Shown piece by piece: positions 1 through 46,816 of a DNA stretch of 46,816 nucleotides. The translations under genes were made by a program, and so were the position numbers. Each line of letters begins with the position of its first letter. The first letter of the stretch is position 1. A model generated the notes under the pieces. It saw only the letters and a program-made list of their open reading frames with translations, ran no database searches and was not told the DNA's origin. The stretch is from Nonomuraea lactucae (GTDB lineage Bacteria; Actinomycetota; Actinomycetes; Streptosporangiales; Streptosporangiaceae), in contig NZ_QNFZ01000168.1 in assembly GCF_003313395.1 (NCBI RefSeq), positions 1-46,816 of the forward strand, written 5' to 3'.

Positions 1-1754
1 CGGGGCGGGCGGGCGCCGCGGCGCTGGCCCGGGCGGCCGAGGCGCTCGACGCGCTGCCCGGCACGATGAGCACCGCCGACCGAGCGGGCATCGGATCGAA
101 CTCGTGGGTCGTCGCCGGCGAGCACACCGCCGGCGGCAAGCCGCTGCTGGCCAACGACCCCCACCTGTCGGCCTCGATGCCGTCCGTCTGGTACCAGGCG
201 GGGCTCCACTGCAGGGAGCTGTCCGACCAGTGCGCGTACGACGTGACGGGCTTCACCTTCTCCGGCGTGCCCGGCGTCGTCATCGGCCACACGAACAAGA
301 TCGCGTGGGGGTTCACCAATCTCGGCCCCGACGTGGCCGACCTCTTCCTGGAGCAGGTGACGGGCGACACCTACCTGTTCAAAGGCGAGAAGGTCAAGCT
401 GGAGGCCAGGCAGGAGAAGATCAAGGTGGCGGGCGGAGGGACCGTCACGATCACCGTCAGGAGCACCAGGCACGGTCCGCTGATCAACGAAGTGATCGGC
501 GGCGTCAAACCCGGCGACGGCGCGAACGCGGTGGCCCTGCAGTGGACCGCGCTGATGCCGGGCAGGACCGCCGACGCCATCTTCGCGATCAACGAGGCCA
601 CCGACTGGCACGAGTTCAGGGCCGCAGCCGCGCTGTTCGAGGTGCCCGCCCAGAACCTCCTCTACGCCGACGCCGAGGGCAACATCGGCTACCAGTCGCC
701 CGGCCGGATCCCCATCCGCGAGAGGGGTGACGGCACCCTGCCGGTGCCGGGCTGGACGGGCGAGTACGAGTGGAACACCGCCCCCATCCCCTACGACCAG
801 CTGCCGTCCCTGGAGAACCCCGCCGAGGGCTACATCGTCACGGCCAACAACGCCGTGATCGACCCCAAGCGCTACCCGCCGCTGCTGACGAAGGACTGGA
901 CGTACGGCTACCGGTCGCAGCGGATCGCCGACCGGCTGCGCGAGGAGATCGGGAAGGGCAAGGTCGACACGGCGAAGATGTCACGCATCCAGCAGGACAC
1001 GAGCAACCGCCTGGCCGCGACGCTCGTGCCCGCGCTCATGAACGTCACGCTCGCGGGCCCGAGCGAGCAGGCCAGGGAGCTGCTGAGGGGCTGGGACGGC
1101 TCGCAGGACCCCGATTCGGCGCCCGCGGCCTACTTCAACGCGGTCTGGCGCCACCTCCTCAAGGCGGCGTTCGACGACGAACTGCCCGAGCAGGCCAGGG
1201 CGACGGGCGGCGACCGCTGGTACGAGGTGGTCAGGCGGCTGCTCGACGCGCCCGACGACCCGTTCTGGGACGACACCGCCACCAAGAACCGCACCGAGAC
1301 CCGCGACGACATCCTCCGCCGGGCGCTGGCCGGCGCCTACCAGGAGGTGTCCGAACTGCTCGGCGATGACACCGGGGCCTGGCGGTGGGGCGACCTGCAC
1401 CGGCTGACGCTCACCCACGCCTCGCTCGGCACCTCGGGCATTTCGCCCATCGAGGCACTGTTCAACAGGGGGCCGCTGGCGGTGCCCGGCGGGAAGGACG
1501 CCGTCAACGCGACCGGCTGGAACGTCCAGAAGGGGTACGCGGTCACCGCTGTGCCCTCCATGCGGATGGTCGTGGACCTGGGCGACCTGGACAGGTCCGG
1601 CTGGATCAACCTGACCGGCGCCTCCGGGCACGCGTTCCACGACAACTACTGGGACCAGGCCGCGCTGTGGGCCAGGGGCGAGCTGCTGCCCATGCGATCC
1701 AGGCCGGAATCCGTCAGGAAGGCCGCCGTCCACACCCTCCGTCTCCGGCCCTGA
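1..1754 (+). CDS. Penicillin acylase-family N-terminal-nucleophile hydrolase (5' truncated)
   Basis: The reading frame is open from base 3, so the gene starts left of the window; the ATG at 66 is internal. The junction reading GIGSNSWVV around base 96 matches the autoproteolytic site of the penicillin/acyl-homoserine lactone acylase family, where the Ser after Gly becomes the N-terminal nucleophile of the beta chain. It is followed by the family signatures LLANDPHL, GVPGVVIGHTNKIAWG and TANNAVID. What remains is essentially the whole beta chain (about 550 residues); signal peptide, alpha chain and most of the linker are outside. Members hydrolyse amide bonds of beta-lactams, acyl-homoserine lactones or other N-acyl compounds and are usually exported. 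Substrate cannot be told from sequence. Confidence 0.93.
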   Translation, partial: GRAGAAALARAAEALDALPGTMSTADRAGIGSNSWVVAGEHTAGGKPLLANDPHLSASMPSVWYQAGLHCRELSDQCAYDVTGFTFSGVPGVVIGHTNKIAWGFTNLGPDVADLFLEQVTGDTYLFKGEKVKLEARQEKIKVAGGGTVTITVRSTRHGPLINEVIGGVKPGDGANAVALQWTALMPGRTADAIFAINEATDWHEFRAAAALFEVPAQNLLYADAEGNIGYQSPGRIPIRERGDGTLPVPGWTGEYEWNTAPIPYDQLPSLENPAEGYIVTANNAVIDPKRYPPLLTKDWTYGYRSQRIADRLREEIGKGKVDTAKMSRIQQDTSNRLAATLVPALMNVTLAGPSEQARELLRGWDGSQDPDSAPAAYFNAVWRHLLKAAFDDELPEQARATGGDRWYEVVRRLLDAPDDPFWDDTATKNRTETRDDILRRALAGAYQEVSELLGDDTGAWRWGDLHRLTLTHASLGTSGISPIEALFNRGPLAVPGGKDAVNATGWNVQKGYAVTAVPSMRMVVDLGDLDRSGWINLTGASGHAFHDNYWDQAALWARGELLPMRSRPESVRKAAVHTLRLRP

Positions 1755-1810
1755 GCGTCGGCCCGGACCGGGGCCGGGGCTCATGCCGAGATCGGGCGCG
1801 TACGACGACG

Positions 1811-2339
1811 CTGAGCGTGCTCACCCTGGCCTGGGTCACCCAGTTCGTACGGCTGCGCGAGCGCACGCGCGGTGTGCTGGTCGGCGTCTTCACCGCCGCG
1901 TCGGCCGTGGAGCTGGCGGCGATCACGACGCAGGCGTGGCGCGGCGTGCCATCGCACTTCAACACGGCCACCGGCTTCGACACGGTCGTCTCGCGGATCC
2001 TGGCGGCAGGGGGCGGCGTGCTGATCGCCGTGGCCGTCTGGGCCACCGTGGCCGCGTTCCGGTGCGCTCCTGCCCGCGCTCGCCTGGCTGGCCGCCCGCA
2101 CGCTGCCCGCCGAGCAGTCCCGTGTCCGGCTCGTGCGGCTGGCGACGACCGCCTACGCCGGGATCGCCCTGCTCGTCTCCGGGCTGTCCCTGGCCGGGGT
2201 GACCGTGGTCGGCCCTGCGACGGCATCGGTGCTCTGCGCGGGCACGGTCTCCGGCCTGGCCCTCGGCGCCCTCACCCTGAGGCTCGAACGGGGAGGACGT
2301 CAACCGCGCCTTCGCCACCAGAGCGGCGCGCGGGGATAG
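1811..2339 (+). pseudogene. Frameshifted remnant of a small actinobacterial membrane protein
   Basis: Two protein-like stretches lie in different frames. Bases about 1811-2058 (frame 2) encode a polypeptide with a hydrophobic end and the segment SHFNTATGFDTVVSRILAAG, reminiscent of a conserved actinobacterial membrane-protein family. From about 2061 the continuation is in frame 3 (LPALAWLAARTLP, then two hydrophobic segments to the TAG at 2337-2339). A single-base indel near 2055-2062 would join them. No good start codon or ribosome binding site is visible. The 3' end overlaps the convergent gene at 2300-2713. It may be a true pseudogene or a sequencing error; function unknown. Confidence 0.6.
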
Positions 2340-2713
2340 CCGCCGTCGTCGAGTCCCGCCAGGCGTTCGAACACGTTGTACGTGGCCTGGTGGCCGCAGA
2401 GCAGCACCGAGACCAGCATGGCCAGCAGGTAGAGCGGCAGCATGGGCAGGCCCACGCACCACGCCCACTGGGTGGCGTGCCGGGCCTCGTGCTTGATGAG
2501 CCGCTCGTCCAGCGTGTTCGCCTTGGTCAGCACGACGTTGCCGACAGTGAACGCACCCGCGACGGGGAAGCGGTAGCGGTAGCCGTACGCGAGCACCAGG
2601 CCGTCGGGGCCAGGCTCCCTGGACGCCCCGCCGACGGCGGCGATGAGCAGACCCAGGGGGGTGGCGAGGTTGAGGTAGTTCGCCACCTTCCGGAACCGGT
2701 ATCGGCCGTTCAT
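2300..2713 (-). CDS. Small membrane protein with HEARH motif (putative metalloprotease-like)
   Basis: The 137-residue protein starts at ATG 2713. It has a hydrophobic stretch near residues 17-30, a central polar part, the motif LIKHEARHATQWAW around residues 72-85 and a hydrophobic segment (LPMLPLYLLAMLVSVLL). HEARH resembles the HExxH zinc site of minimal metalloprotease-like proteins, but I see no third ligand with confidence. The C-terminus (TYNVFERLAGLDDGGY) looks conserved rather than random. No operon partner: the gene converges on the broken membrane-protein remnant. Function unknown. Confidence 0.7.
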   Translation of the reverse strand: MNGRYRFRKVANYLNLATPLGLLIAAVGGASREPGPDGLVLAYGYRYRFPVAGAFTVGNVVLTKANTLDERLIKHEARHATQWAWCVGLPMLPLYLLAMLVSVLLCGHQATYNVFERLAGLDDGGYPRAPLWWRRRG

Positions 2714-2788
2714 GCGTCTCAGTCTTGACCAATCTTGACAAGTCGGAATAATGATCGACGTCCTGAAATCTCCTATAAGAGCAGGATC

Positions 2789-3826
2789 ATGAGATTCACC
2801 ACCCTGGGCGCGCTCATCGGCGCCATGGCCCTGGCCGGTGCCGGCGGACTCGCGATGACCCGCACGTCGAACGCCGATCCCTTAGGCACAATCGATCCCC
2901 CTCTCCGCGTCGTGGTGGCATCGACCAAGACGCCCACTCCGACTCCGACACCAACCCCCACGATCGGGAAGTACACCGCCAAGACGAAGGTCGTCAAGAA
3001 GGACGGCGTCTCCCATCTGAACGTCTCCATCAAGTACGACGGCGCGGCCCGCTTCACCGTCAGGCAGCGCGTCTGCAAGGGCAAGTCCTGCAAGACCGCC
3101 ACCACCCAGCTCCCCGTCACCACGGGCGCGGGGAAGACCACCAAGAAGCTGGGCACGGGCACGTACAAGGTGAGGGGCAAACCCAAGATCTCCGCCAAGG
3201 TCCTGCCGTGGCCCACTCGCACCGTGACGGCCAAGCCCTCGACCACCCCCACTGTCACGGTCACGCAGACCCCGGCCCCGGCCGGCACGGTCACGGTGAC
3301 CTCGACGGTGACGCAGTCGGCCACGGCCACGGTCACGGCCACCGCCCCCACGGTGACGGTCACGGCCACGGTCACCTTCACCTGCCAGCCGTCCCCGCCC
3401 GAGGCGTCCGCGACGCCCACGGCGCTCCCCACCGACCCGACGGCCGGCCCGTCCCCCTCGGACACCGCATCACCGTCGGACACCGCATCACCGTCGAACA
3501 CCGCGTCACCGCCGGACACGCCACTCTCGGGGCAGACGGCCACCCCGACGGCCACGCCGCCGGAGGCGGCTACGCCCACGGACACGACTCCCTCGGCCAC
3601 GGTGACGCCCACGCCCACGCCGAGTGACACGGTGACCCCGACTGGCACCGTGACCCCGACTGGCACCGTGACCCCGACGGCCTCAGCGGCCCCGGTCCCG
3701 ACGTGCCCGGCGCCGACCCAGGAAGTCCCGCCATCGGACTCGCCGTCCCCCACCCCGACCCCGAGCGCCACACCTCAACCGACCGGCACCGACCCGACCC
3801 CGACCCCAGCGCCTCCGGCCCAGTGA
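2789..3826 (+). CDS. Secreted Thr/Pro/Ser-rich low-complexity protein
   Basis: The frame extends upstream to 2735, but ATG 2789 is chosen because it begins a clear signal peptide (MRFTTLGALIGAMALAGAGG) with likely cleavage after residue 30. The mature protein (345 residues counted from the start) has a short structured-looking part around residues 65-145 containing two cysteines (CKGKSC), then a long disordered tail of TVTVTAT and PTPTPS repeats, with 18-base tandem repeats at 3459-3512 and 3632-3680. It resembles extended cell-wall or secreted stalk proteins. A rare TTA leucine codon lies at 2882-2884. No anchor motif at the C-terminus, so it is probably released. Confidence 0.7.
   Translation: MRFTTLGALIGAMALAGAGGLAMTRTSNADPLGTIDPPLRVVVASTKTPTPTPTPTPTIGKYTAKTKVVKKDGVSHLNVSIKYDGAARFTVRQRVCKGKSCKTATTQLPVTTGAGKTTKKLGTGTYKVRGKPKISAKVLPWPTRTVTAKPSTTPTVTVTQTPAPAGTVTVTSTVTQSATATVTATAPTVTVTATVTFTCQPSPPEASATPTALPTDPTAGPSPSDTASPSDTASPSNTASPPDTPLSGQTATPTATPPEAATPTDTTPSATVTPTPTPSDTVTPTGTVTPTGTVTPTASAAPVPTCPAPTQEVPPSDSPSPTPTPSATPQPTGTDPTPTPAPPAQ
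3459..3512 (+). repeat. 18-bp coding tandem repeat (three units, the last imperfect)
   Basis: The unit CGGACACCGCATCACCGT encodes the period-six repeat DTASPS within the secreted Thr/Pro-rich protein. The third unit has diverged. Confidence 0.85.
3632..3680 (+). repeat. 18-bp coding tandem repeat
   Basis: The unit GTGACCCCGACTGGCACC occurs twice exactly, with a partial third copy, encoding VTPTGT repeats in the tail of the same secreted protein. Confidence 0.85.
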
Positions 3827-3857
3827 GATAGTCCCTGCCCGGCGATGTCTCCGGGGT

Positions 3858-3880
3858 GCCGGGGCTTGGTACGCCCCGGC
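3858..3880. terminator. GC-rich hairpin between convergent genes
   Basis: GCCGGGGC (3858-3865) and GCCCCGGC (3873-3880) form a perfect 8-bp stem with a 7-base loop. It lies between the convergent secreted-protein and flavin-reductase genes and could terminate both. There is no T-run, which is common for actinobacterial terminators. Confidence 0.5.
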
Positions 3881-3974
3881 TCCCGGGGCTCGGCATTCCC
3901 GCCCTGGGGTGCCGGGGTTCCGGTGCCTCGCGTGTGGCACGGTCACGGCGTCCCGCGTGGGAGTGCCGGGGCGC

Positions 3975-4496
3975 TCAAGTGGGTTCGCCCGCCGCCCGGA
4001 AGGTCTTGTACGTGCCCTCGTGGTACAGCAACGGGTGAGCGTCGGCCGGGGTGCCGAGGGTGGTGACGGAGCCGACGATGATCGAGTGGTCGCCGCCGTC
4101 GTGGACGGCCGTGGTGACGGCCTCCAGGGTGGCGATGGCCCCGTCGAACAGCGCCACCCCCGAGGGCGAGCGGTGGTGTGGCCAGGGCGTGAGCTGGCCG
4201 TCGAGGGACCGGCCGCGGTGGGCGAAGAAGCGGGAGGCGTCCTCCATGGACTCCGGCAGCACCGATACGCCCCACACGCCGGACTCCAGCACGGCGGCGT
4301 GGAAGCGGGCCAGCTTCTCCGCGCAGAACAGCACCAGCAGCGGCTCCAGCGAGACGGACGTGAAGGAGTTGACCGTCATCGCGTGGTCGACGCCTTCGAG
4401 GCTGGTGGTGACGATCGCCACCCCGGTGGCGAACTTGCCGACGACCTTGCGGTACGTCCGCCGGTCCACGTGTCGCTTTACGGAACCATGGTGCAC
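3975..4496 (-). CDS. Flavin reductase-like domain protein
   Basis: The protein is 173 residues from GTG 4496 (an alternative GTG lies about nine codons in, at VDRRTYRK). It has the FMN-binding split-barrel pattern of the flavin reductase/HpaC family: FATGVAIVTT near the N-terminus, the conserved AMTVNSFTSVSLEPLLVLFC, and HPLLYHEGTY near the C-terminus. Such proteins reduce FMN/FAD with NAD(P)H and feed reduced flavin to two-component monooxygenases. No monooxygenase partner is adjacent. The gene starts 9 bases after the stop of the upstream small membrane-protein gene, so it is probably the third gene of the mshB operon. Confidence 0.85.
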   Translation of the reverse strand: MHHGSVKRHVDRRTYRKVVGKFATGVAIVTTSLEGVDHAMTVNSFTSVSLEPLLVLFCAEKLARFHAAVLESGVWGVSVLPESMEDASRFFAHRGRSLDGQLTPWPHHRSPSGVALFDGAIATLEAVTTAVHDGGDHSIIVGSVTTLGTPADAHPLLYHEGTYKTFRAAGEPT

Positions 4497-4505
4497 AGAA
4501 GCACT

Positions 4506-4925
4506 TTACGTCGGGCTCCGCGGCACCTGACCGTGCAGCAGCCATGAGCCGCCGGCCCGCGGCGAGGGCGACAGGAAGAAGGCCGCGATCACGGCGATCA
4601 TGCCGCCGTAGAGGTAGACGTAGCCCGCGGTGCCGCCCGCGATGACCAGGTCGCCCTGGGAGAGCTTCAGCGAGAACGGCATCGAGACCAGCAGCCAGCC
4701 CGCGGCCGTGACGGCCGCACCCGACCTGACTCCCATCAGCCTGCCGGCGCCCAGGCAGACGCCGAACAGCCCGAGCAGCCACGCCACTGCGGCGGCCGGG
4801 ACGGGGCCGAGGTGCCACGCCCCCTGCGTGAACCCGCCCACGATCCCGATGACGACCCCCAGCACGAACAGCATGCCGTAGACGGCCCCGCCCAGCGCCG
4901 ACTCGGCCTGGCTGCGATGCTCCAT
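4506..4925 (-). CDS. Small four-helix membrane protein (DUF6113-like)
   Basis: The protein is 139 residues from ATG 4925. The frame is open further upstream, but that part is a shadow of mshB. It is mostly hydrophobic, with about four transmembrane segments (GMLFVLGVVIGIVGGF; AAAVAWLLGLFGVCLGAG; AAVTAAGWLLVSMPF; LYGGMIAVIAAFFL). Small membrane proteins of this kind commonly sit directly after mshB in actinobacteria, which is the basis for the DUF6113 suggestion; I could not verify the family. It begins 11 bases after the mshB stop, so they are co-transcribed. Role unknown. Confidence 0.75.
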   Translation of the reverse strand: MEHRSQAESALGGAVYGMLFVLGVVIGIVGGFTQGAWHLGPVPAAAVAWLLGLFGVCLGAGRLMGVRSGAAVTAAGWLLVSMPFSLKLSQGDLVIAGGTAGYVYLYGGMIAVIAAFFLSPSPRAGGSWLLHGQVPRSPT

Positions 4926-4936
4926 GGCGAATGAGG

Positions 4937-5842
4937 TTAGTGGATCCCGGCAAACAGGTCGTTCTCGCGGTTGTGCGGCTCTCCGAGGCCCCCTGCCTCG
5001 ACGGGGGCTCCCGGTACGGCGGGACCGGGCACGCCGCCGGCCAGGATGTAGTGCTCCACGCCGAGCGCCTCCTGGCCGATGCCGTTCGAGAGGGCGAACC
5101 ACGGCTCCCGCACGGTGATCTGGGTGGCGTGGGCGCGCATGGCGGCCAGTTTGGCGCCGACCCACGGCCGCGCGTCGATCTCGGTGGTGATCTCCTCGTC
5201 CGAACTGCCGAACGGCATGTCGTCGACGCTCTCCACGACGAACCCGGTGCCGCCCTCGCGCAGCGCCTCCTCGGTGCGCCGCAGCACGGACCGGGGCACG
5301 GCGGTGTGGTAGAGCTTCGCGATCTGCCATGCCTCGTCCTCACCGAAGGCGGGGTCGGCCGCGAGCCGGTAAGCCCGCCACGCGACCCGGTGGGCCTGGA
5401 TGTGGTCGGGGTGGCCGTAGAAGCCGTTGGCGTCGTAGGTGACCAGGACCTGGGGCCGCACCTCGCGGATGATCCTGACCAGCTCGCCCGCCGCCTCGTC
5501 GAGGTCGGCCTGCCAGAACGCGCCGGGCCGGTCGTTGGAGGCGACGCCCATCATCCCGGAGTCGCGCCAGCGGCCGGGCCCGCCGAGGAAGCGGTGGTCC
5601 TCCACGCCGAGCGCCCGGCAGGCGGCGGCGAGCTCGCCGACGCGGTGCGGTCCGAGGGCGTCGTCGCGGTCGGCGGACAGGTGGGCGAGACGGTCGGGGA
5701 TGACCTCCCCCTCCTCGCCGAGCGTGCAGGTCACGAGCGTGACGTGGGCACCCTCGGCGGCGTATCGCGCCATGGTCGCGCCGGTGCCGATCGACTCGTC
5801 GTCGGGGTGCGCGTGCACGAGGAGCAGCCGTCGATCGGTCAT
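4937..5842 (-). CDS. mshB: MshB: N-acetyl-glucosaminyl-inositol deacetylase (mycothiol biosynthesis)
   Basis: The protein is 301 residues and starts at ATG 5842. It is a LmbE/PIG-L zinc deacetylase: AHPDDE at residues 11-16 and HPDH at 144-147 give the zinc ligands His12, Asp15 and His147. The length and the segments [12 protein letters not shown] and [14 protein letters not shown] fit MshB rather than the mycothiol conjugate amidase Mca. The enzyme removes acetate from GlcNAc-inositol in the second committed step of mycothiol synthesis, in the cytoplasm. It heads a minus-strand operon with the small membrane protein and the flavin reductase, and is divergent from the S9 peptidase (45 bases between starts). 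Confidence 0.93.
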
Positions 5843-5887
5843 GAATCAGAGCGTAACCAACCCCTGGATACTGGCAGGATTGGGCCC

Positions 5888-7957
5888 ATGAGTGAGAGCT
5901 TCCCGCGTCTGTCGGCCAGGACCCGCCGGTTCACGCTCGGGGTTCCCAGGGGGTTCACGATCTCTCCGGACGGCGGCAGGGTGGTGTTCCTGCGCACCCG
6001 GTCGGGCACCGACCCGGTGACGTGCCTGTGGGAGCTCGACACCGAGACCCATGTCGAGCGCCTGGTCGTCGACCCGCGCTCGCTGGACGACGGCGACGGC
6101 GACGACCTCCCTCCGGAGGAGCGGGCCAGGCGCGAGCGCAGCCGTGAGCAGGCGGGCGGCGTGGTGGCCTACAGCACCGACTCCGCGGTGACGACCGCCG
6201 CCTTCGCCCTGTCGGGCGGCCTCTATGTCGCCGACCTGCCGAGCGGGCGGACGCGGCGGCTCGACACACCGGGCGCCGTGGTCGATCCGCGCCTGGCCCC
6301 CGACGGGCGGCACGTGGCGTACGTCACGGAGGGGGCACTGCGCGTGCGGGACCTGGCGTCGGGCGAGGACCGCGCGCTGGCCACGCCCGAGTCGCCGACC
6401 GTCACCTACGGGCTGGCGGAGTTCATCGCCGCCGAGGAGATGGAGCGGATGCGCGGCCACTGGTGGTCGCCGTCCAGTGACGCGCTGCTGGTCGAGCGGG
6501 TGGACGAGGGGCCGGTCCGCGTCTGGCACAGCGCCGACCCGGCCAATCCCGACCGGCCGCCGGTGGCCCAGCGCTACCCGGCCGCGGGCACGCCCAACGC
6601 GCTCACCGAGCTGTTCGTGCTGGGTCTCGACGGGTCGCGGGTGGCGGTGCCGTACGAGGACGAATACCTGACGACGGCCGCCTGGGACTCCCACGCGCTG
6701 TCGATCGTGACCATGCCGCGCGACCAGAAGGCGCTGCGCCTGTTCGCGGTCGATCCGGAGACGGGCTCGTCCACGCTGGTCCGCGAGGACACCGACCCGG
6801 CCTGGGTGGACGTGGTCACCGGTGTTCCGGCCCACCTGGACGACGGTTCGCTGGTGTGGGTGGCCTGCGCCGAGGGCGGCAACCGGCTGTTCGTCGGCGA
6901 CCGCGCGGTCACCCCGCCGACCCTGCAGGTGCGGGCGGTGCTCGACGTCGACCACGACAGCGTGCTGTTCAGCGCGAGCGGCGACCCCACCGAGATCCAG
7001 CTGTGGACCTGGGACGGCCACTCGCTGCTGCCGGTCTCGACCCGTTCCGGGGTGTTCTCGGGGCGGATGTCCGGCGGCGTCGGCGTGCTCACCGAGCAGA
7101 GCCTCGACACCGAGGGCGTCTCGACGACGGTGGTGCGCCGCGACGGCATGGCGATCCCGATCCCGTCGCGGGCCGAGCGCCCCGGTCTCGACCTGCGGGT
7201 CTCGCTGGGCCGTTCCGGCCGCCGCGAGCTGGCCACCGCGGTGGTCCTGCCGTCCTGGCACGAGCCGGGCTCCGGCCGGCTGCCGGTCCTGATGGACCCG
7301 TACGGCGGGCCGCACGCGCAGCGGGTGCTCAACCGGCGCGGCGGCTACCTGGAGAGCCAGTGGTTCGCCGAGCAGGGGTTCGCGGTGGTCGTGGCCGACG
7401 GCCGGGGCACGCCGGGCAGGGGGCCGGCGTTCGAGCGCGCGGTGCTGAACGACCTGGCGACGCCGGTCCTGGAGGATCAGATCGACGCCCTGCAGGGCGT
7501 GGCCGAGCAGTATCCCGACGACCTCGACCTGGGCCGCGTGGCCGTCCGCGGCTGGTCGTTCGGCGGCTTCCTGGCGGCGCTGGCGGTGCTGCGCAGGCCG
7601 GACGTGTTCCACGCGGCCATCGCGGGCGCTCCGGTGACCGACTGGCGGCTGTACGACACGTGCTACACCGAGCGCTACCTGGGCCACCCGGACGAGCAGC
7701 CGGACGTGTACGACAATTCCTCACTTTTCGGTGACGCCGCTAAGCTTGATCGCCCACTGTTGCTGATCCACGGTCTGGCCGACGACAACGTCGTGGCCGC
7801 CCACACGCTCCGCCTGTCGTCCGCGCTCCTCGCGGCCGGCCGCCAGCACGGCGTCCTCCCGCTGTCGGGCGTCACCCACATGACGCCGCAGGAGGTCGTG
7901 GCGGAGAACCTGCTGTTGCTCCAGGTCGACTTCCTCAAGAGGTCTCTGGGCGGGTGA
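5888..7957 (+). CDS. S9 family prolyl oligopeptidase / dipeptidyl peptidase IV-like
   Basis: ATG 5888 is chosen, giving 689 residues; the longer open frame (from 4931) only runs over antisense mshB. The N-terminal two-thirds is a DPP IV-type beta-propeller (FTISPDGGRVVFLRT and YGLAEFIAAEEMERMRGHWWSP). The C-terminal alpha/beta hydrolase has the nucleophile Ser557 in GWSFGG, Asp632 in HGLADDN and His664 in GVTHM. No signal peptide is visible, so it probably acts in the cytoplasm on proline-containing peptides. The gene overlaps the possible upstream GTG of the UvrA-like gene, suggesting co-transcription. Confidence 0.92.
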   Translation: MSESFPRLSARTRRFTLGVPRGFTISPDGGRVVFLRTRSGTDPVTCLWELDTETHVERLVVDPRSLDDGDGDDLPPEERARRERSREQAGGVVAYSTDSAVTTAAFALSGGLYVADLPSGRTRRLDTPGAVVDPRLAPDGRHVAYVTEGALRVRDLASGEDRALATPESPTVTYGLAEFIAAEEMERMRGHWWSPSSDALLVERVDEGPVRVWHSADPANPDRPPVAQRYPAAGTPNALTELFVLGLDGSRVAVPYEDEYLTTAAWDSHALSIVTMPRDQKALRLFAVDPETGSSTLVREDTDPAWVDVVTGVPAHLDDGSLVWVACAEGGNRLFVGDRAVTPPTLQVRAVLDVDHDSVLFSASGDPTEIQLWTWDGHSLLPVSTRSGVFSGRMSGGVGVLTEQSLDTEGVSTTVVRRDGMAIPIPSRAERPGLDLRVSLGRSGRRELATAVVLPSWHEPGSGRLPVLMDPYGGPHAQRVLNRRGGYLESQWFAEQGFAVVVADGRGTPGRGPAFERAVLNDLATPVLEDQIDALQGVAEQYPDDLDLGRVAVRGWSFGGFLAALAVLRRPDVFHAAIAGAPVTDWRLYDTCYTERYLGHPDEQPDVYDNSSLFGDAAKLDRPLLLIHGLADDNVVAAHTLRLSSALLAAGRQHGVLPLSGVTHMTPQEVVAENLLLLQVDFLKRSLGG

Positions 7958-7998
7958 CGCCCGGTTCACCCGCCCCTTCTTCGATGGAAAGGGTTTTG

Positions 7999-10248
7999 GT
8001 GAACGACAACATCCGGATCGTCGGCGCGCGCGTGCACAACCTGAAGGACGTGTCGCTGGAGATCCCCAAGAACAAGATCACCGTGTTCACGGGGGTGTCC
8101 GGCTCCGGTAAGTCCTCGATCGTGTTCGACACGGTGGCGGTGGAGGCGCAGCGCCAGCTCTATGGGACGTTCAGCTGGTTCATCCGCAACCAGCTGCCGA
8201 AGTACGAGCGGCCGCACGCCGACACCGTCGACAACCTGACGACGCCGGTCATCGTGGACCAGAAGCCGGTCAGCGGCAACGCCCGGTCGACCGTGGGCAC
8301 GATGACCGACATCATGCCGATGATCAGGGCGTTGTTCGCCAGGCAGGGTGACCGGCCGGTGTCGTTGTTCTCGTTCAACGATCCCAACGGCATGTGTCCC
8401 GGGTGCCAGGGGCTCGGGCGGGCGGTCCAGCCGGTGGTCGACCGGATGATCGACCGGTCCAGGTCGCTGAACGAGGGCGCGATCCTGCTGCCCGGCTACA
8501 AGGTCGGCAGCGTCACCTGGCAGATGTACGGCGCGTACGAGGCGCTCGACCCGGACAAGCCGTTAGGCGACTACTCCGAGGAGGAGCTGCGCACCTTCCT
8601 GTACGGCACGGGCAAGGTGTCCGTGGGCGGGATGTTCAACATGACGTACGAGGGGCTGGTCAACCGTTTCGTCCGGCTCAGCCTCAAGCGTGACACCAGC
8701 GAGAAGAACCGCGAGGCCGCGAGGCCGTTCATCGAGGAGGGCGTCTGCCCGGCCTGCGACGGCGCCCGCCTGAGCCAGGAGGCGCTGGCCGTGCGGATCG
8801 GCGGCCTGAACATCGCCGACTACGCCAGGATGCAGGTCACCGACCTGATCGAGGTGCTCGCCGGACTGGAGTCCTCCATCGCGGACGGGGCGCGCCAGGC
8901 GCTGGAGCGGGTGGCCGACATCGGTCTGGGCTACCTCAGCATGGACCGTGCGACCTCGTCGCTGTCCGGTGGCGAGGGGCAGCGGCTCAAGCTCGTCAAG
9001 CACCTGGGCAGCACCCTGGTCGGCGTGACGTACATCTTCGACGAGCCGAGCACCGGCCTGCACCCGCGCGACGTGGGCCGGCTGAACCAGTTGCTGAGGG
9101 CGCTGCGCGACCGTGGCAACACGGTGCTCGTCGTCGAGCACGACCCCGACGTGATCGCGGTGGCCGACCACGTGGTGGACGTCGGCCCGCGGGCGGGCGT
9201 CCACGGCGGCGAGATCGTCTTCGAGGGGCCCGTCGAGCGGCTGCGCGAGGCCGGCACCCTCACCGGGCAGGGCCTGCGCCGGACCGGCCTGATCAAGCAG
9301 TCCGTACGGGAGCCGCAGGGCAAGCTGCCCGTCGAGAACGCCACCCTGCACAACCTGAAGAACGTCTCGGTGGCCGTCCCGACCGGGGTGCTCACCGCGG
9401 TCACGGGCGTCGCGGGCTCGGGCAAGAGCAGCCTCGTCGCCGAGGTGTTCATGGCGACCCACCCCGAGGCGATCTTCGTGGACCAGTCGGCCATCGGGGC
9501 GTCGTCCCGCTCCACCCCCGCCACCTACCTGGGGCTGATGGACGGCATCCGGCAGCTGTTCGCCAAGGCCAACGGGGTGGCGGCCGGGCTGTTCAGCTTC
9601 AACTCCGACGGGGCGTGCGAGGAGTGCCAGGGGCGTGGCATGATCATCACCGAGCTGGCCTACATGGACCCGGTGACCACGCACTGCGACACCTGCGACG
9701 GGCGCCGGTTCAAGGAGTCGGTGCTGGCCCACCGGCTGCGTGGCAGGTCGATCGCCGACGTGCTGGAGATGCCGGCGGAGGAGGGCGTCGAGTTCTTCAC
9801 CGAGAAGCAGCTGCGCGCCAAGCTGCGCGCCCTGAACGACGTCGGCCTCGACTACCTCAGCCTGGGGCAGTCGCTCAGCAGCCTGTCGGGGGGCGAGCGG
9901 CAGCGCCTCAAGCTGGCGACTCAGCTCCACCGCACGGGCAGCGTGTACGTCCTGGACGAGCCCACGACGGGGCTGCACATGTCGGACGTCGACACGCTGC
10001 TCAGGCTGATGGACCGGCTGGTCGACCAGGGCAACACGGTGGTGGTGATCGAGCACAACCTCGACGTCATCCAGCAGGCCGACTGGATCATCGACCTGGG
10101 TCCGGACGGGGGCAAGAACGGCGGCGAGGTGGTGTTCACCGGCACCCCCGCCGAGCTGCTGGCCCACCAGGGCTCCCTCACCGGCGAGGCGCTCCGCCGG
10201 GCGGTGGGGTCGGTGGGGCAGGTGGGGTCGGTGGGGCAGGTGGGGTAA
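7999..10248 (+). CDS. Short UvrA paralog (DrrC/UvrA2-like ABC ATPase)
   Basis: GTG 7999 is chosen because AAAGGG lies five bases upstream; GTG 7954 and ATG 7984 are alternatives. The 749 residues contain two ABC cassettes: Walker A GVSGSGKSS at 32-40 and GVAGSGKSS at 470-478, each with SSLSGGE signatures and DEPSTGLH / DEPTTGLH Walker B. CxxC pairs at C133/C136, C250/C253, C540/C543 and C563/C566 are the zinc sites of the UvrA family. It is about 200 residues shorter than housekeeping UvrA, as in the DrrC/UvrA2 class linked to DNA-binding drug tolerance and DNA damage. It follows the S9 peptidase closely. There is a rare TTA codon at 8563-8565. Confidence 0.88.
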   Translation: MNDNIRIVGARVHNLKDVSLEIPKNKITVFTGVSGSGKSSIVFDTVAVEAQRQLYGTFSWFIRNQLPKYERPHADTVDNLTTPVIVDQKPVSGNARSTVGTMTDIMPMIRALFARQGDRPVSLFSFNDPNGMCPGCQGLGRAVQPVVDRMIDRSRSLNEGAILLPGYKVGSVTWQMYGAYEALDPDKPLGDYSEEELRTFLYGTGKVSVGGMFNMTYEGLVNRFVRLSLKRDTSEKNREAARPFIEEGVCPACDGARLSQEALAVRIGGLNIADYARMQVTDLIEVLAGLESSIADGARQALERVADIGLGYLSMDRATSSLSGGEGQRLKLVKHLGSTLVGVTYIFDEPSTGLHPRDVGRLNQLLRALRDRGNTVLVVEHDPDVIAVADHVVDVGPRAGVHGGEIVFEGPVERLREAGTLTGQGLRRTGLIKQSVREPQGKLPVENATLHNLKNVSVAVPTGVLTAVTGVAGSGKSSLVAEVFMATHPEAIFVDQSAIGASSRSTPATYLGLMDGIRQLFAKANGVAAGLFSFNSDGACEECQGRGMIITELAYMDPVTTHCDTCDGRRFKESVLAHRLRGRSIADVLEMPAEEGVEFFTEKQLRAKLRALNDVGLDYLSLGQSLSSLSGGERQRLKLATQLHRTGSVYVLDEPTTGLHMSDVDTLLRLMDRLVDQGNTVVVIEHNLDVIQQADWIIDLGPDGGKNGGEVVFTGTPAELLAHQGSLTGEALRRAVGSVGQVGSVGQVG
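10204..10239 (+). repeat. 18-bp tandem repeat at the 3' end of the UvrA-like gene
   Basis: Two exact copies of GTGGGGTCGGTGGGGCAG add the tail GSVGQVGSVGQVG just before the stop. This is a probable slippage extension outside the folded domain. Confidence 0.85.
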
Positions 10249-10282
10249 CGCCGGCGGAGCCCTGGGGGTGGTGCCTCGATCG

Positions 10283-12397
10283 TCACTCTTCGTCCTCGAG
10301 CGCGTAGGCGACGACCCGGGACACCCCCAGCCTCGTCCCGTCCCGGTAGGCGGCCGTGTACGCCTTGGCGCCCAGGGCGCGGCGGGCCCGCTCGACGCAC
10401 TCCTCGTGCGAGCGGGCCTGGATGCGCAGCCGCGACGGCGAGGTGCCGAAGGTCAGCCAGAGATGGTGGGCGATGCCCAGCAGCCGGGCGGCCCGCTCGT
10501 GCCGCCCGCGCGCCCCGGCGGTCCAGGCCATGACCTCCAGGCACTGGAGAAGGCCCCACCTGTCGTCCACGGCGCCGTAGTAGGCGGCCACCTCCCGCAT
10601 CTTGGCCTCGGCCTGACGCCACTCGCCCTGCTCCCAGCGGGCCATGCCGACCGCGTACAGGGCGTACGCGCGGTAGAGCGCCGCGTCGTGCGCCTCGCAG
10701 ATCCGCACGAGCTCCTCGCCGTACGCGGCGGCGCGGGCCGGGCGCAGGGCGGACGCGAACAGCGCGGAGAAATACAGCGTGAGCCCCACGGCGTGGACGT
10801 CGCCGGTCGCGCGCTGCCGGGCGAGGGCCTCCTCCATCAGCGCCAGCCCGCCCTCGGCGTCGCCCGCGGTCAGCGCGCCGACGCCGGACATCTGGATGGC
10901 GGAGGCGAGCGTCGGCTCGTCACCCAGCCGCAGCGCCAGCGCCAGGCACTCGTCGATGCTGGGCCGGGCCACCGGATCGCCCTGGTAGAGGGCGAGCAGC
11001 CCGTTTGCCCACAGGCCCATCACCCTGGCGACGCTCGGTCCGTCCACCAGCGCGAGGCCGCGTCTCAGCCAGTGCCGGCCCTCGCTGAGAGCGCCGCCGA
11101 CGAGCCAGTCACCCCAGAGCGCGGACGCGATTTCCAGCCCGATGGGCGCGTCGCCGGAATCGTCGAAGCAGAGGTCGAGGGCGACGCGGACGTTGGCCAT
11201 CTCGCGGTTCAGCCTCAGGTGGCTGTCGACCTGGTCGGGGGCTATCCGGTCCACGCGCAGCCGCCCGATCAGCCGGTTGTAGTGGTCGATGTAGCGCCGG
11301 CGCAGCCCATGCTCGTGCTCGGCGGGCAGCCGTTCGCGGCCGTACGCGCGGATGGTCTCCAGCATGCTGTAGCGGATGCCCGTTCCGTTGGGCTCCGGCC
11401 GGCTCAGGATGGACTTGTCCACCAGTCCGGCCATCAGGTCCAGGACGTCCTCGCGCGCGAGGCCCTGTCCGGGGCAGACGGCCTCGGCGGTCTCCAGGTC
11501 GGCGCCCCCCGCGAACATCGACAGCCGCTCCCACAGCCGTCGCTCGCCGGGCGAGCACAGCCCGTAGCTCCAGTCCATGGTGGCTCGGAGCGTCTGGTGG
11601 CGCGGCAGCGTGCCGGGGCCGACCTCGGCCGGCCGTTCCAGGCATTCGTCGAGCTCGTTCACCAGGTCTTCCACCGGTGTCGTGCGCAGCCGCACCGCCG
11701 CGAGCTCGATGGCCAGCGGGATCCCGTCCAGGCGCTGTGCCAGCCGGGCGACCGCGGGGGCGTTGTCGCCGTCGATGAGGAAGCCGGGCCGGATGGTCGC
11801 CGCCCGCGCCTCGAAGAGCCGCACGGCGTCGGACCGGGCGATGTCCCGGGTGCTGTCCCCCGGCGCCGGGAACCGCAGCGACGGCACGGCCAGCACCTGC
11901 TCGCCGTACACCCCGAGCGACTGGCGGCTGGTGGCCAGGATCCGCAGCCACGTGGTGCCGCGCAGAAGCTGGTGCACCAGGTCCGCGCAGGCGTCGAGCA
12001 GGTGCTCGCAGTTGTCCAGCACCAGCAGCATCCGTTTGTCGGTCAGATGCTCCACCACCACGGCCACGGGGTCCGGTCCCGTTTCGCGGACCCCCAGCGC
12101 GGCCGCCACGGCCGGCACCAGCAGCGCCTCGTCCTCGATCATGGCCAGCTCCACCAGCCGGACCCCGTCCCGGTACTTCGGTCGTACGAGCTCGCTGACG
12201 TGCAGCGCCAGCCGTGTCTTGCCGACCCCGCCCGCGCCGGTCAGGGTCAGCAGGCGGGTCTTGGGCAGGGCCCGCCTGACCTCGGAGATCTCGTGCCTGC
12301 GTCCGATGAAGCGGGAGGTGAAGGCGGGTGAAAGGTCCGCCACCTGCCGTGCGGCGGGCAGTAGGTTCTGGAGCCTGTCCTTCACGGCCATGCTCAT
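10283..12397 (-). CDS. STAND ATPase regulator lacking a DNA-binding domain
   Basis: The protein is 704 residues from ATG 12397 (second ATG at 12391). Walker A GAGGVGKTR lies at 54-62, LLVLDNCEHLL (Walker B) and ILATSRQ follow, then RLDGIPLAIELAA: the NB-ARC/AfsR-type NTPase layout. Residues about 400-680 are TPR-like helical repeats. Unlike its upstream paralog it ends (VAYALEDEE) without a LuxR helix-turn-helix. Its ATG overlaps the upstream gene's TGA (ATGA, 12394-12397), so translation is coupled. It may be a co-sensor or modulator of its partner. It converges on the UvrA-like gene. Confidence 0.88.
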   Translation of the reverse strand: MSMAVKDRLQNLLPAARQVADLSPAFTSRFIGRRHEISEVRRALPKTRLLTLTGAGGVGKTRLALHVSELVRPKYRDGVRLVELAMIEDEALLVPAVAAALGVRETGPDPVAVVVEHLTDKRMLLVLDNCEHLLDACADLVHQLLRGTTWLRILATSRQSLGVYGEQVLAVPSLRFPAPGDSTRDIARSDAVRLFEARAATIRPGFLIDGDNAPAVARLAQRLDGIPLAIELAAVRLRTTPVEDLVNELDECLERPAEVGPGTLPRHQTLRATMDWSYGLCSPGERRLWERLSMFAGGADLETAEAVCPGQGLAREDVLDLMAGLVDKSILSRPEPNGTGIRYSMLETIRAYGRERLPAEHEHGLRRRYIDHYNRLIGRLRVDRIAPDQVDSHLRLNREMANVRVALDLCFDDSGDAPIGLEIASALWGDWLVGGALSEGRHWLRRGLALVDGPSVARVMGLWANGLLALYQGDPVARPSIDECLALALRLGDEPTLASAIQMSGVGALTAGDAEGGLALMEEALARQRATGDVHAVGLTLYFSALFASALRPARAAAYGEELVRICEAHDAALYRAYALYAVGMARWEQGEWRQAEAKMREVAAYYGAVDDRWGLLQCLEVMAWTAGARGRHERAARLLGIAHHLWLTFGTSPSRLRIQARSHEECVERARRALGAKAYTAAYRDGTRLGVSRVVAYALEDEE

Positions 12398-14778
12398 TCC
12401 CCGCCCGGGGGGCCCTCGCCGGACCGCCGCGCCTGCTCGGCGACCCAGGCGGCGATCTGTGCCCTGGAGTTGAAGCCGAGCTTCCGGAGGATGTGCTCGG
12501 TGTGGCCTTCGGCGGTGCGCTGAGCGATCACCAGCACCGCCGCGATCTCCCTGCTGCTCATCCCCCGGGCGATGAGCCGGGCGATCTCCGCCTCCCGCGG
12601 GGTGAGGGTCTGGTCGCCGTCCGCGGCCCCGGACCGGCGGGAGGCGCCGGACCGGCCGCCCGAGGACGTGTCCTCCATGAGGGCGTAGGCGAGCGCGTCG
12701 TCGCGGGAGAGCCTGGTCCCGCGCTTGACGGCCGCCCGGAAGCCCGCCTCGCCCAGCGTCCGGCGCGTACGGGTCTCACACTCCTCGTGGTAGCGCAGGA
12801 GATGGCCGTAACCCAGCAGCGGCACGCCGATCGCCTCCCAGACGTTGTGGAGGACGCCCAGCAGTTCGGCCGCCCGCGCGAACTGCCCGTCGGAGGCGGC
12901 GGCCCAGGCCAGCACCTCAAGGCTGACCCCGACCCCGACCGAGTCGTCCAGCGCGTTGAACACCCGCAGGCTCTCCTGCTCCATCGCGGTCGCGCGCCGC
13001 AGATCGCCCTGCCGCCAGTGCTCGATGCCGAGCGCCGTCATCGTGTACGCCCGGTGCCAGGTCTCGCCGTGGGCATCGCAGACGGCGAGGCTCTCCTCGG
13101 CGGCGGCCACGGCGCGCCCGTGGTCGCCGAGGAAGGAGTGCGCGAGGGAGAGCCGGGTGAGCGCCTGCACCTCGCCGGCGGGGTCTCCGGCGGCGCGGTG
13201 GCGGGCCACGGCGTCCTCGAAGCAGCCGATCGCCTTCGCGGTGTCCCCGTCGTGCATGGCCACCATGCCGGAGTAGAGCGCGACGTAGCCGAGGACCGGT
13301 TCCAGCCCGTACCGCTCGGCGAGCATCCTGCTGTCTTCGAGCAGCCTGGTGGCCGAGGCCCGGTCGCCCTGGATGATGGCGAGCCAGCCGCAGGCCCACA
13401 TGGCCCGCGCTCTGACCTCCGACCCGCCCGCGGTGTCGGCGAGCCCCTGTTCGAGCCAGTCGCGCCCCTCACCCAGGTGGCAGCTCGTGATCCAGTGGTA
13501 GAGCAGGTCGCTCGCCATGTCGATGCAGAGCCCGGCGTGCTCGGCGTGGCAGTACTCCAGTGCGGTGCGCAGGTTCGGGTGCTCGGCCCGCAGCCGGTTG
13601 AGCAGCTTGACCTGTGCCGGGCCGAACAGCTGCGCCATCGCGTCGTGCGACAACCGCCGGTAGTACTCGCGGTACCAGCGTTTCACCTCCTGCTCGCGGC
13701 CGGACGCGACCAGCCGCTCCCGCCCGTACTGCCGGATCGTGTCGAGCAGCCGGTAGCGCACTCCGGTCGGATGCTCCTCCCTGATCAGGACCGACTTCTC
13801 CACCAGGCCGATCACCAGGTCGATGATCTCGTCGCGCGCGATGCCGTCGCCGGCGCAGACCGCCTCGGCGGCCTCCAGGTCCAGGCTGCCGGTGAACACC
13901 GAGATGCGCGCCCATAGCAGGCGCTCCTGCTCGGTGCACAGGTCGTGACTCCAGTCGAGCAGGGCGCGGAGCGTCTGGTGGCGGGATCTGGTGACGTGCG
14001 GTCCCCCCGTGAGCAGTTGGAAGCGGTCGTCCAGGCGGTCGAGCAGCTGCTCGGCGGAGAGCGCGCGCAGCCGCACGGCGGCGAGCTCGATGGCGAGCGG
14101 CAGGCCGTCCAGGCGGCGGCAGATCCGCTCGATGACGTCCCGGTTGTCGTCGGTGACGGTGAAATCGGGCACGACGGCCTGGGCTCTCTCGGCGAAGAGC
14201 TTGATCGCGTCGGACGTCGCGGACGAGGCGCCGTGCTGGCCGCCGTGCTGGACCTCGTCGTCCGGCAGCGGCAGCGTCGGCACGGTGAACGCCTGCTCGC
14301 TGGCGAGGCCCAGCGGCTGCCGGCTGGTGGCCAGGATGCGCAGCTCGGGGGCGGAGCGCAGCAGCCGCTGGGCCACCACGGCCGCCTCGTTGAGTAGGTG
14401 CTCGCAGTTGTCCAGCACGACCAGCATCCGCCGGCCGCGCAGGTACTCGGTGAGCACCTGGATGCCGGCCTGGGCGGAGTGGTCCTGGATCTTCAGCGCG
14501 GCGACCATGGTCTGGGGGATCATGCCGGAATTGTCGAGTTCGGCGAGTTCGACCAGCCACACGCCGTCGGGGAAGGCCCGTCGCAGGCCGGTGGCGACCC
14601 GCAGGGCCAGCCGGGTCTTGCCGACACCACCGGGCCCCATCAGGGTCACCATGCGCGAATCGCCCATGAGGCGCTTGATTGTGGCCACTTCGTGCTGACG
14701 TCCGATGAAACTGGTCACCTCGGCGGGCAGCCCTTCGGCCGGCCGTTGCTTCGAGGTGGTCGATGTGCCATTGGTCAT
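12394..14778 (-). CDS. LuxR-family STAND transcriptional regulator
   Basis: The 794-residue protein starts at ATG 14778. Walker A GPGGVGKTR lies at 48-56, followed by MLVVLDNCEHLL, ILATSRQPLG and RLDGLPLAIELAA, then TPR-like repeats. Residues 725-785 are a LuxR-type HTH (LTPREAEIARLIARGMSSRE and RKLGFNSRAQIAAWV). ATPase and TPR layout are the same as in the downstream gene, so the two are tandem paralogs. This class couples ligand or protein sensing to transcription. Regulatory targets are not evident; the neighbouring acyl-CoA synthetase/CCR gene is on the same strand upstream but about 250 bases away. Confidence 0.9.
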   Translation of the reverse strand: MTNGTSTTSKQRPAEGLPAEVTSFIGRQHEVATIKRLMGDSRMVTLMGPGGVGKTRLALRVATGLRRAFPDGVWLVELAELDNSGMIPQTMVAALKIQDHSAQAGIQVLTEYLRGRRMLVVLDNCEHLLNEAAVVAQRLLRSAPELRILATSRQPLGLASEQAFTVPTLPLPDDEVQHGGQHGASSATSDAIKLFAERAQAVVPDFTVTDDNRDVIERICRRLDGLPLAIELAAVRLRALSAEQLLDRLDDRFQLLTGGPHVTRSRHQTLRALLDWSHDLCTEQERLLWARISVFTGSLDLEAAEAVCAGDGIARDEIIDLVIGLVEKSVLIREEHPTGVRYRLLDTIRQYGRERLVASGREQEVKRWYREYYRRLSHDAMAQLFGPAQVKLLNRLRAEHPNLRTALEYCHAEHAGLCIDMASDLLYHWITSCHLGEGRDWLEQGLADTAGGSEVRARAMWACGWLAIIQGDRASATRLLEDSRMLAERYGLEPVLGYVALYSGMVAMHDGDTAKAIGCFEDAVARHRAAGDPAGEVQALTRLSLAHSFLGDHGRAVAAAEESLAVCDAHGETWHRAYTMTALGIEHWRQGDLRRATAMEQESLRVFNALDDSVGVGVSLEVLAWAAASDGQFARAAELLGVLHNVWEAIGVPLLGYGHLLRYHEECETRTRRTLGEAGFRAAVKRGTRLSRDDALAYALMEDTSSGGRSGASRRSGAADGDQTLTPREAEIARLIARGMSSREIAAVLVIAQRTAEGHTEHILRKLGFNSRAQIAAWVAEQARRSGEGPPGGE

Positions 14779-14793
14779 CGATGCCTCGCATCG
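14779..14793 (-). promoter_or_regulatory. Hairpin abutting the LuxR-STAND start codon
   Basis: CGATGC and GCATCG form a perfect 6-bp stem around a 3-base loop directly next to ATG 14778. The only Shine-Dalgarno-like bases (GAGG on the minus strand) are inside this hairpin, so it could limit translation. Confidence 0.35.
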
Positions 14794-14839
14794 GCTCCGG
14801 CCAGTGGGTCACTATGCGCGGAGAAGAGCCGATGACACC

Positions 14840-14867
14840 AAGATATGCCCCGTGCCATCACCGCCAA
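14840..14867 (-). promoter_or_regulatory. Candidate promoter for the LuxR-STAND operon
   Basis: On the minus strand TTGGCG (14867-14862) and TATCTT (14845-14840) are separated by 16 bases, upstream of ATG 14778. The match to a sigma-70 type promoter is moderate. I see no gene in the remaining 14779-15031 stretch. Confidence 0.3.
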
Positions 14868-15031
14868 GTTGCAGGGGCCGCCGCATATGCGCTGGTCATC
14901 GCGTGTTTTCGAAGACCGGCGCACCGGCCCGGGCGCGAATTTCGGGCAATTTTGGCGCGGGGAGTGCGGGAAGGGTTGAACGCTTGACGGAGCCCGTGCC
15001 CGTACGTGGACTGTTCTTTGTCGTCGCCGGT

Positions 15032-18000
15032 TCAGCCCTGGGCTCCGTTCGCCGCTCCGACCAGGGCGACCACGTTGCCGAACACGTCCTCCCCCCGCGC
15101 CATCGCGGCGTGGGCCTCGGGCAGTTCGTGGAAGGCGATGGTCCTGCCGAGGCAGGGATCGATGGTTCCGGCACGGACAAGGTCGTGGTAGGCGCGCGCC
15201 TGGTCGTCGTTGGTCCCGTGGGAACCCTGGAATCGCTTCTGCCTGGTCCAGTGGTAACGCAGGTCGACCACCGCGTCGTAGCCGGTCGTCCCGGCGCAGA
15301 TCACCACCATGCCGCCGGGCCGGCACAGGTAGATACTGGTCGGCACCGTCGCCTCGCCCGGGTGTTCCAGGACGATCGCCGGGTCCCGCCGTTCGCCCGC
15401 GATCTCCCACAGCCGCTTGCCGAAGGCGCGGGCACCCGCCGTCCAACGGGCCTGGCCGTCCGCGTCATCGCTGCGCGGTGGCACGCCCCAGTGGTCGAAC
15501 TCACGCCGGTTGACATAACCCACCGCGCCGTACTTCATCGCGTACTCGCCACGGCGGTCGTCGGAGACCACCGCGATGGCCCTGGCGCCGGCGGCGGCGG
15601 CAAGCTGGGTGGCCTGTGTGCCGAGTCCCCCCGAACCACCCCAGACGAGGACGATGTCATCCGGCTGGACCGTGTTCCCCTCCCAGCCGTGCAGCATCCG
15701 GTAGGCAGTCGTGCCGACCAGGGTGGGCGCCGCGGACTCCGCCCAGCTCAGTTGCTCGGCCTTCGGCAGGATCTGGTGGGACTGGACCCGGCAGAACTGG
15801 GCGAACGACCCGAAATTGGTGTCGTACCCCCAGATCCGGGCGGAGGGCGCGAGCATGGGGTCCTTGCCGGCCGCTGTCCAGGGGTCGTCGGCGTCCCAGT
15901 AGCCGGGGTGGATCACGACGTGGGCGCCGACCTCGACGCCACGTACAGCCGAGCCGACGGCATAGACGATCCCGGAGGCGTCGCTGCCCCCGATGTGGAA
16001 GTCGTACGACTCGCCGCGCCTGCGCCGCAGGGCGATCACGTCGACCGGGTAGCCTCGCGCGGCCCAGACATTGTTGTAGTTCACGCCGGCGGCCATGACG
16101 GCGACGAGCACCTCGTCGGGGCCGATCGGCGGCACGTCCACCTCCTCCACCTGGAATGCCTGAGCCGGGTCGCCGAAGCGGTCCTGCCGCACGACCTGCG
16201 CGTACATGCGCTCGGGTACGACGCCCAGCGGCGGCAGCGAGCCGATGGGAACGGTGCGCGAGCTGTTGCTGACCGTTTTCCGGCTTCCGTGCACGGCTGG
16301 CGGCATGACATTCCTCCTTGTGAGGGGACGAGCGGCGGTGGTTTCTCCGGGCGCCCCGAAAGGAGGGCTCACCCGGGCGAGGGCGCCGGTGATCTCGTCG
16401 AGAGCGGACGGGTCCTCGACGGTCGCCGGCGTGACGTACTGCTCTCCGGCGGCGATGGCCCGCATGGTCGCGCGCAGGATCTTGCCCGAGCGGGTCTTGG
16501 GCAGGCGGTCGACCACCGCCACGTGTTTCAGGCTCGCGATGGGGCCGATCTGCTCGCGCAGCAGCCTGATGACGTCCTTCGCCAGATCCTGCTCGGTGGC
16601 GCGAATGTCCGCGACCGTGACGACGAACGCGGCGGGAAGGTGCCCCTTGAGCGGGTCCGGGACCGCGATGACAGCGCATTCGGCGATGTCGGGGTGTGTG
16701 GTGATGACCTGTTCCATGGCGCCGGTGGACAGGCGGTGCCCGGCGACGTTGATGACGTCGTCCGTGCGGCCCATGACGAAGAGGTAGCCGTCCTCGTCGA
16801 TGTACCCGCCGTCTCCGGTCCAGTAGTAGCCGGGAAATGTCGTCAGGTAGGACTTGACGAACCGGTCGTCGTCCCCGTGAAGCGTCGTGAGGCCGCCCGG
16901 GGGCAGGGGCAGCTTCACGACGATCGCCCCCTGCTCACCGGGGCCGGCGGGTGTGCCGTCGCCGCGCAGGACGCTGACATCGAATCCCGGCATGGGTCTG
17001 GTCACCGACCCTTCCTTGGGCGGATGCCGGTCGAGACCGATCGGGTTGGCCGCGATGGGCCATCCGGTCTCGGTCTGCCACCAGTTGTCGACGACGGGTT
17101 TGCCCACGCGTTCGCGGATCCATCGATAGGTGTCGGGATCCAGCCGCTCCCCGGCCATGAAGATCGTCCTCAGCTGGGGAAGGTCCACCAGCCGCGATGC
17201 CCCGGGATCGGCCTGGCGGATGGCCCGCAGCGCTGTGGGCGCGGTGAACAGGGCCGCGACTCCGTGCTCACGCGCCACACGCCAGAACGTCCCCGCGTCC
17301 GGGGTGCCCACGGGCTTGCCTTCGTACAGGACGGTGGCCGCCCCGGCGATCAGCGGTCCGTAGACGATGTAGGAGTGGCCCACGACCCACCCGACGTCGG
17401 ACGCCGCCCAGAAGACCTCACCGGCGCGGATGTCGAAGATGTTCGACATGCTCCAGCGCAGCGCCACGGCGTGGCCGCCGTTGTCACGCACCACCCCTTT
17501 GGGCCGTCCGGTCGTACCGGAGGTGTAGAGGATGTACAGCGGATCGGTGGCCTCCACCGGCACGCACTCCACGGGATCGGCGTGCGGCACGACGGCGTCC
17601 CAGTCGATGTCACGTGGCGCCCTCAGCTGGGCCGTCGCCTGGCTCCGCTGGAGCACCAGGCAGTGCCGCGGCTGGTGCTCGGCACGGTCCAGCGCCTGTT
17701 CGAGGAGGGGGTGGTACTCCACCACGCGGGAGGGCTCAAGTCCGCATGAGGCGGTGACGACGACACGGGGCCGGGCGTCGTCGATGCGTGCCGCCAGCTC
17801 GGGCGGTGCGAATCCGCCGAAGACGACGGCGTGGACGGCGCCGATCCGGGCGCAGGCCAGCATGGCGAACACGGCCTCGGGGACCATCGGCATGTAGATC
17901 ACGACGCGGTCGCCACGGCGGACGCCGAGGCGGCGCAGGGCGCCTGCCACACGTGCGACCTCGTCGCGCAGTCGCAGGTAGCTGAAGCCGGCTCGCTCCC

Positions 18001-18268
18001 CCGTCATCTCGCTGTGGTAGATCAGAGCCGTGTCCTGGCCCCGGCCGACGCGCACATGCCGGTCGACGGCGTTGTAGCAGGTGTTCAGCCGCCCGCCGGG
18101 GAACCAGCGGCCATGGGGCGCGCCGTCACGGGCGTCCAGGGCACGGGTCGGGCGGCGCTCCCAGTCGATGTCCTCGGCAGCGCGCAGCCAGAAAGCGTCA
18201 GGCTCGGTGATGCTGGCCGAATGAGCGGTCGCGAGGGGGCGGTGGTGGTCGGTCCGGATGGTCGTCAT
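15032..18268 (-). CDS. Acyl-CoA synthetase (PrpE-like) fused to crotonyl-CoA carboxylase/reductase
   Basis: One uninterrupted 1078-residue frame from ATG 18268 (SD GAGGAAAGAG). Residues 1-630 are a propionyl-/acetyl-CoA synthetase: YTSGTTGRPKG at 248-258, NWWQTETGW at 395-403, and the acetylatable catalytic Lys596 in KTRSGKILR. Residues 655-1078 (424 aa) are an MDR reductase of the CCR type: NYNNVWAARG, HIGGSDASGIV, VWGGSGGLGTQATQLAAAAG, EHPGEATVP, CAGTTGYD and QKRFQGSH. Counting from Met655, Asn79 and His363 align with the CO2-pocket Asn81 and His365 reported for Kitasatospora CCR. CCRs convert crotonyl-CoA or acryloyl-CoA, CO2 and NADPH to ethylmalonyl-/methylmalonyl-CoA. Met655 has its own perfect SD, so the CCR may also be made separately. 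Last gene of the amide operon. Confidence 0.92.
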   Translation of the reverse strand: MTTIRTDHHRPLATAHSASITEPDAFWLRAAEDIDWERRPTRALDARDGAPHGRWFPGGRLNTCYNAVDRHVRVGRGQDTALIYHSEMTGERAGFSYLRLRDEVARVAGALRRLGVRRGDRVVIYMPMVPEAVFAMLACARIGAVHAVVFGGFAPPELAARIDDARPRVVVTASCGLEPSRVVEYHPLLEQALDRAEHQPRHCLVLQRSQATAQLRAPRDIDWDAVVPHADPVECVPVEATDPLYILYTSGTTGRPKGVVRDNGGHAVALRWSMSNIFDIRAGEVFWAASDVGWVVGHSYIVYGPLIAGAATVLYEGKPVGTPDAGTFWRVAREHGVAALFTAPTALRAIRQADPGASRLVDLPQLRTIFMAGERLDPDTYRWIRERVGKPVVDNWWQTETGWPIAANPIGLDRHPPKEGSVTRPMPGFDVSVLRGDGTPAGPGEQGAIVVKLPLPPGGLTTLHGDDDRFVKSYLTTFPGYYWTGDGGYIDEDGYLFVMGRTDDVINVAGHRLSTGAMEQVITTHPDIAECAVIAVPDPLKGHLPAAFVVTVADIRATEQDLAKDVIRLLREQIGPIASLKHVAVVDRLPKTRSGKILRATMRAIAAGEQYVTPATVEDPSALDEITGALARVSPPFGAPGETTAARPLTRRNVMPPAVHGSRKTVSNSSRTVPIGSLPPLGVVPERMYAQVVRQDRFGDPAQAFQVEEVDVPPIGPDEVLVAVMAAGVNYNNVWAARGYPVDVIALRRRRGESYDFHIGGSDASGIVYAVGSAVRGVEVGAHVVIHPGYWDADDPWTAAGKDPMLAPSARIWGYDTNFGSFAQFCRVQSHQILPKAEQLSWAESAAPTLVGTTAYRMLHGWEGNTVQPDDIVLVWGGSGGLGTQATQLAAAAGARAIAVVSDDRRGEYAMKYGAVGYVNRREFDHWGVPPRSDDADGQARWTAGARAFGKRLWEIAGERRDPAIVLEHPGEATVPTSIYLCRPGGMVVICAGTTGYDAVVDLRYHWTRQKRFQGSHGTNDDQARAYHDLVRAGTIDPCLGRTIAFHELPEAHAAMARGEDVFGNVVALVGAANGAQG
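16306..16319 (-). promoter_or_regulatory. Perfect internal Shine-Dalgarno before the CCR domain
   Basis: On the minus strand AAGGAGG (16319-16313) is followed by six bases and an in-frame ATG (16306-16304) at the start of the CCR domain (MPPAVHGS). This is the best ribosome binding site in the cluster and lies inside the fused frame. Confidence 0.8.
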
Positions 18269-18313
18269 CGGTCTCTTTCCTCGTTACGGAGATGCGTGCG
18301 ACCGCGAGGAAGG

Positions 18314-18342
18314 ACCGGCACCGGCGGCTCGCCGGTGCCGGT
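18314..18342 (-). terminator. Strong hairpin between amiE and the synthetase-CCR gene
   Basis: ACCGGCACCGGC (18314-18325) and GCCGGTGCCGGT (18331-18342) form a perfect 12-bp stem with loop GGCTC. It begins 10 bases after the amiE stop. No T-run follows. It may act as a partial terminator or as a 3' stability element that makes amiE mRNA more abundant than that of the downstream gene. Confidence 0.6.
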
Positions 18343-18351
18343 GCGCGCACG

Positions 18352-19389
18352 TCAAGAGGACGCGGAGTCCGCGGTCGGGAGCGAGCCCACGGGGCAGGCG
18401 GCCACACCGATGGTGTCGCGGGTGAACGCCTCGACGTTCTTCTGTGCCCGCTCCGGGTCGGTGACCCAGGTCCGGTAGAAGTCGAACGGGCATTCCGCGA
18501 CGCCCTTGTCGCCGTCGTTTCCGTCGTGGACGCCGGAGTATCCCCGGTGCAGCAGCTTGAACAGATGGTTGGTGGACTGGTCCTGGGCGCGGGCGTCGCG
18601 GATGGCGGACAAGGAGAGCTGGGCGTACTGGATGCCGTACTCCTCCGTGCCCGTCTCTCCGAGCGTCCGGCCGTCGAAGCCGATGATCGAGGAATGGCCG
18701 AAGTAGTAGTAGACGCCGTCGAAGCCTGCGGCGTTGGCGACGGCGACGTAGCTGTTGTTCGCCCACGCCATGGCCTTGGCCATGTTCACCGTCTGCTCCT
18801 GGGCGGGGTACATGTAGCCCTGGCAGCGGACGATCAGCTCGGCGCCCTTCATCGCGCAGTCACGCCAGATCTCGGGGTAGTTGCCGTCGTCGCAGATGAT
18901 CAGCGAGACCTTGAGGCCCTTGGGTCCCTCGGTGACGTGGGTGCCGTCGCCCGGGTACCAGCCCTCGATCGGGCACCAGGGCAGGATCTTGCGGTACTTC
19001 TGCACGATCTCGCCGCGGTCGTTCATGAGGATCAGGGTGTTGTACGGCGGTCTGTTCGGGTGGTCCTCGTGCCGCTCACCGGTGATCGAGAAGACCCCCC
19101 ACACGCCGGCCTCACGGCAGGCGGCGGCGAAGATCTCCGTCTCGGGCCCGGGGATGGTGGTCGCGGTCGCGTACATCTCCTCGCGGTCGTACATGATGCC
19201 GTGCAGGGAGTACTCCGGGAAGATCACCAGGTCCAGGCCGGGCAGGCCCTGCCTGATGCCGACGACCATGTCGGCGATCGTCCGCGCGTTCTCCATCACT
19301 TCGGGAGTGGTGTGGAGGCGGGGCATCTTGTAGTTGACCACCGCGACTCCGACGGTGTCAGGGCTGGACGTGATGTCACCGTGCCGCAT
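18352..19389 (-). CDS. amiE: AmiE: aliphatic amidase
   Basis: The protein is 345 residues from ATG 19389, preceded by GAAGGAG at good spacing. It is a nitrilase-superfamily aliphatic amidase. The catalytic residues fall at Glu59 (FPEY), Lys134 (KYRKILPW), Glu142 (PIEGW) and Cys166 (LIICDDG), the same numbers as in Pseudomonas AmiE, and the total length is nearly the same (346 in that enzyme). AmiE hydrolyses acetamide, propionamide and acrylamide to the acid plus ammonia in the cytoplasm. Formamidase (AmiF) is a close relative, but the match to AmiE is strong. It is preceded by an AmiS remnant and followed by the synthetase-CCR gene, suggesting that the released acid is activated by the neighbour. 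Confidence 0.96.
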
Positions 19390-19439
19390 GGCGGGCTCCT
19401 TCAGGTTGTGGTGATCTACGGTGGTGCGGGAGCTTGCGA

Positions 19440-19666
19440 TCAGGTGGTGAACGATGCCAGCCGGGCCTCCCTCTCCTGGGCAGGTGTCCTGAAACCGAGG
19501 AGAGCGGCCAGGGCGAGCAGGCCCACGCAGGTCGCGGCGATCGGGCCAGGCCGGCGTAGACGACGGCGGCCCCTGCCACGAACAGCGAGAACCAGCCCAC
19601 GCCCTCCGGTTCGAGCCGCACCAGGGTGGCCCCTGCGTAGAGCAGACCGACGTTGAGCATGGTCAT
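19440..19666 (-). pseudogene. Decayed amide/urea channel gene (AmiS/UreI family)
   Basis: A good ribosome binding site (GAAGGGGG) precedes ATG 19660/19666, and the first residues [13 protein letters not shown] match the AmiS/UreI N-terminus. The frame then jumps straight to [24 protein letters not shown], which in full-length members lies after three or so transmembrane helices, so about 70 residues are missing. A further frame change follows; the remaining hydrophobic piece ([13 protein letters not shown], other frame) is unassigned and may be the end of another permease. AmiS/UreI proteins are six-helix channels for short amides or urea and have about 170-200 residues. This remnant cannot form a channel. 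Confidence 0.75.
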
Positions 19667-19705
19667 CCCCCTTCGGCCCGCTCACGGGCCTGCCGCAACT
19701 ACAAC

Positions 19706-19726
19706 CATCTGGATTTATTCCAGATG
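19706..19726. promoter_or_regulatory. Palindromic operator (probable MarR site) upstream of amiS/amiE
   Basis: CATCTGGA (19706-19713) and TCCAGATG (19719-19726) are perfect 8-bp inverted arms with a 5-base centre, in an AT-rich island between the amiC-like gene and amiS. The 13-mer TTTCATCTGGAAT, read on the minus strand here (19729-19717), recurs on the plus strand at 20915-20927 in the marR intergenic region. Confidence 0.65.
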
Positions 19727-19796
19727 AAAGTAATGTGGCGCGGGAGTGTCCTCACTGTCAAGACGTGGGCGAGAAACTTTCAGTGGGCCCGGACGC

Positions 19797-20873
19797 TCAG
19801 AGACACGCGATCACGTCGAAGTCGTAGCCGTCGGCGACCGCGAGATGCACGCTCTGCGCGGCCTGCCGGCCGCGGAACTCCACGGTTCCCCGCGGTCCGT
19901 GGTAAGCGACACGGTCGACGACGCTGTCCAGCGCGTCCGGCTGGAGCGACCCGGCGCGGCGAGCGAGCTGGGCCAGCGTCTTCAGGCCCTCGTAGCAGGA
20001 CTCCGCGGCGACGTTCAGCGCCGGCGCCGTCGGACCGTGCAGGCCCACATACCTGCCGAGCAGGTCCATGGTGTCGGCGTTGGCAAGAGAGCGGAAGTAT
20101 GCGGCCGCGGTGAACAGGTTCCTCGTGGCCGCGAGCCCGCTGGCCATGAGCATGTTCTCCTCCAGCATGACGCTGAAGCGGACGAGCTTCTCGTGCAGCC
20201 CGCGCCTGGCGAACACCCTGTTGAACTCGGCCGCGTCCTGTCCCACCAGGAGCATCAGCACGCCGTCGCAGCCGGACTGCTCGATCAGCGGGATCGCCCG
20301 GGCCGTCCGGCCCGATCCGAGCCCGACGAAGCATTCGCCCACGATTCGCAGGCCGAGCTCCTCGGCGAAGCGCGCCACGGCGCGCGCGGTGCCGCGCGGC
20401 CACACATAGTCATTGCCGACGATGAACCACCGTTTGGCGCCGATGTTGTCCCGCAGCCACCCCAGCGCCGGCCGGATCTGCAGACGGGGGATCTCGCCGG
20501 TGCACAGTGGCCCGCTACCCGCCGCACCGCCCTCGTGCAAGGCCGTGTACACGTAGGGCACCCGGTCGGCGAGGACCGGCGCGACGGCGTCACGCACCGA
20601 GGAGATGTGCCACCCGCTCACCGCGTCCACCGCGCCCGCGGCCACCAGGCGACGCAGCACGGCCGCCACGGCCTGCGGCTCCGCCCCTCCGTCGACGATC
20701 TCGGCGACCACCTGCCTCCCGATGATGCCGTCCGCGCTGTTGAACTCGTGCAGCGCGAGCTCGGTGACGGCCTGACAGGAGGGCCCGAGGAGACCGGCCG
20801 GACCTTGCAACGGGATCACCATCGCGATGCGCAGGATACCCGCCTCTGCCCGTGCCGCCGCGTCTGTCGCCAT
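19797..20873 (-). CDS. AmiC-like amide-binding sensor / substrate-binding protein without signal peptide
   Basis: ATG 20873 is chosen, with CGGAG five bases upstream; the longer open frame runs antisense through marR. The 358-residue protein has the periplasmic-binding-protein type I fold of the branched-chain amino acid/amide family: IAMVIPLQGPAGLLGPSC, VVAEIVDGGAEPQAVAAVLRR and YVWPRGTARAVARFAEELG. The N-terminus (MATDAAARAEAGILRIAMVI) is not a signal peptide, so it is probably cytoplasmic, like Pseudomonas AmiC, which senses amides and holds the antiterminator AmiR. No AmiR (ANTAR) gene and no ABC transporter are adjacent; a divergent MarR gene is. It is probably the cluster's amide sensor, though binding-protein relatives also fit. 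Confidence 0.85.
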   Translation of the reverse strand: MATDAAARAEAGILRIAMVIPLQGPAGLLGPSCQAVTELALHEFNSADGIIGRQVVAEIVDGGAEPQAVAAVLRRLVAAGAVDAVSGWHISSVRDAVAPVLADRVPYVYTALHEGGAAGSGPLCTGEIPRLQIRPALGWLRDNIGAKRWFIVGNDYVWPRGTARAVARFAEELGLRIVGECFVGLGSGRTARAIPLIEQSGCDGVLMLLVGQDAAEFNRVFARRGLHEKLVRFSVMLEENMLMASGLAATRNLFTAAAYFRSLANADTMDLLGRYVGLHGPTAPALNVAAESCYEGLKTLAQLARRAGSLQPDALDSVVDRVAYHGPRGTVEFRGRQAAQSVHLAVADGYDFDVIACL

Positions 20874-20917
20874 GTCGGCTCCGGTGGGTTGCGGAACGAG
20901 AGTAGTTGATATATTTT

Positions 20918-20938
20918 CATCTGGAATTGTCTCAGAAG
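20918..20938. promoter_or_regulatory. Second CATCTGGA operator in the amiC-marR intergenic region
   Basis: CATCTGGA (20918-20925) is followed after five bases by CTCAGAAG (20931-20938), which matches TCCAGATG at five of eight positions, the same spacing as the site at 19706. It sits in an AT-rich stretch (TTGATATATTTT) between the divergent starts, placed to repress both genes. Confidence 0.55.
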
Positions 20939-20964
20939 GAAGTTTGACCCGCAAGGGGGCCCGG

Positions 20965-21417
20965 ATGGGAGACGCAGGCATCGACGGCTCGTCATCCGCG
21001 GGCGCCTTCATCGTGGCGGCCCGCAGGGCCACCTCACTCGTGGAGCGGGTGGTCAAACCCGAGGGGCTCACCGTCGACCAGTGGCTCACCCTGGAGGCGC
21101 TGGCCGATGCCGGGCCGCTGACCATGTCCGACCTGGCGTCCCGGACCATGGTGACCGGCCCGACGCTGACCCGGGTCATCGACCGGCTGGTGGCCACCGC
21201 TCTGGCCTACCGGGAGGTCGACGCCTACGACCGGCGGCGGGTTCTGGTCCATCTCAGTACGCGGGGCCGGTCGGCGTACCAGCGTGTCAGCGCCGGGCTC
21301 ACCGACATCGAGGACGACGTGCTGGCCCAGCTGGACGAAGTCACCACGACGCTCGTCCGGAGGGGCCGGATCGACCACGGTTCGTCGTCCGGCGACTCGA
21401 CCGTACACACCCGCTGA
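20965..21417 (+). CDS. MarR-family transcriptional regulator
   Basis: ATG 20965 with AAGGGGG upstream gives 150 residues; a TTG at 20944 with GAAGGA is an alternative. The winged helix is clear: GLTVDQWLTLEALADAGPLT, SDLASRTMVTGPTLTRVIDRL (recognition region) and VDAYDRRRVLVHLSTRGRSA (wing with conserved DRR). The gene is divergent from the amiC-like gene and shares with amiS/amiE an inverted-repeat motif, so it is the likely repressor of the amide cluster, released by an amide, acid or acyl-CoA ligand. The last 20 residues are polar and not part of the fold. Confidence 0.9.
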   Translation: MGDAGIDGSSSAGAFIVAARRATSLVERVVKPEGLTVDQWLTLEALADAGPLTMSDLASRTMVTGPTLTRVIDRLVATALAYREVDAYDRRRVLVHLSTRGRSAYQRVSAGLTDIEDDVLAQLDEVTTTLVRRGRIDHGSSSGDSTVHTR

Positions 21418-21559
21418 CTGACGCCGCCCGCCACGTCTCCCGCGCTCGGTAGAGCCGCAAGGCCGCCGCGCCCGCTCAGGAGACGTCCACCATCGGGGCC
21501 CTCGCATGCCGATCCACGGGCCACGACGATCATGCCGGCCTGCCCACCGAGGAGCACCA

Positions 21560-23011
21560 GTGAAGATTTCAGAGTACGTGACCTTTGACGCGGTCGGCCT
21601 CGCGGACCTGGTCGCCCGGGGTGAAGTGACACCCGCCGAGCTGGAGGCGGTGGCGCTGGCGGCGGCACAGGCGGTCAACGGCCAGATCAACGCCATCGTG
21701 GAAACATGGCCCGGCGAGGACGCCCCGGTCCCGGGCAGCACACCGCTGGCCGGAGTGCCCTTCCTGATCAAGGATCTCGGGGTGACCATGGCCGGCAAAC
21801 GCGTCGAACTGGGCAGCCGGCTCGCGGCCGGGAATGTCGCCCAGGCCGACTCGTCGCTGATGAGGCGCTTCCGTGCCGCCGGGCTCGTGACGTTCGGGCG
21901 CACCGCGACACCGGAGATGGCCTACAGCATCACCACCGAACCCGTCCTGTACGGAACGACCCGCAACCCCTGGGACCTGCGGCGCAGTGCGGGCGGCTCC
22001 AGCGGCGGCGCGGGTGCCGCCGTCGCCGCCGGAGTGGTCCCGATCGCCCACGCCACCGACGCCGCGGGCTCGATCCGGGTTCCCGCCGCCTACAACGGCC
22101 TGTTCGGGCTGAAGCCCACACGCGGTCGCGTCTCCATGGGGCCCGACCTGGACGAGATCTTCAACGGCCTGGCGGTGCAGGGCTGCCTGAGCCGAACGGT
22201 GCGGGACAGCGCGGCGGTGCTCGACCAGATCCGCGGCCCGGAACCGGGTGACCCCTACTTCGCCACCGAGCCCTCCCGGCCGTACCTGGAGGAGGTCACC
22301 CGCGACCCGGGCTCCCTGCGGATCGGCCTCGTCGTGCGGCCCTGGGGCGGACGACCCACGACCGCCCCCGTGGCCGACGCCGTGAAACGTGCGGCGCACC
22401 TGCTCGAATCCCTGGGCCATCGGGTGGAGGAGGCCGAGGTCGACCTCGGAGTCGGCTGGGAGGAGTTCGTCCTGGCCAACGCCCGCCTGTGGACGGCCAA
22501 CCTGACGGACTGGCTTGACGGCCTGGCCGCCGCCTTCGGCCGACCCCTGGACGACTCCACCCTCGAACCGGTGAACCTGACCAGTTACGCCTACGGGCAG
22601 CAGGTCAGCGGCACCCAGTTCGTCAGCGCGCTCGCGGTGCGCAACGCGGTCGCCCGGAGCCTGGCACGATGCTTCGGCGCCTACGACGTGCTGCTCACCC
22701 CGACCCTGCCCGAGCTTCCGGTGCCTCTCGGCACCTACGCGGAGGGCGTCGAGGCACTGGACGGCCTTGGCTGGCTGAACCGGCTGTTCGACCGCTCACC
22801 GTTCACCGCGGCGTTCAACGTGGCGGGCACGCCGGCCATGTCCGTGCCCCTGGCCTGGGACCACGAGACCGGACTCCCCATCGGGGTGCAGTTCGCCGCC
22901 GGTTACGGGCTCGAAGACCGCCTGTTCCGCCTGGCCGGACAGCTCGAACAGGCGAGTCCGTGGATCGGTCGCACCCCCGCGGTGTGGGCGGGCGACCACG
23001 AGACCGTGTGA
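21560..23011 (+). CDS. Amidase signature (AS) family amidase
   Basis: GTG 21560 with GAGGAG upstream gives 483 residues. The Ser-cisSer-Lys triad is present: Lys71 in FLIKDLG, Ser147/148 in [10 protein letters not shown], nucleophile Ser171 in [11 protein letters not shown]-terminal [10 protein letters not shown] and PIGVQFAA are also typical. AS amidases hydrolyse a wide range of amides and are unrelated to AmiE. The gene lies 142 bases after marR on the same strand, possibly co-transcribed with it, so it probably supplies carboxylic acids from larger amides to the same pathway. No CATCTGGA motif is visible directly upstream. Confidence 0.92.
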
Positions 23012-23028
23012 GACCCCCGCGGCTCACG

Positions 23029-23868
23029 TCAGGGGCCGAATGCGGCGGCGTTCTCCCGGACCCACTGCGCGAAGGTGCGGGCCGGCCTCCCGGTGACCTG
23101 CTCCACGGTGGGCAGCACGGAGTCCCCCGCGATCGGCGGGTCGGTCCGCATCTTCAGGAAGAACTCGACGTCCTCGCCGGAGTAGCCGGCCTCGCGCCAC
23201 TGGGCGACGATCTCGTCCTGGGTGAGCTCGACGTAGCGCACCTCGCGGCCGAGGACCTCGCCGATGGTGCGGACCTTCTCCGGCGGGGTCAGCGCCTCCG
23301 GACCGGTCAACCAGTATTCCCGGCCGGCGTGGCCGTCGCCGGTGAGCGCCGCCGCGGCCACCGCGGCGATGTCGGCCTCATGGATCATGGCGCTGCGGGC
23401 CTCCGGGAACGCCTCCCGGACGACCCCCTCGGTCCGTACGGACTCGGCCCACTCCAGGGCGTTGGACATGAACTCGACCGGCGCCAGATGGGTCCACTCC
23501 AGGCCGCCGGCCTCGACGGCGTGCTCAAGCGGGCTCTTGGCCACGTCGCCCTTGAGCACCGTCACCCTGCGCACCCCGGCCCGGCTCGCCAGGTCGACGA
23601 TCTCCTCGCCGTTGGTCAGCGGTGCGTAGTCCTCCCCGTCGAAGCTGATCAGGTGCGCGGCCGAGGCGCCGGTGAACGCGGCTGCGAGGCTGGAGGCGTC
23701 GGCCAGGTTCCCGGCGACCGCCTCGGCCCCGGCCGGGAGGTCGGCCCTGACCGGGTCGCGGGTGAGGGCGCGGACCCGGTGCCCGGCGGCGAGGAGCTGT
23801 TCGACCAGGGAGCGGCCGACGTTGCCGGTGGCGCCCGCGACAAGGATGATCTTGGAATCGTGTGTCAT
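23029..23868 (-). CDS. NmrA-like NAD(P)-binding oxidoreductase
   Basis: The protein is 279 residues from ATG 23868. The N-terminal Rossmann motif VAGATGNVGRSLVEQLLAAG (GxxGxxG) and the pattern GNLADASSLAAAFTGA define an atypical SDR of the NmrA/QOR2 group, which lacks the catalytic Tyr-Lys and often senses NADP(H) or reduces quinones. The C-terminal half (EVRYVELTQDEIVAQWREAG, then PARTFAQWVRENAAAF) is typical of the actinobacterial branch. The gene is divergent from the WYL regulator, which probably controls it. Confidence 0.88.
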   Translation of the reverse strand: MTHDSKIILVAGATGNVGRSLVEQLLAAGHRVRALTRDPVRADLPAGAEAVAGNLADASSLAAAFTGASAAHLISFDGEDYAPLTNGEEIVDLASRAGVRRVTVLKGDVAKSPLEHAVEAGGLEWTHLAPVEFMSNALEWAESVRTEGVVREAFPEARSAMIHEADIAAVAAAALTGDGHAGREYWLTGPEALTPPEKVRTIGEVLGREVRYVELTQDEIVAQWREAGYSGEDVEFFLKMRTDPPIAGDSVLPTVEQVTGRPARTFAQWVRENAAAFGP

Positions 23869-23930
23869 GGCGGAGACGTTAGGAGCGATCGCGGTCGATT
23901 CCTGTCCGCGGCGGGTGGGAGAGTCGTCCC

Positions 23931-24920
23931 GTGTTGGAGACCTCGGCCCGGCTGCTCCGCCTGCTGGGCCTGCTGCAGGCGCATCGCCACTGGTCGGGGA
24001 CCGAGCTGGCCGAGCGGCTCGCCGTGAGCTCGCGGACCGTGCGGCGCGACGTCGACAGGCTGCGGCTGCTGGGCTACCCCATCGAGGCGACCGGCGGCGT
24101 GGGCGGTGGCTACCGGCTGGGCGTCGGCGGCTCGCTGCCGCCGCTGCTGCTGGACGACGAGGAGGCGGTCGCGGTGGCGGTCGGGCTGCGCACCGCGGCC
24201 GGCGGCGCCGTCACCGGGATCGCCGAGACGTCCGTGCGGGCGCTCGCCAAGCTGGACCAGGTACTGCCCTCGCGGCTGCGCCGGCAGGTGGCCACGCTCA
24301 ACTCTGCCGTGGTCACCATGCCCGCGCTCGGCCCCACGGTCGACGCCTCGCTGCTGGCCGCCGTCGCCGCGTCGGTGCGCGATCGCGAGCGGCTGCGGTT
24401 CGACTACGTCGCGCATGACGGCTCGTCCGGCGTCCGGGACGTGGAGCCGTACCGGCTGGTCACCAGCGGCCGGCGCTGGTATCTCTTCGGCTGGGACACC
24501 GCGCGGTCGGACTGGCGGACGTTCCGGGCCGACAGGATGTCCCTGCGCGTCCCGGCCGGCCCCCGCTTCACCCCGAGGCCGCTGCCCGCCGACGACCTGG
24601 CCCACTACCTCACCGTGGCCACCACCACGAGCCCGCACCGCTACCAGGCGGTGCTCACCATGTACGGCTCGGCGCGGGAGGTGGCCGACGAGGTGCCGCC
24701 CACCCTGGGCACGGTCGAGCCCGTCGACGACGGCAGGTGCACCCTGCGCATCGGCTCCGACAGCCTCGACCAGCTCGCGGTCTGGGTGGCCGCGTTCGGC
24801 TTCGAGTTCGACGTCCGCGAGCCGCCCGAGCTGGTGGAGCACCTCCGTACGCTGACCGCCCGCCTCCAGCGGGCGGCGTGGCCGTCGCGGGACGGCCACC
24901 GGAACCGGCTACCGGGTTGA
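23931..24920 (+). CDS. YafY-type HTH/WYL-domain transcriptional regulator
   Basis: The protein is 329 residues from GTG 23931. Residues 1-60 are a DeoR-like winged helix (LAERLAVSSRTVRRDVDRLR, then GGVGGGYRLG). The WYL domain follows around residues 140-210, with the family tripeptide in GRRWYLFGWD. WYL proteins bind small ligands or nucleic acids. The gene is divergent from the NmrA-like gene (62 bases apart), the usual arrangement for this regulator-target pair. The last 12 bases overlap the convergent ABC exporter gene. Confidence 0.9.
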   Translation: MLETSARLLRLLGLLQAHRHWSGTELAERLAVSSRTVRRDVDRLRLLGYPIEATGGVGGGYRLGVGGSLPPLLLDDEEAVAVAVGLRTAAGGAVTGIAETSVRALAKLDQVLPSRLRRQVATLNSAVVTMPALGPTVDASLLAAVAASVRDRERLRFDYVAHDGSSGVRDVEPYRLVTSGRRWYLFGWDTARSDWRTFRADRMSLRVPAGPRFTPRPLPADDLAHYLTVATTTSPHRYQAVLTMYGSAREVADEVPPTLGTVEPVDDGRCTLRIGSDSLDQLAVWVAAFGFEFDVREPPELVEHLRTLTARLQRAAWPSRDGHRNRLPG

Positions 24921-26675
24921 CCGCGCGGACGGCGTGGGCGTGCCGTGCCAGCTGCTCCACAGCGCCGCGTACGAGCCGCCCGCGGCCACCAGCTCGTCGT
25001 GCGAGCCGAGCTCGCTGATCCGGCCGTCCTCCACCACCGCGACCCGGTCGGCGTCGTGAGCGGTGTAGAGCCGGTGCGCGATCGCGATCACCGTCCGGCC
25101 CTGAAGCACCGCCGCGAGCGAGCGCTCCAGGTGCCGGGCCGCGCGCGGGTCGATCAGCGAGGTGGCCTCGTCCAGCACGAGCGTGTGCGGGTCGGCCAGC
25201 ACCAGGCGGGCCAGCGCGAGCTGCTGCGCCTGCGCGGGCGAGACCGCCGTCCCGCCGGAGCCGACGACGGTGTCGAGGCCATCGGACAGGGCCAGCACCC
25301 AGTCGAGCGAGTCGACCGCCGCGAGCGCCTCCCGCACGGCCGCGTCGTCGGCGTCCGGCCGGGCGATCAGCAGGTTGTCGCGGAGCGTGCCCTTGAACAC
25401 GTGGTGCTCCTGGGTGACCAGCGCGACGTGGCCGCGCAGCTCGTCCAGGGGCAACTCCACCAGCGGGACTCCGCCCACCGACACGGCGCCGGCGCGGGGG
25501 CCGTGGATGCCGGCCAGCAGCCTGCCCAGCGTCGACTTGCCGGCCCCCGAAGGGCCGACCATGGCCAGCCGCTCCCCCGGCCGTACGGTCAGGGACACGC
25601 CGTGCAGCACGTCGCGGCCCTCCCGGTAGGCGTAGTGGACGCCGGACGCCTCCAGCAGCTCTCCCGAGGGGCGCGCCGAGGAGGGCTCCCGGTCGTCGGG
25701 CACGTTCGCCACGCCGAGCAGCCTGGCCATGGCCGCGCCGCCGACCTGCAGCTCGTCGATCCACATCAGGAACCGGTCGAGCGGCTCGATGAGCTGCTGC
25801 GCGTACAGCGTGGCCGCCGTCACCTGGGCCAGCGACACCCAGCCGGAGGAGTAGAACAGCCCGCCGACGAGCAGCGTCGCGACCATCGGGACGACGTAGC
25901 CCAGCTCCACCGCCGGGAACCAGATCGTCCGCAGCCCGAGCGTGTAGCGCTCGGCCGCGAACGAGCGGGCGATGTCGCGGTCCGTCCGCTCCTCCCGGCG
26001 CCGCTGCAGGCCGAGCGCCTCGACGGCCCGCGCGCCCTCCACGGTCTCCGCCAGGCCCTCCGTCATGTCGGCGTAGGCCGCGTTCTCGCGCAGGTAGCCG
26101 TCGCGGGCCCGCTTGAGGTACCAGTGGGTGGACACCCACAGCAGCGGCGCCGATACCAGCATCGGCAGCATGAGCAGCGGGCCGACCAGCAGCACCGCGC
26201 CCATGGTGATCGCGAACGTCACCACCGCGATCAGCGTCTCCGGCACGGCGTGCCGTACGGTCCTCGACAGCGAGTCGACGTCGCGGGACGTGCGCGTGAT
26301 GAGGTCGCCCGCGCCCGCCCGCTCCACCGTGGACAGCGGCAGTGCCAGCACCCGGTCGACGAACTCCTCGCGCAGCTCGGCGAGGACCTTCTCCCCGAGC
26401 TTGGCCGAGGCGAGCACCGCGTATCGCACGAGCACGCCCTGCAGCAGCAGGAAGGCGCCGATGCCGGCCACCACCAGGGCGACGTTCGCCCCGGTGCCGT
26501 CCTCGACGTCCTGCACCAGCGTGCCGAGCTGCCAGGGAACGGTCAGCCCGGCGACCGCCGAGAGCCCGTGCAGGGCCAGGGCGGCGGCCAGCCGCCCCGG
26601 GTATTTCAGTGTCAGCCGCCGGGCGTAGGCGCGCACCTGTCGCTCGTCGGCGACCGGCAGGATCTCGCGGGCCAT
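24909..26675 (-). CDS. ABC exporter half-transporter, catalytic Walker A/B subunit
   Basis: The protein is 588 residues from ATG 26675, two bases after the stop of its partner. The N-terminal exporter transmembrane domain covers about residues 30-320. The ATPase has intact Walker A GPSGAGKST (374-382), Q-loop (VTQEHH), Walker B LVLDEA (499-504) and H-loop His534 (AIAHRL). The signature motif is degenerate: VSPAQAQQ (478-485) replaces LSGGQ. Together with the partner this makes one complete ATP site and one dead site, as in heterodimeric exporters. Substrate unknown; multidrug or peptide export is typical. It overlaps the convergent WYL gene by 12 bases. Confidence 0.92.
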   Translation of the reverse strand: MAREILPVADERQVRAYARRLTLKYPGRLAAALALHGLSAVAGLTVPWQLGTLVQDVEDGTGANVALVVAGIGAFLLLQGVLVRYAVLASAKLGEKVLAELREEFVDRVLALPLSTVERAGAGDLITRTSRDVDSLSRTVRHAVPETLIAVVTFAITMGAVLLVGPLLMLPMLVSAPLLWVSTHWYLKRARDGYLRENAAYADMTEGLAETVEGARAVEALGLQRRREERTDRDIARSFAAERYTLGLRTIWFPAVELGYVVPMVATLLVGGLFYSSGWVSLAQVTAATLYAQQLIEPLDRFLMWIDELQVGGAAMARLLGVANVPDDREPSSARPSGELLEASGVHYAYREGRDVLHGVSLTVRPGERLAMVGPSGAGKSTLGRLLAGIHGPRAGAVSVGGVPLVELPLDELRGHVALVTQEHHVFKGTLRDNLLIARPDADDAAVREALAAVDSLDWVLALSDGLDTVVGSGGTAVSPAQAQQLALARLVLADPHTLVLDEATSLIDPRAARHLERSLAAVLQGRTVIAIAHRLYTAHDADRVAVVEDGRISELGSHDELVAAGGSYAALWSSWHGTPTPSARSTR

Positions 26676-26677
26676 CG

Positions 26678-28366
26678 TCAGTCCTCCCCTCTGGTGACGG
26701 TCGCGGCGTAGGCGGGCGAGGCGTCGAGCAGCTCCAGGTGCGTGCCCTCGGCGATCACCCTGCCGTCCTCCACGTAGATGACATGGTCGGTGCGGTCGAG
26801 CACCAATGGGCTGGTCGTGCAGACCAGCGTGGTGCGGCCGGCCCGCGCCTTGGCCAGCCGGTCAGCGATGCGGGCCTCGCTGTGGGCGTCGACCGCGCTG
26901 GTCGGCTCGACCAGGATGAGCACCTCAGGGTCGGCGAGCAGGGCGCGGGCCAGCCGGAGCCGCTGCTGCTGGCCGCCGGAGAACTCCCGCCCGGCCTCGG
27001 CCACCCGCGCGTCCAGCCCTTCGGGCAGCGCCTCGACGACGTCCTCGGCGCACGCGGTGCGCAGCGCCTGCCGTACGTGCTCCACCGAGGCGCCCCCGCG
27101 GACGTCCAGCTCGTCGCGGAGCCCGCCCGTGAACAGCCGGGCGCCGTTGTCGGCGACCAGGATGCGCGAACGGACCTCCGCGATCGGCAGCGACGCCAGG
27201 TCGGCCCCGCCGAAGGTGACGTCGCCGTCGGTGTAGCGGCCCAGGCGGTCGGCGATGGCGATCGCGTCCTCGGGCCGGGCGGCGGCGACCGCGGTCAGCG
27301 ACCCGGGCTGGAGCGTGACGCCGCTGAAGGAGTCGCGCAACACGCCGCCCGCGCTGCCGCCCACGCCGCCGGAGACCTCCGGCCGGATGGACAGGATGCG
27401 CACCACGCGGCGGGCGGCCACGTGGCCCTTGGTCAGCTTGTCGGCGGCCTCGGTCAGGGTGCGCATGGGGCCGATCAGGAAGACCGCGTAGGTGTAGAAG
27501 GCCACGAGCTGACCGGCCGAGATCTCCCCGCCCACGGCGAACGACGCGCCGACGCCGGTGACGGCCGCGACGAGGATGCCGGGCAGCAGGATCTGGGCGC
27601 CCTCCAGCATCGACTCGACCCTGGAGACGGCTACGCCGGCGTGCCGCACCCGCTGCGACTCCTCACGGTAGCGATCGGCGAACACCTGCTCGCCGCCGAT
27701 GCCGCGCAGCACGCGCAGCCCGGCCACGATGTCGGCGGACCGGGTGGACAGGTCGCCGGTGAGGTCGCGCTGCGCCTTCTGCCGCCTGTGCAGCGGCCTG
27801 AGCAGCGGCCCGACGGCTAACGCCATGATCGGAACGCCCACCAGCACCATGAGGCCGAGCGGCGGCGAGGTGGAGATGAGGATCACCGTCACGGTGACGA
27901 TCGCCACGATCGAGCCGGTGCCGCGCAGCAGGATGTCCATCGCGCTGCCGATGTGCGCGATGTCGGAGTTGCCGACGCTCACCACCTCGCCGGTGGACAG
28001 CCGCTTGGGCAGCGTGGCGCCGAGGCGGGCGGCCTGCCTGGCGGTCACCTGGACCGTGCGGTAGGCGGCGGCCAGCCAGTTGTAGACCGCGAGCCGGTGC
28101 CGCATGATCCCGGTGTAGGCCTGCGCCAGCCCCAGCCCCAGCAGGACGGCCGACCAGATCAGCAGGGCGCGGGTGTCCTTGGCGGTGAGGGCGTCGATGC
28201 CCTTCCCGAGCACGGCCGGCACCAGGGCCTGCACCATCCACCAGACCGTCGCGAACGCGATGCCGCCCAGCAAGGAGGGCAGCTGCATGCGCGCGTTCCA
28301 CCACAGATAGCGGAACGGGCTGCGGATGTCGGGCACGCCGGGATCGGCCTGAGGAAGGGAGCGCAT
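26678..28366 (-). CDS. ABC exporter half-transporter with degenerate nucleotide site
   Basis: The protein is 562 residues from ATG 28366. The transmembrane domain covers about residues 20-310. In the nucleotide-binding domain the signature FSGGQQQR (462-469) is intact, but Walker A is absent (VAAARPEDAIA at 360-370 instead of GxxGxGKS), Walker B is LILVEPTS with Val486 for Asp, and the H-loop His is missing (CTTSPL, 516-521). It therefore supplies the signature to its partner's good site. It contains a TTA codon (27820-27818). First gene of the exporter operon; a TGTCAA/TTGACA palindrome lies just before its start. Confidence 0.9.
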   Translation of the reverse strand: MRSLPQADPGVPDIRSPFRYLWWNARMQLPSLLGGIAFATVWWMVQALVPAVLGKGIDALTAKDTRALLIWSAVLLGLGLAQAYTGIMRHRLAVYNWLAAAYRTVQVTARQAARLGATLPKRLSTGEVVSVGNSDIAHIGSAMDILLRGTGSIVAIVTVTVILISTSPPLGLMVLVGVPIMALAVGPLLRPLHRRQKAQRDLTGDLSTRSADIVAGLRVLRGIGGEQVFADRYREESQRVRHAGVAVSRVESMLEGAQILLPGILVAAVTGVGASFAVGGEISAGQLVAFYTYAVFLIGPMRTLTEAADKLTKGHVAARRVVRILSIRPEVSGGVGGSAGGVLRDSFSGVTLQPGSLTAVAAARPEDAIAIADRLGRYTDGDVTFGGADLASLPIAEVRSRILVADNGARLFTGGLRDELDVRGGASVEHVRQALRTACAEDVVEALPEGLDARVAEAGREFSGGQQQRLRLARALLADPEVLILVEPTSAVDAHSEARIADRLAKARAGRTTLVCTTSPLVLDRTDHVIYVEDGRVIAEGTHLELLDASPAYAATVTRGED

Positions 28367-28370
28367 AGCC

Positions 28371-28384
28371 TGTCAAGATTGACA
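28371..28384. promoter_or_regulatory. Palindrome before the ABC exporter start
   Basis: TGTCAA (28371-28376) and TTGACA (28379-28384) are perfect inverted hexamers separated by GA, five bases upstream of ATG 28366 on the minus strand. This could be an operator overlapping the leader. A similar sequence (TGTCAAGATTG on the minus strand) occurs before the gene at 2713. Confidence 0.35.
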
Positions 28385-28502
28385 AACCGCGTTGGCGCCC
28401 AGCAAACCATTTTCCGGCCGCCCGCGCGTTCTCCTGGGGCGTTGCGGTCAAGGCCCCCCGGAGGGGCGCGCGGCGCGGGAGGGTGCGCGAGAATCGGTCC
28501 CT

Positions 28503-29147
28503 GTGAGGCACGGGTACACCAACGACACGGTCGGCGACGGCGCTCTGGTCGTCAAGTGCTACCAGGGCCCCGAGGCGGCGTTCCGGCTGCGTACGGAGAG
28601 CAGGTTCCTGCGCCGGTTGAAGGGCCGGCTCCCGGTGCCTCCCATCCACAAGATCACGAAGACGAGCGTGACCACCAGGTTCGTGCCCGGCGCGCACGGC
28701 CAGGACCTGCTCGACGAGGGCCGCGCCGCCGAGGTGCTCGCCGCCTGCGGCCGCGCGCTCGCCCTCATCCACCGGCTGGGCATCGTGCACGGCGACTACG
28801 GGCCGCAGAACATGCTGTTCGACCCGGCGACGTGCGAGCCGGTGGCCATCCTCGACTGGGAGTGGGCGCACCCGGGCCCGCCGGTGGAGGACCTGTCGTG
28901 GTGCGAGTGGACCGTGCGCACGCACCACCCGGAGCACGTGCCGCTGCTGCCGTCCTTCTTCACCGCGTACGGCGAGGCGACGCCCTCGTGGGAGCCTCCG
29001 CCGTGGGAGGAGCGGCACTCGGCCATGCTGGTACGCTGCCGCGACCTGCTGGACTTCGCGGCCCGCTGGGAGCCGGGCGGCGAGGGCGAGAAGCTCTGGC
29101 GCCGCCGCCTGGAGACCACGGCCGCCTGGACCGCTCACTCTCCCTGA
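28503..29147 (+). CDS. Small aminoglycoside phosphotransferase/kinase-fold protein
   Basis: GTG 28503 gives 214 residues. Kinase-like motifs are present: a putative ATP-anchoring Lys18 (LVVKCY), Brenner motif HGDYGPQN at 96-103 with the catalytic Asp, and the metal-binding DWEW at 118-121. It lacks much of the usual N-lobe, so it is shorter than typical APH enzymes (about 260-300). Similar short proteins are often fructosamine-kinase or choline-kinase-like; substrate unknown. It is divergent from the ABC exporter and its end overlaps the decayed ATPase gene. Confidence 0.85.
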   Translation: MRHGYTNDTVGDGALVVKCYQGPEAAFRLRTESRFLRRLKGRLPVPPIHKITKTSVTTRFVPGAHGQDLLDEGRAAEVLAACGRALALIHRLGIVHGDYGPQNMLFDPATCEPVAILDWEWAHPGPPVEDLSWCEWTVRTHHPEHVPLLPSFFTAYGEATPSWEPPPWEERHSAMLVRCRDLLDFAARWEPGGEGEKLWRRRLETTAAWTAHSP

Positions 29148-29149
29148 TA

Positions 29150-30080
29150 CAGACGGGCCAGGTCCACGAGCTCGACATCCGCACGGCGTTCGGCGTGGCC
29201 GCCTAGGTCACCGCTGAAGCCGGACCTGGCGAACAGGAGGAGCTTGGGCGGCCCGTTCACGCGAGTGACAGGGAGCAGCTCGCGCAGATGCTCAAGCCTG
29301 CGCAGATGCGGCAGGTCCATGGGGGTGAGCGTGCCCTTGGCCTCCCCTATCGCGATGATCCGGTCGGTGGCGCTGGATGAGCAACTGATGCAGGCGCACG
29401 ATCGGCTCGGCGATCCGGAAGACGCTGCGCTTGTCCCGCAACGCGTCGTCGACCTGTTCGACCAGACCGAGGCTCCTCCCTGAGCAGGAAGCCTCCCTCT
29501 CGGAACATCGCGGAGGCGGGATTCAACAGGCGCCGCTGGACCCATCGGTCGAAGTGGTCGAGGTCCGCTGGCCCTGAGCCGCCGCTCATCTCCAGATAGG
29601 CGGGGGTGCCGCCCACCAGCGAGTGAACCCGGAACGCCAGCTCCGGATCGTGGCTCACTCCCCAGAAGTCGCTCGCGTCCCGGAACCCGAAGGGCCGTAC
29701 GACGAGTTCCAGGACCGCTCTGCCGCGCAGCGGTGCGCCGCCACTGAGCAGCTGAGCCATCGTGGTGAGAGCGCTGCCGCAGAGGATCACGCGCGTCCGG
29801 GTGTGCTCCTTGGCAACCCCAGAGGGGTGAAAGCCTGCTGAAGGTAGGAGGGCAGCGCCGGCGTGGCCGAACCAAGGTAGGGGAACTCGTCGATGATCAC
29901 AGGTACGGCCCGCTCCTCGCCCAGGCGGAGGAGCTCGTCCAGCGCTTCCCTCCAGGAGGCGAACGCCACGGGCTGGCGCAGCCCGCGGTGGGCGGCGTAG
30001 GCGGCTCCGAGGTCGGCGAGGTTCTGTGCCTGCGTCTGCTGGGTGGCCGCGAAAAGGAAACCGTCCGTCTCTCGGGCCAC
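29150..30080 (-). pseudogene. Decayed AAA-type ATPase gene (archaeal ATPase/DUF234-like)
   Basis: Pieces of one protein lie in order on the minus strand in different frames. Bases 30080-29815 give FLFAATQQTQAQNLADLGAA to PVIIDEFPYL (Walker B-like). From about 29815 to 29470 another frame gives VILCGSALTTMAQLLSGG, VRPFGFRDASDFWGVSHDPE and PASAMFREGGFLLREEP. A third piece near 29465-29370 reads RSVFRIAEPIVRLHQLLIQ, and the last, to 29135, reads DRIIAIGEAKGTL and GPPKLLLFARSGFS. The Walker A region is missing at the 5' end and two internal segments are deleted. It is clearly non-functional. It directly abuts the end of sdhB. Confidence 0.85.
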
Positions 30081-30093
30081 CCCCGCAAGGCGG

Positions 30094-30830
30094 CTACTTG
30101 GCGTTGGCCTTGAGGTAGTCGCTGTTCAGCTGGGCGATCGTGTCCAGGGGGATGCCCTTGGGGCAGACGGCGGTGCACTCGCCGGTGTTCGTGCAGCCGC
30201 CGAAGCCCTCGGCGTCCATCTGGTCCACCATGGCCTTGGCGCGCGACAGGCGCTCGGGCTGGCCCTGCGGCAGCAGGCTCAGGTGGGTGATCTTGGCGGC
30301 GGTGAAGAGGGAGGCCGAGCCGTTCGGGCAGGCGGCCACGCACGCGCCGCAGCCGATGCAGGTGGCGGCGTCGAAGGCGGCGTCGGCGTCCTCCTTGCGC
30401 ACCGGGACGCTGTGCGCGTCGGGGGCCGAGCCGGCCGGCACCGAGACGAAGCCGCCCGCCTGGATGATCCGGTCGAAGGCCGAGCGGTCCACCACCAGGT
30501 CCTTCACCACCGGGAACGGCGCGGCGCGCCACGGCTCGATGGTGATGACGGCGCCGTCCTCGAAGTGGCGCATGTGGAGCTGGCAGGTCGTGGTGGCGCG
30601 CTGCTCGCCGTGCGCGACGCCGTTGATGACCATGCCGCACATGCCGCAGATGCCCTCGCGGCAGTCGTGGTCGAAGGCGATCGGGTCGTCGCCCTCGAGG
30701 ATCAGCCGCTCGTTGAGCACGTCCAGCATCTCGAGGAACGACATGTCGGGCGAGACGTCCTCCACCCGGTAGGTCACCATCCGGCCGGAGTCGGAGGGGC
30801 CGCTCTGCCGCCAGACCTTCAGGGTCAGGT

Positions 30831-30834
<4 letters not shown>
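30094..30834 (-). CDS. sdhB: Succinate dehydrogenase iron-sulfur subunit (first operon)
   Basis: The protein is 246 residues from GTG 30834; start and sdhA stop overlap as GTGA. Cysteine sets for three clusters are present: C58, C63, C66 and C84 ([2Fe-2S]); C159, C162, C165 and C169 ([4Fe-4S], [12 protein letters not shown]); C214, C220 and C224 ([3Fe-4S], [15 protein letters not shown]). It passes electrons from the flavoprotein to the membrane cytochrome b and quinone at the cytoplasmic face of the membrane. Length and gene order resemble the mycobacterial Sdh1 type. It is the last gene of the operon; an ATPase remnant follows immediately. Confidence 0.95.
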
Positions 30835-32752
<1,918 letters not shown>

Positions 32753-32756
<4 letters not shown>

Positions 32757-33517
32757 TTGACGGCTCCGAACGTGATCGCGAGGGGCGGGGCGAGGAACCC
32801 GATGACCAGGACGGCGGAGACCAGCGCGGCGGCCCCCTTGAGCGCCCGGTAGCGGGTGCGGTTGGCCCAGCCGAGCGTCTGGAACGCGCTCCAGATGCCG
32901 TGCCGCAGGTGCAGGCCGACCATGACGACGGCCACGACGTAGATCAGCGTCACCCACCAGCGCGACGCGTCGAACCCGGCGATCATCCGGTCGGCGGGGG
33001 CCGAGCCGGAGCCCTTGGGGTTGACCACGCCGAAGGTCAGGTCCAGCAGGTGCCAGACCAGGAACAGCAGTATCGTGACGCCGCCGAAGCGCATGATGTG
33101 CGTCGTGTAGCCGCTCGCCTGCGACTTCTTCGTCACGTACTTCACCGGCCTGGCCTTGCGGGCCCGCCGGGCGAGGGAGATCGCGGCCCACAGGTGCAGG
33201 ACCACCGAGGCGGCGAGGACGACCTCCACGATCGTCAGCAGCGTCCGGTACGGGGCGAGGGGCTCCAGCAGGGTGCGCAGCGCGTGCGCGTACTCGTTGA
33301 ACGAGTCACGTCCCAGGAAGATCTTGAGGTTGCCGAGCATGTGGCCGACGAGGAAGAGCACCATCACGACGCCGGTGACGGCCATGACGGCCTTCTTGCC
33401 GTTCGACGAGGCCAGGAAGCCGCCGGGCTTCCTGGACGACGGCCTCTTCGCGGGGGGAGCGGACTTCGGGGAGCTAACAGGCGCGGTCGCGGCACCGCGC
33501 TCTATCGTGGCAGTCAC
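32753..33517 (-). CDS. sdhC: Succinate dehydrogenase cytochrome b subunit (first operon)
   Basis: GTG 33517 ([10 protein letters not shown]) is preferred, giving 254 residues; ATG 33559 and a codon at 33577 are open alternatives but would put the LysR palindrome at 33575-33591 in or against the coding region. There are five transmembrane helices, at about 43-63, 92-115, 142-164, 187-205 and 228-248, with His59, His108, His156 and His203/His206 as candidate ligands for two b hemes. A single five-helix subunit and no SdhD is the type B arrangement. It anchors SdhAB and reduces menaquinone. First gene of the operon, divergent from lysR. Confidence 0.93.
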
Positions 33518-33574
33518 GTCTTCGACGCTAGGTATCCAGCGATGATCCGTCCAAGTCATGGCGGATCTGGTTTC

Positions 33575-33591
33575 CATAGCCTCAAGCTATG
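33575..33591. promoter_or_regulatory. LysR-type operator between sdhCAB and lysR
   Basis: CATAGC (33575-33580) and GCTATG (33586-33591) are perfect inverted arms around CTCAA, containing the T-N11-A pattern typical of LysR-family boxes. It lies 58 bases upstream of sdhC GTG and 61 bases upstream of lysR ATG, suited to divergent control. Confidence 0.65.
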
Positions 33592-33651
33592 ATGTCTGGA
33601 TTATACGGCTTGCGCGCGAGAGACGGCCGCGGCCGGTGCGAGGAAAATCAC

Positions 33652-34581
33652 ATGCAGTTGCAGCAGCTTGCCTACTTCGTGGCCGTGGCGGAGGCCAGGC
33701 ACTTCACCCAGGCGGCCGAGCGGATGCGGGTCGCCCAGCCCTCGCTCAGCAAGCAGATCAAGGCGCTGGAGACCGAGTTGGGCGCGCCGCTGTTCTCCCG
33801 CGCGCGCGGCAACGTCATGCTCACCGCGGCCGGAGAGGCGCTGCTCCCCCTCGCCCGCAGGATGCTGGCCGACGCCGACACCGCGCGGCAGGAGGTGGCG
33901 GAGCTGGCCGGGCTGCGCAAGGGCCGGGTGCGGCTCGGCGCCACGCCGTCGCTCTGCGCCGGGCTGCTGGCCGACGCGCTGGCCCGCTTCCACCGCGACT
34001 ATCCGGGCATCGAGCTGCTGGTGGAGGAGGGCGGCTCGCGCGACCTGGTCAGGGCGCTGGCCCGGGGCCAGATCGACCTGTCGCTGATCATCATGCCGCT
34101 GCAGAGCGACGACCCGTCCCTGGTGACCGAGGAGATCCTGCGCGAGAACCTCGTCGTCGCGGCCCCCTCCCACCAGGCGGCGCGCCGGCCGTACCTGCGG
34201 ATCGAGGAGCTGCGGGGCAGGCCGATGGTGATGTTCCGGCGCGGCTACGACCTGCGGGAGGCGACGCTGTCCGCGTGCCGCCAGGCCGGGTTCGAGCCCA
34301 CGCTGGCCGTGCAGGGCGGGGAGATGGACGCGGTGCTGCGGTTCGTGGAGGCGGGGCTGGGCGTGGCCGTGGTGCCGTCGATGGTGCTCGACGGGCGGCC
34401 GGGCCTGACCGGCACGCCGCTGGCGCCGCCCGGACTGAGCCGGACGATCGCGCTCGCCCACCGCAGGGACGTGGCGCCGGCCAGGGCCGCGCGGGCGTTC
34501 CGGGCGACCCTGCTGGCCTTCGTGGTCGAGGCCGGTCAGGAGGGCACGCTTCCACAAGGGGTCGAACTCATCGCACAATGA
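33652..34581 (+). CDS. LysR-family transcriptional regulator
   Basis: ATG 33652 (SD GAGG) gives 309 residues. Residues 1-60 are the winged helix (LQQLAYFVAVAEARHFTQAA, then RVAQPSLSKQIKALE), and residues about 90-300 the periplasmic-binding-like effector domain (GRVRLGATPSLCAGLLADAL). It is divergent from sdhCAB with a palindromic LysR box between them, so it probably responds to a carbon or redox signal and controls itself and sdhCAB. Its stop overlaps the ATG of the REC/PP2C gene (ATGA), so it heads a four-gene coupled operon. Confidence 0.93.
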   Translation: MQLQQLAYFVAVAEARHFTQAAERMRVAQPSLSKQIKALETELGAPLFSRARGNVMLTAAGEALLPLARRMLADADTARQEVAELAGLRKGRVRLGATPSLCAGLLADALARFHRDYPGIELLVEEGGSRDLVRALARGQIDLSLIIMPLQSDDPSLVTEEILRENLVVAAPSHQAARRPYLRIEELRGRPMVMFRRGYDLREATLSACRQAGFEPTLAVQGGEMDAVLRFVEAGLGVAVVPSMVLDGRPGLTGTPLAPPGLSRTIALAHRRDVAPARAARAFRATLLAFVVEAGQEGTLPQGVELIAQ

Positions 34582-35765
34582 GCAACGAGAGTCCGGACTG
34601 CTGTGAAGAGACGGGTGTGACGATAACCTTTCCCGAATCGCTGACGCTGCTGCTCATCGAGGACGACGACGGCGACGCGTTCCTCGTCGAGGAGTTGCTC
34701 AGGCAGGCCGACGCGCCCGCGGAGATCATCTGGGTGCGCAGCCTGCGCGAGACGAGGGCCAAGCTGACCACCGACATCCAGTGCGTGCTCGTCGACCTCT
34801 CTCTGCCCGACGCGACCGGACTGGAAGCGCTGGAGGCGGTCCTCGCCATGGCGCCGCACGCGGCCGTGCTGGTGCTGACCGGTCTGCGCGACGCGCACGT
34901 GGGCGTGACCGCGGTCAAGGCGGGAGCGCAGGACTATCTGGTCAAGCAGGACGTCGACGCGCGGCTGCTGGCCCGGGCCATCCGCTACGCGATGGAGCGC
35001 AAGCGGGCCGACCTGGCGCAGATCGCGCTGGTCGAGGCGGAGCTGACGGCCAAGGAGAACTCCCGGCTGGAGAACGGCCTGCTGCCCGTCGCGCTGCTGC
35101 GCACTGAGGCGATCGAGCACACCACGCGCTACCTGCCGGGCAGCCGGGGCTCGCTGCTGGCGGGCGACTTCCTGGACACCGTGCAGACCCCGGACGGCGC
35201 GATCCACATCGTGATCGGCGACGTGTGCGGGCACGGCCCCGACGAGGCGGCGCTGGGCGTGGCGCTGCGCATCGCCTGGCGCACGCTCGTGCTGGCCGGG
35301 CAGACCGACGAGCCGTTGCTGCGCACGCTCGACACGCTGCTGCGCGCCGAGCGCAAGGCCCCGGAGATCTTCACCACGCTCTGCATGGCCACGATCACGC
35401 CGGACCTGCGCCTGGCCAGGATGCGGGTGGTGGGCCACCCGCCGCCACTGCTGGTGCGCGACGGCGTGGTGGACGTGGTGGACGGCACGCCGTCCGGCCC
35501 GCCGCTCGGCATCTTCAACGACGCCAGGTGGACGGTCATCGACGTCCCGCTGGGCGAGGAGTGGGCGATCATGCTCTACACCGACGGCCTGATCGAGGCG
35601 GCCATGGGCGAGCATGAGCCGCTCGGCGTCGAGGGCCTCGTCGACCTGGTACGCGCCCACGGCACGTCCGGGGATGGCGGGATCGACCTCGACCGGCTGA
35701 TCGGGCACGTGGGCACGCTGACCGACGACCTCGCCGTGGTGCTGGTCCGGAGGAGATCGCGGTGA
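34578..35765 (+). CDS. Response regulator receiver-PP2C (SpoIIE) phosphatase
   Basis: The protein is 395 residues from ATG 34578; a GTG at 34617 (VTITFPES) is an alternative. An N-terminal receiver domain ([17 protein letters not shown], phospho-acceptor Asp73 in LVDLSLPD, Lys in VKQD) is followed by a coiled linker (residues about 140-165) and a SpoIIE-type PP2C phosphatase with metal-binding AGDF, GDVCGHG and YTDGLIEA. Such proteins dephosphorylate anti-sigma-factor antagonists under phosphorelay control. No anti-sigma pair is nearby. It is coupled with lysR upstream and the histidine kinase downstream. Confidence 0.93.
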
Positions 35766-36904
35766 CCATCAACCCCCTGCCACCCGCCAGGCAGCCGACC
35801 GGCCTCGGCAGGCTGCCGATGGCCCGCTGGTTCGTCGTCATCGGGCTGACGGTCACGCTGGCGTTCACGGTGAGCATCGTGCTCACGGTCCTGCTGATCG
35901 AGCGGGTCCGCGGAGCCAGGCCGCGCCCGTACGTCGAGGAGCAGCTCGACCGCCTCTACGTGGCGCTGGTCGTGCTCCTGCTGATCGTGGTCGTCGCCAG
36001 CGTGGTGCTGGCGGTCATCGTCCGCTACGTCGTGCTCAAGCCCATCGCCCAGCTCACCGAGCAGGTGCGCAGGGTCGCGGCCGGCGACTACGACCACCGG
36101 CCGATCGTGGATCGGCCCGCGGAGCTGTCGGAGCTGTCGAGCCACGTCGACTCCATGCGCGGGCGCATCGTGACCGCCTGGCGCACCGCCGAGGAGCAGG
36201 CCGCCGAGCTGCGCAGGTCCAACAGCGAGCTGGAGCAGTTCGCCTACGTGGCCAGCCACGATCTGCAGGAGCCGCTCCGCAAGATCGCCAGCTTCACGCA
36301 GATGCTCGACCAGCGGTACGGCGACCAGCTCGACGACCGGGCCAAGCAGTACATCCACTACGCGGTGGACGGCGCCAAGCGCATGCAGCTGCTCATCAAC
36401 GACCTGCTCGACTTCTCCCGGGTGGGGCGGGTGAGCGGCGAGCGGACGGTCACCGACTCGGGCGCGGCGCTGAACGCGGCGCTGGAGAACCTGTCGGCGG
36501 CCGTGGAGGACTCCGGGGCGGCCGTCTCCTCCGGGCCGCTGCCGAAGGTCGTCGGCAACCGGCTCCTGCTCACCCAGCTCTTCCAGAACCTGATCGAGAA
36601 CGCCATCAAGTTCCGCTCGGGCGAGCCCCCGCGCGTCAGCGTCACCGCCGAGCGGGCGGGCGCGATGTGGGAGTTCAGCTGCTCGGACAACGGGATCGGG
36701 GTCGAGCCCAAGTACGCGGACCGGATCTTCCTGATCTTCCAGCGGCTGCACGCGAGGGACGTCTATCCCGGCACCGGCATCGGGCTGGCTCTCTGCCGCA
36801 AGATCGTGGAGTATCACGGGGGGCGGCTCTGGCTCGACGGCGACGCGGAGGGGCCGGGCACGACGTTCCGCTGGACCCTGCCCGCGGCTGGAGAGGACGA
36901 ATGA
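35762..36904 (+). CDS. Membrane histidine kinase with HAMP domain
   Basis: The protein is 380 residues from GTG 35762, overlapping the upstream TGA (GTGA). Two transmembrane helices (about 23-46 and 66-90) enclose a very short 20-residue extracellular loop. HAMP covers 91-143, a coiled segment follows, and the phospho-acceptor His166 is in [14 protein letters not shown], the phytochrome-like HisKA class. The HATPase domain shows NLIENAIKF (N box), SDNGIGVEP (G1) and [11 protein letters not shown] (G2). With almost no outside domain it probably senses a membrane or intracellular signal. Likely phosphorylates the receivers encoded on either side. Confidence 0.93.
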
Positions 36905-37350
36905 TCGACTGGCGCCCCATCGAGGTGCTCCTGGTGGAGGACGACCAGGGCGACATCCTGCTGACCCGTGAGGCGTTCGAGGTGAACAAGGTGCGCAACC
37001 GCCTCCACATCGTCAACGACGGTGAGCAGGCGATGGCGTTCCTGCGCGGCGAGGCCCCCTACGAGGACGCGCCGCGGCCCGACCTGATCCTGCTCGACCT
37101 CAACCTGCCGCGGATGGACGGCATGGAGGTGCTGCGGGAGGTGAAGGACGACGCCGAGCTGCGGACCATCCCGGTGGTGATCCTGACGACGTCCGAGGCG
37201 GAGGAGGACATCCTCCAGGGCTACCGCCTGCACGCCAATGCCTACGTGTCCAAGCCTGTGGATTTTGAGCAATTTATCCGGGTTGTCCGGCAAATTGATG
37301 ATTTTTTCGTCACGGTGGTTAAGCTCCCGTACCAGGGGAACCGCCTCTGA
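36901..37350 (+). CDS. Single-domain response regulator (Rcp1/CheY-like)
   Basis: The protein is 149 residues from ATG 36901 (ATGA overlap with the kinase). Receiver residues: Asp14/Asp15 acidic pair (LLVEDDQGD), phospho-acceptor Asp66 (LLDLNLP), Thr96/97 (ILTTSEA) and Lys118 ([10 protein letters not shown]). There is no output domain; this Rcp1-type pairs with phytochrome-like kinases. It is probably a shuttle in the relay with the REC/PP2C protein. The last 75 bases (from about 37255) are strikingly AT-rich with rare codons such as TTT, ATT and CAA, unlike the rest. Confidence 0.92.
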
Positions 37351-37359
37351 CGGGCGGAC

Positions 37360-37374
37360 GTGACAGGAATCACA
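37360..37374. promoter_or_regulatory. Crp/GlxR-like palindrome, distal site
   Basis: GTGA (37360-37363), six bases, TCAC (37370-37373), then A, with C in place of the outer T of TGTGA-N6-TCACA. It lies ten bases after the response regulator stop, upstream of the second sdh operon. Confidence 0.5.
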
Positions 37375-37394
37375 GCGGGTCATCGAAAAAGTGA

Positions 37395-37409
37395 GTGACC
37401 CTTCTCACA
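37395..37409. promoter_or_regulatory. Crp/GlxR-like palindrome, proximal site
   Basis: GTGA (37395-37398), six bases, TCAC (37405-37408), then A. Its centre is 35 bp from the distal site. If TAACGT at 37429-37434 is the -10 element, this site is near -40, the class II activator position. The minus-strand half TTGTGA also resembles half a Rex operator. Confidence 0.5.
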
Positions 37410-37545
37410 AATGCCCGCGTGGGCGTCGTAACGTATCCCCCACCAAATGCGCGCCTGAGCGGAGACGGTGGCCCGCGGCACGCGCACCGAGCGAGATATC
37501 CCGGACCCGAGCCGAGAGGGTCCGCGGGAGGTGGAGAGGTCCCCG

Positions 37546-38337
37546 ATGACCCAGACGACGCCCGACGCATCCGCAAGAAGGCAACGTGCGCAGGTCAAGG
37601 TGCGCACGCTACGCGCCGACCGATGGTGGCTGGCCCCGCTGCTGACCTTCCTCGGGCTCAGCTCTTTCCTGGTCTACGGCGTGTGGGCGATCCTCGACGG
37701 CAGCTACTACGTGCCGTCCGCCGAGTACATCGCCCCGTTCGCGTCGCCGTGCCTGGCGACCTCGTGCCCCGAGGGGGCGAGATTCCTCGGCCTGGCGCCC
37801 TTCGGCGACTGGTACACGCTGCCGCCCGGCCTGCTGATCCTCGGGCTGCCCGGCGGGTTCCGGCTGACCTGCTACTACTACCGCAAGTCCTACTACCGGT
37901 CGTTCTGGCTCTCGCCGGCGGCCTGCGCCGTTCAGGAGCCGCACGGGAAGTACACCGGCGAGACCCGATTCCCGCTGATCATCCAGAACGTCCACCGCTA
38001 CTTCTTCTACCTCGCCCTCGTGATCGGCGCGATCCTCGCCTACGACGCCGTCCTGGCGCTCGTCCACACGCCGCTCGGCCTCGGCAGCTGGATCCTGCTG
38101 CTCAACGCCGTGCTGATCTTCGGCTACACCCTGGGCTGCCACTCCTGCCGGCACATCACCGCGGGACGGCTCAACCACTTCTCACGTCACCCGCTCCGCT
38201 ACCGGGCCTGGACGTTCGTCTCCAAGCTCAACGCCAAGCACCAGCCCCTCGCGTGGGCGTCGATGTACTCGGTGATGGGCGCCGACCTCTACGTCCGCCT
38301 GGTCGCCAAGGGCATCATCGCCTTCCCGTACGCGTAA
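37546..38337 (+). CDS. sdhC: Succinate dehydrogenase/fumarate reductase membrane subunit (second operon)
   Basis: ATG 37546, preceded by GGTGGAGAGG, gives 263 residues; the frame is open upstream to 37468 without a better signal. Four to five hydrophobic helices (about 27-50, 91-108, 150-175, 180-203, 235-255) with His150, His199, His203, His211 and His232 as possible heme or quinone ligands. It shows no close resemblance to the sdhC at 32753. Place in an sdhCAB order identifies it as the membrane anchor. It is followed after 12 bases by sdhA. An unusual Cys-rich loop (SPCLATSCPEG, and CHSC at 198-201) is visible. Confidence 0.87.
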   Translation: MTQTTPDASARRQRAQVKVRTLRADRWWLAPLLTFLGLSSFLVYGVWAILDGSYYVPSAEYIAPFASPCLATSCPEGARFLGLAPFGDWYTLPPGLLILGLPGGFRLTCYYYRKSYYRSFWLSPAACAVQEPHGKYTGETRFPLIIQNVHRYFFYLALVIGAILAYDAVLALVHTPLGLGSWILLLNAVLIFGYTLGCHSCRHITAGRLNHFSRHPLRYRAWTFVSKLNAKHQPLAWASMYSVMGADLYVRLVAKGIIAFPYA

Positions 38338-38349
38338 GGACCGCCTCCA

Positions 38350-40251
38350 GTGGAAAACACCTTGAACATCGAGCGTCACGAATACGACGTCGTCGTCATC
38401 GGAGCGGGCGGCGCGGGTCTGCGAGCCGCCATCGAGGCCCGCCAGCAGGGCAAGCGCACGGCGATCGTCTGCAAGTCGCTGTTCGGCAAGGCGCACACCG
38501 TCATGGCCGAGGGCGGAGCGGCCGCCGCGATGGGCAACGTCAACTCCGAGGACAACTGGATGGTGCACTTCCGTGACACCATGCGGGGCGGCAAGTTCCT
38601 GAACAACTGGCGGATGGCCGAACTGCACGCCAAGGAGGCCCCCGACCGGGTCTGGGAGCTGGAGGCCTGGGGCGCGCTCTTCGACCGCACCAAGGACGGC
38701 AAGATCAGCCAGCGCAACTTCGGCGGGCACGAGTACCCACGCCTGGCCCACGTCGGCGACCGCACCGGCCTGGAGCTGATCCGCACGCTGCAGCAGCGCG
38801 TGGTGGCCCTGCAGCAGGAGGACCACGAGACGCACGGCGACTACGAGGCCTACATCAAGGTCTTCGCCGAGTGCACGGTCACCCGCCTGCTCAAGGACGG
38901 CGAGCGCATCTCGGGCGCGTTCGGCTACTGGCGCGAGACCGGCAACCTCATCGTCTTCGACGCCCCCGCCGTGGTGCTCGCCACCGGAGGCATCGGCAAG
39001 TCGTACGTGGTGACCTCCAACTCGTGGGAGTACACCGGCGACGGCCACGCGCTGGCACTGCTCGCCGGGGCCAATCTGATCAACATGGAGTTCATCCAGT
39101 TCCACCCCACGGGGATGGTCTGGCCGCCCTCCGTGCGGGGCATCCTCGTCACCGAGTCGGTCCGCGGCGACGGCGGCGTGCTGCGCAACTCCGACGGCGA
39201 GCGCTTCATGTTCAAGTACATCCCCGAGGTGTTCAGGGACAAGTACGCCACCACCGAGGATGAGGCCGACCGCTGGTACACCGACCAGGCCAACAACCGC
39301 CGGCCGCCGGAGCTGCTGCCGCGTGACGAGGTGGCCCGCGCGATCAACTCCGAGGTGAAGGCCGGCCGCGGCTCGCCCCAGGGCGGCGTCTTCCTGGACG
39401 TCTCCTCCCGGCTGCCCGCCGAGGAGATCAAGAGGCGGCTGCCGTCGATGCACCACCAGTTCAAGGAGCTGGCCGACGTCGACATCACGGCCGAGCCCAT
39501 GCAGGTGGGCCCGACCTGCCACTACATCATGGGCGGCGTCGAGGTCGACGCCGACACCGCCGCCGCGGCCGTGCCCGGGCTCTTCGCCGCGGGCGAGGTC
39601 TCCGGCGGCATGCACGGCTCCAACCGCCTCGGCGGCAACTCGCTGTCCGACCTGCTGGTCTTCGGGCGGCGGGCCGGGGCGGGCGCCGCGGCGTACATCG
39701 ACGGGCTGGCCGCCCGGCCCAAGGTGTCGCCCCAGCTCGTCGAGGAGGCGCGCGCCGAGGCCCTCGCGCCCCTCGAACGCTCCGGCGAGAACCCGTACGA
39801 GGTGCACCAGGAGCTGCAGCGCACCATGAACGAGCTCGTCGGCATCATCCGCAAGGCCGAAGAGGTCGGCGAGGCCCTGGAGGTCATCGAGAAGCTCAAG
39901 GAGCGCGTCCGCCTCGTCGGCGCGGCCGGGTCACGCATCTACAACCCCGGCTGGCACCTCGCGCTCGACCTGCGCAACATGATCCTCGTCTCCGAGTGCG
40001 TGGCCCGCGCCGCGCTGCTTCGCGAGGAGAGCCGCGGCGGGCACACCCGCGACGACTTCCCGAGCATGGAACCGGAATGGCGCCGCAAGCTCCTCATCTG
40101 CCTCACGCCCGACGGCTCGTCGATCACCGTCAAGGAGCAGGAGCAGCCCTCGATGCGGCCCGACCTGCTCGCTCTGTTCGACACCGAAGAGCTGAAGAAG
40201 TACCTCACCGACGAAGAGTTGGCCGAGTTGGACGGGATTGCGAAGTCATGA
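38350..40251 (+). CDS. sdhA: Succinate dehydrogenase/fumarate reductase flavoprotein (second operon)
   Basis: GTG 38350 gives 633 residues. FAD motif VVIGAGGAGLRAA at 15-27; His49 in GKAHTVMAEGG is the covalent FAD site; IQFHPTGMVWPPSVRGILVTESVRGDGG holds substrate-binding His and Arg residues; GLFAAGEVSGGMHGSNRLGG closes the FAD domain. The sequence belongs to a different subfamily from the first operon's SdhA, so this is not a recent duplicate. Direction (oxidation or fumarate reduction) cannot be decided from sequence. The stop overlaps sdhB ATG (ATGA). Confidence 0.94.
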   Translation: MENTLNIERHEYDVVVIGAGGAGLRAAIEARQQGKRTAIVCKSLFGKAHTVMAEGGAAAAMGNVNSEDNWMVHFRDTMRGGKFLNNWRMAELHAKEAPDRVWELEAWGALFDRTKDGKISQRNFGGHEYPRLAHVGDRTGLELIRTLQQRVVALQQEDHETHGDYEAYIKVFAECTVTRLLKDGERISGAFGYWRETGNLIVFDAPAVVLATGGIGKSYVVTSNSWEYTGDGHALALLAGANLINMEFIQFHPTGMVWPPSVRGILVTESVRGDGGVLRNSDGERFMFKYIPEVFRDKYATTEDEADRWYTDQANNRRPPELLPRDEVARAINSEVKAGRGSPQGGVFLDVSSRLPAEEIKRRLPSMHHQFKELADVDITAEPMQVGPTCHYIMGGVEVDADTAAAAVPGLFAAGEVSGGMHGSNRLGGNSLSDLLVFGRRAGAGAAAYIDGLAARPKVSPQLVEEARAEALAPLERSGENPYEVHQELQRTMNELVGIIRKAEEVGEALEVIEKLKERVRLVGAAGSRIYNPGWHLALDLRNMILVSECVARAALLREESRGGHTRDDFPSMEPEWRRKLLICLTPDGSSITVKEQEQPSMRPDLLALFDTEELKKYLTDEELAELDGIAKS

Positions 40252-41003
40252 GCTACAAGGCAAAGTTCAAGGTCTGGCGCGGTGAGGGCGGCGAGGGCAG
40301 GCTCGAGGACTTCACCGTCGAGGTGAACGAGGGCGAGGTCGTCCTCGACATCATCCACCGGCTCCAGGCGACCCAGGCGCCCGATCTCGCGGTCCGCTGG
40401 AACTGCAAGGCGGGCAAGTGCGGCTCCTGCTCCATGGAGATCAACGGCAAGCCGCGGCTGGGCTGCATGACCCGGATGTCCACGTTCGAGGAGGACGAGA
40501 CGATCACGGTCACCCCGATGCGGACGTTCCCCGTCATCAAGGACCTGGTCACGGACGTCTCGTTCAACTACGAGAAGGCGCGGCAGATCCCGTCCTTCAC
40601 GCCGCCGGCGGACGTGCGCCCCGGCGAATACCGCATGCAGCAGGTCGACGTCGAGCGGTCCCAGGAGTTCCGCAAGTGCATCGAGTGCTTCATGTGCAAC
40701 AACGTCTGTCACGTGATCCGTGACCACGAGGAGAACAAGCCCGCCTTCGCCGGGCCCCGCTTCCTCATGCGGATCGCCGAGCTCGACATGCACCCGTACG
40801 ACGTGGCGGACCGCCAGGAGGCGGCCCAGGAGGAGCACGGCCTCGGCTACTGCAACATCACCAAGTGCTGCACCGAGGTCTGCCCCGAGCACATCAAGAT
40901 CACCGACAACGCCCTGATCCCCATGAAGGAGCGCGTGGTCGACCGCAAGTACGACCCGCTGGTCTGGCTCGGCAACAAGATCTTCCGCCGCCCGAAGTCG
41001 TAG
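40248..41003 (+). CDS. sdhB: Succinate dehydrogenase/fumarate reductase iron-sulfur subunit (second operon)
   Basis: The protein is 251 residues from ATG 40248. [2Fe-2S] ligands C53, C58, C61 and C73; [4Fe-4S] ligands C144, C147, C150 and C154 (CIECFMCNNVC); [3Fe-4S] ligands among C202, C208 and C212, with an additional Cys207 (CNITKCCTEVCP). The extra Cys beside the third cluster distinguishes it from the first operon's SdhB. It carries electrons between the flavoprotein and the membrane subunit. It is the last gene of the operon and is followed by a strong hairpin. Confidence 0.95.
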   Translation: MSYKAKFKVWRGEGGEGRLEDFTVEVNEGEVVLDIIHRLQATQAPDLAVRWNCKAGKCGSCSMEINGKPRLGCMTRMSTFEEDETITVTPMRTFPVIKDLVTDVSFNYEKARQIPSFTPPADVRPGEYRMQQVDVERSQEFRKCIECFMCNNVCHVIRDHEENKPAFAGPRFLMRIAELDMHPYDVADRQEAAQEEHGLGYCNITKCCTEVCPEHIKITDNALIPMKERVVDRKYDPLVWLGNKIFRRPKS

Positions 41004-41031
41004 CCGCTCCTAAGTCGAAGCCGCTCGCGTT

Positions 41032-41056
41032 CCGGCCGGTGCTCGCCACCGGCCGG
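41032..41056 (+). terminator. Hairpin terminator after the second sdh operon
   Basis: CCGGCCGGTG (41032-41041) and CACCGGCCGG (41047-41056) form a perfect 10-bp stem with a 5-base loop, 28 bases after the sdhB stop. It also separates the convergent Pro-rich protein gene. Confidence 0.7.
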
Positions 41057-41191
41057 GACCCGCGTGGGACTGGAACGCACCAGGGCCTGCGCCGGCGGCG
41101 AGGATCCCGATCAGCCGGGTTGCGTCCGTTGTCGGTCAGGCGGCCTGTGTCAGGTAGGCGGCCTGACGAGGACCTATCTGGTCGGCGGCGG

Positions 41192-42640
41192 CTACTTCGA
41201 GCGGCGCCAGAAGCCGCGCTTGTCCCGCTGCCGCCCCTCCTGGCCCGGCATCGGCTGCTCCACCGTCGCCTGCTCCACCGTCGCCTGCTCCGCCCCCGAC
41301 AGATCCGCGCCCGGCTGGTGCGCGGTCGGCTGGTGCGCGGTCGGCTGGTGCGCGCCTGGCTGGTGCGCGGTCGGAGGAAGGTGGTCGGGCCGGGTCGCCC
41401 GGTGCTCGGGGTCGAAGGGGTGGGCGGTCTGCTGCCAGGGCTCGGAGTCGCCGGTCTCGGCGGCCGAGGCGGAGCTCACCGGGTGATCGGGCGGGCCACC
41501 GCTGTGGGAGGCGGAGCCGTCACCGTACGGAGCGGAGCCGCCCGCCGGGATGTCGGCAGGAGGAGGCTCCGGCGGGACCAGGGGCTCGAACGGCGCCCGG
41601 TAGCCCTCCGAGCGACCTGAGGCGGCGGACCCGTGGCTGTAGGAGTCGAACTCGTCCGGGTGGAGGACCACCGCCTCGGTCGGCGGGGCCGCGCGGTCAT
41701 CGGCGGCGAAGCCCTGCTGGGCGTACGCGCCGGGGTCCTGGTAGACGGCACCGTACTGGACCTCCCCGCTGGGGTAGGTATGGACGGGCACGAAGCTGAT
41801 GATCGGCGCGTACGCCGTCGCGGTCGGGTAGCCGGGCGGCGGGTACGCGGACGTCGCGTAGCCGGGACCGGCCGGGTAGCCGGCGGCACCGGGATAGCCC
41901 GGCTGTCCCGGACCGCCCGGGTAGCCCGGACCTGGGTAGCCCGGACCGCCCTGCGGGCCCATGCCGATGTCGGCCCGTATCGCCTGAGGCCCCGCCTTGC
42001 GCACCGCCGCCGCGTGGGCCATCCGGCGCAGCCGTCCCTCGAAGATGAGCACCGCGAACAGCGCTAGCAGCACCAGGATCAGCGCCGGGATGCTGAGCCG
42101 CCGGGTCAGGCCCAACTGGTCGAACTCCGGCTGCGCGGCCCGCACCTCCAACTGGACCGGCTCGCTGGCCGAGGTCTCGGGCGGGGCGCTGCTGGGAACC
42201 GTCGAGGGCGTCTCGGAGCCGACGATGGGCGGAAGCGAGACGCTCGCCTCCGTGCTCGGCGACGTGCTGGCGGGCGGCACCTCCACGCTCTGCGAGGTGA
42301 CCGGCTGGAGGTTCTGACTGGGAGCTGACGGCGGCGGGGTCGGCGCCGGGTCGCTGGACTTCGTCTTCTTGGGGGCCGGCGTGCTCGTCTTCGGCGGAGA
42401 CTTGGTCACCGTCCGGGTGACGGTGGTCTCGGGATCGTCGGGCGTGGGCGTGGGCAGCGTGGTGGTGACCGTGACCGTGACCTCTGGGTCGCAGGCCTCG
42501 CCCGCCTCGCAGGGATCGACCGGAGGGTCGGCCGCCGCCGTGGCGCTCGCACCCTGCACGATGAACGGTGTGGCGCCGAGCCCGGTCAGGCCGAGGGCCA
42601 CGACCATGGCGGCGACGGCCATCGCTCGCGTGCGTGCCAC
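41192..42640 (-). CDS. Single-pass cell-surface Pro/Ser/Thr-rich membrane protein
   Basis: The protein is 482 residues from GTG 42640 (preceded by GGGGGG). Signal peptide 1-35; disordered Thr/Pro/Ser-rich outside part with VTVTVTTT and PTPTPDD (residues 36-165); one transmembrane helix about 184-200 (IPALILVLLALFAVLIF); cytoplasmic tail with GPGYPGG repeats and, near the end, AHQPT/AHQPG five-residue repeats. I recognise no domain. The outside portion resembles in style the secreted protein at 2789-3826. It may be a wall-spanning sensor or stalk. A candidate promoter lies at 42680-42707. Confidence 0.8.
   Translation of the reverse strand: MARTRAMAVAAMVVALGLTGLGATPFIVQGASATAAADPPVDPCEAGEACDPEVTVTVTTTLPTPTPDDPETTVTRTVTKSPPKTSTPAPKKTKSSDPAPTPPPSAPSQNLQPVTSQSVEVPPASTSPSTEASVSLPPIVGSETPSTVPSSAPPETSASEPVQLEVRAAQPEFDQLGLTRRLSIPALILVLLALFAVLIFEGRLRRMAHAAAVRKAGPQAIRADIGMGPQGGPGYPGPGYPGGPGQPGYPGAAGYPAGPGYATSAYPPPGYPTATAYAPIISFVPVHTYPSGEVQYGAVYQDPGAYAQQGFAADDRAAPPTEAVVLHPDEFDSYSHGSAASGRSEGYRAPFEPLVPPEPPPADIPAGGSAPYGDGSASHSGGPPDHPVSSASAAETGDSEPWQQTAHPFDPEHRATRPDHLPPTAHQPGAHQPTAHQPTAHQPGADLSGAEQATVEQATVEQPMPGQEGRQRDKRGFWRRSK
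41313..41372 (-). repeat. 15-bp coding tandem repeat, four units
   Basis: The unit GGCTGGTGCGCGGTC (plus strand), one copy slightly changed, encodes TAHQP/GAHQP repeats in the cytoplasmic tail of the surface protein. A second 15-base repeat (about 41258-41290) encodes ATVEQ twice. Confidence 0.85.
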
Positions 42641-42679
42641 CTGTGCCCCCCGCGCGTTCCCGAAACCTTGGTCAAGGGA

Positions 42680-42707
42680 ATCTTAGTCGCGTAAAAGGCA
42701 CAGTAAA
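42680..42707 (-). promoter_or_regulatory. Candidate sigma-70 type promoter for the surface protein gene
   Basis: Minus-strand TTTACT (42707-42702), 16 bases, TAAGAT (42685-42680), about 40 bases before GTG 42640. Confidence 0.45.
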
Positions 42708-42714
42708 GACTGAT

Positions 42715-44448
42715 CTACAGGAGCTTTTTCCGGATACGTGCCCGTTGCGCCCGAGAAACACCCCATAGTGCGACGAGAAGCACCGCGATGCCCCCGGCCA
42801 CCCAGGGCAGTCCCCTGGCCCCTGCCAGGAAGTTCACCGTGTGCGGCTGGTCGGGGCGCGCGCCGGAGGCGGCTATCTGGCGCGGCAGCGGCGCGCCGAA
42901 CTCGCCGGTTGACGACGAGGGAAACTGCGGGTTACCGGATGGGACCGACAGGGGCGCGGGCGCCTGCTGCCCGAGAGCCGAGGGAGTGGCGTTGGGAAAC
43001 GTCAGCCCCTGCTGAGGCATCCCCGCCACCTGAGGCGGCCCTCCGTAAGCCTGAGGCGGCCCTCCGACGGCCTGCGGCGGCACGCCCACGGTCTGGGGTG
43101 GCACACCGACGGCCTGCGGCGGCACACCCATCGTCTGGGGTGGCACACCCATGAGCTGAGGCGAGATCCCCATGGGCCGCCGAGGGTGAACCCCCACGGC
43201 TCCCACGGTCTGGCCGTGCCCAGGCCCATGGCCCCCGGGCACCGCCGCGAAGCCACCATCCCTCTGGGTGCTCCCCTGCCCGCCGTGAGCGCCTCTCACC
43301 GAGCCCCGGCCGTCCAAGGAGGCGCTGCCCGCGTGACGGTCCGTCGTGGTGCCGCCACCGCGGCCGTACGGGCCTGGGTCCGCCCCGCGGCCGCGCGTCA
43401 CGGAAGGCAGCCGCTTCGCGCGGCCCTCCATCACGAAGGTCCCGCGCGGCTCGCCTGCGTCGCGTGGACGGCTCCGATCGGGCGCCACCGGGGCGGCCAT
43501 GACCTCCGGGCCCTCGACCGGCATGGCGGCGGCCCTGCTCAGCACCGTCACACCCTCGCCGTCTGCCTCACGCAGCCGGCCCACGGCCGCGAGCACGACC
43601 TCCCGTACGCCCTTGGGCACCCGGAGCCGCACGTCGACGTCACGCCACCCCCTGACGTCTCCCAGCTCGCACACCGGGGCCCTCTTGAGCGACCCCGAAG
43701 CGCGCGATCCGGCGGCCTGCGCCGCGGACAGCGCCCTGCTCACAGCCGACTGGACCGCGAGCGACTCGGGCGCGGCGGGCACTGGCCCGGCCGCGGACGA
43801 CGCGGAAACGACCGAGAACGCTCCTCGCCCGGCCGCCCTCGCCGCAGTCGATGTGTCCGGCCCGACCGGCCGGCGCGCCGCCGGCGCGAGTGGTGCCGCA
43901 GCGGGCTGGACGGTGGCCAAGGGGGCGGTGGTCGGGGGGGCGGTGGTCGAAGGGGCGGTGGTCGAAGGGGCGGTCGCAGGAGCGGGTGCCGCAGCCTCAA
44001 GCGTGCCCGCCGTCAGGGCCGTGAACGTGAGCGCGGCCGACGAGACCGGGCGCGACGCCTCGGTCGCGCCCGCAGCACCGTCACCCGCCCTCGGGACAGG
44101 GTCGCAGGCCACCCACGACAGGGCGCGCGCCGGACTGGCCGCCAGGGCGAGGCGGGCGTCGCGACCGGTGCCGTCGAGCCTGACCCTGAAGCTCAGCACG
44201 TCGCCCGCCCTGACCCGCTGCGCCCGCCCGTCAGGACCGTCCGTCCGGACCACCTGCCCCCGCCGGTCAGAACCGTCCGCCCCGACCCGCTGCGCCCACC
44301 GGTCAGGCGCGTCGATCCGGTCGAGCACCGCCGTCACCTCGCCCGCCGTCACCGCGCCCTCCGCGGTCACCCTGCTCGCCGTCGCGGGCGCGGTGGGCAG
44401 CCCCACCACGACCAGCGTCCCTGCCACGACCCAGCCCCGCTTGATCAC
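42715..44448 (-). CDS. Exported repeat protein with C-terminal membrane anchor
   Basis: The protein is 577 residues from GTG 44448 (GGGGGAGA upstream). Signal peptide 1-24 (IKRGWVVAGTLVVVGLPTAPATA). An N-terminal part has beta-rich traits (AGDVLSFRVRLDGTGRDARL); a middle segment contains CELGDVRGWRDVDVRLRVPK; then a block of about eight seven-residue repeats (MGVPPQT, AVGVPPQ, AYGGPPQ) around residues 430-477; then a C-terminal helix (LPWVAGGIAVLLVALWGV) followed by a basic tail. It is wall/membrane-anchored with the bulk outside; no LPxTG is seen. Function unknown. A perfect BldD-consensus box lies 48 bases before the start. Confidence 0.8.
   Translation of the reverse strand: MIKRGWVVAGTLVVVGLPTAPATASRVTAEGAVTAGEVTAVLDRIDAPDRWAQRVGADGSDRRGQVVRTDGPDGRAQRVRAGDVLSFRVRLDGTGRDARLALAASPARALSWVACDPVPRAGDGAAGATEASRPVSSAALTFTALTAGTLEAAAPAPATAPSTTAPSTTAPPTTAPLATVQPAAAPLAPAARRPVGPDTSTAARAAGRGAFSVVSASSAAGPVPAAPESLAVQSAVSRALSAAQAAGSRASGSLKRAPVCELGDVRGWRDVDVRLRVPKGVREVVLAAVGRLREADGEGVTVLSRAAAMPVEGPEVMAAPVAPDRSRPRDAGEPRGTFVMEGRAKRLPSVTRGRGADPGPYGRGGGTTTDRHAGSASLDGRGSVRGAHGGQGSTQRDGGFAAVPGGHGPGHGQTVGAVGVHPRRPMGISPQLMGVPPQTMGVPPQAVGVPPQTVGVPPQAVGGPPQAYGGPPQVAGMPQQGLTFPNATPSALGQQAPAPLSVPSGNPQFPSSSTGEFGAPLPRQIAASGARPDQPHTVNFLAGARGLPWVAGGIAVLLVALWGVSRAQRARIRKKLL
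43018..43160 (-). repeat. 21-bp coding repeats (VPPQ heptads)
   Basis: Repeated units of about 21 bases encode xxGVPPQ/xxGGPPQ heptads in the exported protein; copies differ mainly at the first two residues (TM, AV, TV, AY). Confidence 0.8.
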
Positions 44449-44495
44449 GTCGCGTTCTCCCCCGGCGGCGACAAATAACTCCCAGCTCTCGTTAT

Positions 44496-44510
44496 GTTAC
44501 ACAGAGTGAC
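44496..44510. promoter_or_regulatory. Perfect match to the BldD operator consensus
   Basis: GTTACACAGAGTGAC fits the published BldD consensus TNACNC(A/T)GNGTNA, with a free base at each end, at every fixed position on both strands. It lies 48 bases upstream of the exported repeat protein's start. An overlapping palindrome AGAGTG-A-CACTCT covers 44503-44515. Confidence 0.6.
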
Positions 44511-44513
44511 ACT

Positions 44514-44903
44514 CTAGCCCCGCAGCACGCTCTCCACGGCCTGCATGACGGGCAGGTCCGCGCCCAGCCACGGCACGTCGTAGTACTCACCGGGCCCCAG
44601 CCACCGCAGCGCCAGATGCTCCTTCGCCATGGGCTCACCGGACGCCACGGCGGCCAGCCAGACGCGCAGCACGTATCCGGGGGCCAGCTCCCAGTCGCCG
44701 CCCACTCGCTCGCCCACGGAGATCTCCACCCCGAGCTCCTCGCGGCACTCCCGGACCAGCGCGTCGTGCTCGCTCTCCCCCGGATCCACCTTGCCGCCGG
44801 GGAACTCCCAGCCGCCGGCGAGCGCGGGCGGCTCCGCGCGTTGCGCGGTGAGCACTCGTTCACCGGGTGCGACGATCACCGCGGCGACCACGACCACTGT
44901 CAT
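44514..44903 (-). CDS. NUDIX hydrolase (MutT/CTP pyrophosphohydrolase-like)
   Basis: The protein is 129 residues from ATG 44903. The Nudix box is complete at residues 37-59 (G37, E43, R51, E52, E55, E56, G58). The start (VAAVIVAPGERVLTAQRA) and size fit the MutT family, which hydrolyses 8-oxo-dGTP or modified CTP to the monophosphate. Its ATG overlaps the stop of the upstream transglycosylase/NlpC gene (ATGA), so translation is coupled to an operon of exported proteins, an odd context for a nucleotide-pool enzyme. Confidence 0.92.
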   Translation of the reverse strand: MTVVVVAAVIVAPGERVLTAQRAEPPALAGGWEFPGGKVDPGESEHDALVRECREELGVEISVGERVGGDWELAPGYVLRVWLAAVASGEPMAKEHLALRWLGPGEYYDVPWLGADLPVMQAVESVLRG

Positions 44904-45994
44904 AGTGCGGCATTCTGCAGCTTCTTGAGCTGCGTCTGAACGTCGGGGTGCTGCAGCGGCCGGGTGAACCCGACGATGTTGCCCCGGCTCTCGTAGCCCG
45001 TCACCTTGATGGGACCGCACAGGCGGCACCGTGCCTCGATCATCTTCCCCTTCGACACGACCATCCCGACGTGGCCTGGGTTGTTGGGCGACGTGCCGGG
45101 ACCCGCGTTGAAGAACACGAGGTCTCCCGGCTGCTCGCTCCCCTGAGAGATCTTCACTCCGAACGGCCACTGCACGAACGTGGTGCGCGGGATCGACAGC
45201 CCCGCCGCCCGGTAGGCCGCGTAGATGATGCCCGAGCAGTCGAACGCGTCGGGCCCGGTGCCGCCCCACAGGTACGGCTTGCCGCGCTGCGCCAGCGCGT
45301 ACGCGAGGATCCTGGCGACCACGTCGCTGGGCGCGGCCTCGACCAGCGGCTCGTCGCACGCGTCGTCACCCTCAGGCGGCACCTTGACCTCCCCCGACTT
45401 GGCGTAGCGCTTGGCGATCTGCTCTACCTGATCTACGTACCACCAGGCCCGGTTGTAGACGAACAGGGCGCGCCGCACGTTCTCCGGAGCCCCGTTGCGC
45501 TTGAGCATCCTGGCGGCGCCCAGGATGGCGTCGGCCGGGTTGTAGATGTCGCCGATGCCGTCACCGTCGCCGTCTGAGGCGTAACCGTTGAACCGCGCGG
45601 ACATCTGGATCCGCGCCTTGCCGCCCCACGTGCTGATCAGGAACTGCATCGGCCCCGCCGCGCCCGCGTAGTTGGTGCCCCTCTTCACGCCCGGCAGGTC
45701 GGAGCGGCCGTGGTCGGTCTCGCGCTTGCCGACCGCGGCCAGGATGTTCCACTGGACGCCGACCTTCTCGCCGTGCTTCCTGTAGAGCTCGAGATAGTCG
45801 GCCGGGATGTCGGAGGCGGCGGTGTCCGAGGCGTCCTCCGGCTGCTCGCCGCCGCTGCAGTCGGGCGGCTCGCCGCCGTTGCCGACGAACGACGGAATCC
45901 CCGTTAAGAGCACCGGAGACACGATCACCAGCGCGAGCAGCACCGCCCCGGCCGCGCCGAGCGCCAGGGCGACGCGTGTGCGGGAAAGGTTCAC
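44900..45994 (-). CDS. Bifunctional lytic transglycosylase / NlpC-P60 (C40) peptidase
   Basis: The protein is 364 residues from ATG 45994. An N-terminal membrane anchor (about 8-31) leads to a lytic transglycosylase domain (residues 65-195; catalytic Glu92 in GKRETDHG; AGPMQFLISTWG) and an NlpC/P60 domain (222-345; Cys253 in FDCSG, His308 in PGHVGMV). It cuts both glycan strands and peptide stems of peptidoglycan. This architecture is known from Gram-positive conjugation and type IV secretion-like systems, where it opens the wall for the channel. It overlaps by ATGA both the upstream VirB8/TcpC-like gene and the downstream NUDIX gene. A TTA codon encodes Leu30. Confidence 0.92.
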   Translation of the reverse strand: MNLSRTRVALALGAAGAVLLALVIVSPVLLTGIPSFVGNGGEPPDCSGGEQPEDASDTAASDIPADYLELYRKHGEKVGVQWNILAAVGKRETDHGRSDLPGVKRGTNYAGAAGPMQFLISTWGGKARIQMSARFNGYASDGDGDGIGDIYNPADAILGAARMLKRNGAPENVRRALFVYNRAWWYVDQVEQIAKRYAKSGEVKVPPEGDDACDEPLVEAAPSDVVARILAYALAQRGKPYLWGGTGPDAFDCSGIIYAAYRAAGLSIPRTTFVQWPFGVKISQGSEQPGDLVFFNAGPGTSPNNPGHVGMVVSKGKMIEARCRLCGPIKVTGYESRGNIVGFTRPLQHPDVQTQLKKLQNAAL

Positions 45995-46623
45995 CCCTCG
46001 CTGTCCCCGTCCTGGCCCTCACCGGCGGGCTGCAGGTCGAAGACCCGCCAGTCGGTGCCCATCTGGCTCACCGTGACCGCGTAGTCGGCGGCGAGCTGCC
46101 TGCCGCCGCTCTTGGCGGCGATCTGCTGCGTGCCGGTGACGATGAAGACGACGGACGTCTTCTCGACGGACCTGATCGACTTGATCCTGGCCGTGGCCGT
46201 GGAGACGACCTCGTCGGCGCGGTTGCGCTCGACCGTGCCGGGTGAGGTGAGCGTCCTGGCCAGGACGTTGCCGAGGTCGGCCGTGGCGAACGCCTTCACC
46301 CGGTCGGCGTACGCGGCCGGGTCCTCGTCGAAGCGGAACGTTCCGTACGCGGCGGTGAACCGCTCGGCGAGGTCCGCGGCGGCGGCGAGCTGCGCCTTCG
46401 TCATCGGCAGGTAGGAGTAGATGTCGAACGGCGCGCCGCTGGCGGTGGCCAGCGGCGTGCTGCGCGCGGGTGGCGCCGTGGCGCTGCTCGTCGCGGTCGG
46501 TACGGGCTCGTCACCGGCGTCCCGGCCCGAATCGGGCCACATGGTGAGGTAGACGCCGACGGCGGCGATCACCACCACGATGGCGGCGAAGGCCAGCCCC
46601 CGCTTGTCACCCGGCTGGGCCAT
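45991..46623 (-). CDS. Membrane-anchored protein, possibly VirB8/TcpC-like conjugation component
   Basis: The protein is 210 residues from ATG 46623. A short cytoplasmic N-terminus, one transmembrane helix (about 9-28, LAFAAIVVVIAAVGVYLTMW) and a Thr/Pro/Ala linker lead to an outside domain (about 70-200) ending VTVSQMGTDWRVFDLQPAG, a pattern seen in NTF2-like VirB8/TcpC domains. That reading is supported mainly by the neighbour with transglycosylase-NlpC architecture. It overlaps that gene by ATGA. Family assignment is tentative. Confidence 0.75.
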   Translation of the reverse strand: MAQPGDKRGLAFAAIVVVIAAVGVYLTMWPDSGRDAGDEPVPTATSSATAPPARSTPLATASGAPFDIYSYLPMTKAQLAAAADLAERFTAAYGTFRFDEDPAAYADRVKAFATADLGNVLARTLTSPGTVERNRADEVVSTATARIKSIRSVEKTSVVFIVTGTQQIAAKSGGRQLAADYAVTVSQMGTDWRVFDLQPAGEGQDGDSEG

Positions 46624-46625
46624 CC

Positions 46626-46816
46626 TCAGTCCTTGTCCTGGCTGCTCGGCTTGAGCCAGAACGGCACCGGCGGCTCGTCACCGCCCGAACCACCGCCGCT
46701 CCGGCGGCTGGGCAGCCAGAGCGGGGGCGGCTCGGCGGAGCGGGACGGCGCGTCCGCGGCGCGGGAGGAGCCGCCGAACGGCCCGCTTCCCGACGAACCG
46801 CGGCTCGACCGGGAGC
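46626..46816 (-). CDS. C-terminal end of an upstream gene in the same operon (partial)
   Basis: The minus-strand frame is open from the window edge to TGA 46628-46626, ending PVPFWLKPSSQDKD. The visible 63 residues are Ser/Gly/Pro-rich, with a near-repeat (PPPLWLPS and PPVPFWLKPS). The stop is two bases before the next ATG (46623), so they are co-transcribed. The main part lies outside; no function can be given. Confidence 0.7.
   Translation of the reverse strand, partial: SRSSRGSSGSGPFGGSSRAADAPSRSAEPPPLWLPSRRSGGGSGGDEPPVPFWLKPSSQDKD

Follow-up and report, generated by a model that had tools for sequence, protein, structure and literature searches.

A MarR-linked amidase locus of Nonomuraea lactucae with a PrpE-like ligase and a CCR homolog as a candidate amide-utilisation pathway

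Gene content and proposed route

The window, a stretch of 46,816 nucleotides from N. lactucae, carries a MarR-linked group of amidase genes together with genes for a PrpE-like acyl-CoA ligase and a CCR-family enzyme (Table 1). We consider it about an even bet that this is an amide-utilisation locus in which an amide is converted to the acid, the acid to its CoA ester and the ester reduced by the CCR-family enzyme, with acrylamide as the favoured substrate. The genes amiS'-amiE-ligase-ccr would form one operon and be read as one transcript, and they would be switched on by amides, with control likely exerted by MarR and the AmiC-like sensor. AmiE, and perhaps the AS amidase, would release acid and ammonia from short aliphatic amides, the ligase would form the CoA ester and, where the acid is alpha,beta-unsaturated, the CCR-family enzyme would reduce the resulting enoyl-CoA. 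Acrylamide would thus pass through acrylate and acryloyl-CoA to propionyl-CoA and/or, where CO2 is added, to methylmalonyl-CoA. The odds given here for this route and for its rivals are not exclusive, as a fused ligase-CCR enzyme could run the same route.

Table 1. Coordinates of the features in the locus
Feature	Position	Strand	Basis
CCR-like enoyl-CoA reductase/carboxylase, 424 aa from its own ATG (16306)	15032..16306	-	TIGR01751
Ligase-CCR junction	16307..16372	-	Non-coding-like composition, Shine-Dalgarno, no in-frame stop
PrpE-like AMP-forming short-chain acyl-CoA ligase	16373..18268	-	Residues 1-632 of the open frame
GC-rich hairpin in the amiE-ligase gap	18314..18342	-	RNA fold
AmiE, aliphatic amidase	18352..19389	-	NCBIfam and PDB 2uxy alignment
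Truncated AmiS/UreI-type channel gene	19376..19666	-	PF02293 below cut-off; tblastn
Palindrome CATCTGGATTTATTCCAGATG, candidate MarR operator of the amiS/amiE promoter	19706..19726	.	Genome pattern search, alignment with other amide operons
TTGACA, possible -35 element	19756..19761	-	Conservation in alignment
AmiC-like binding protein, putative cytoplasmic amide sensor	19797..20873	-	Pfam PF13433/PF13458
Degenerate palindrome copy, 4 mismatches	20918..20938	.	Between binding-protein gene and marR (marR promoter)
MarR-family regulator	20965..21417	+	Pfam scan
Amidase-signature (AS) amidase	21506..23011	+	PF01425, E 1e-89

The genes for AmiE, the binding protein, MarR and the AS amidase, all named in the initial annotation, were confirmed by profile and structure matches. 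AmiE scores 680.6 bits against the NCBIfam equivalog NF009802 'aliphatic amidase' (cut-off 427), and its residues 1-338 align with PDB 2uxy, also an aliphatic amidase. The FPEYS, KYRKI and ICDDG blocks, which hold the catalytic Cys-Glu-Lys residues, are conserved in this alignment. The binding protein is of the AmiC/urea-binding type and has no signal peptide evident by eye; it matches AmiC (1pea) with an E value of 5e-12, where four other binding proteins outscore AmiC. MarR is 47-50% identical to the MarR proteins encoded with amiE modules of M. arabiense and two Rhodococcus plasmids. The AS amidase, which likely starts at the GTG at 21560, is 74% identical to an R. koreensis amidase sited between two amiE genes. 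The AmiS remnant is present, as had been proposed, but its match to Pfam AmiS_UreI is weak (21.2 bits, cut-off 25, E 3.3e-4) and covers only positions 76-105 of the 166 in the profile, so that it does not qualify as a full-length channel. A tblastn search with M. arabiense AmiS found 54% identity over 46 columns at this site (E 3e-12).

On its own, the amidase module is common. The enzyme families are all known ones and it is their combination that looks out of the ordinary. AmiE (E up to 1e-120) was found in two of 298 genomes of the family and a CCR of the same type (E up to 1e-170) in nine of 394 genomes of the class, the present genome being counted in both cases; given this rarity, the grouping exceeds chance. 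A search of open-licence PMC found no paper on the combination of amidase, ligase and CCR, and with that scope its novelty is to be read as 'not found' rather than 'absent'. In favour of the proposed route, the genome also encodes a methylmalonyl-CoA mutase and a single CCR above the cut-off. Against it, Pfam and NCBIfam profile scans recognised neither a hydratase nor 3-hydroxypropionate genes at the locus.

The ligase, the CCR homolog and their junction

The ligase falls below both PrpE propionate--CoA ligase equivalogs of NCBIfam, NF007815 (745.4 bits, cut-off 955) and TIGR02316 (717.7 bits, cut-off 827.4), and is therefore called PrpE-like. Its nearest solved structure is 5gxd (830 bits, with the top acetyl-CoA synthetase at 472 bits), which we take to be PrpE of D. 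shibae. The D. shibae enzyme has been used to produce acryloyl-CoA from acrylate (PMC5651017). The ligase is 59-60% identical to the ligases of three Rhodococcus plasmid CCR loci, 63% to a ligase that directly follows the CCR gene in genome G378 and 38-40% to three Acs. An Asn ahead of WWQTETG was considered as a mark of acrylate specificity and was ruled out, since it is also present in two of the 30 ordinary PrpE relatives checked (L002 and L010-L038).

The CCR homolog scores 501.3 bits against TIGR01751 (cut-off 378.55) and its top PDB matches are 9kva, AntE and 4gi2. It is 56-78% identical to 84 aligned relatives, among which L122 and L039 are one gene. The CO2 pocket of the K. setae crotonyl-CoA carboxylase/reductase is given as N81, F170, E171 and H365 (PMC10966969). 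With these four positions placed by motif, the locus CCR retains the Asn and His, has Tyr-Asp in place of Phe-Glu and carries Gly for Phe after the His. The pocket Phe position is Tyr in all 84 relatives, and the pocket Glu position is Glu in 48, which have Phe after the His, and Asp in 31 or Asn in five, which have Gly there. Carboxylation by this enzyme is unproven, and methylmalonyl-CoA would be its product only if CO2 is added. The enzyme does not classify as an AcuI-type reductase; the only reductase of such kind recognised at the locus is the CCR-family one.

AntE serves antimycin biosynthesis, and its place among the nearest PDB matches could suggest that the CCR supplies polyketide extender units and that the amide part is incidental. 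We regard this as very improbable because no polyketide synthase was found among the eight proteins scanned (10283-23868) and the CCR relatives whose context was read sit in catabolic-looking clusters.

The ligase and CCR had been described as one fused gene. Both are present and a frame of 1078 codons is open across them; the fusion itself is doubtful. A perfect Shine-Dalgarno sequence, AAGGAGG (16319-16313), lies 6 nt upstream of the CCR ATG at 16306, and the 22 junction codons have a GC content by codon position of 0.64/0.73/0.64, compared with 0.72/0.51/0.89-0.90 in the ligase and CCR. Of the 1056 22-codon windows that the frame contains, only seven reach a GC3 as low as that of the linker, which is itself the minimum. 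In addition, a TGA occurs in the +1 frame where the ligase is expected to end, so that a single indel, whether genuine or introduced in assembly, would suffice to yield the open frame. The composition and signals at the junction point to separate ligase and CCR polypeptides, made from one transcript, as the most likely arrangement.

A bifunctional enzyme of 1078 residues that channels acryloyl-CoA, like propionyl-CoA synthase minus its hydratase domain, would agree with the lack of any stop in the frame. Among the ligase relatives, the C-terminus lies at the junction point or at most 20 residues beyond it in 30 of 31 and 40 residues beyond it in one; as these ends spread over 0-40 residues, tail length alone cannot decide on a fusion. 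Tails of 20 (L012, L027) or 40 residues (L038) past the usual end also mean that an extension of 22 residues is not odd per se. However, the separate start signals of the CCR, the non-coding-like linker and the +1-frame TGA all argue against such an enzyme, and no match covering both parts was found in the 297 other genomes of the family among the matches listed (sorted by E value, down to 3.9e-182). We therefore hold the bifunctional enzyme to be unlikely. Less probable still, and a long shot, is a natural fusion that turns acrylamide-derived acrylate into methylmalonyl-CoA with channelled acryloyl-CoA and founds a CCR subfamily devoted to acryloyl-CoA (Tyr-Asp, GSHG pocket). If true, this would be a CO2-fixing detoxification of a toxic amide.

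Operator-like repeats and transcription signals

The palindrome CATCTGGATTTATTCCAGATG is the only site of its kind in the genome at up to three mismatches and is a putative MarR operator. With the degenerate copy, sites are found ahead of both amiS/amiE and marR, and 200 mononucleotide shuffles of the window gave a mean of 0.0 sites per strand at up to four mismatches. At up to six mismatches, one site each was observed in the other amidase loci L140 (6), L154 (6), L156 (5) and L158 (6), where it is located in the amiS/amiE or the binding-protein/marR promoter stretch. L157 has two sites, both outside such promoters, and L159 and L139 have none; sites with six mismatches therefore also occur by chance. 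Furthermore, TTGACAGTG at the possible -35 element is shared by the locus, the copy on contig C975 and M. arabiense in the alignment with other amide operons. A simple promoter scan returned nothing.

The 92-nt stretch between amiE and the ligase gene (18265-18356) folds at -43.4 kcal/mol (z -2.66), a value equalled by three of 200 shuffles, and its hairpin is a possible attenuator, terminator or stabiliser. The strength of this hairpin counts against the amide route as one operon.

Occurrence elsewhere and comparison with known systems

An equivalent gene set is grouped within 17 kb on plasmid unnamed2 of R. koreensis, which encodes two AmiE (81-82% identity), the AS amidase, AmiS, a CCR (71%) and a ligase (59%). 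The locus CCR lies outside the supported clade of 21 rows (100/95) that contains the Rhodococcus CCRs; the CCR-AmiE grouping thus probably arose twice. All six Rhodococcus plasmid CCR loci carry ccrA, quinone-oxidoreductase-like, ECH and HIBCH genes, five of them Fe-ADH and MMSDH and three a PrpE-like ligase, with the gene families being named for one locus. We read these clusters as pathways for the breakdown of acryloyl-CoA or methacrylyl-CoA.

HIBCH and MMSDH are compatible with methacrylyl-CoA breakdown, and crotonyl-CoA is the classic substrate of CCR, which raises the question of whether methacrylamide or crotonamide, and not acrylamide, is the substrate. However, alpha-carboxylation of methacrylyl-CoA would demand a quaternary carbon and HIBCH is not required for crotonyl-CoA. 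In addition, acrylonitrile is used by Rhodococcus M8 (PMC5805882), although the plasmid with the CCR was that of M8-35 and none of the 22 CCR records is named M8. We judge these C4 amides to be rather unlikely substrates, somewhat more so than the bifunctional enzyme.

Among ten other AmiE regions of at least 10 kb whose genes were read, four (G136, M. arabiense, Rhodococcus M8, where it is divergent, and Arthrobacter U41) have an AMP-forming CoA ligase adjoining AmiE or one gene off, and R. koreensis is a fifth with its ligase at 6.6 kb. In all but G136 of these four, the enzyme is an acetate--CoA ligase, which probably points to acetamide use. No ligase was found near AmiE in 30 Mycobacteriaceae AmiE loci (flanks of about 1.5 kb). 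The step from amide through acid to acyl-CoA in the initial annotation is therefore backed by homology and by gene context in some relatives but not in the Mycobacteriaceae loci.

Of 401 Mycobacteriaceae genomes, four have this CCR type and 57 have AmiE; the single genome with both, G642, has them on separate contigs and lends no support to co-occurrence in this family. Neither AmiE nor a close PrpE-like ligase was present in the best 80 of 332 named CCR loci (flanks up to 8 kb, less at contig ends), one of which, L054, has an AMP ligase of 30% identity. Neighbour clustering of 39 CCR loci placed AMP-ligases in seven and, in 14, a cluster one of whose members is ADP-forming-ligase-like; since several of these loci are closely related and AMP-ligases are common, the count is not taken as proof.

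The acetate--CoA ligases near AmiE, the propionate--CoA ligase models that score highest for the locus ligase and the lack of general CCR-AmiE co-occurrence would all suit a locus for saturated amides only, in which AmiE and the ligase would convert propionamide or acetamide to propionyl-CoA or acetyl-CoA, as a source of carbon and nitrogen, and the CCR would work in a different pathway or be a passenger. This is the strongest rival, although still an improbable one, because the CCR gene comes next after the ligase gene and has a Shine-Dalgarno of its own, the ligase is PrpE-like and distant from Acs, and the equivalent set is grouped in R. koreensis. The proposed link of CCR to the amide route is likewise supported by that one independent amidase locus and by the acryloyl-CoA-like clusters around CCR in the six Rhodococcus plasmid loci, but not by AmiE/CCR co-occurrence in general. 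Taken as a whole, the earlier reading of the locus is partly supported.

If true, the acrylamide route would be an acrylate/acrylamide assimilation of the actinomycetes' own, with a CCR-family enzyme in place of the marine AcuI and a catabolic job for a CCR subfamily. It would be relevant to acrylamide/acrylonitrile bioremediation, to industrial acrylamide strains, where product consumption is unwanted, and to the selection of natural carboxylases that act on C3 enoyl-CoA. With the clusters on Rhodococcus plasmids, the route is open to direct testing in workable strains.

Compared with the Rhodococcus/Mycobacteriaceae amidase module (binding protein, AmiS, AmiE and often MarR), the locus has the gene order of M. 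arabiense and an operator-like repeat, but its AmiS is truncated, the ligase and CCR follow, and the AS amidase lies downstream of MarR. The Rhodococcus ccrA-QOR-ECH-(FeADH-MMSDH)-HIBCH clusters share the CCR (70-73% identity) and, in three of six, the ligase, whereas the locus is without their hydratase, hydrolase and dehydrogenases and its ligase adjoins CCR. Propionyl-CoA synthase likewise combines an acyl-CoA synthetase and an enoyl-CoA reductase for acryloyl-CoA; PDB 6eqo, labelled acetyl-coenzyme A synthetase and presumably this enzyme, was matched by several stretches, but a Pfam scan found no hydratase domain and the locus does not encode a three-domain single polypeptide. The crotonyl-CoA carboxylase/reductases share the family profile and the pocket Asn and His with the locus CCR and differ from it at the remaining pocket positions. 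In the PrpE-AcuI route, by which marine DMSP degraders process acrylate, a PrpE-type ligase likewise forms acryloyl-CoA and a reductase then forms propionyl-CoA (PMC5651017). A route of this type is partly supported here, where a CCR homolog would act as the reductase, an amide would be the source of the acid and control would likely be of the MarR/AmiC-like kind.

Gene content and putative control of the locus

Every gene of the initial annotation (AmiE, an AmiC-like protein, an AmiS remnant, MarR, an amidase-signature amidase, the ligase and the crotonyl-CoA carboxylase/reductase, CCR) was found at the locus.

Features of the amide locus and operator-like sites
Feature	Position	Strand	Place
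Truncated amiS	19376-19666	minus	first in transcription order
amiE	18352-19389	minus	second in transcription order
PrpE-like acyl-CoA ligase	16373-18268	minus	third in transcription order
CCR homolog	15032-16306	minus	fourth in transcription order
AmiC-like binding protein	19797-20873	minus	upstream of amiS
marR	20965-21417	plus	
Amidase-signature amidase	c. 21560-23011	plus	
Palindrome CATCTGGATTTATTCCAGATG	19706-19726		5' of amiS/amiE
Degenerate palindrome, 4 mismatches	20918-20938		between binding-protein gene and marR
Looser site, 5 mismatches	M. arabiense		before amiS
Looser site, 6 mismatches	R. koreensis plasmid (L154), 10160-10740		between divergent amiS and ccrA side
Looser site, 6 mismatches	contig C975		decayed amiE copy
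Looser site, 6 mismatches	R. oxybenzonivorans		between binding-protein gene and marR

The palindrome is unique in the genome at up to three mismatches; with up to four allowed, sites averaged 0.0 per strand across 200 mononucleotide shuffles of the window. Each of four other loci has a single site at up to six mismatches, located in the matching promoter, whereas both six-mismatch sites of R. jostii RHA1 lie outside such promoters and the JS3073 and G136 loci contain none. The window MarR shares 47-50% identity with the MarR proteins of the amiE modules of M. arabiense and two Rhodococcus plasmids, and we infer that it acts at this putative operator. The R. koreensis site hints at one regulator for both amidase and CCR genes on that plasmid.

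The host is provisionally Nonomuraea-like: in a plasmid collection with few of its relatives, a 1902-base stretch is 90.2% identical to Nonomuraea gerenzanensis, followed by Nocardia farcinica with 78.5%. The genome is a draft of 8.67 Mb in 1068 contigs, and the internal stretches lost from amiS reflect either genuine deletion or an artefact of assembly. Decay of the same kind was observed in a second amiE on contig C975 (3114-3888), where four fragments 94-99% identical to the window gene, lacking internal stretches, are preceded by a promoter-like stretch (78%) that contains a short tandem repeat and a comparable operator-like site. CCR genes also have large regulators of the ATPase type nearby, in the window (10283-14778), in R. 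jostii NBRC 16295 (L058, 4054-6420; 40-43% identical) and in genome G378 (L138, 8673-11483); TPR or LuxR domains are present in some of them.

The ligase-CCR junction

Ligase and CCR had been annotated as a fusion, and the frame is indeed open across 1078 codons, yet a perfect AAGGAGG lies six bases 5' of the ATG at 16306 where CCR starts. The 22-codon linker (16307-16372) has GC contents of 0.64/0.73/0.64 by codon position against 0.72/0.51/0.89-0.90 in ligase and CCR; third-position GC as low as this occurs in 7 of the 1056 22-codon windows of the frame, with the linker itself as the minimum. The +1 frame has a TGA where the ligase is expected to end, and among the matches listed (E <= 3.9e-182) in 297 other family genomes none spans both proteins. 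Because of these features we read ligase and CCR as probably two genes of one operon whose separating stop disappeared either biologically or during assembly, while a true fusion protein is possible. The ligase tails are compatible with two genes but do not prove them: of the 31 relatives whose C-terminus was read (L002, L010-L038, L138), 30 stop at the linker start or up to 20 residues beyond, and L038 extends 40 beyond with a repeat tail.

AmiE, ligase and CCR in other genomes

AmiE (E up to 1e-120) was found in 2 of 298 family genomes, the own one counted, and so was probably acquired. This CCR type (E up to 1e-170) occurs in 9 of 394 class genomes, again including its own. In Mycobacteriaceae the amidase module is commonplace: the best 30 AmiE loci (flanks of about 1.5 kb) carry a binding-protein gene in 28 cases, AmiS in 23, MarR in 8 and a CoA ligase in none.

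An AMP-forming ligase lies beside or one gene from AmiE in 4 of the 10 other AmiE regions read. It adjoins AmiE in G136, and in M. arabiense, Arthrobacter U41 and Rhodococcus M8 (here divergent) an acetate--CoA ligase, 38-40% identical to the window ligase, is adjacent or separated by one AAA ATPase gene. R. koreensis is the non-adjacent case (about 6.6 kb from the nearer AmiE), and no ligase was found near AmiE in the regions read of RHA1, R. oxybenzonivorans, R. pyridinivorans P23, R. rhodochrous pNit and Roseateles. AAA ATPase genes recur near AmiE on actinomycete plasmids (L156, L199-L202).

The R. koreensis plasmid unnamed2 combines two AmiE, AmiS, ccrA, a quinone-oxidoreductase-like (QOR) gene and two crotonase-family genes with an amidase-signature amidase and an AMP-binding protein, 74% and 59% identical to the window amidase and ligase. 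Five further Rhodococcus plasmid loci hold this CCR type with QOR, ECH, Fe-ADH, MMSDH and HIBCH genes, and two of them also a PrpE-like ligase; two of the plasmid loci lack annotation, and for one locus the gene families were named. Acryloyl-CoA breakdown runs through 3-hydroxypropionate and malonate semialdehyde, and we infer that this set fits the needs of acryloyl-CoA or methacrylyl-CoA breakdown. One plasmid belongs to Rhodococcus M8-35, which by its name seems to derive from M8, an acrylonitrile user isolated from acrylonitrile-contaminated soil (PMC5805882); none of the 22 CCR records found is named M8. In G378, a PrpE-like ligase lies directly 3' of CCR.

Against an amide-to-CoA-to-CCR operon stand the strong hairpin between amiE and ligase in the window, the 80 named CCR loci (the best 80 of 332; flanks up to 8 kb; 54 of the loci at least 17 kb long), where neither AmiE nor a close PrpE-like ligase was found beside CCR, and the 401 Mycobacteriaceae genomes, where CCR occurs in 4, AmiE in 57 and both solely in G642, on separate contigs. 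In the tree the window CCR branches on its own, apart from the supported clade to which the Rhodococcus CCRs belong, so the association of CCR with AmiE probably has more than one origin.

On the R. pyridinivorans YF3 plasmid (L160, 9814-11596), two genes lie directly 5' of ccrA, one for a nitrilase-like carbon-nitrogen hydrolase and one assigned by annotation to the phenylacetaldoxime dehydratase family; they hint at a nitrile-to-acyl-CoA cluster. Streptomyces CCRs of this subfamily (L043, L046, L048, L049) follow clustered genes for an aminotransferase, an ADP-forming acyl-CoA ligase and an aldehyde dehydrogenase, which suggests an amine-to-acyl-CoA route.

The CCR pocket and the proposed pathway

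In the K. setae enzyme, CO2 is bound by N81, F170, E171 and H365 (PMC10966969). By motif alignment, the window CCR keeps the Asn and His but has Tyr-Asp in place of Phe-Glu. The Tyr is invariant among the 84 aligned relatives, and next to it stands Glu (48), Asp (31) or Asn (5); the residue after the pocket His is Gly in all 36 Asp/Asn relatives and Phe in the 48 Glu relatives. The nearest solved relative, the M. metallidurans enzyme (9kva; PMC12632816), has Asn and a Gly after His. Carboxylation is therefore possible but not to be assumed, and plain reduction to propionyl-CoA is just as likely. Methylmalonyl-CoA mutase is present in the genome, and either product could reach succinyl-CoA.

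The pathway first proposed, from amide through acyl-CoA to CCR, is reasonable and gains independent support because ligases lie near AmiE in some relatives, the R. koreensis plasmid groups AmiE, CCR and ligase, and Rhodococcus carries the CCR clusters; its fusion is doubtful, and its substrate and carboxylation step are putative. We read the locus as an amide-to-acyl-CoA operon that is linked to MarR and includes a CCR-like reductase, with acrylamide or propionamide as the most likely substrate; as such it is a variation on known kinds of system.
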